Shown here in pieces: positions 1 through 25,280 of a DNA stretch of 25,280 bases. The position numbers and the translations under genes are program-made. The stretch is from a virus, in the IMG/VR virus record IMGVR_UViG_3300031576_000266, positions 1 to 25,280 of that record. One strand, given 5' to 3'. Every line of letters begins with the position of its first letter. Positions within the stretch are counted from its first letter, which is position 1. The notes under the pieces were generated by a model. It saw only the letters and a list, made by a program, of their open reading frames with translations, did not search any database and had not been told where the DNA came from.

Positions 1-3
1 AAA

Positions 4-297
4 ATGGCATTAGTTAAACTTTTGGCTCAGGCCGAAGCACAACCATCTATTGATAAAGCAAAGCTTCTCAGCGTAGAAGTTGAACCAGCAAGCAAGCGCA
101 TGAAGGTTCAATTAGCTAAAGGCTATGAAGTTAGTGGAGAGTTTATGGTTAAGTCCGTAGCTACCCATTATATTTCAGATGCTGATTATGACGCTATGAT
201 GCAGGCTATGGGTAATCCAGCTTTAGCAGTTGGTGAAATGCTTCAAGAAGCTATTTGGGCAAAACTAGAAGCAATGGCAGTTATTGACGTTCAGTAA
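4..297 (+). CDS. Hypothetical small phage protein, possibly 5'-truncated
   Basis: The frame encodes 97 residues beginning MALVKLLAQA. I do not recognise a family. The protein is mixed alpha/beta in character, without TM segments, cysteines or a signal peptide. Only three bases precede the ATG, so neither a ribosome binding site nor a longer upstream start can be assessed, and the gene may begin before the window. It sits 10 nt ahead of a tail/baseplate gene on the same strand, so a small virion or tail-assembly role is possible by position only. Confidence 0.6.
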   Translation: MALVKLLAQAEAQPSIDKAKLLSVEVEPASKRMKVQLAKGYEVSGEFMVKSVATHYISDADYDAMMQAMGNPALAVGEMLQEAIWAKLEAMAVIDVQ

Positions 298-307
298 GGA
301 TATATAA

Positions 308-2338
308 ATGTCTAGTTGGGCGACAGGACCGTTTGGAACAGGGCCGTGGGGAGGTGGCGTAGATGTCGTCCTCAATGTGCCTAGAGAGTTTGAAGCACGT
401 ACTTCAAATCCTAATGAAATTTCTTTAACCTGGAAAAAACCAGTAGCCTACAATACCTCTTTAGAGATTGTTGTAGTTCGACGTAAAGATGCATTTCCAA
501 TGGAATTGTTCAATGATGACCTTCTATTCTTAGCAAAACAAAATGTATCTGGGTTTACAGATCCAGCACAAGTAGAGATCTTTAGAGGAAGACTTATTAG
601 AGGAGTTAACGGGGTAGGAGCACCAAATCTATTTACAGATGCTTTGGCTACTTTTCCTACTGGCCCTTCTTTAAAAGGACGAATCTTAAGAGATTCACAA
701 AGTCATAACTTTAGAATTATCAGTAATACTGCCACAACAATAACTGTAGAAGGTACGCCTTTTTCAGGTCAGTATGCTATCTTAGTAGATTTTCCAAATT
801 CAAATCAACCAGCTATTAGTGGAACTTCTACAGCTGTAGGTACAGGATTTCTACGAGATACAACTAAGAACTTTATTAATGGTGAATTAACTGAAAGAAT
901 TCTAGTAGATCAAGCTGGTAATAGGTTTGTTATCTATTATAATCTTGGGGATTTATTTGGTGTATCAGGAACTCCAGTTGCTGGGGACTATACTGTCCTA
1001 CAAGAATTTAATGATTTTATTAGTCCTTCTCAAACAGTTCGTGGACAGTTTCAATATATTGATGATTTCTTAAATAAAGAAGAAGCAGATATTAGAACTG
1101 GATCAGGACTAGAATCTGAACAGTTTTATTATTATACGGCCTTTAACCACAGGATAGGCAACAATGTTGCTCAATCTTCCTTTGGTATAATTGATTCAGC
1201 TAACTCAAGTCAAGCTTCTGCATTGTCGGTACTTGATAGAGAGTTTCATGAAATCCTTTTAAACTTCTGGCCTAATGTATTTAAGATTACAGATTCAACT
1301 GGAGACTTTGAAGATCTAATGAAGATCTTTGGTTTCGGTTTAAATGAACAGTATAGTTATGTAAATACCTTTGATTTGGTTAATCCAAATAGAATGTATT
1401 ATAGTATCCTTCCTTCAATGGCTAAACAAACAGGTGTTGGATTAGCCGATACTTCTTTAGGAGTTGACACTTTAAGACGAATTGTTTTAGGGATGTTGCC
1501 TACCTGGAAGAAGAAAGGTACAAAACAAGGCATAGTAGATTTCATAAGAATAATCACTACTTGGGATGTAACTAACGGTACTGGAGATGCTTCAGAGATT
1601 ACAGATGATATTCCTAATTCGGGATCATTAAGATTCTACGCAGATACATTAGGAAGTGATAATACACGTATCTTTGGCTTTAGATCTGCATTTAATAATA
1701 GCCCTTTTGTCTCTTATACTTACACCCCTGCAACAGGATTAATACAATATCTTGCTCCAGTAGATTTAAGTCAAGTGGAAATTGGGGATACTTTTGAAGA
1801 CGGAGCTGGGAACATCTTTGATGTCCTAGCTGTTAATGATGCACTTAATCAGGTATATATTGACTTACTTCAAACAATTGTAACTGGTTCAAGAGGACAT
1901 GTATTTAAAAAGACAGCTATTTCAGCTGCAGGAAGATTCTTTTCTACCCTACCAGGAGTTATCATCCCTGGATTCTTTGACTTCAATGAGTTTGTGGTAC
2001 AAGTAAAAGATGTAGCACTCTTCGTTGGAGAAAGTGATGATATTGAAATTATTGGTAACTCAACAAAGATGACTGATAATACAGCCGCCTTTGGAGGAAC
2101 TAATAGTCTAGTCGGAAATTTCTTGTTACCTAAGCAGGGACAAGTAAACGATATATTTGAAATTACAGCTAACACAGCAACTACAATTACGGTCAAGGGA
2201 GTTGTAAGGGATACAGAACCAGTAGGAGACTACGCAGTTTTATCCCCGCTGAATGCTAAACGGTTTCAAAAAATCATTCAGTTAATGGAGGATTTTTCTC
2301 CTTCATTCGCTAAAATGGGATTACAATTCATTGATTAA
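308..2338 (+). CDS. Tail/baseplate protein with P2 gpI-like segment and repeated beta domains
   Basis: The 676-aa protein starts MSSWATGPFGTGPWGGG, a Gly/Trp-rich opening seen in many phage tail proteins. AAGGA lies upstream of the ATG. Residues about 25-60 look like a fibronectin-III strand set (SLTWKKP). Residues about 307-425 resemble the P2 gpI-type tail protein: an LP..A...GV stretch, an RR pair, P.WKKKGTKQGI, then a helix. A roughly 55-residue beta module occurs about three times (around residues 105-163, 169-235 and 587-648), marked by NTATTITV.G and a G.YA.L end. Known gpI-like proteins sit in the baseplate at the fibre junction, and a fibre gene follows 14 nt later. The tail-protein call is firm; the exact baseplate position is inferred. 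Confidence 0.8.
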   Translation: MSSWATGPFGTGPWGGGVDVVLNVPREFEARTSNPNEISLTWKKPVAYNTSLEIVVVRRKDAFPMELFNDDLLFLAKQNVSGFTDPAQVEIFRGRLIRGVNGVGAPNLFTDALATFPTGPSLKGRILRDSQSHNFRIISNTATTITVEGTPFSGQYAILVDFPNSNQPAISGTSTAVGTGFLRDTTKNFINGELTERILVDQAGNRFVIYYNLGDLFGVSGTPVAGDYTVLQEFNDFISPSQTVRGQFQYIDDFLNKEEADIRTGSGLESEQFYYYTAFNHRIGNNVAQSSFGIIDSANSSQASALSVLDREFHEILLNFWPNVFKITDSTGDFEDLMKIFGFGLNEQYSYVNTFDLVNPNRMYYSILPSMAKQTGVGLADTSLGVDTLRRIVLGMLPTWKKKGTKQGIVDFIRIITTWDVTNGTGDASEITDDIPNSGSLRFYADTLGSDNTRIFGFRSAFNNSPFVSYTYTPATGLIQYLAPVDLSQVEIGDTFEDGAGNIFDVLAVNDALNQVYIDLLQTIVTGSRGHVFKKTAISAAGRFFSTLPGVIIPGFFDFNEFVVQVKDVALFVGESDDIEIIGNSTKMTDNTAAFGGTNSLVGNFLLPKQGQVNDIFEITANTATTITVKGVVRDTEPVGDYAVLSPLNAKRFQKIIQLMEDFSPSFAKMGLQFID

Positions 2339-2352
2339 TAGGAGCTAACGGA

Positions 2353-5300
2353 ATGGCACTACCTACTAACAGTTTTAGACCTAAGAGATACTTTAGAAGT
2401 AAATTTCGTGAAGGAAAATACTTACTAGCTGCAGAGGCTTCAGACCTCCAGTTAGAAGTTCATGATCTACTTCGGGAGTTTATTAAACTCTCTTATGGTG
2501 ATATAGCGGTTCAGACCTCATGGAAGGCTGACCAAATTTCGCTTACGCAGCTCAGATTAAGACCTGGCTCTGCATGGGATGGCGGGATTCCTTTCTTAAT
2601 GAAATCAGGGACAGATCCTAAGATTATAGCAGGATCTTTGCCTACTGGTTTAACATTTACAGAATCGAGTGCAACTACCCTAGATGCAGGCGGGAAGAAC
2701 TTAAATCTTTCTGGAGCACTAGCGGATAATACATACTCAGTAGTTCTTGAGGGTACAGAAGAAGTGGTACGTCCAGTTGGTACAGGAGCAGTTGATCCTT
2801 ACCTTCAAGGTGTAAACGTTGGAGAAGAGACAGCTAACAAAGCTAGACTTATTTATAAGACCCACGTTATTCTTTCTTCAGAACTAACATCGAGTCCAAA
2901 TTTTCCTTTATCCCCAACAGCTAAACACTTTGTAAATGAAATATCAGTTACTCCTCCACCTGGATTTCTATTAGCTTCTGTACCTATTACGCAAGATGCT
3001 AATGGTGCAGATATACGTATTACATTAGATAATGCTTTAGCTAAACTTCCGTTTTCAACAGATGCCCAAGATTACATCAATGGTATCTTTGTAGATTCCG
3101 ATGGAAACGAAATGACGATTACAAGCATCTCGACAACAGATGCTGGAGCAACAGTTCAAATTCTTCTTGACCGAGAAATTGACTTTAACTCTCCTTTACC
3201 AAAAGCTGCTGTACCTGTTATTACTACTTCTATTCCTATCAGACTTATTAAGCGAGACTTTTATGTAAGTGCATCCAGTGGTACGCCACTAGGCAGACAC
3301 TACTATAGAATCGCTGAATTTAGTTCAGTAGCCGGTTCACTAACCAGCTTAACTGACAGACGTATTGTTTCAGGGGTTAATACCTTTGGAGTAGATCATA
3401 ATGTACGTTTAGTTGGTGGTGGGTTAATCAGCTGGAGTACAGGCACTAACTTAGTAACCTTTGATACAGATTTTCAAATTTCTATCCCTGGACTAGTCGG
3501 AAGAGCTATTATTGATTCTCCACCTGGAACTGTATCCTTGCCCCTTGATGGGCAAGTAGTATTTGTTTATTTAAATAGAAGAGCTACTGCTGATTACGTA
3601 GTAGCCCCAATTGTTGTTCTAAAAGAGAATGTACCCCCAAGTGTTGATGTATACGTTGTTATGGAACGTAAGTCTTCACGTATCTTCTTCCCTCATAATG
3701 GATCTATTGGAGATGGAGAAACAGGTATTCTAGGAGCATTCGGTGCCACCTTAGATAAGGATTTCTCACAAGATTTAATCATTGATGCTCTCACAGAAAA
3801 TCAAATGGACGAAGTGTTTGCTGAGACCTTTGATAATCAAAATAACGTGGATTTAGCTAATACTGTTGGAATGATTTATGAGCCATTTAGTAAACAGTAT
3901 AAAGCTACAGCAGCTGCAAGATATTTAAATTATGAAGCTGATGTATTACCAGATGATGGTTCATTACCTGTTGACGAAATATGGACACAGGTTGGATCAC
4001 AATTAGATGCGGTTGGTGGTGGATTACTTACTCTTACAGATACATCTGTAGGAGATCAAATTGCATATCAGAGAACTGAATCAAATCAAACTACATTGTC
4101 TCAAGCAGATCATGAAGTTCGATGCCGACTTACATCGAATGGTGGACAAGGCGGAAACTATTTTCTTTATGAAATTAAAGATGGCGCAAGCGGTAAACAT
4201 TTTGCTTTAGGTATTAAATCAACAAGTGCAGATTTAGTTGATGGTGCTGGATTAGTTCTTATTAGCGCGGTAGTAAATACCGCAGTAATGCATACTTACC
4301 GTATTGTTAAACTAGGAAATAGCGTAATACAACTATACGTAGATAATGTACTCTATGGAACTTTTCCTTATGCCTCTATAGTAACTGGTTCAGGTGGAGC
4401 AAGTACTATTAAGTGGGGAACTACAATTCCAACTACTTCAGTAGTGGACCTTGATTTTGTTCACTTTAATATATATCTCTCCATTTTACAATCTTTTGAT
4501 GTATTTAGAAAAGGAAACGTATTCTATAATGGGTATATAATCCCAACTTCTGATGCTGCTCCTTGGGTTAAAATTGGTGGAGGGGGAGGTATTACCGAAA
4601 CTATTACCAATAAGAAATTAGTATTGGTAGATGGTTCGGCTGCAGATCTCATTAACTATGAACGAGTAGAATCTTCTCTTATCCGACAAGGTGATGCTCA
4701 AATTGAAATGAGACTTAAGATTAATGCTGGTTATTCTGCCTTTCAAAGATTTGGAATACGAATTAAAGATGGTAAGAAAGACGTAGCAGCTTATATTAGA
4801 GATGTAGCAGGTCAGCTAAAAGTTGGTATGTATGATGGTGCTTCATTTACTTTAATTAGTAATGAATACAATATACCTACTGGAGACTTTGTAGTTATTA
4901 AACTAAAGAAACTTCGTGATGTTGGATATCAATTATTTGTTGATGGGTTAATTAAAGATTCTAATGCATATGATGAGTTCTCAGATACTACCACAGATAA
5001 GAAATTTATGTGGGGTTCTTATGATGTATTATCCAATTATACAACTACTGTAGATTTTACACAATATTCATTGCCTGGTTCTGAAAATTTAGCAGGAACA
5101 CCTGTTCATGATTTCATGACTATTGTAAGTTCTGATGATCCATTCCCAAAGGTTTGGGCATCAACTGATGATGGTTATACTTGGTATGAATCTTTAGAAG
5201 GTGAACATACATCTATAACAGATTATGATACAGCAGGTGGTAATATCCTTGTTCGTATTATGCTATCGAAACTAGACTCTGTTCTAACTGATTATGGTAT

Positions 5301-6606
5301 TTTATATAATAGAACTAACTTCGAAGTAGAAGGACAGTTTAATTATACTAAGTATATAGCAGTTGGTGGAGAAACAGTTGTTCCTCTCCCCTTTACATAT
5401 AACCCTGGTTCAAATGAATTAGAAGTATTCTATCGTCCTTTCTCTTCAGGAGAAACCCGAAAGCTTACTTTACCTAATGACTATACAGAACCAAATCAAA
5501 GCAATATCTTAATTGGTTTTGCTTTGGCACTTGGGGATATCATTGAGGCTCGGAATAGTTTTATTCCTGATCCATTGATTCCGCCTCCTGTTAGATTCTT
5601 AGATCACGATCATGATGGAAGTCATGGCGAGAGTGATGTTCTTAACCCAACTCTTATCAATGTTACTGATTTAAATGTTAGTAACGATTTAGATGTTGGA
5701 GGAGATCTAACTGTTGCTGGAACAATTAATGGAACTTCCCCTCTTGAACTCTCTGGAGATAATACTGGAGTTTTAGTTGGAGATGATACTCTAGCAGTAG
5801 GTACTCTAGAGTTAGCACTTAGAACTGCTGCTGGTGGTACTCCTTCTATGAAATTAAAAAGAGGAACTACTGATTGGAAATGGCAAATAAATTCTTCTGG
5901 TGATATTGAATTATATGTTGGTGGCATTCTTAGAATGTCTATGCCAGATGGAAGTGATTTTAGAATACATACAATTACTCCTGATATTACTAATAGTTTT
6001 TATATTAGATCAAATGATCTAAGTGGAAATGGAGATTCCAAAATTGTACTAGAAGTAAATAATGGTGCTAATAGTTGGGATATCAATCTTGATAATAGCG
6101 ATTCTGATAAACTTAAATTTAGTTATAATGGGCTAGAAAAGAAGATATTTCATTCTGGTACAACTCCAAGTGGTACTTCTGCTGGTTTAGGAGAATTAGC
6201 AAAATCTGCAGGATCAGGCTTATTTAGTACTTCTTCCAGTTCTTATACAAACGTTACAAATCTTTCAGTAACTATTGTAACTTCAGGAAGACCTGTTATG
6301 ATTAGATTACAAGAATCAGGAGGAGTAGTCGGGAATTTATCAGGGGGAGTTCAAGTTGACGCTAATAGTTCTGATAGTACTCATGGAAGTATAAGCTTTT
6401 TGAGAGATGGAAATCAAATTCAAGAATCTAATCTTTTTACTTTTAATGATAATACTGGTTCTAATGAACAATATTATCCATCAAGTGCATTTAGTGTTAT
6501 TGACCTTCCTGCAGCAGGGACATATACTTATAGTGTTCAGGCTAGGATTCAAGGTTCAACTGATGATATAGATGTTCAAGCTACTTTGGTAGTAATAGAG
6601 TTATAA
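2353..6606 (+). CDS. Large tail fibre / receptor-binding protein
   Basis: At 1417 aa this is the largest gene in the window, with AGGAG upstream of its ATG. The N-terminus (residues 1-75, with FREGKYLLAAEASDLQ) resembles the DUF4815-like virion-attachment domain of other phage fibres. Residues about 542-713 and 737-907 form two related lectin/LamG-like jelly-roll domains: each has a Q/E-YxRVESS- or YQRTESN-like strand, an E/RCRL or EMRLKI strand, an IKDG turn and a Q-LYVDN / Q-LFVDG strand. HDHDGSHG at about 1085 precedes shaft-like repeats (LNVSNDLDVGGDLTVAGTI, about 1102-1125). The last 140 residues are a Ser/Thr- and Gly-rich beta domain that may form the tip. It probably trimerises and binds a surface glycan (inference). 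Confidence 0.85.
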   Translation: MALPTNSFRPKRYFRSKFREGKYLLAAEASDLQLEVHDLLREFIKLSYGDIAVQTSWKADQISLTQLRLRPGSAWDGGIPFLMKSGTDPKIIAGSLPTGLTFTESSATTLDAGGKNLNLSGALADNTYSVVLEGTEEVVRPVGTGAVDPYLQGVNVGEETANKARLIYKTHVILSSELTSSPNFPLSPTAKHFVNEISVTPPPGFLLASVPITQDANGADIRITLDNALAKLPFSTDAQDYINGIFVDSDGNEMTITSISTTDAGATVQILLDREIDFNSPLPKAAVPVITTSIPIRLIKRDFYVSASSGTPLGRHYYRIAEFSSVAGSLTSLTDRRIVSGVNTFGVDHNVRLVGGGLISWSTGTNLVTFDTDFQISIPGLVGRAIIDSPPGTVSLPLDGQVVFVYLNRRATADYVVAPIVVLKENVPPSVDVYVVMERKSSRIFFPHNGSIGDGETGILGAFGATLDKDFSQDLIIDALTENQMDEVFAETFDNQNNVDLANTVGMIYEPFSKQYKATAAARYLNYEADVLPDDGSLPVDEIWTQVGSQLDAVGGGLLTLTDTSVGDQIAYQRTESNQTTLSQADHEVRCRLTSNGGQGGNYFLYEIKDGASGKHFALGIKSTSADLVDGAGLVLISAVVNTAVMHTYRIVKLGNSVIQLYVDNVLYGTFPYASIVTGSGGASTIKWGTTIPTTSVVDLDFVHFNIYLSILQSFDVFRKGNVFYNGYIIPTSDAAPWVKIGGGGGITETITNKKLVLVDGSAADLINYERVESSLIRQGDAQIEMRLKINAGYSAFQRFGIRIKDGKKDVAAYIRDVAGQLKVGMYDGASFTLISNEYNIPTGDFVVIKLKKLRDVGYQLFVDGLIKDSNAYDEFSDTTTDKKFMWGSYDVLSNYTTTVDFTQYSLPGSENLAGTPVHDFMTIVSSDDPFPKVWASTDDGYTWYESLEGEHTSITDYDTAGGNILVRIMLSKLDSVLTDYGILYNRTNFEVEGQFNYTKYIAVGGETVVPLPFTYNPGSNELEVFYRPFSSGETRKLTLPNDYTEPNQSNILIGFALALGDIIEARNSFIPDPLIPPPVRFLDHDHDGSHGESDVLNPTLINVTDLNVSNDLDVGGDLTVAGTINGTSPLELSGDNTGVLVGDDTLAVGTLELALRTAAGGTPSMKLKRGTTDWKWQINSSGDIELYVGGILRMSMPDGSDFRIHTITPDITNSFYIRSNDLSGNGDSKIVLEVNNGANSWDINLDNSDSDKLKFSYNGLEKKIFHSGTTPSGTSAGLGELAKSAGSGLFSTSSSSYTNVTNLSVTIVTSGRPVMIRLQESGGVVGNLSGGVQVDANSSDSTHGSISFLRDGNQIQESNLFTFNDNTGSNEQYYPSSAFSVIDLPAAGTYTYSVQARIQGSTDDIDVQATLVVIEL

Positions 6607-6617
6607 GGAGGAATGTC

Positions 6618-6803
6618 ATGATGAAAATTATAAAGTTTTATAGACTAAACACAAATAAGATTGAATCTCTTTCAGCTATGGAAGAGGATCAAATAGATAT
6701 GGACTGGTTAGATAATAGACAATCTTTAGACTATGAAATAGTAAATTATGATGAGGCTACTTATCTTGCATTAAAAGCTCAAATGAGAGCTGATAGGATA
6801 TAA
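6618..6803 (+). CDS. Small hypothetical protein between two fibre genes
   Basis: The 61-aa protein starts MMKIIKFYRL and is acidic in the middle (EEDQIDMDWLDN). I do not recognise a family. AAGGAGG ends 6 nt before the chosen ATG at 6618; an ATG at 6613 runs straight into TGA, so it is not the start. It lies 11 nt after the large fibre and 1 nt before the next fibre, a position often taken by fibre-assembly chaperones, but nothing in its sequence proves that role. Confidence 0.65.
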   Translation: MMKIIKFYRLNTNKIESLSAMEEDQIDMDWLDNRQSLDYEIVNYDEATYLALKAQMRADRI

Positions 6804-6804
6804 T

Positions 6805-7812
6805 ATGGCAATCACAAAAGGCCGTCAAGGTAAATTCACAAAGAAATCTACAGACCTTAGCACTCCTGCTATAGTTCGACCTAAGATTTCTAGTGCAAGT
6901 CAAACTTGGATGGGGGCCGCAGATGTTGATAATAACAATCCTGAGACTTTTTATTTCCATTTGTTTGGTTCTGTACCAGCTGAAACTACTCTCTTTGTTT
7001 ATGGAGACTTATATAATCAGGCTTTCTATACAGAATTAGGGCTACATAATCATGTAGTAAGTATTACTTCAGGTACATCAAATCAAAGTTTTAACCATAC
7101 ACATGTTGTTTCAATAGACTTTGGAGCACATAATCACGGGGATCATAATTTAGCAACTATCACAGGTTGGTTAAAAGGAGCTGATGCAAGTACACCTACT
7201 TCAGCTTCGATGCCTAACTCTACACATAACCATGCGTTAGAATCAGATGGTTCAGCTTCTGGATTTGGAGATCATAGACATACATTAGGTGTAGACAATG
7301 GTGATGGTGGTCAAAAGATTGATATTGATGGTGGTACATTAGTTTATCGTACTACATTTCCAACTACTGGCAATTTTATTATGGGAACAAATCAAGTTGA
7401 TACAAGACTTACACCAGTAAGATTAAATGCCAGTTTTACATCTAACTCTCAGGCTAATAATACCTTATTTCAAGTAATGCAGAATCATACGCATCTTGTT
7501 TCTGGTAATACAGCTTCAGTGGGATTAGCACCAATAGTTGGTTCTGTACATACATCAGGAACTGCTCATTCATACTTCAATGCTCTTAAAATTGAAATTG
7601 ATGGTGTTGATGTAACTGCTCCTTTACTTGTTCAAGCAGGTTTAGCAGCTTTTGGAGATGGTACAGCAGGACATGTTATTGTTACAACAGGAGTTGAATT
7701 AGACATTAGTGCTTATGTAAGCGTACCTGGACAACATAAAGTTAAGTTCTTATTAAATACTCTTTCACCAAATAATGGTGGAAAAGTAAGATATAACTTA
7801 TACACATTATAA
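6805..7812 (+). CDS. HxH-rich fibre / tail tip protein
   Basis: The 335-aa protein has at least six His-X-His motifs, at about residues 81-83 (HNH), 98-100 (HTH), 109-114 (HNHGDH), 141-143 (HNH), 157-159 (HRH) and 228-230 (HTH), spread over Gly/Ser/Thr/Asn-rich beta sequence. In T4 gp37 such motifs on a trimer octahedrally coordinate iron ions along the fibre needle. A similar metal-stabilised trimeric needle is likely here. The C-terminal third (about 245-335) looks like a globular beta domain. The start overlaps nothing; the preceding stop ends 1 nt upstream, suggesting translational coupling. It is probably a second receptor-binding or fibre-tip subunit. Confidence 0.75.
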   Translation: MAITKGRQGKFTKKSTDLSTPAIVRPKISSASQTWMGAADVDNNNPETFYFHLFGSVPAETTLFVYGDLYNQAFYTELGLHNHVVSITSGTSNQSFNHTHVVSIDFGAHNHGDHNLATITGWLKGADASTPTSASMPNSTHNHALESDGSASGFGDHRHTLGVDNGDGGQKIDIDGGTLVYRTTFPTTGNFIMGTNQVDTRLTPVRLNASFTSNSQANNTLFQVMQNHTHLVSGNTASVGLAPIVGSVHTSGTAHSYFNALKIEIDGVDVTAPLLVQAGLAAFGDGTAGHVIVTTGVELDISAYVSVPGQHKVKFLLNTLSPNNGGKVRYNLYTL

Positions 7813-7823
7813 TAGGGTATAAT

Positions 7824-7997
7824 ATGCAATCAAAAGAACAGCAAAGTCAAAAGACCCAACAAATAGAAGAGTTAATAAATCATGATTGTTCAAATGGGCG
7901 AGACATTCAAAAGAAAGTAAAAGCTAAACTTATGAAGATGGGTCAATGCTCAGAATCATTAGTAAAGGATTTACAGGCGATAAAGTTAGGGAGATAA
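7824..7997 (+). CDS. 57-aa hypothetical protein
   Basis: This short frame starts ATG at 7824 (MQSKEQQSQKTQQ) and ends with GEIGR-like basic sequence, precisely KLGR, before TAA at 7995-7997. It fills the gap between the HxH fibre and the holin-like gene and would end 1 nt before the next ATG, the same spacing as its neighbours. An AGGG lies upstream of the start. It is Gln/Lys-rich and helical, has two cysteines and has no TM segment. I do not recognise it. A small regulatory or assembly protein of the lysis/fibre cassette is possible. Confidence 0.6.
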   Translation: MQSKEQQSQKTQQIEELINHDCSNGRDIQKKVKAKLMKMGQCSESLVKDLQAIKLGR

Positions 7998-7998
7998 T

Positions 7999-8292
7999 AT
8001 GGAACCATTATCCTGGTCAGCAGCAGTAGCCATTATAGGTTCCGTAGCTACTGTAGCCGTTACAATACTAAAAATCTTTAGTATGAAGAAGGGCGACGGA
8101 GAACTTTCAAAACCTAATGAAGATATTAAAGAACTTTTAAAAGCTCATGATGAAAGAGGAGACGAACTTAAGGCAAAAGTAGCCGTTATAGAAAATGAAA
8201 TAGCCAATTTTCACGAGCGTTTAGAACGATTAGAAGATAATCTAGAGAAGTTACAAGATTTATTTCTAAAGATATTAACTGAAAAAGATTAA
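7999..8292 (+). CDS. Holin-like / XhlA-like small membrane protein
   Basis: The 97-aa protein has one N-terminal TM segment (about residues 5-27, SWSAAVAIIGSVATVAVTIL), a Lys-rich stretch, and a long coiled coil at about residues 40-95 with leucines at heptad spacing (ERLERLEDNLEKLQDLFLKIL). TM plus amphipathic helix matches single-TM class III holins or XhlA-like lysis accessories, although XhlA has the opposite domain order. GGGAG precedes the ATG. It lies directly before the lysozyme gene, the usual holin position. A tail or spanin-like role is the main alternative. Confidence 0.55.
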   Translation: MEPLSWSAAVAIIGSVATVAVTILKIFSMKKGDGELSKPNEDIKELLKAHDERGDELKAKVAVIENEIANFHERLERLEDNLEKLQDLFLKILTEKD

Positions 8293-8305
8293 TTGAGGAG
8301 AGAAA

Positions 8306-8962
8306 ATGAATCCAATTTGGACAATATTAAAAGACGTTTTATCAATGTTCGCCCCAGGTCTTCAGGAGAAGATAGAGGTAGGAGCAAAGATAATCCCATT
8401 TCCAACTAAGTATAAACCTGAAGATGACGCAGAGCAGCCAGAGGAACAAACCTCTGAACCGGCTGGCTCGACGGTGGAACCTGAGAAAGGTACAAACCTA
8501 TCAGAAAAGTTAATCGTCCCCATCGTCCTTCGTCGGACTATTAATGACGAGGGTTGTACTTTAATCAAAAAATTCGAGGGATTATGTACAAAGGCTTACA
8601 AGGATGTCATTGGGGTTGTTACGATTGGATACGGAAGTACTGGAGAACATGTTCAAATGGGGATGGAGATCTCTGAACAAGAGGCTGAAGACCTATTGAA
8701 ATTGGATTTAGAACGATTTGAGAAGGGGGTAGAGAAGCTCGTAACCGTGGCTTTGACTGATAATCAGTTCGCTGCTTTGGTTAGCTTTAGCTTTAATTGT
8801 GGGTTGGGGAATCTTAAGTCCTCGACTTTATTGAGGAAGTTGAATGCTGGGGATTACTCAGGAGCGGCTATGGAGTTCCAGAAATGGAACAAGGCAGGCG
8901 GGAAAGTATACCCTGGACTTACCAAACGTAGGGCTGCTGAATCGGAGTTGTTTGGTAACTAG
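8306..8962 (+). CDS. Endolysin, GH24 (T4/lambdoid-type) lysozyme
   Basis: Residues about 78-218 form a complete GH24 muramidase with the E...D...T triad: E91 (KKFEGL), D100 (AYKDVIG) and T106 (TIGYGST). Conserved QFAALVSFSFNCG and PGLTKRRAAESELF segments follow. It hydrolyses peptidoglycan at lysis. The first 77 residues are unusual: an amphipathic stretch (1-30), then an acidic Pro/Glu linker (36-60). There is no clear signal peptide or SAR segment, so release probably needs the holin-like neighbour. GAGGAG precedes the ATG. No internal Met occurs between residues 15 and 117, so the extension belongs to the protein. The linker DNA contains a copy of the repeat that fills the next intergenic region. 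Confidence 0.92.
   Translation: MNPIWTILKDVLSMFAPGLQEKIEVGAKIIPFPTKYKPEDDAEQPEEQTSEPAGSTVEPEKGTNLSEKLIVPIVLRRTINDEGCTLIKKFEGLCTKAYKDVIGVVTIGYGSTGEHVQMGMEISEQEAEDLLKLDLERFEKGVEKLVTVALTDNQFAALVSFSFNCGLGNLKSSTLLRKLNAGDYSGAAMEFQKWNKAGGKVYPGLTKRRAAESELFGN
8488..8501 (+). repeat. Copy of the GTACAAAC/TCTAT motif inside the lysozyme gene
   Basis: AGGTACAAACCTAT here is identical over 14 bases to the copies at 9134-9147 and 9693-9706. AGGT and ACCT form a dyad around ACAA. It encodes part of the flexible linker (KGTNL) before the lysozyme domain, where sequence constraint is low. Confidence 0.7.
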
Positions 8963-8995
8963 TTGATATCATTAAAGATATATGGTTGATCCTTT

Positions 8996-9021
8996 ACTAT
9001 AAACTATCAACTATAAACTAT
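8996..9021. repeat. Tandem ACTATAAACTAT repeat (two copies, 14-nt period)
   Basis: Two perfect 12-bp copies, ACTATAAACTAT, lie at 8996-9007 and 9010-9021, separated by CA. The segment TATCAACTA (9005-9013) is also the reverse complement of TAGTTGATA at 8960-8968, which covers the lysozyme stop codon, giving a 9-bp inverted repeat. The function is unknown. Confidence 0.7.
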
Positions 9022-9033
9022 GCGTCTTTGTAG

Positions 9034-9050
9034 GGCGCATTGCGCCTTTT
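9034..9050 (+). terminator. Weak intrinsic terminator after the lysis cassette
   Basis: GGCGC (9034-9038), loop ATT, GCGCC (9042-9046) and then TTTT form a short GC-rich hairpin with a U-tract, 71 nt after the lysozyme stop. The stem is only 5 bp, extendable by a G-U pair. An upstream ATGCG (9020-9024) can instead pair with CGCAT (9036-9040) and would break the terminator stem, so an alternative fold exists. Confidence 0.5.
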
Positions 9051-9066
9051 CAGGGGATGCAAGATG

Positions 9067-9707
9067 TTTGTACCTAACAGGGTACAAATATATTGAGTAG
9101 TGGTCTGTGGTGAATATTCACAGGCGACACTAAGGTACAAACCTATTGTTAATTATATTTATCATTAGTTAACGTTCTATACGCTAGTCCGTATAAATTC
9201 TCACTAAAACGGTAAAAGTACAAACCTATACGCAAGCATTACTGGCCAAATCTTTTATAAAATTATGTATATCAGTGATATTATTACAAAAGGTACATAA
9301 AAACCTTGATTAGTTATTAGTACCAATATATAGCTAACGTGTAACTTATTAGAATCATTAAGGAATAGTACTAGTTTTGATTATATAAGGGAAATAGAGG
9401 TACAAATCTACGGGTTTTTTAAGGTTTACAAAACCATGTAAAAAATATTTATCAAGTACAAACCTTGCCTTAGACCCTAACCGTACAAACTGCCAGGTAC
9501 TTTGTTCTAACCTATTGAAATTAAAAGATTAAATAATGCCGTTAGTTCGATAGTGCAGAAGAAAGTACAAATCTATAGGGTATAATTAACCACTAACTTA
9601 TGTATATTTGTTAAGTAAGTTAACATCAAAGTTTACAACTGGTACAAATATAAGACTATGAATAACGATTTTAAACGACACTAAAAGCTAATAGGTACAA
9701 ACCTATT
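9067..9707. repeat. Interspersed GTACAAAY-CTAT motif array
   Basis: GTACAAA starts at 9082, 9135, 9218, 9400, 9456, 9483, 9565, 9642 and 9695, all in the same orientation. There is a degenerate copy at 9293 (GTACATAA) and a reversed copy at 9068-9074. The right flank tends to CTAT (YCTAT consensus) and the left to AG. Several copies are dyads: TTTGTACC/GGTACAAA (9067-9074 with 9081-9088), AGGT-ACAA-ACCT (9133-9144), AAGGT/ACCTT (9290-9307) and GGTTT-ACA-AAACC (9423-9435). Two 28-bp blocks, 9202-9229 and 9679-9706, share CACTAAAA at the left end and GTACAAACCTAT at the right end with a diverged middle. Start-to-start spacings are 53, 83, 75, 107, 56, 27, 82, 77 and 53. Confidence 0.8.
9690..9707. 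promoter_or_regulatory. Best dyad copy of the motif, 7-bp arms
   Basis: AATAGGT, loop ACAA, ACCTATT is a perfect 7-bp inverted repeat, 18 nt downstream of the stop codon of the last - strand gene. It could be a protein-binding dyad or an RNA hairpin ending the - strand transcript. No U-tract follows immediately on the - strand, so simple intrinsic termination is not supported. Confidence 0.45.
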
Positions 9708-9725
9708 TCGTACTTAATTCCTAAG

Positions 9726-10070
9726 CTACGTATGGTTTTGAGTGAGTTTATCCCACTCTTTGGCTAAATCAACCTGTCTTTCCTCCCACTTAGTAAACCA
9801 GACATATGGCATCCCTAAGATAAAAAGCATATCGTGGGTAATCATTATTGCTGGTTCCTTCCCATCAGATTCTATTATCCAATTTCCCATCGTAATCTGA
9901 ACCATATTCTCGACCATACCCGTAAATTCTAGTAATCCTTGCTCTATGATTCTATTGTAAGTACCTGAATTTATTATAGTATTTCCGATTATGTTAACAC
10001 AAATCTTGGGTTCGGGGGGAGGCCAGAGAGTTAAATGCTTGGATGTATCAATTAGGATTGCGCTGGACAT
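9726..10070 (-). CDS. Hypothetical protein, last gene of the minus-strand operon
   Basis: The 114-aa protein begins MSSAILIDTSKHL. It has a beta-rich N-terminal part and an aromatic, charged C-terminal part (WFTKWEERQVDLAKEWDKL). I do not recognise a family and see no TM segment or metal motif. GAGG lies about 11 nt before the ATG. It is the promoter-distal gene of the block; a 49-nt gap separates it from the oxygenase-like gene upstream. Confidence 0.6.
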   Translation of the reverse strand: MSSAILIDTSKHLTLWPPPEPKICVNIIGNTIINSGTYNRIIEQGLLEFTGMVENMVQITMGNWIIESDGKEPAIMITHDMLFILGMPYVWFTKWEERQVDLAKEWDKLTQNHT

Positions 10071-10119
10071 GTGTAGGAATACCTCTATAAGGCGTTTAAA
10101 TGCCCGTGGTTAGCTTTGA

Positions 10120-10731
10120 TTAAGCTTTGGGTAGTTCGGTATGGTTTGATTTAACCATTACTGGTTTATGGCTAAGGAAAGTATAAAGGACATACTTCTT
10201 ATTGCTCTTAGGCTTATTGGCTCGATATACATACTCAAATGAGGCAGGAAAGATAGCTACAGACCCTTTTAAAGGTTTGATTTTATTAGAGAAATACTTA
10301 AATTCAGTTTCCCCGCCCTCTTCCACATCATTCAAGAAAACGATCAAAGTCAATACTCGGTGAACGGTATCTGACCCTATTCGATCACAGTGCCAATCAT
10401 ATTCATCATTATCGTTATTATCATAGGTCTGGATATAATACCCAGAATCGAAGAACTCATTTGAGATAAATCTTAGGGCTTCGTGGTCTTTATAAAAGAC
10501 TTCAAGGGCCTTGCTGACCTGTGCAGAGAGCATTTGATCTACTTCTTTCCACATATCTAATGTGGATACAACCCTCATATCAGTAGACTTTTGAACGTCT
10601 ATAGCCCCACGGGAGATAATACCAGGTATTTGTTGGTCTTTATTGTCGTTAAACATAGAGACTAATTTATCACATAAATCTACAGGTATCTGATCTTTGT
10701 AGGCCTTTATGAACTCGCTTTTAGGTTTCAT
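10120..10731 (-). CDS. 2OG-Fe(II) oxygenase-like (prolyl-4-hydroxylase type) protein with altered metal site
   Basis: The 203-aa protein has the fold signatures of the P4H-type 2-oxoglutarate/Fe(II) dioxygenases: the H114-x-D116 pair (DWHCD), then R..TLIVFLNDVEEGGETEF, then LKGSVAIFPASFEY and a basic residue (K179) that would bind 2-oxoglutarate. In the family, a distal histidine lies four residues after FPxxF, in a pattern such as FPSxFxYxH. Here the aligned residue is Tyr169. The third iron ligand therefore seems to be missing and the protein may be inactive, use Tyr, or do different chemistry. Its start overlaps the upstream gene's stop as ATGA. The substrate is unknown. Confidence 0.8.
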   Translation of the reverse strand: MKPKSEFIKAYKDQIPVDLCDKLVSMFNDNKDQQIPGIISRGAIDVQKSTDMRVVSTLDMWKEVDQMLSAQVSKALEVFYKDHEALRFISNEFFDSGYYIQTYDNNDNDEYDWHCDRIGSDTVHRVLTLIVFLNDVEEGGETEFKYFSNKIKPLKGSVAIFPASFEYVYRANKPKSNKKYVLYTFLSHKPVMVKSNHTELPKA

Positions 10732-11300
10732 AGGTATCTTGTATTCCTCTTATTCAAAGGGTATTTACATAGCTTACTGGATTCTTTAATCTTAGCCTTA
10801 TACTTCTTAATAACGGCTGTTAAATCTAAATTCTTATTCTTCTGCCCATCCATGATCTCTCTCATGAATCTTCGGGCAATAACCCCTACATCACCCCAAA
10901 ACATATTAACAGGACTAGCGATCTCCATGTTGCTATTCACGAACTTAAGCACTTCTTCATTGCTCATCGAACTTGGGGTATGAAATATTCGTGTCTCAGA
11001 GTCCTCCCCTTTTTCGTGGTGCTCTACAAATACCTTTTCATAGTCTTTATGCGATAGTCTTTTAATACTTGAATCATAAACAATCTTAGCTGGCTTAACC
11101 ATGTAGTTAGGAGTCCAAGTTATTACTGTTCTTGAAGCAGGTAGTTTCCTTGTCGTATATTCTACTTCAGTAGCGTCTCTGGTAATATAGGTTCCCTTTT
11201 TAACATCGGGGAATAGGGATTTAGTATCCTCGCAAGGAACAGAGTTACACCCCATTGCTTTTCTACAAGCCTTAGTACATGAGTATTTAGTCTTTTTCAT
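10728..11300 (-). CDS. Hypothetical protein with Cys-rich N-terminus
   Basis: The 190-aa protein starts MKKTKYSCTKACRKAMGC. Cysteines at residues 8, 12, 18 and 23 could bind zinc or form a small knot; one more lies near the C-terminus. The rest is lysine-rich and mixed alpha/beta, and the C-terminal 45 residues are strongly basic. I do not recognise a family. GGAG precedes the start. The gene overlaps the DUF4326 gene by 14 nt and the oxygenase-like gene by 4 nt, so it is translationally coupled to both. A nucleic-acid-binding role is possible from its charge only. Confidence 0.6.
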   Translation of the reverse strand: MKKTKYSCTKACRKAMGCNSVPCEDTKSLFPDVKKGTYITRDATEVEYTTRKLPASRTVITWTPNYMVKPAKIVYDSSIKRLSHKDYEKVFVEHHEKGEDSETRIFHTPSSMSNEEVLKFVNSNMEIASPVNMFWGDVGVIARRFMREIMDGQKNKNLDLTAVIKKYKAKIKESSKLCKYPLNKRNTRYL

Positions 11301-11538
11301 TTGCTAACTCCAATAAAATGTCACCATGACAAGCTGATGGTTTACACCAACAGGCTAATGTCTTTCCTTTTAGTTCTGATAAAGAACCTAATAACAATGG
11401 CTGAGTAAGAATCCATTGTCTGTATCTTTCTACCGCTTCTTCTCTAGTATACTCCCCTAATGAAAAAGGATTACCCCATTTAGAAGGTCTTCCAATATAC
11501 ACATCGAAAGGTTCTTTTTTACAGTGTACTACTTTCAT
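11287..11538 (-). CDS. DUF4326 family protein
   Basis: The 83-aa protein matches the DUF4326 pattern end to end: VVHCKKEPFDVYIGRPSKWGNPF at the start, an REEAVERYRQWIL helix, then ELKGKTLACWCKPSACHGD with the conserved CWC...CHGD motif (residues 63-72), followed by LLELAN. The family is widespread in phages and bacteria and its biochemical role is not established; the Cys/His cluster suggests a metal site. The start overlaps the previous stop as ATGA. Confidence 0.88.
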   Translation of the reverse strand: MKVVHCKKEPFDVYIGRPSKWGNPFSLGEYTREEAVERYRQWILTQPLLLGSLSELKGKTLACWCKPSACHGDILLELANEKD

Positions 11539-11903
11539 TTAAGTCTTGCTGCTTCTCGTTCAGCAATCTCAGTCATTATTTTTAATGAACCTGCTCGTTC
11601 ATAAATACGTTTAAGCCTATCAAAGTACCAGGGCTTACGTTTACGTTGAAAAGCATCAACCCATAAGAAGTGAAGAAGATCATAACTCATATCATATAGA
11701 TCTTCTTTATCTGTTTTAACTACTAAACGTTCTTTAGGTTCTAAGATGGTCTTCCCATTTTCCCAATCAAATCCAGATCTCGTACTCTTAATCCCTGTGT
11801 TTGCAATAGGTCCAATCGAAGGAGAAGACAAATGAATAATAAGTTCGTTGTCTAGTTCTCTTTCCATATTATGAATTGAATCTAAGAATTCTCTAAGGGT
11901 CAT
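11535..11903 (-). CDS. Hypothetical protein
   Basis: The 122-aa protein begins MTLREFLDSIHNMERELDNELIIHL and ends in an Arg/Lys/Glu-rich helix. I do not recognise a family. There is no signal peptide, TM segment or cysteine cluster. GGAGG lies 5 nt upstream of the ATG, so the start is good. It lies directly after the PGDYG-like gene and overlaps the DUF4326 start by 4 nt. Confidence 0.65.
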   Translation of the reverse strand: MTLREFLDSIHNMERELDNELIIHLSSPSIGPIANTGIKSTRSGFDWENGKTILEPKERLVVKTDKEDLYDMSYDLLHFLWVDAFQRKRKPWYFDRLKRIYERAGSLKIMTEIAEREAARLK

Positions 11904-12179
11904 TTATTCCTCCACAGCTTCGTAAGTAGCTTCAAAAATATCTGGTTTACATGGGTATAGTTCACCCTTCACGCCTTTTATAATCCAGTCATTTTGAGTG
12001 GCAATCATAACGCCTTCAAGTGTAGGTATAGCCATTCGTATAAGTCCATCTGAATGTTCCATTCCCTCTGGTTTATTATTGGCCAACCCGCCAACTCCAG
12101 CGAAATCACACATTTCGGACCAAGTATCCCATCTTAATTGAACAGCTTCTATTACTACTGGTTTCTTTCGGAATTTCAT
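11904..12179 (-). CDS. PGDYG-like conserved phage protein
   Basis: The 91-aa protein has the pattern common in a widespread phage family: MKFRKKPVVIEAVQ at the start, an IPTLEGVM...NDWIIKGVKGELYPCKPDIFEATYE segment at the end, and a variable middle. The DWIIKGVKGE stretch corresponds to the PGDYG-type motif. The function of the family is not established. It follows a small membrane-protein frame with no gap. Confidence 0.82.
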   Translation of the reverse strand: MKFRKKPVVIEAVQLRWDTWSEMCDFAGVGGLANNKPEGMEHSDGLIRMAIPTLEGVMIATQNDWIIKGVKGELYPCKPDIFEATYEAVEE

Positions 12180-12329
12180 TTATTCCATCCAAGCCATGAA
12201 CAAGGCAATACCTAAAAGAATAAAGGGCATAGGTTGAAGCTGGGTCATATCTAGCACCATGCTGATAAGTCCATACCACATTGCCATATTCATTAGATGG
12301 GTTTTAAAACGATATTTATTAAAGCTCAT
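12180..12329 (-). CDS. 49-aa predicted membrane protein
   Basis: ATG at 12329 is preceded by GGAGAG and the frame ends with TAA immediately before the next gene's ATG at 12179. The product starts MSFNKYRFKT and is Met-rich, with two hydrophobic stretches (about residues 13-27 and 33-47) separated by a short polar turn. This suggests a hairpin membrane protein with a basic cytoplasmic N-terminus. It fills exactly the gap between two clear genes, which supports it as real. The function is unknown. Confidence 0.65.
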   Translation of the reverse strand: MSFNKYRFKTHLMNMAMWYGLISMVLDMTQLQPMPFILLGIALFMAWME

Positions 12330-12330
12330 T

Positions 12331-12714
12331 TTACTCTCCTACAGGAGTCTTAGTTGTTTCTTCTGTGTATCTATCAGCAATCATTTTCATTAAATCAGGG
12401 TTACGATATTCAAAGTTATCAGGAATGTTAAGACAAACTACTGGCTTATTTGTACGTTCAACTAATTCTTGTTGCTGAGTCTTAGTCATACAAACAATCT
12501 CATCTGCCCAAGACAAAAGAACCTCGTCTACAGGAATCAAAGCAAAGTCAGGTTCAATCCCTGCTGCTCGTGTGTTAAATCCAAACGGCTCTTGTGAAAG
12601 TACTACCGCTGCTGTAGGAGAGCGTAATAGCCCAGCACTACATACACATAACACCCGTTTATAATTTCCCTGATATTGATTTTTAGAATTTGCTAACCTG
12701 TTCATAGTACTCAT
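12331..12714 (-). CDS. Low-molecular-weight protein tyrosine phosphatase-like protein
   Basis: The 127-aa protein has the phosphatase P-loop C-X5-R-S at residues 25-32 (VLCVCSAGLLRSPTAA), directly after the first beta strand as in low-molecular-weight phosphotyrosine phosphatases. Later segments (DEVLLSWADEIVCMT and the acidic NIPDNFEYRNPDL loop) fit the same fold; an Asp in that loop could be the general acid. It is shorter than the usual 150-160 aa. It may dephosphorylate a host or phage protein or a small molecule; the substrate is unknown. AGGAG lies 6 nt before the ATG. Confidence 0.78.
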   Translation of the reverse strand: MSTMNRLANSKNQYQGNYKRVLCVCSAGLLRSPTAAVVLSQEPFGFNTRAAGIEPDFALIPVDEVLLSWADEIVCMTKTQQQELVERTNKPVVCLNIPDNFEYRNPDLMKMIADRYTEETTKTPVGE

Positions 12715-12722
12715 ATATACTC

Positions 12723-13280
12723 CTATCTAGATAAAAATGTAGCTGATATTTTAGCTGCCCATTGTACAAATTCTTTTAAAGTTCTATCTTTTTTAGACAT
12801 ATTACAATGTTTACAACAAGGTACTACATTTTTTATTAAGTATCCTTTTGTATTATCAACTCTGTCTATTCCATTATACCTTAATTCACCATTTTTATTA
12901 TTTTTAAAAAATACATTAGCTGGAAGTGAATTACAATAAAAACATTTATTACTTATAAGCTCTTTAAATTCTGTTTCAGATAGTTTAAATTCTAAGTTTC
13001 TTTTTCTAGCTTCAGATCTATAAGAGTAAAATAAAGTATTAAAAGCAGATACTCCTTTACCTTTAGAACGAAATAGTGTTCCTGTTAGCTTTGCCTTTTC
13101 TTTTTGAAGGCAACCGCAAGACTTTGTTACTCCTGTTTTTAAAGAACTACTTATTACTGATTTAATATTTCCACATTCACAAGAACAAAGCCAAAGTCTA
13201 TTATTTCTTTTAGATCCAATATCTTTTAATGCTGTGAGCCTCCCAAATTTTAAACCAATAAGATTATTAACTGGTTTCAT
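12723..13280 (-). CDS. HNH homing-type endonuclease
   Basis: The 185-aa protein has a small zinc-ribbon-like N-terminus (KFGRLTAL, then CSCECG and SCGC at residues 32-57) typical of free-standing phage HNH endonucleases. The C-terminal HNH domain has C113-x2-C116, GIDRVDN (D139), NVVPCC (N151, C155) and HCNMSKKD (C159). Such genes spread by cutting cognate sites in related phages. Local composition is clearly more AT-rich than its neighbours: about 24% GC in the two 60-nt rows I counted (12781-12900), against 48% in one recA row. Its ATG overlaps the upstream 58-aa frame as ATGA. Insertion next to, not within, a gene is suggested. Confidence 0.88.
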   Translation of the reverse strand: MKPVNNLIGLKFGRLTALKDIGSKRNNRLWLCSCECGNIKSVISSSLKTGVTKSCGCLQKEKAKLTGTLFRSKGKGVSAFNTLFYSYRSEARKRNLEFKLSETEFKELISNKCFYCNSLPANVFFKNNKNGELRYNGIDRVDNTKGYLIKNVVPCCKHCNMSKKDRTLKEFVQWAAKISATFLSR

Positions 13281-13453
13281 TTGTCCTCACTATCTTTCCA
13301 TAAAGCTTGTAAGAAAGCAAACTTAACATCTGTCTTAAGTAGCTTTTTCATAGCTGGAATATCATTCCTGATCTTTAAGAGTTTATAATAGTGTTTTGTA
13401 AACCCATTCAGTTTTAACCAGTCTAAAAAGGTTAGGGCTTTTCTTCTGGGCAT
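13277..13453 (-). CDS. 58-aa basic hypothetical protein
   Basis: ATG at 13453 opens a frame (MPRRKALTFLDWLKLN) ending in TGA at 13279-13277, which overlaps the next ATG as ATGA. It overlaps the 3' end of the HAD nucleotidase by 22 nt and fills an otherwise empty 150-nt gap. The product is lysine-rich and helical, with Trp/Phe/Tyr residues and no TM segment. I do not recognise it. The exact ATGA coupling at its 3' end and gap-filling position support coding. Alternatively it is the remnant of a longer gene disturbed by the adjacent HNH gene. Confidence 0.55.
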   Translation of the reverse strand: MPRRKALTFLDWLKLNGFTKHYYKLLKIRNDIPAMKKLLKTDVKFAFLQALWKDSEDK

Positions 13454-13965
13454 ATCATTCTTTCTAACTGGATTAAATTATGGATTCGTTTGTACTTCTG
13501 ACCCTCTTCTGTATTGTTATATGGTTGATCCATAAGTACAATACTTTCTAAAGGCAATCCCGCCTTCTCAGCATCCTTCAAATTCTTAATAGCATCATCC
13601 ACAAAGAAGTCAGGTTTAAGTTGTTTCAATACTTGTCTCTTACCTCTAGGAGCGTAGACTATCTTAGACAAAGGGATCTTATTTAATATAAAGGACATCT
13701 CTGTATGACCTTTAAAGTTTGAGTGTCTAGCTGTTACGAAAATAATCTCATGCCCTGCCTTAAGTATATTATCAATGGCTGTTCTTACTCCTTCAAAAGG
13801 TTGAAGTGTAGCATACCCGCCGCTGTTTTCGAAATACTCAAGACTCTCATGAGGCATGAACGATGTAATGTCTTCAACTGTGACTCTAGTGCCTCTACGA
13901 AGGTTATGTACCCTCAAGAACTGCTGCATGAAGTCAAAGACTACTCCGTCTATATCTAACGCTAT
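13432..13965 (-). CDS. HAD-superfamily 5'(3')-nucleotidase with non-canonical start
   Basis: The frame encodes a HAD phosphatase of the NT5C-like deoxyribonucleotidase type. Motif I is LDIDGVVFDF, with nucleophile Asp codon at 13956 and the acid/base Asp at 13950. Motif II is IIFVTAR, and motif IV is KPDFFVDDAIKNL. The first ATG in frame (13929) lies after motif I, and a protein starting there would lack the nucleophile. No ATG, GTG or TTG exists between motif I and the upstream in-frame TGA at 13983. The coordinates given use AUA at 13965, which overlaps the previous gene's stop (ATAG) and follows AAGGA by 11 nt. The alternative is entry by -1 frameshifting from the preceding gene. It would dephosphorylate nucleotides near dUTPase. 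Confidence 0.75.
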   Translation of the reverse strand: MALDIDGVVFDFMQQFLRVHNLRRGTRVTVEDITSFMPHESLEYFENSGGYATLQPFEGVRTAIDNILKAGHEIIFVTARHSNFKGHTEMSFILNKIPLSKIVYAPRGKRQVLKQLKPDFFVDDAIKNLKDAEKAGLPLESIVLMDQPYNNTEEGQKYKRIHNLIQLERMICPEEKP

Positions 13966-14180
13966 TCTAAGTTTTTTCCTTCACTCTCTTTTCGTTCAGT
14001 GTACTCCAAAAGGAAGATAAATGCAAGAAAGTCTTCCCAAACCCCTGGAGCTAAAATATAAGTATCTGTTTTAAAACATACTTTTGTGGGGCTAATATAT
14101 AACTTGTTCAAGCAATACTCAGTTTCTGAGAGCTTGTGAAAGTCATATGTCGGATACTCCCAGCTATAGGTAATCTCCGT
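13962..14180 (-). CDS. Hypothetical protein, possible upstream partner of the HAD nucleotidase
   Basis: The chosen start at 14180 (MTEITYSWEYPTYDF) has AAGGA 4 nt upstream and lies just after dut, giving 72 aa. A longer version from 14261 would overlap dut by 47 nt, across the codons for dUTPase motif 5, and its extra residues look like out-of-frame translation. The product is aromatic, with a hydrophobic stretch near the end (WEDFLAFIFLLEY). I do not recognise it. Its last codons, GGA AAA AAC TTA GAA TAG, contain an A AAA AAC heptamer in shifting phase that would lead into the HAD frame. Confidence 0.6.
   Translation of the reverse strand, partial: TEITYSWEYPTYDFHKLSETEYCLNKLYISPTKVCFKTDTYILAPGVWEDFLAFIFLLEYTERKESEGKNLE
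13971..13977 (-). other. Candidate -1 ribosomal frameshift heptamer A AAA AAC
   Basis: Read on the - strand, A AAA AAC lies in the X XXY YYZ phase of the upstream gene, three codons before its TAG. A one-base backward slip gives AAA AAA CTT AGA ATA GCG TTA GAT, the frame of the HAD catalytic motif. The A6 run is also where a sequencing length error could hide a simple in-frame fusion. I see no strong downstream hairpin. Confidence 0.45.
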
Positions 14181-14214
14181 CATTAGTTCCTTAAAGGACT
14201 TTATGACGTGTTGC

Positions 14215-14670
14215 TTATGCTCCTGAGCTTCCGAATCCATCTGTTCCTCGTTCTGTTTCACTTAACTCTGTGGCTCCTATGGCTTCAATGTAAGGGATGG
14301 GGATAATTACCAGTTGCCCAATCTTATCTCCTTGATTATACCTAATAGGGTAATCATGTAGAACTTTAAACCTTAAAGCAATCTCTCCACGATACCCACT
14401 ATCAATAACTCCAACTGCATTGGCTAGGCTTAACCCAGTCTTACTAATGCTAGATCTAGGAAATACTAATCCCACATAGCCGTTGGGAATCTCAACTGCC
14501 AATCCAGTTCTATATTCTCTATACTCAGCATGTCTAGGAGTTGATCCTGTAGTTTCTTCAACTTTCATAACTCCGCTATCAATGGCAGTTAAATCTAAAC
14601 CTGCATCTCCTGCTTTTGCGTAAGAAGGTAACACAGCTAGTCTATCTAGTATCTTGAACTTTACTTGCAT
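14215..14670 (-). CDS. dut: dUTP diphosphatase (dUTPase), trimeric type
   Basis: The 151-aa protein has all five trimeric dUTPase motifs in order: AGDAGLDL (20-27), PRSS (71-74), GVIDSGYRGE (87-96, catalytic Asp90), GDKIGQLVI (114-122) and the C-terminal P-loop-like RGTDGFGSSG (141-150). It hydrolyses dUTP to dUMP and pyrophosphate, limiting uracil in phage DNA and feeding dTMP synthesis. Residues about 31-53 form a longer loop between motifs 1 and 2 than in short bacterial enzymes. GGAGG lies upstream of the ATG. It overlaps the preceding gene by 10 nt. Confidence 0.95.
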   Translation of the reverse strand: MQVKFKILDRLAVLPSYAKAGDAGLDLTAIDSGVMKVEETTGSTPRHAEYREYRTGLAVEIPNGYVGLVFPRSSISKTGLSLANAVGVIDSGYRGEIALRFKVLHDYPIRYNQGDKIGQLVIIPIPYIEAIGATELSETERGTDGFGSSGA

Positions 14671-14942
14671 ACTAAATCCTCCAAGGTATCATCGAAGATA
14701 ACACAGTTATCAAAATTGAAAATCTCTTTAGTTATTTCTTTCATTTGTTGAAAGTCTAAGAATCCGTCTTCTCCAGGTACATCGCATTCTAAAATAGTAT
14801 CCCCAGTAAGTACTTCTCCTTTGTCTACTCTAAACCCGCCATGTCTAAAACGAATATAGTAATAAGTTCCATCTTCTGCCCAAGCATCCCATTGTGATGG
14901 GCACATTGTACAAGTTCGGATTATCTTAGCGATTTTTATCAC
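14661..14942 (-). CDS. Conserved hypothetical protein
   Basis: The 93-aa protein starts at GTG 14942 (MIKIAKIIRTCTMCPSQWDAWAEDG) within the end of the upstream gene, with GGA about 8 nt ahead. The CPSQWDAW-DG-YYYIRFRHGGFRVDKGE stretch resembles a recurrent uncharacterised phage family with short beta strands rich in Tyr and Arg. The C-terminal half is acidic. No catalytic motif is visible. Overlaps of 17 nt upstream and 10 nt with dut indicate coupled translation. Confidence 0.65.
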   Translation of the reverse strand: MIKIAKIIRTCTMCPSQWDAWAEDGTYYYIRFRHGGFRVDKGEVLTGDTILECDVPGEDGFLDFQQMKEITKEIFNFDNCVIFDDTLEDLVCK

Positions 14943-15168
14943 TTAGTCTTTCCATCTCTTTAATAACTTTATTAAGTCTCTTTTGTACTAATTTAGCCTT
15001 ATTAAGACCGAAGTAAATACCGCCATAACAATCTGATCCTTCACTAAGTCGCCCAAGAGTAAACCCTAATCCTTGGGCGTATCGTCGTTTACCTTTGGGG
15101 CCTACCACTATCTTTGCCCTAAAGATACTCATTGAATGAAACGAACCAGTTGTGGCCTTATAATGCAT
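14926..15168 (-). CDS. Small basic hypothetical protein
   Basis: The 80-aa protein has a Lys/Arg/Gly-rich central part (VVGPKGKRRYAQGLGFTLG) and a C-terminal basic helix (KAKLVQKRLNKVIKEMERL). I do not recognise it. The charge suggests nucleic-acid binding, but no named motif is seen. The ATG at 15168 immediately follows the previous gene's stop, and a GGA-containing stretch lies about 11 nt upstream. Confidence 0.6.
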   Translation of the reverse strand: MHYKATTGSFHSMSIFRAKIVVGPKGKRRYAQGLGFTLGRLSEGSDCYGGIYFGLNKAKLVQKRLNKVIKEMERLSDKNR

Positions 15169-15438
15169 TTACTGCTTTTCCTTTTTAATGAGCATTCTGA
15201 TTCCTTGGATCTGTCCATTCTTTTTATTCTTAGCGGTAACTAACTTATTCCCGTTAGGAAAGCTCACGGTCTTAAAAGAATCCATATCCAGGTCATCTAC
15301 TTCGATTCCTGCGATATCTTCGTGGGTATACTCTTCTGTTTCCTTTACGAAGGTAGTTACAACTTCGTTTTTCTTTTCTGTCATAAATGCCTCTGTTCCT
15401 TTAAACAAGACCACAAGTGCGTCTGTTAGTCTCCCCAT
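15169..15438 (-). CDS. Hypothetical protein
   Basis: I chose ATG 15438 (MGRLTDALVVLFKG, 89 aa) because GAGG lies 6 nt upstream and it follows the previous stop by 1 nt. A start at 15477 would overlap the upstream gene by 38 nt. A later ATG at 15384 (MTEKKNEV) also has GAGG nearby and is an alternative. The protein is acidic in the middle (EVDDLDMDSF), basic at the end (IRMLIKKEKQ) and unrecognised. Confidence 0.6.
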   Translation of the reverse strand: MGRLTDALVVLFKGTEAFMTEKKNEVVTTFVKETEEYTHEDIAGIEVDDLDMDSFKTVSFPNGNKLVTAKNKKNGQIQGIRMLIKKEKQ

Positions 15439-15439
15439 A

Positions 15440-15652
15440 TTAGACCTCAACAAGTTCGTATCGGTAGACACTTCCATTTACACCTAGATCTCGTAATACA
15501 AAAGGAGCACCATAATATAGTTCTTCTTTGGAATTAATTATGTAACCCCATTCATCTAGTTTTTTAATTGCTATCTTCTCTGCTTCAGATTGCCTAATTA
15601 CAGATCCTAAAGCTGAAGGGAATTCAATTAGCATCGTTCTTTTCTCAGACAT
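15440..15652 (-). CDS. Small hypothetical protein
   Basis: The 70-aa protein starts MSEKRTMLIEFPSALG with AAGGAG 6 nt upstream of the ATG. It contains a helical stretch (SEAEKIAIKKLDEWGY) followed by beta-like sequence ending YRYELVEV. I do not recognise a family and see no TM segment or catalytic motif. It lies 14 nt after guaC in the operon. Confidence 0.62.
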   Translation of the reverse strand: MSEKRTMLIEFPSALGSVIRQSEAEKIAIKKLDEWGYIINSKEELYYGAPFVLRDLGVNGSVYRYELVEV

Positions 15653-15666
15653 ATTATCTCCTTAAA

Positions 15667-16737
15667 TTAACTTTGATTTGTACCATGTGCTCCATTCTCT
15701 ATTTTTGTAGAGGGAGACACCTTAATAAATTCTACCTTATTTTGAAACTCTGTTAAATTAGAAGCTCCTACATATGTAAAGGCTGATCGTAAACCGCCCT
15801 CAATATCTTTTAAAATAGGAACTACTGGACCTTTATAAGGTATTTTAATTTCAACACCTTCTGAAGTTTTCCAACCATTACCAAATCCACCTGAAGCAGA
15901 TCCTTTATAGATCTTAAAGCAAGTAGCTGGTCCGATATCCCACACTACACTTCCATGAACAGGATCAATATAAGAATGATCTCCACCATCATTAATTACT
16001 TCTCCTGGGGTCTCTTGTGTACCGGCCAACATCCCACCAAGCATAACTGCCTTTGCCCCAGCTCCAAGAGCCTTAGCAATATCTCCTGGGGTTTTCATTC
16101 CCCCATCAGCGATAATAATTCTGTTAGTGTTCTTGGCACAATCAAGGATAGCTGAGAACTGTGGAACACCTACACCTGTCTTAACCCTTGTGGTACAAAC
16201 TGATCCAGGGCCAATACCAACTTTATAAGCATCAGGTTGTTCTTTAAACGTTAATCGGTTTGTGAAATCATTAATACTTCTGCTTGTGGCAAAGTTACCT
16301 ACTATAATATAAATCTCATTACCAAATTTAGACCTGAGCCATTTGACTTGATCTACAACTGCTTGTTGTGCCCCATGAGCAACATCTACACAAATTACGT
16401 AAGCTCCTGCATCTACAAGAGCTTGTGCTCTCTCTTTCTCTCCATCGGAGATACCAACAGATACCCCAGATTCAGGATGAGAATTAACCCAAGCTTCTAT
16501 GTTCTCTTGGATAGTCATGAACCTATGTAGGATACCCATACCCCCTGCATATCTCATAGCCTTAGTCATATATGGTCCAGTTATAGTTTCCATGTTAGCG
16601 GAAATAACTGGAATAGTTAGTTCACCAATTCCTTCTCCTAATTCAACGGATAAGCTTACTTCTTTTCTACTGCCCAAAGAACTAAACTTAGGTTCAATTA
16701 AAACATCGTCAAACGTAAGAGCTGTTTCATTAATCAT
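15667..16737 (-). CDS. guaC: GMP reductase (IMPDH/GMPR family)
   Basis: The 356-aa TIM-barrel protein has FDDVLIEP at residue 9, the phosphate/active-site loop [20 protein letters not shown] with catalytic Cys181, [18 protein letters not shown] (211-228), MLGGMLAGT, and [10 protein letters not shown]...[13 protein letters not shown]. The TRVKTGVG sequence and the short gap between GGMLAG and the final barrel strands match GMP reductase rather than IMP dehydrogenase, and there are no CBS domains. Length is close to E. coli GuaC (347 aa). The reaction is GMP + NADPH to IMP + NH3. AAGGA precedes the ATG. IMP dehydrogenase is the alternative, less likely. Confidence 0.87.
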
Positions 16738-17038
16738 TTTTAACTTCCTTCACCAAATGTTCTAGTGTATATATTACATGAGGTTTGAATAGTCTGTCAA
16801 CAAAATTAATAGGTACAAGATGGGTAGACCCTGGTATCTGATTAAGGGCACCATTTAATATAGCTATCTTGTACATCCATTTTTCCCAGTTAACCCCTAA
16901 GATCTTGATATAATGTCCTTTTCTACCAAGGAGGGTTTGATACATTAGCTCAACTCCAAGACTAGTTTTATCTTTAGATTTAAACTCAAGTATAAATCCT
17001 AGCTTATATAAAGGCTCTACTTTTGATGATTCCGACAT
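16730..17038 (-). CDS. Hypothetical protein upstream of guaC
   Basis: The 102-aa protein begins [21 protein letters not shown]. It has mixed beta strands and a lysine-rich middle (RKGHYIKILGVNWEKWMYKI). I do not recognise it. It overlaps the nuclease gene by 22 nt and guaC by 8 nt. The ribosome binding site is weak, consistent with translational coupling. No signal peptide or TM segment is visible. Confidence 0.6.
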   Translation of the reverse strand: MSESSKVEPLYKLGFILEFKSKDKTSLGVELMYQTLLGRKGHYIKILGVNWEKWMYKIAILNGALNQIPGSTHLVPINFVDRLFKPHVIYTLEHLVKEVKND

Positions 17039-17559
17039 ATACGTAAGTAGTTAATAAGTAAAGTGTTTTGTATTGCCTTTATATTAATCTGATGAAAGCT
17101 TTCAAATACATTTCCACCAAAATGATGTACAGAAGTGTTACTTCCTGTATGATGTATATGACATAAAGGAATAGCACTGTAGTCTGATCCTTTAACTCCA
17201 GTACCTCCAGTATCCATATGGTGGGCATGGGAATTACCAGCTCCACAAATAATACAAGGCACATTACGAACGAAGTTTAAATAATCTTCATCTCTATCTA
17301 AAACTGTCTTGTCATACTTTACACCCTTTGATAATGGGTTATCGGTAGTTAACAGTTTTTTAAATCTCTTAATACCCTTAGAAATATAGATTTCAGGTAT
17401 CTCAGTAGTACCAGCATCTTCTTTAGCTACTTGAGTCATATTAAAAAGAACTGCACAATAAGGAGTACAGAATTTACCTAGTCCCAGTTTACTTTGAATA
17501 GGGACTTCTATAACCTTACCACAGTTCTTACAATTTTTTACTGGCTTCGGAACTTTCAT
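17017..17559 (-). CDS. HNH / NinG-DUF968-like nuclease
   Basis: The 180-aa protein has an N-terminal zinc finger (C10-x2-C13 ... C31-x3-C35, ending FCTPYCA) like that of NinG/Rap, and a C-terminal HNH-type module: VPCIICG (C102, C105), [16 protein letters not shown] (H111, H113, H114) and PLCHIHHTG (C133, H136, H137). The HAHH...G.K.SD...PLC..HH pattern is shared with DUF968 and Rap-like recombination nucleases. It overlaps the 3' end of recA by 32 nt, so a recombination role fits: cleaving branched DNA made by RecA. A homing endonuclease is the alternative, but its composition is like its neighbours. Confidence 0.72.
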
Positions 17560-18520
17560 TTATCTTCCCAATCAGTTCATTCATTAACGTTTCGTTCTCT
17601 GCTACATTTTCAACAGCAGCATTTCTTCCTTGACCTAGTTGCTCACCATTGTATTTGAACCAAGCTCCACTCTTTTCTACTATGCCTAGTTCAGTAGCAA
17701 GGTCAAAGATATCTCCCATGACATCTACACCTCTTCCATACATAAGTGGAAACGTGGCTTTAGTAAAAGGCGGGGCCAGTTTATTCTTTACAACCTTAAC
17801 AATCATGTTATGGCCTATAACTTTATCTTTCTCTTTAAGTTGCTCTCCCCTTCTAACTTCTAGTCTAAGGGAACAATAGAACTTAAGGGCATTACCTCCT
17901 GTAGTGGTTTCAGGATTACCAAACACAACACCAATTTTCATGCGTACTTGGTTAATCCAAATAAGGGTAGTATTCGTTTTAGATACAACCCCTGTGAGTT
18001 TCCTACAAGCCTGAGACATTAGACGAGCTTGGACACCCATATTTGAGTCTCCCATGTTCCCTTCTAATTCGGCTTGTGGGGTTAATGCTGCTACCGAGTC
18101 AACAACAATAACCCCCACATCGCCACTTCGGGCCAATTTCTCTACAATTTCGAGTCCCTGTTCTCCTGAATCAGGCTGAGATAAGAGCAATTCCTCCGTC
18201 TTAACGCCGAGAATCTTGGCTAAACGTAAGTCTAGCGAGTGTTCAGCGTCTACATATGCTACTACATCCCCTCGTCGTTGAGCTTCCGCTACCACATAAA
18301 GTGCCAGCGTAGTCTTCCCTGTAGATTCTGGTCCGAAAACTTCAACCATTCTTCCTTTAGGAAACCCACCAATACCAAGAGCACGATCAAGACTAAAGAT
18401 TCCTGTGTTAATAACTTCGGTTACTGGAGGATCAGTATCCCCCAATAGCATGATAGATCCTTTACCAAAGTCTTTTTCAATGGCCTCTTTAAGTTCTTTA
18501 AGCTTCTTCGTCGTTGCCAT
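17528..18520 (-). CDS. recA: RecA recombinase
   Basis: The 330-aa protein is a full RecA core: short N-terminal helix ([14 protein letters not shown]), Walker A GPESTGKT (63-70), [11 protein letters not shown], Walker [15 protein letters not shown], the [11 protein letters not shown] loop-1 region, [11 protein letters not shown] and the loop-2 [22 protein letters not shown] region. It closely resembles bacterial RecA and not T4 UvsX. The acidic C-terminal tail is shorter than in E. coli (353 aa). It would form filaments on single-stranded DNA for strand exchange and recombination-dependent replication. GAGGAAA precedes the ATG, which lies within the end of a small membrane-protein gene. Confidence 0.96.
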
Positions 18521-18683
18521 CTGGATCTTTCCTCACAAAGTTAGTGTCTAAATACTTCTTAACTCTATACGAGCTGTAAGCAGCTACCACTAAACCAATA
18601 AGCATTGGAATGAACTGGCCTGTAAATAACATTACAGCTGCCAATCCTGCGTTGAAAGCTACTAATACTAGATCTAAAATCAT
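18498..18683 (-). CDS. Small two-TM membrane protein
   Basis: The 61-aa protein has two hydrophobic segments (about 2-20 and 24-40) with a short polar turn, and a charged cytoplasmic tail ([22 protein letters not shown]). AAGG precedes the ATG. It overlaps recA by 23 nt. Size and hairpin topology fit a pinholin- or holin-like protein, but it is far from the endolysin and in the replication operon. The function is unknown. Confidence 0.62.
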
Positions 18684-18685
18684 AT

Positions 18686-19084
18686 TTACCTTATCTTGGA
18701 AAGTTCTCTAGCATTTACTGATTCTGTTCTAACAGCATCTAGAGCTTGATCCCATGTTGTTTTTTCATTTAAAGCATCCATCATTTGTTGATGTGCGTCA
18801 TCCCAATGACCTACAAACTCTTCCCATTCCTTGTCAGCTCTTGCCATGTCCTTTAAGTCATCTCTAGTCCAGGTTCTTTTACCTTCTGGAATAGGGGTAT
18901 TCTCTCGAATACGTTGCATAATCCTAGCTAGTTTAATATCAGACTTACGTTCAAAGCTGCCGTATACTGCACTAGCATTAGCCCAAACCTTACCGGCTTC
19001 ATATCTCTTATTAACAATATCAATAAGATTAGGGGGATTGTTTACGTCTATTGGCGAATATCTATCTACTTCGTTTTCATTCAT
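18686..19084 (-). CDS. Hypothetical charged protein
   Basis: The 132-aa protein starts MNENEVDRYSPIDVNNPPNL and is helical and highly charged, with several Trp residues (KVWANAS, RTWTRDD, KEWEEFVGHWDD, TTWDQAL). I do not recognise a family. There are no TM segments, cysteines or catalytic motifs. AAGG lies upstream of the ATG. The protein is probably soluble, perhaps a scaffold or binding protein. Confidence 0.62.
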   Translation of the reverse strand: MNENEVDRYSPIDVNNPPNLIDIVNKRYEAGKVWANASAVYGSFERKSDIKLARIMQRIRENTPIPEGKRTWTRDDLKDMARADKEWEEFVGHWDDAHQQMMDALNEKTTWDQALDAVRTESVNARELSKIR

Positions 19085-19092
19085 AGGCCACC

Positions 19093-19398
19093 TTAAAATG
19101 TGTAATACATTGATTTATAAACCATCACGATCAAATTCCATACTACCACTGATGCAAGTAATATGCAAGATAATTTGTTAAGATAATACTTCTTCTTTCT
19201 GATAGCATACGCGCAACCAGCTAGAACTACAGCCATTTTAAAAGTAAAGAAGGATAAGGGTCCGATATCTAAGAAGAATTTCATAAGTGGGTTCTTCTCT
19301 TCTAACCCCATCTTACCTACTAGAAGTAGGGTAAGTAGGGCATCTACAAAGTTAAAGTAGATAGCCCCGATTACCCATCTCCATTCCTCTTTAGGTAT
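19093..19398 (-). CDS. DUF5658-like membrane protein with uncertain start
   Basis: The recognisable part is FNFVDALLTLLLVGKMGLEEKNPLMKFFLDIGP, followed by FFTFKMAVVLAGCAYAIRK and a last hydrophobic helix. This N.xDal.T...G..E.NP.m pattern with a membrane Lys resembles DUF5658. There are three TM segments. No ATG, GTG or TTG occurs just ahead of it: the nearest in-frame ones are ATG 19509 (no ribosome binding site) and TTG 19554, both deep inside the nuclease gene. The coordinates given use AUA 19398, 4 nt before the upstream stop. That would give MPKEEWRWVIG and a normal family length, but it is a hypothesis. The longer overlapping form remains possible. Confidence 0.55.
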   Translation of the reverse strand: MPKEEWRWVIGAIYFNFVDALLTLLLVGKMGLEEKNPLMKFFLDIGPLSFFTFKMAVVLAGCAYAIRKKKYYLNKLSCILLASVVVWNLIVMVYKSMYYTF

Positions 19399-19972
19399 TA
19401 GGCTCGTTGTTCCCGTTACCTTGTTTTCTAAAGTTTCTAAAATCCTTTTTACCACGGACTCTGAATTCCTTCCAGTATACTTTCTTATCCAAGACCAACT
19501 GTTTGACATACTTTTGGTTATGCGACAAATGACTTTTTCCACTCTTAACCTCAATAAATGTTATCCCATCTTTATCAAACGCAATATAATCAACAGGTTG
19601 TCCTAGCCACCTCAAACGTTTAGGATCATGATTACCCATCAAAAAGGGAGCCAATGTTTCAGCTATATGCCCTGTCCTAATCTCTGAGGACTTCTTTTGA
19701 CTTAAGATTGTTCTGTTACGTTCAATCTCCTGATCCAACTGATTCTTTAATATTGTAGCTTGTTCCTTAACCTGTGTCAACTCTGTTTCTTTATTAGACA
19801 GTAAGGATTCAAAATGTCCTAACTGTGCATGTAGAGCTTTTACTTCATACTGTGTTCTGTTTTCCGCTTCTTCATTTATTGGAGGTGCTTTCTTAAAAAG
19901 ATCGCTCCTCTTGTAGACCACATAAATTAGAATGGCTACAATTGCAGCAACCCCTAGAAAAGACCAATACAT
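19391..19972 (-). CDS. Membrane-anchored Holliday-junction-nuclease-like protein (PF10107 type)
   Basis: The 193-aa protein has an N-terminal TM helix (about 4-20), a coiled coil (about 40-92) and a C-terminal PD-(D/E)xK nuclease domain (99-170): R-TGHIAETLAPFL (E105), KRLRWLGQPVDYIAFD (D128), ITFIEVKSG (E141, K143), then HNQKYVKQLV and KVYWKEF. This is the pattern of predicted endonucleases distantly related to archaeal Holliday junction resolvases. The TM anchor would tether nuclease activity to the inner membrane. GGAGG lies 5 nt ahead of the ATG. The C-terminal tail is basic. The substrate is not known. Confidence 0.83.
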   Translation of the reverse strand: MYWSFLGVAAIVAILIYVVYKRSDLFKKAPPINEEAENRTQYEVKALHAQLGHFESLLSNKETELTQVKEQATILKNQLDQEIERNRTILSQKKSSEIRTGHIAETLAPFLMGNHDPKRLRWLGQPVDYIAFDKDGITFIEVKSGKSHLSHNQKYVKQLVLDKKVYWKEFRVRGKKDFRNFRKQGNGNNEPNT

Positions 19973-19982
19973 AATACCTCCT

Positions 19983-20483
19983 TTATTTTAAGAGATATCT
20001 TTTAGCTCTATTTAAAAGCTCAGGATCATCTCTAAATTTACCTAATCCTACATTACAACTATCACATAACAATCCTCTTATCTTATTCGTTATATGACAA
20101 TGATCTACTGCTAACATCTTTATATTTCCATTACTATGTTTAGCAGTTTCTTTTTTCTTACAAATAGCACATTCATTCTCTTGTAAGTTTAAAAGTTTAT
20201 CATACTCTTTCTTGGTTTCTTCCCAAGTTAGGTTAGGCCAAAACTTATATTTTAATCTTTTAAACTTTGATTTAGATAAGTTATTGTAGTAATGTTTTTT
20301 ATTCTTTAGTCTATTTAACTTCTTACCATGTTCAGTTTTAATATACTTAGAATGATATTTATTAAAACATTGTTTACAATTGCCTTGATAACCATCTTTC
20401 TTACTTGAATTCTTCGCAAAATCTTTTATTGACTTTGTTACTTTACATTCATAACACTTTTTACTTAACTGCATGTGCTGCAT
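19983..20483 (-). CDS. Endonuclease VII-like HNH nuclease, probably a mobile endonuclease
   Basis: The 166-aa protein has an N-terminal zinc finger (C10-x2-C13 ... C36-x2-C39), a lysine-rich linker, and an endonuclease VII-type domain: ENECAICKK (C105, C108), LAVDHCH (127-130), KIRGLLCDSCNVGLG (C140, C143-N144) and a DDPELLNRAKRYL helix. T4 gp49 resolves DNA branches with this fold, but the N-terminal finger is typical of mobile copies. Local DNA is very AT-rich (about 22% GC in the counted row 20281-20340), unlike flanking genes. The start (20483, or 20474 at Met4) overlaps the upstream gene's end and has no evident ribosome binding site. Confidence 0.85.
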   Translation of the reverse strand: MQHMQLSKKCYECKVTKSIKDFAKNSSKKDGYQGNCKQCFNKYHSKYIKTEHGKKLNRLKNKKHYYNNLSKSKFKRLKYKFWPNLTWEETKKEYDKLLNLQENECAICKKKETAKHSNGNIKMLAVDHCHITNKIRGLLCDSCNVGLGKFRDDPELLNRAKRYLLK

Positions 20484-20898
20484 AGCCTATTGCCAATCCA
20501 GCCCCAATTGTAAGTAACACCCCTAAAGTGATATATAGAAATTTACTCTTATTTTCCTGTTTGAGAGTTTTAAGAAGTTGGTCTTCTGATTGAAGCCAAG
20601 CTTGTCTATAACGGTCTTCAATTTGCTTATGCAACTCTATTTGAGTTTGCAAATGCTCAAGTGAATCCTTAGACAAACTAAGTTCCTTCTTTAAGTAATC
20701 TGCTTCAATTAAATGAAATCTTATTTGTTGTTCCTGTGGTACCGTGAAATACCAACCATCCTCTTTAGGAGTAAATGGTTTTCCTGCTTCTAATTTAATA
20801 GGAGCATTCGTTGCAGGTTTGTTTTCCTCTGCATAAACCCCTGTACTACTTCCTAGTACGAGTGTACCACATAGTAGTACGGCTAATAATCTCTTCAT
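20461..20898 (-). CDS. Exported coiled-coil protein with C-terminal TM (spanin-like topology)
   Basis: The 145-aa protein has a Sec signal peptide with a VYA-EE cleavage site (about residue 23), a Pro/Lys-rich stretch, a periplasmic coiled coil (about 65-116) and a C-terminal TM helix (about 119-141, FLYITLGVLLTIGAGLAIGY). The early LLCG is not a good lipobox. The topology, exported coiled coil anchored by a C-terminal TM, recalls spanins, but u-spanins are lipoproteins. Its place far from the endolysin is unusual. It may alternatively be an envelope-modifying protein. AGGA precedes the ATG. Confidence 0.65.
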   Translation of the reverse strand: MKRLLAVLLCGTLVLGSSTGVYAEENKPATNAPIKLEAGKPFTPKEDGWYFTVPQEQQIRFHLIEADYLKKELSLSKDSLEHLQTQIELHKQIEDRYRQAWLQSEDQLLKTLKQENKSKFLYITLGVLLTIGAGLAIGYAAHAVK

Positions 20899-21611
20899 TT
20901 TCCTATCGCTCCTTCTAACATAGTATTGTAGAAATCTCTTGTGGTAGTTTCTACCGCAGCAGATTCAAAAGAGACTATGTACTCCTCTGATATAGTTTCA
21001 CTACCTTCTACAAGACAGGATTCTATTCTAACCTTATTTAATGAGAACAAGTATTTGTTAATGCTCTTATTAATAATATGAATCTTGTTAAAGGTGTCTC
21101 CTACACCAAATGCAAAGATAGCTCCTTTTTCAGCAAATACATCAGATGAAGTTTGTCTATTAAGAACTAGCCCTCCAATAGGTTTACCCTCTTCCAAAGC
21201 ATAACGAAGCTTAAAGTTATTAAAGTCCGTATGTCGTTCTTTGTCAGTAAAGACAGAGATGTATTCTGGAGCTGGATCAAAGGCTACCTTTATAGATCCT
21301 GATGTATCTACGCTAACAGGATACTGTATCTGATAGGGAGGAATACCAGCAGGAATTCCTATATTAGGATTATACAATTGATTGTAATTACCTACATTCA
21401 AATCCACTATATTTCCTACCTGAAATTGATTAACAGCATGGGGATCTGGTGTGTGTAAAAATATCTCATCACCTGGATTGGGTATAATCCCTTGATTAGG
21501 ATTTATAATAGTTCCTGCCGATTGTCCAGGGTTTGATATAGTATTATTCCCTTCACCTATTTTTAATCCACTACTTGAAGAGGTTTTCATAATAGTCTCT
21601 GATTTGCTCAT
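20895..21611 (-). CDS. Hypothetical protein with Asn/Pro/Gly-rich N-terminus
   Basis: The 238-aa protein has a low-complexity first third rich in Asn, Pro, Gly and Ile (NPGQ, NPNQGIIPNPGDE, NPNIGIPAGIPPYQ). A compact-looking beta-rich remainder (about 95-238) follows. There is no signal peptide or TM segment. AAGGAGG lies 6 nt before ATG 21611, so this start is good despite a 41-nt overlap with the upstream gene. Its stop overlaps the next ATG by 4 nt. I do not recognise a family; a structural or scaffolding role is possible. Confidence 0.65.
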   Translation of the reverse strand: MSKSETIMKTSSSSGLKIGEGNNTISNPGQSAGTIINPNQGIIPNPGDEIFLHTPDPHAVNQFQVGNIVDLNVGNYNQLYNPNIGIPAGIPPYQIQYPVSVDTSGSIKVAFDPAPEYISVFTDKERHTDFNNFKLRYALEEGKPIGGLVLNRQTSSDVFAEKGAIFAFGVGDTFNKIHIINKSINKYLFSLNKVRIESCLVEGSETISEEYIVSFESAAVETTTRDFYNTMLEGAIGK

Positions 21612-21870
21612 CAGTAGCCTCCTTCACATTAATCTTTTGTCTCTTAAGCTCTTCGGCTAGTTCTACCATCTTCCGGTCATTGTCTTCTACTTGTCCTTCT
21701 TCAACAGCTAGACTTCTCTTAAGAACATCAACTTCATCTTCTACTCGTTTACGTCGAAAGAAAGCCTTTAATACTTCTGCTCTATCCATGTCTCGTAAGA
21801 ATACCCCTACCGCTATTACAGCAATAGCTCCTACAATCATCCACCACTTATCTTTGAGTAGTTTCAACAT
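21571..21870 (-). CDS. TM plus coiled-coil hypothetical protein
   Basis: The 99-aa protein has an N-terminal TM helix (about 9-25, WWMIVGAIAVIAVGVFL), a basic stop-transfer segment (FFRRKR) and a long charged coiled coil (about 42-85). AAGGA lies 8 nt before the ATG. It overlaps both neighbours (23 nt and 41 nt). The layout resembles an inner-membrane-anchored scaffold, and the same TM-then-coil design recurs in this cluster. The function is unknown. Confidence 0.65.
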   Translation of the reverse strand: MLKLLKDKWWMIVGAIAVIAVGVFLRDMDRAEVLKAFFRRKRVEDEVDVLKRSLAVEEGQVEDNDRKMVELAEELKRQKINVKEATDEQIRDYYENLFK

Positions 21871-22630
21871 TTTTAACGTCCTTCTCTTTTACTTTTAGAG
21901 GATTGACTACTATAGTCTCGTCCTGTTGAGTCTCTAAACCAAACAGAATAGATATAGGATCATCGCTAGGAGGTTTAGCTGTGTAGTATAAGTTATCTAA
22001 AACTCCATCTACAATTCCATATTCAGCTGCTTCTTCAGCAGTTAACCACCATTCCCTTAGAATTCTTTCTTCATATTCCTTAAGAGAAATTCCCATTTGT
22101 TCTGCAATATCCTTATTAAGAGTATCTAGATATCTGGACATAAACTCTACACGAGTCTTAATATGGGTTGCTGAATCTTTGACTCCATAACTGGCTTCAT
22201 GAAACATAATGTTCGAGTACTTATGCATATAAGTCCTATGACAAAATGTTGCTAAGATAGCTGCCATAGAGAATCCTTCGGATTCAATTGCACAATATGT
22301 ATTGATCCCTTTTTGAGCCTTGATTGATTTAATCAAAGTGATTAACTCAAACCCATCAACTACTGAACCACCAGGGCTATTGATAATGATAAAAATATTA
22401 TCATTGCTGACTTCAGCAAAGCCTTTAATTTGATTCATAATAGCTTCTATATTATTAGTACGGACTGGACCTCTTAGCACAACGGTACGATCATTGTTAA
22501 TTAAAAGGTTTACTTTCTTAACGGGTTTATTCCCCTTTAAGTCTGCCTTAACTCCGTCTGTTGCTTGGGCAGTTGTTATTGATAAGCCCATGCCAATCAA
22601 CGTGGCCAGGGCGATTAAATACTTTCTCAC
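21848..22630 (-). CDS. ClpP-like serine protease with signal peptide
   Basis: The 260-aa protein has a ClpP/crotonase-fold protease core: VVLRGPV, IIINSPGGSVVDGFELI, nucleophile Ser121 in ESEGFSMAA (the usual G.ASMAA) and His144 in IMFHEAS. The third acidic position in RExWLTAEEAAEYGIVD is Glu193 where ClpP normally has Asp (RDxFxS). The first 24 residues are a typical Sec signal peptide (MRKYLIALATLIGMGL...AQA-TD), which ordinary ClpP lacks, so this protease is predicted to be in the periplasm. The start is GTG at 22630 with AAGGAG 7 nt upstream. The C-terminal 40 residues are a charged tail. ATP-dependent partner unfoldases are not expected in the periplasm. Confidence 0.85.
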   Translation of the reverse strand: MRKYLIALATLIGMGLSITTAQATDGVKADLKGNKPVKKVNLLINNDRTVVLRGPVRTNNIEAIMNQIKGFAEVSNDNIFIIINSPGGSVVDGFELITLIKSIKAQKGINTYCAIESEGFSMAAILATFCHRTYMHKYSNIMFHEASYGVKDSATHIKTRVEFMSRYLDTLNKDIAEQMGISLKEYEERILREWWLTAEEAAEYGIVDGVLDNLYYTAKPPSDDPISILFGLETQQDETIVVNPLKVKEKDVKNVETTQR

Positions 22631-22632
22631 TA

Positions 22633-22884
22633 TTATTCTCCTTGTGGTTCAGTTTTACCGTTTGCTACTTTTGCATCCGTATACTTACGTGCTGTATATG
22701 CAGCTAGGCTAGGTGTTAAAATCGCAGCATCAATTAACGCTACGCTACTTAAAAATTTAGAATCATTTAGTATCCATGCGGCTACTAAAGACGCCGTTGT
22801 AAATAATATGGTAAAGAGAAAGCCTGCTGCTGCAAGAGTCAACATAGTATCCTTTTCACCTGTTCTAGGATGTTTAATCCACAT
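22633..22884 (-). CDS. Small two-TM membrane protein
   Basis: The 83-aa protein starts MWIKHPRTGEKDTML. It has two or three hydrophobic segments (about 14-37 and 45-62) and a polar C-terminus (ARKYTDAKVANGKTEPQGE). Proteins with an MW.KHPRTGE-D start and YTARKYTD end recur in large phages and have unknown function. AAGGA lies upstream of the ATG. It directly precedes the exported protease gene. A holin-like function is possible but unproven. Confidence 0.65.
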   Translation of the reverse strand: MWIKHPRTGEKDTMLTLAAAGFLFTILFTTASLVAAWILNDSKFLSSVALIDAAILTPSLAAYTARKYTDAKVANGKTEPQGE

Positions 22885-22904
22885 TATAATTTTCCTTTCT
22901 TTTA

Positions 22905-23099
22905 TTAAAGACTGTCGCTATAATCTTCAAACCTAGAGAGCTGATCTGATCTTAAATCATTCTCTTCGTCTTTAGCTGTCTTTAATTCTTTTATTAAATT
23001 AGTTAATTTATTGATAGCTCTGGATATAATCATCCCTGCTAAAACCATAGCTACTGAAACGATAAGAGTATCTTCAGTATGATTAAGTTGTTGGAACAT
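22905..23099 (-). CDS. Small TM / charged-helix protein
   Basis: The 64-aa protein has one TM segment (about 12-27, LIVSVAMVLAGMIISR) followed by a charged helix (KLTNLIKELKTAKDEENDLRSD). AAAGGAG lies 6 nt before the ATG, within the end of the RuvC-like gene (17-nt overlap). I do not recognise a family. It begins the run of membrane or exported proteins in this operon. Confidence 0.62.
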   Translation of the reverse strand: MFQQLNHTEDTLIVSVAMVLAGMIISRAINKLTNLIKELKTAKDEENDLRSDQLSRFEDYSDSL

Positions 23100-23706
23100 C
23101 TATGGCTCCTTTTGCTATAATAAACTTTGTACAAGAGTTAGGCTCTAAAGAAAGCCAACCCATGCAAACTCCTAAAGCATCTGCTAGATCGCTTGGAGTA
23201 GTCTTTGATTTACCATCAATATTAGATACCATCTTTTCAGGTAGTTTAATCTTTAGTAGCTCTTCGATCTTTGCCTTTGTAGGATCTTTAAAAGCTAGTT
23301 TACCTTTCTTAGTAGTATCTTTCTTAATTTCAAGTGCTGCTCTCCAACTTTGAGGGGGGATTAAATAGAACCCCATAGGCGGCATTACTTCAAAACAAGA
23401 AGCTTTAGCAGCTCCTGTTGCTTCAGAAACTACTTGTGTACCCATTCCTGAATGAGGATTAGTAAAGTATTGTTCAGCTACAATATCTTGAATTCTATAT
23501 TGAACGTAGGCCACATCTACAATGAATTCCTGTAGATACCTATACTTTTGACCATGAGGCCAATCCTTACCAAACCACAGTACACCTGCCTTATGGATAG
23601 TAGCTACCTTCGTTGCTCTACACATACTAGCAACTACATATCCTGTGCATGTACTGGAGATATCAAGGAACAGTGCCCTATCATCTCCTAAATATTCTGT
23701 TGTCAT
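23083..23706 (-). CDS. RuvC-like Holliday junction resolvase
   Basis: The 207-aa protein has the RNase H-fold acidic positions of RuvC: D15 in ALFLDISSTCTGYVV, E78 in IVAEQYF, and D173/D176 in TPSDLADALGVCMGW. The IPPQSWRAAL segment matches the RuvC region before the last helix. It would cut four-way junctions or branched replication intermediates during DNA processing and packaging. Its ATG overlaps the previous gene's TAA. Length is close to the 173-aa E. coli RuvC plus a basic insertion (KKDTTKKGKLAFKDPTK). Confidence 0.85.
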   Translation of the reverse strand: MTTEYLGDDRALFLDISSTCTGYVVASMCRATKVATIHKAGVLWFGKDWPHGQKYRYLQEFIVDVAYVQYRIQDIVAEQYFTNPHSGMGTQVVSEATGAAKASCFEVMPPMGFYLIPPQSWRAALEIKKDTTKKGKLAFKDPTKAKIEELLKIKLPEKMVSNIDGKSKTTPSDLADALGVCMGWLSLEPNSCTKFIIAKGAIDVPTT

Positions 23707-23996
23707 TATCTCTTTCTCTTACCATAGACGTTGTGTAATTGCTTATACAACTCTTTGCTTTCGGTAACTATTACGGAAGCCTCGTCTGTATTTTGAAGAC
23801 ATTTTCTAATTGAATCTGTCTCTTCTCCTTCAGCTAGGTCTCCTGAATCAACCCATTCAATATCTCTCATAGCTTGTGCAACTTTTCTCAAGTGCTTTAC
23901 AAAAGCTTTTCTAAGAGGGGTTTGTGCTCTACGAGACAACTGATCTGCTGTCTCATCGAACTTTATGAACGCATAATCATATGATCCACCACTCAT
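23706..23996 (-). CDS. Conserved phage protein with MSGGSYDYAF start
   Basis: I chose ATG 23996 because AAGGAG lies 8 nt upstream and the MSGGSYDYAFIK opening matches a recurrent phage family. A longer start at 24020 adds eight residues and would overlap the AAA+ gene by 23 nt. The 96-aa protein is helical and charged, with KHLRKVAQAMRDIEWVDSGDLAEGEE typical of the family. The function is unknown; no enzyme motif is visible. Confidence 0.75.
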   Translation of the reverse strand: MSGGSYDYAFIKFDETADQLSRRAQTPLRKAFVKHLRKVAQAMRDIEWVDSGDLAEGEETDSIRKCLQNTDEASVIVTESKELYKQLHNVYGKRKR

Positions 23997-23997
23997 G

Positions 23998-25101
23998 TTA
24001 TCTACTCCTTTTTGGTACATTGTCTAACCAAATTGCATCATCGTCTTTGTTGTTTTTGTACTTACGAAATTCTTGTATCTTGCTTTTACGGTCTCGAAAT
24101 ACTTTAAAAATATCGGCAAAGGTTTTATCATAGACTTGAGAAGCAATGATTAATTCTCTCAAGTAGGCTAAAGTAAGACCTTCAGATTCTTTAATAATAG
24201 ATTCACTTACATCTATTCCTAGTTTAGCTTTTAAATAAGCCTTTTTAGTTTCAGCCGAAGGCAACCCTACCTCATACATACTATCAAATCTACCTGGTCT
24301 ATCAATTAGATTCGCAGGGATATGTTGAGGATAATTAGTTGTTCCCACAATAAGACAACCATTAATACTATTCTCCCCATCTAGGAAAGAGAGTACAGAT
24401 TCCCCACGGTATTGGGTAAATTCCTCAAACACTAGGATCAAAGGAACATCCGTTACCATGCTCTCAATCTTTTTAATGAGCATTAAGGATTCTGGACCAA
24501 AGATAATCCTGGCCTGATACTGGAACTTTCTCGTAATGTTTTCAATCAACATTGTTTTACCAGTTCCAGGAGGACCGTATAAAAGAATCCCTCTCTTATG
24601 TAAGAGATTAAGTTTCTTATAATCTTCTTTCTTTTTTAAGAATATATCAATGTCAGTAGAAATATCTCCTGTGTGTCCAGTCAATTCAATATATTTATCC
24701 GTACAGAAGGTATAAGGCTTTAGGCCCCAAGCTCCCCCTGGCATTAATTCAAATTTAAAAGCCCCTTTTGGTAATTCAACTTTAGGAAGAGTGTTTCGTT
24801 TTTCAATTATTTCGTCCACTGATGTAATAAACTCGGCTAAGAAAGTTCCATTTGGGAGTATTTCATACTCACTCAATAGATCTTTACTATCTGGAGCATT
24901 AAGAACTTTCAATATCTGCTCTTCAGAAATTACTCTGTGTTCTGTTTTTTGATAAGTCTTTTTAATATGCATTGTTTTGGAGAGAGTATACCACTCCATT
25001 TGTGGGTCATAAACCCAAAATACTGGATTGTCGGAAGGAACCTCTACTTCATCATCTTCCAAATCAATATCTGTTAACCTCTCTGCATCTCGTAAATTCA
25101 T
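23998..25101 (-). CDS. AAA+ ATPase (BCS1/FtsH-like core)
   Basis: The 367-aa protein has an N-terminal region of about 165 residues without a recognised domain, then an AAA+ module: Walker A GPPGTGKT (176-183), Walker B LILVFEEF (221-228) with Glu-Glu where Asp-Glu is usual, sensor 1 GTTNYP (N256), and arginine-finger region DRPGRFD (268-273). The C-terminal lid is helical with a basic tail. It is likely a hexameric remodelling ATPase. No protease or TM segment is attached. AGGAG lies 5 nt before the ATG. Neighbouring resolvase suggests DNA-related work, but a protein-unfolding role is equally open. Confidence 0.85.
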   Translation of the reverse strand: MNLRDAERLTDIDLEDDEVEVPSDNPVFWVYDPQMEWYTLSKTMHIKKTYQKTEHRVISEEQILKVLNAPDSKDLLSEYEILPNGTFLAEFITSVDEIIEKRNTLPKVELPKGAFKFELMPGGAWGLKPYTFCTDKYIELTGHTGDISTDIDIFLKKKEDYKKLNLLHKRGILLYGPPGTGKTMLIENITRKFQYQARIIFGPESLMLIKKIESMVTDVPLILVFEEFTQYRGESVLSFLDGENSINGCLIVGTTNYPQHIPANLIDRPGRFDSMYEVGLPSAETKKAYLKAKLGIDVSESIIKESEGLTLAYLRELIIASQVYDKTFADIFKVFRDRKSKIQEFRKYKNNKDDDAIWLDNVPKRSR

Positions 25102-25280
25102 TTCGCTCCTTTAATCATTCTTCCTTGCCGGTCTCTCTTACCTTCTTTTATATCCTCAAATAACTGAACTAAGTCTGCATGTGCATGACAATACCCATAA
25201 TCCTCGTCATCTCTAGGCTGTAGCTCGTTATTCTTTTGAATTATACCAAGTATTTCATCAATTGTCAAGCTTAAAGATTT
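25098..25280 (-). CDS. Partial hypothetical protein, 5' end beyond window
   Basis: An open frame enters from the right edge and ends with TGA overlapping the AAA+ gene's ATG (ATGA). The visible 60 residues (KSLSLTIDEILGIIQKN at the edge, then ELQPRDDEDYGYCHAHADL and a basic end) are soluble and charged. No family is recognised. The four-base overlap supports it as the upstream gene of the operon. Confidence 0.6.
   Translation of the reverse strand, partial: KSLSLTIDEILGIIQKNNELQPRDDEDYGYCHAHADLVQLFEDIKEGKRDRQGRMIKGAK

Follow-up and report, generated by a model that had tools for sequence, protein, structure and literature searches.

A predicted phage deoxyribonucleotidase gene with no usual start codon before its catalytic motif, and a candidate AUA start

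In a genome fragment of an uncultured phage, the open frame of a predicted HAD-superfamily deoxyribonucleotidase carries its first catalytic motif upstream of every ATG, GTG or TTG codon in that frame. We regard an AUA codon at 13965-13963, overlapping the stop codon of the preceding gene, as the likeliest start (probability about 0.5), ahead of a sequence variant and of ribosomal frameshifting; this weight, like those expressed in words for other readings, is a judgement, not a computed probability. The case makes a good candidate for a rare phenomenon that is already known, and it presents nothing categorically new.

Setting of the gene

The window analysed here is the entire IMG/VR record IMGVR_UViG_3300031576_000266 (25,280 bases), a single metagenome-derived record, and represents a tailed-phage fragment without a close sequenced relative. 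On its minus strand lies a closely packed gene series whose members include RecA, IMPDH, dUTPase, a 92-aa open reading frame and the HAD-type deoxyribonucleotidase. The features on which the argument turns, from upstream to downstream, are:

14215 to 14670, minus strand: dUTPase, a nucleotide-metabolism neighbour (PF00692, 5.4e-22)
13962 to 14240, minus strand: upstream 92-aa orphan open reading frame with an ATG start and a TAG stop, without matches
13977 to 13981, minus strand: AAGGA, a Shine-Dalgarno-like 5-base match, at an aligned spacing of 9 to ATA and of 3 to CTT
13971 to 13977, minus strand: A_AAA_AAC heptamer in the 0-frame of the upstream gene, from which a -1 shift leads into CTT AGA ATA GCG of the HAD frame
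13963 to 13965, minus strand: proposed AUA start, overlapping the upstream TAG as AUAG; no other AUN near-cognate codon lies between the in-frame stop and motif I
13930 to 13965, minus strand: codons ATA to TTC, encoding IALDIDGVVFDF, that is, motif I with the catalytic Asp, located before any usual start
13927 to 13929, minus strand: first ATG of the HAD frame; a start here loses motif I
13432 to 13980, minus strand: open frame of the HAD-superfamily 5'(3')-deoxyribonucleotidase (NT5C/PF06941, phrog_420), assigned by Pfam, PHROG and fold

The same series also holds an HNH/endonuclease VII-like gene (12723-13280, minus strand), possibly a homing endonuclease. Elsewhere in the window, the plus-strand region 308-7812 encodes large tail-region proteins of 676, 1417 and 335 aa, none of the three with a PHROG match; the 676-aa protein had no match among 50,697 phage records. 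Each of the three is conserved in a few IMG/VR contigs, which suggests an undescribed phage group. Searches of the window for tRNAs and Rfam families returned no matches.

The frame encodes a predicted NT5C-type nucleotidase

By profile, motifs and fold, the product of the HAD frame is a predicted NT5C-type deoxyribonucleotidase. The frame scores over the cut-off against Pfam NT5C (PF06941, 7.9e-11) and matches phrog_420 (2.7e-22). An AlphaFold model built with 28 homologues reached a pLDDT of 93.2 and a pTM of 0.89, and its best fold match in the PDB (Foldseek) was the deoxyribonucleotidase-like protein 3bwv (E 3.1e-9, probability 1.00). In the HAD alignment, D9, D11, K114, D129 and N155 are invariant across 28 sequences: D9 and D11 form the DxD of motif I, K114 is the motif III lysine and D129 the motif IV acidic residue. 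D9, which we take from family knowledge to be the catalytic nucleophile position, closes the first predicted strand of the model (residues 5-9). Both motif I aspartates are inside the product only if translation starts before 13929.

No usual start codon precedes motif I

The original prediction placed motif I upstream of the first ATG, with no usual start back to an in-frame TGA, and direct reading bears out both its coordinates and its phases. The frame is bounded by that TGA (13983-13981) and, at its end, by a TAA; from 13980 to 13930 its codons are AGG AAA AAA CTT AGA ATA GCG TTA GAT ATA GAC GGA GTA GTC TTT GAC TTC, and between the TGA and ATG 13929 none in the HAD frame is ATG, GTG or TTG. 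ATG 13929 corresponds to residue 18, and a product begun there would lack the first strand and the catalytic Asp.

Using a small HAD alignment as a scan query, we recovered a close relative, IMGVR_UViG_3300031576_000007 (L070), whose HAD protein is 51% identical to that of the window and of which 40 kb hold homologues of more than 20 window genes in broadly the same order. Over the 12 codons from ATA 13965 to TTC 13930, 10 of 12 residues are identical between the two, while 9 of the 11 base differences fall at third positions (p=0.0014 against an expectation of one third); read in the other two frames, the same stretch gives 2/11 identical residues. Since residues are kept while third positions change, this comparison indicates that codons 6-17 are conserved as protein, and we take them to be translated and under protein-level constraint. 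Of the remaining window genes for which the relative has a homologue, none is convincingly conserved ahead of its first usual start; an apparent upstream extension of gene 20461 was rejected, as it runs through stops in the relative.

With codons 6-17 constrained, a start at ATG 13929 cannot be the full account. Translation from this codon would give a 165-aa non-catalytic protein without motif I, and what recommends it is that no usual start comes earlier in the frame. Against it stand the conservation as protein of the 12 codons it excludes, the invariance of D9 and D11, and a sole Shine-Dalgarno candidate, GGAG, at an aligned spacing of 13. We regard such a start as highly improbable.

The RecA and IMPDH genes of the relative are each interrupted in frame by a long insert (L121, about 14100-15040 and 18250-19200) that is absent from the window's RecA and IMPDH; the inserts, of about 300 aa and with the endings CHNS and VHNS, look like inteins.

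Homologues begin with usual starts

In the relative, the HAD gene begins ATG CTA ATC GCT CTT GAT ATC GAT (M-L-IALDID), its ATG aligning with CTT 13971 of the window, and in both sequences an in-frame stop lies exactly 8 codons before the Asp. A usual start was present between the stop and motif I in 57 of the 57 other homologous loci inspected, a set that includes some near-duplicates; the distance from the likely start to the Asp is mostly 5-10 residues and at its shortest 4 (L081). The window is thus the sole exception among inspected homologues. Because homologue starts are all usual, the exception is a real one, and the family lends no support to an obligate fusion with the upstream protein. 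The alignment of homologues that the original prediction proposed as a check accordingly returned usual starts before motif I, but neither a fusion to the upstream protein nor a conserved heptamer arrangement.

Such uniformity also invites the reading that the usual start exists in other members of the population and is missing from this record through a consensus error or a population variant, or that the gene was newly disabled by recent start loss. The ATG of the relative at the position of CTT 13971 fits this reading, as does the origin of the site in one metagenome-derived record of which our scans found no second copy. However, stop and Asp are as far apart as in the relative, which suggests no indel, and CTT is several substitutions away from the relative's ATG. 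The assembly looks sound, in that alignments of several long genes to the relative run as single stretches with no frame breaks, and the remainder of the HAD gene is intact and keeps its conserved motif residues. We consider an error, variant or lost start unlikely, though it deserves more weight than any other alternative to the AUA start. The more specific proposal of a miscounted A6 run is not suggested: the stop-to-Asp distance is 8 codons in window and relative alike, and the long genes align unbroken.

The search for a second copy of the site, a two-sequence scan, returned the same relative and 2 distant matches, with records very near the window possibly omitted, and a degenerate motif-I scan had the relative IMGVR_UViG_3300031576_000007 as its sole match. 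A scan of genome contigs gave 3 distant matches; scans of phages and single-protein viral scans yielded no close relatives of the HAD or upstream protein, and those with IMPDH and RecA reached distant phages only. Scanning with the tail proteins brought up further related phages, none of which was found to carry the HAD or the upstream gene.

A slippery heptamer at the gene junction

The upstream gene ends GGA AAA AAC TTA GAA TAG, and the claim that its A_AAA_AAC lies in exact -1 phase into the HAD frame was confirmed. Programmed -1 frameshifting here would fuse the 92-aa protein to the nucleotidase (...EGKN-LRIALDIDG...). The heptamer is in phase and precedes the 0-frame stop by only 6 nt. 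Shifting at A_AAA_AAC has been proven in an IS cluster for which no stimulator is established (PMC4066793), and the tail g-t genes of haloarchaeal virus HCTV-2 are listed with this heptamer as their shift site (PMC5009743), but in E. coli it is far less shifty than A_AAA_AAG (PMC5009743). Nor is a slippery heptamer at this junction very special: the window contains 37 in-phase X_XXZ_ZZN heptamers in 7,811 codons, four of them A_AAA_AAN, and by our own arithmetic the roughly 8 codons in which a heptamer could be effective would contain one of any type with a chance of about 4%, and A_AAA_AAN with a chance of 0.4%.

The 80 and 120 nt downstream of the heptamer fold no better than shuffled sequences (z -0.77 and -0.68), and pseudoknot-free folding detected no significant stimulatory structure downstream (z between -0.77 and 0.89). 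AAGGA abuts or overlaps the heptamer, whereas a stimulator would be expected about 10-14 nt upstream of it; the only other candidate is a weak GAGAG some 6 nt upstream.

Distant homologues do carry the HAD nucleotidase behind another nucleotide enzyme domain, the dATP/dGTP diphosphohydrolase N-terminal domain PF18909 (L078 2150-2983, L079 2114-2974, L088 2183-3004). The 92-aa protein, however, is an orphan: it had no match in PHROGs, phages, viral contigs or relatives and no significant Pfam match, and as a candidate fused N-terminal domain it was rejected, showing neither similarity to the PF18909 domain of the fused homologues nor a family match. It does not lie beside the HAD gene in the relative, where the gene upstream is a different small lysine-rich open reading frame and the HAD protein is unfused. 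In the related phages L125 and L127, dUTPase is followed directly by a homologue of gene 10728 (junctions at about 18701-19500 and about 19810-20588, respectively), the 92-aa open reading frame, the HAD gene and several other genes being absent between them.

Owing to the lack of downstream structure, the orphan upstream protein, the unfused and ATG-started HAD gene of the relative, and the gene order of L125 and L127, the evidence overall leans away from a frameshift fusion, which we rate as improbable. The original prediction had named three alternatives — a frameshift fusion, an AUA start and a miscounted A-run — and this was the right set, with the evidence now leaning against the first and not suggesting the last.

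Two further routes into a fused product were weighed. Transcriptional slippage at the six-A run (13977-13972) could place some mRNAs in the fused frame, but a run of six A is short for bacterial RNA polymerase to slip on, and conservation is absent here just as for the ribosomal fusion; we give this route hardly any weight. Recoding of the upstream TAG was rejected, as further TAGs follow within a few codons in the same frame.

An AUA codon as the likeliest start

The AUA start, our preferred reading, would place initiation at the junction itself. As originally predicted, AUA 13965 overlaps the upstream stop as ATAG, and ATGA (-4) overlaps occur elsewhere in the series, four among adjacent pairs; because 13 of 40 window genes end in ATAA or ATAG, the AUAG overlap is weak evidence for AUA. 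Among the 30 window genes that have a Shine-Dalgarno match of at least 4 bases, spacings run from 1 to 11 with a mode of 6, and the spacing of 9 from AAGGA to ATA falls within this range but in its long tail, 3 of the 30 genes having a spacing of at least 9. The site appears unstructured (13940-14010, -4.6 kcal/mol, z 0.36).

Besides the long spacing and the mere 5 bases of AAGGA, two observations count against AUA. The codon is not conserved, the relative having ATC at the aligned position and starting with ATG two codons earlier; and an AUA start puts Met 3 residues before the Asp, which makes the N-terminus one residue shorter than in the shortest homologue. AUA initiation is also normally weak.

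In the mechanism we propose, ribosomes that finish the 92-aa open reading frame at UAG (13964-13962), or that are recruited by AAGGA (13981-13977), or both, would initiate at the overlapping AUA and produce a protein of about 177 aa (M-ALDIDGVVFDF...) at lowered yield. Such a weak start would hold a nucleotide-degrading enzyme low and link its synthesis to that of the upstream protein. An ordinary ATG was probably present nearby in the ancestral gene, as it is in the relative.

Precedents for low-yield AUA initiation exist. In S. aureus, infC, ccpN and citZ have AUA starts, with extended Shine-Dalgarno sequences in infC and ccpN, and reporters for ccpN and citZ in poor medium yielded about 10% of what AUG gave, with ccpN reaching up to 30% in rich medium (PMC13009471). 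In E. coli frameshift reporters, Shine-Dalgarno-like G runs were held responsible for a low level of initiation at an AUA in the -1 frame 7 nt downstream (PMC4066793), which serves as a warning for frameshift testing at the window site.

If real, the AUA start would set a phage metabolic gene to low output through a rare start codon. Gene finders restricted to ATG, GTG and TTG truncate or miss such genes; here they would leave a 165-aa call without the catalytic aspartate. The gene offers a small, directly testable case for asking how frequent phage near-cognate starts coupled to an upstream stop are, and if it proves to be only a sequence variant, it counsels caution on single metagenome records.

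Comparison with known systems

The gene resembles the NT5C-type 5'(3')-deoxyribonucleotidases (PF06941; 3bwv; phrog_420) in its Pfam and PHROG matches, HAD motifs and predicted fold, and departs from the inspected members of that family in having no usual start before motif I. With the dATP/dGTP diphosphohydrolase-HAD fusions it shares a HAD nucleotidase domain with a possible partner upstream; those fusions, however, are encoded in a single frame that needs no frameshift, and their N-terminal domain is unrelated to the 92-aa protein.

As regards initiation, the likeness to S. aureus infC, ccpN and citZ (PMC13009471) lies in an in-frame AUA with a Shine-Dalgarno sequence upstream and an expected low yield. 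In contrast to those starts, the window has a 5-base AAGGA that is not extended and sits at long spacing, and its candidate AUA overlaps the upstream stop and is not conserved. Coupling through -4 overlaps (NTGA; PMC12548453) is the second parallel, in that start and stop overlap by two bases and ATGA pairs occur in the same gene series, but the start in the window would be AUA.

In IS911, orfA and orfB meet where an AUU start lies near an A6G frameshift site, and the window likewise combines a near-cognate start and a slippery A-run at a -1 frame junction. Frameshift stimulators have been described for IS911 (PMC5009743); the window heptamer, by comparison, ends in C, not G, has no demonstrated stimulators and belongs to a gene that is not a transposase. 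The parallel raises a dual decoding, in which an AUA-initiated, coupled free nucleotidase would be accompanied by a minor -1 fusion to the orphan protein. We think this quite improbable; if true, a phage operon for nucleotide metabolism would hold a counterpart, outside transposons, of the IS911 arrangement.
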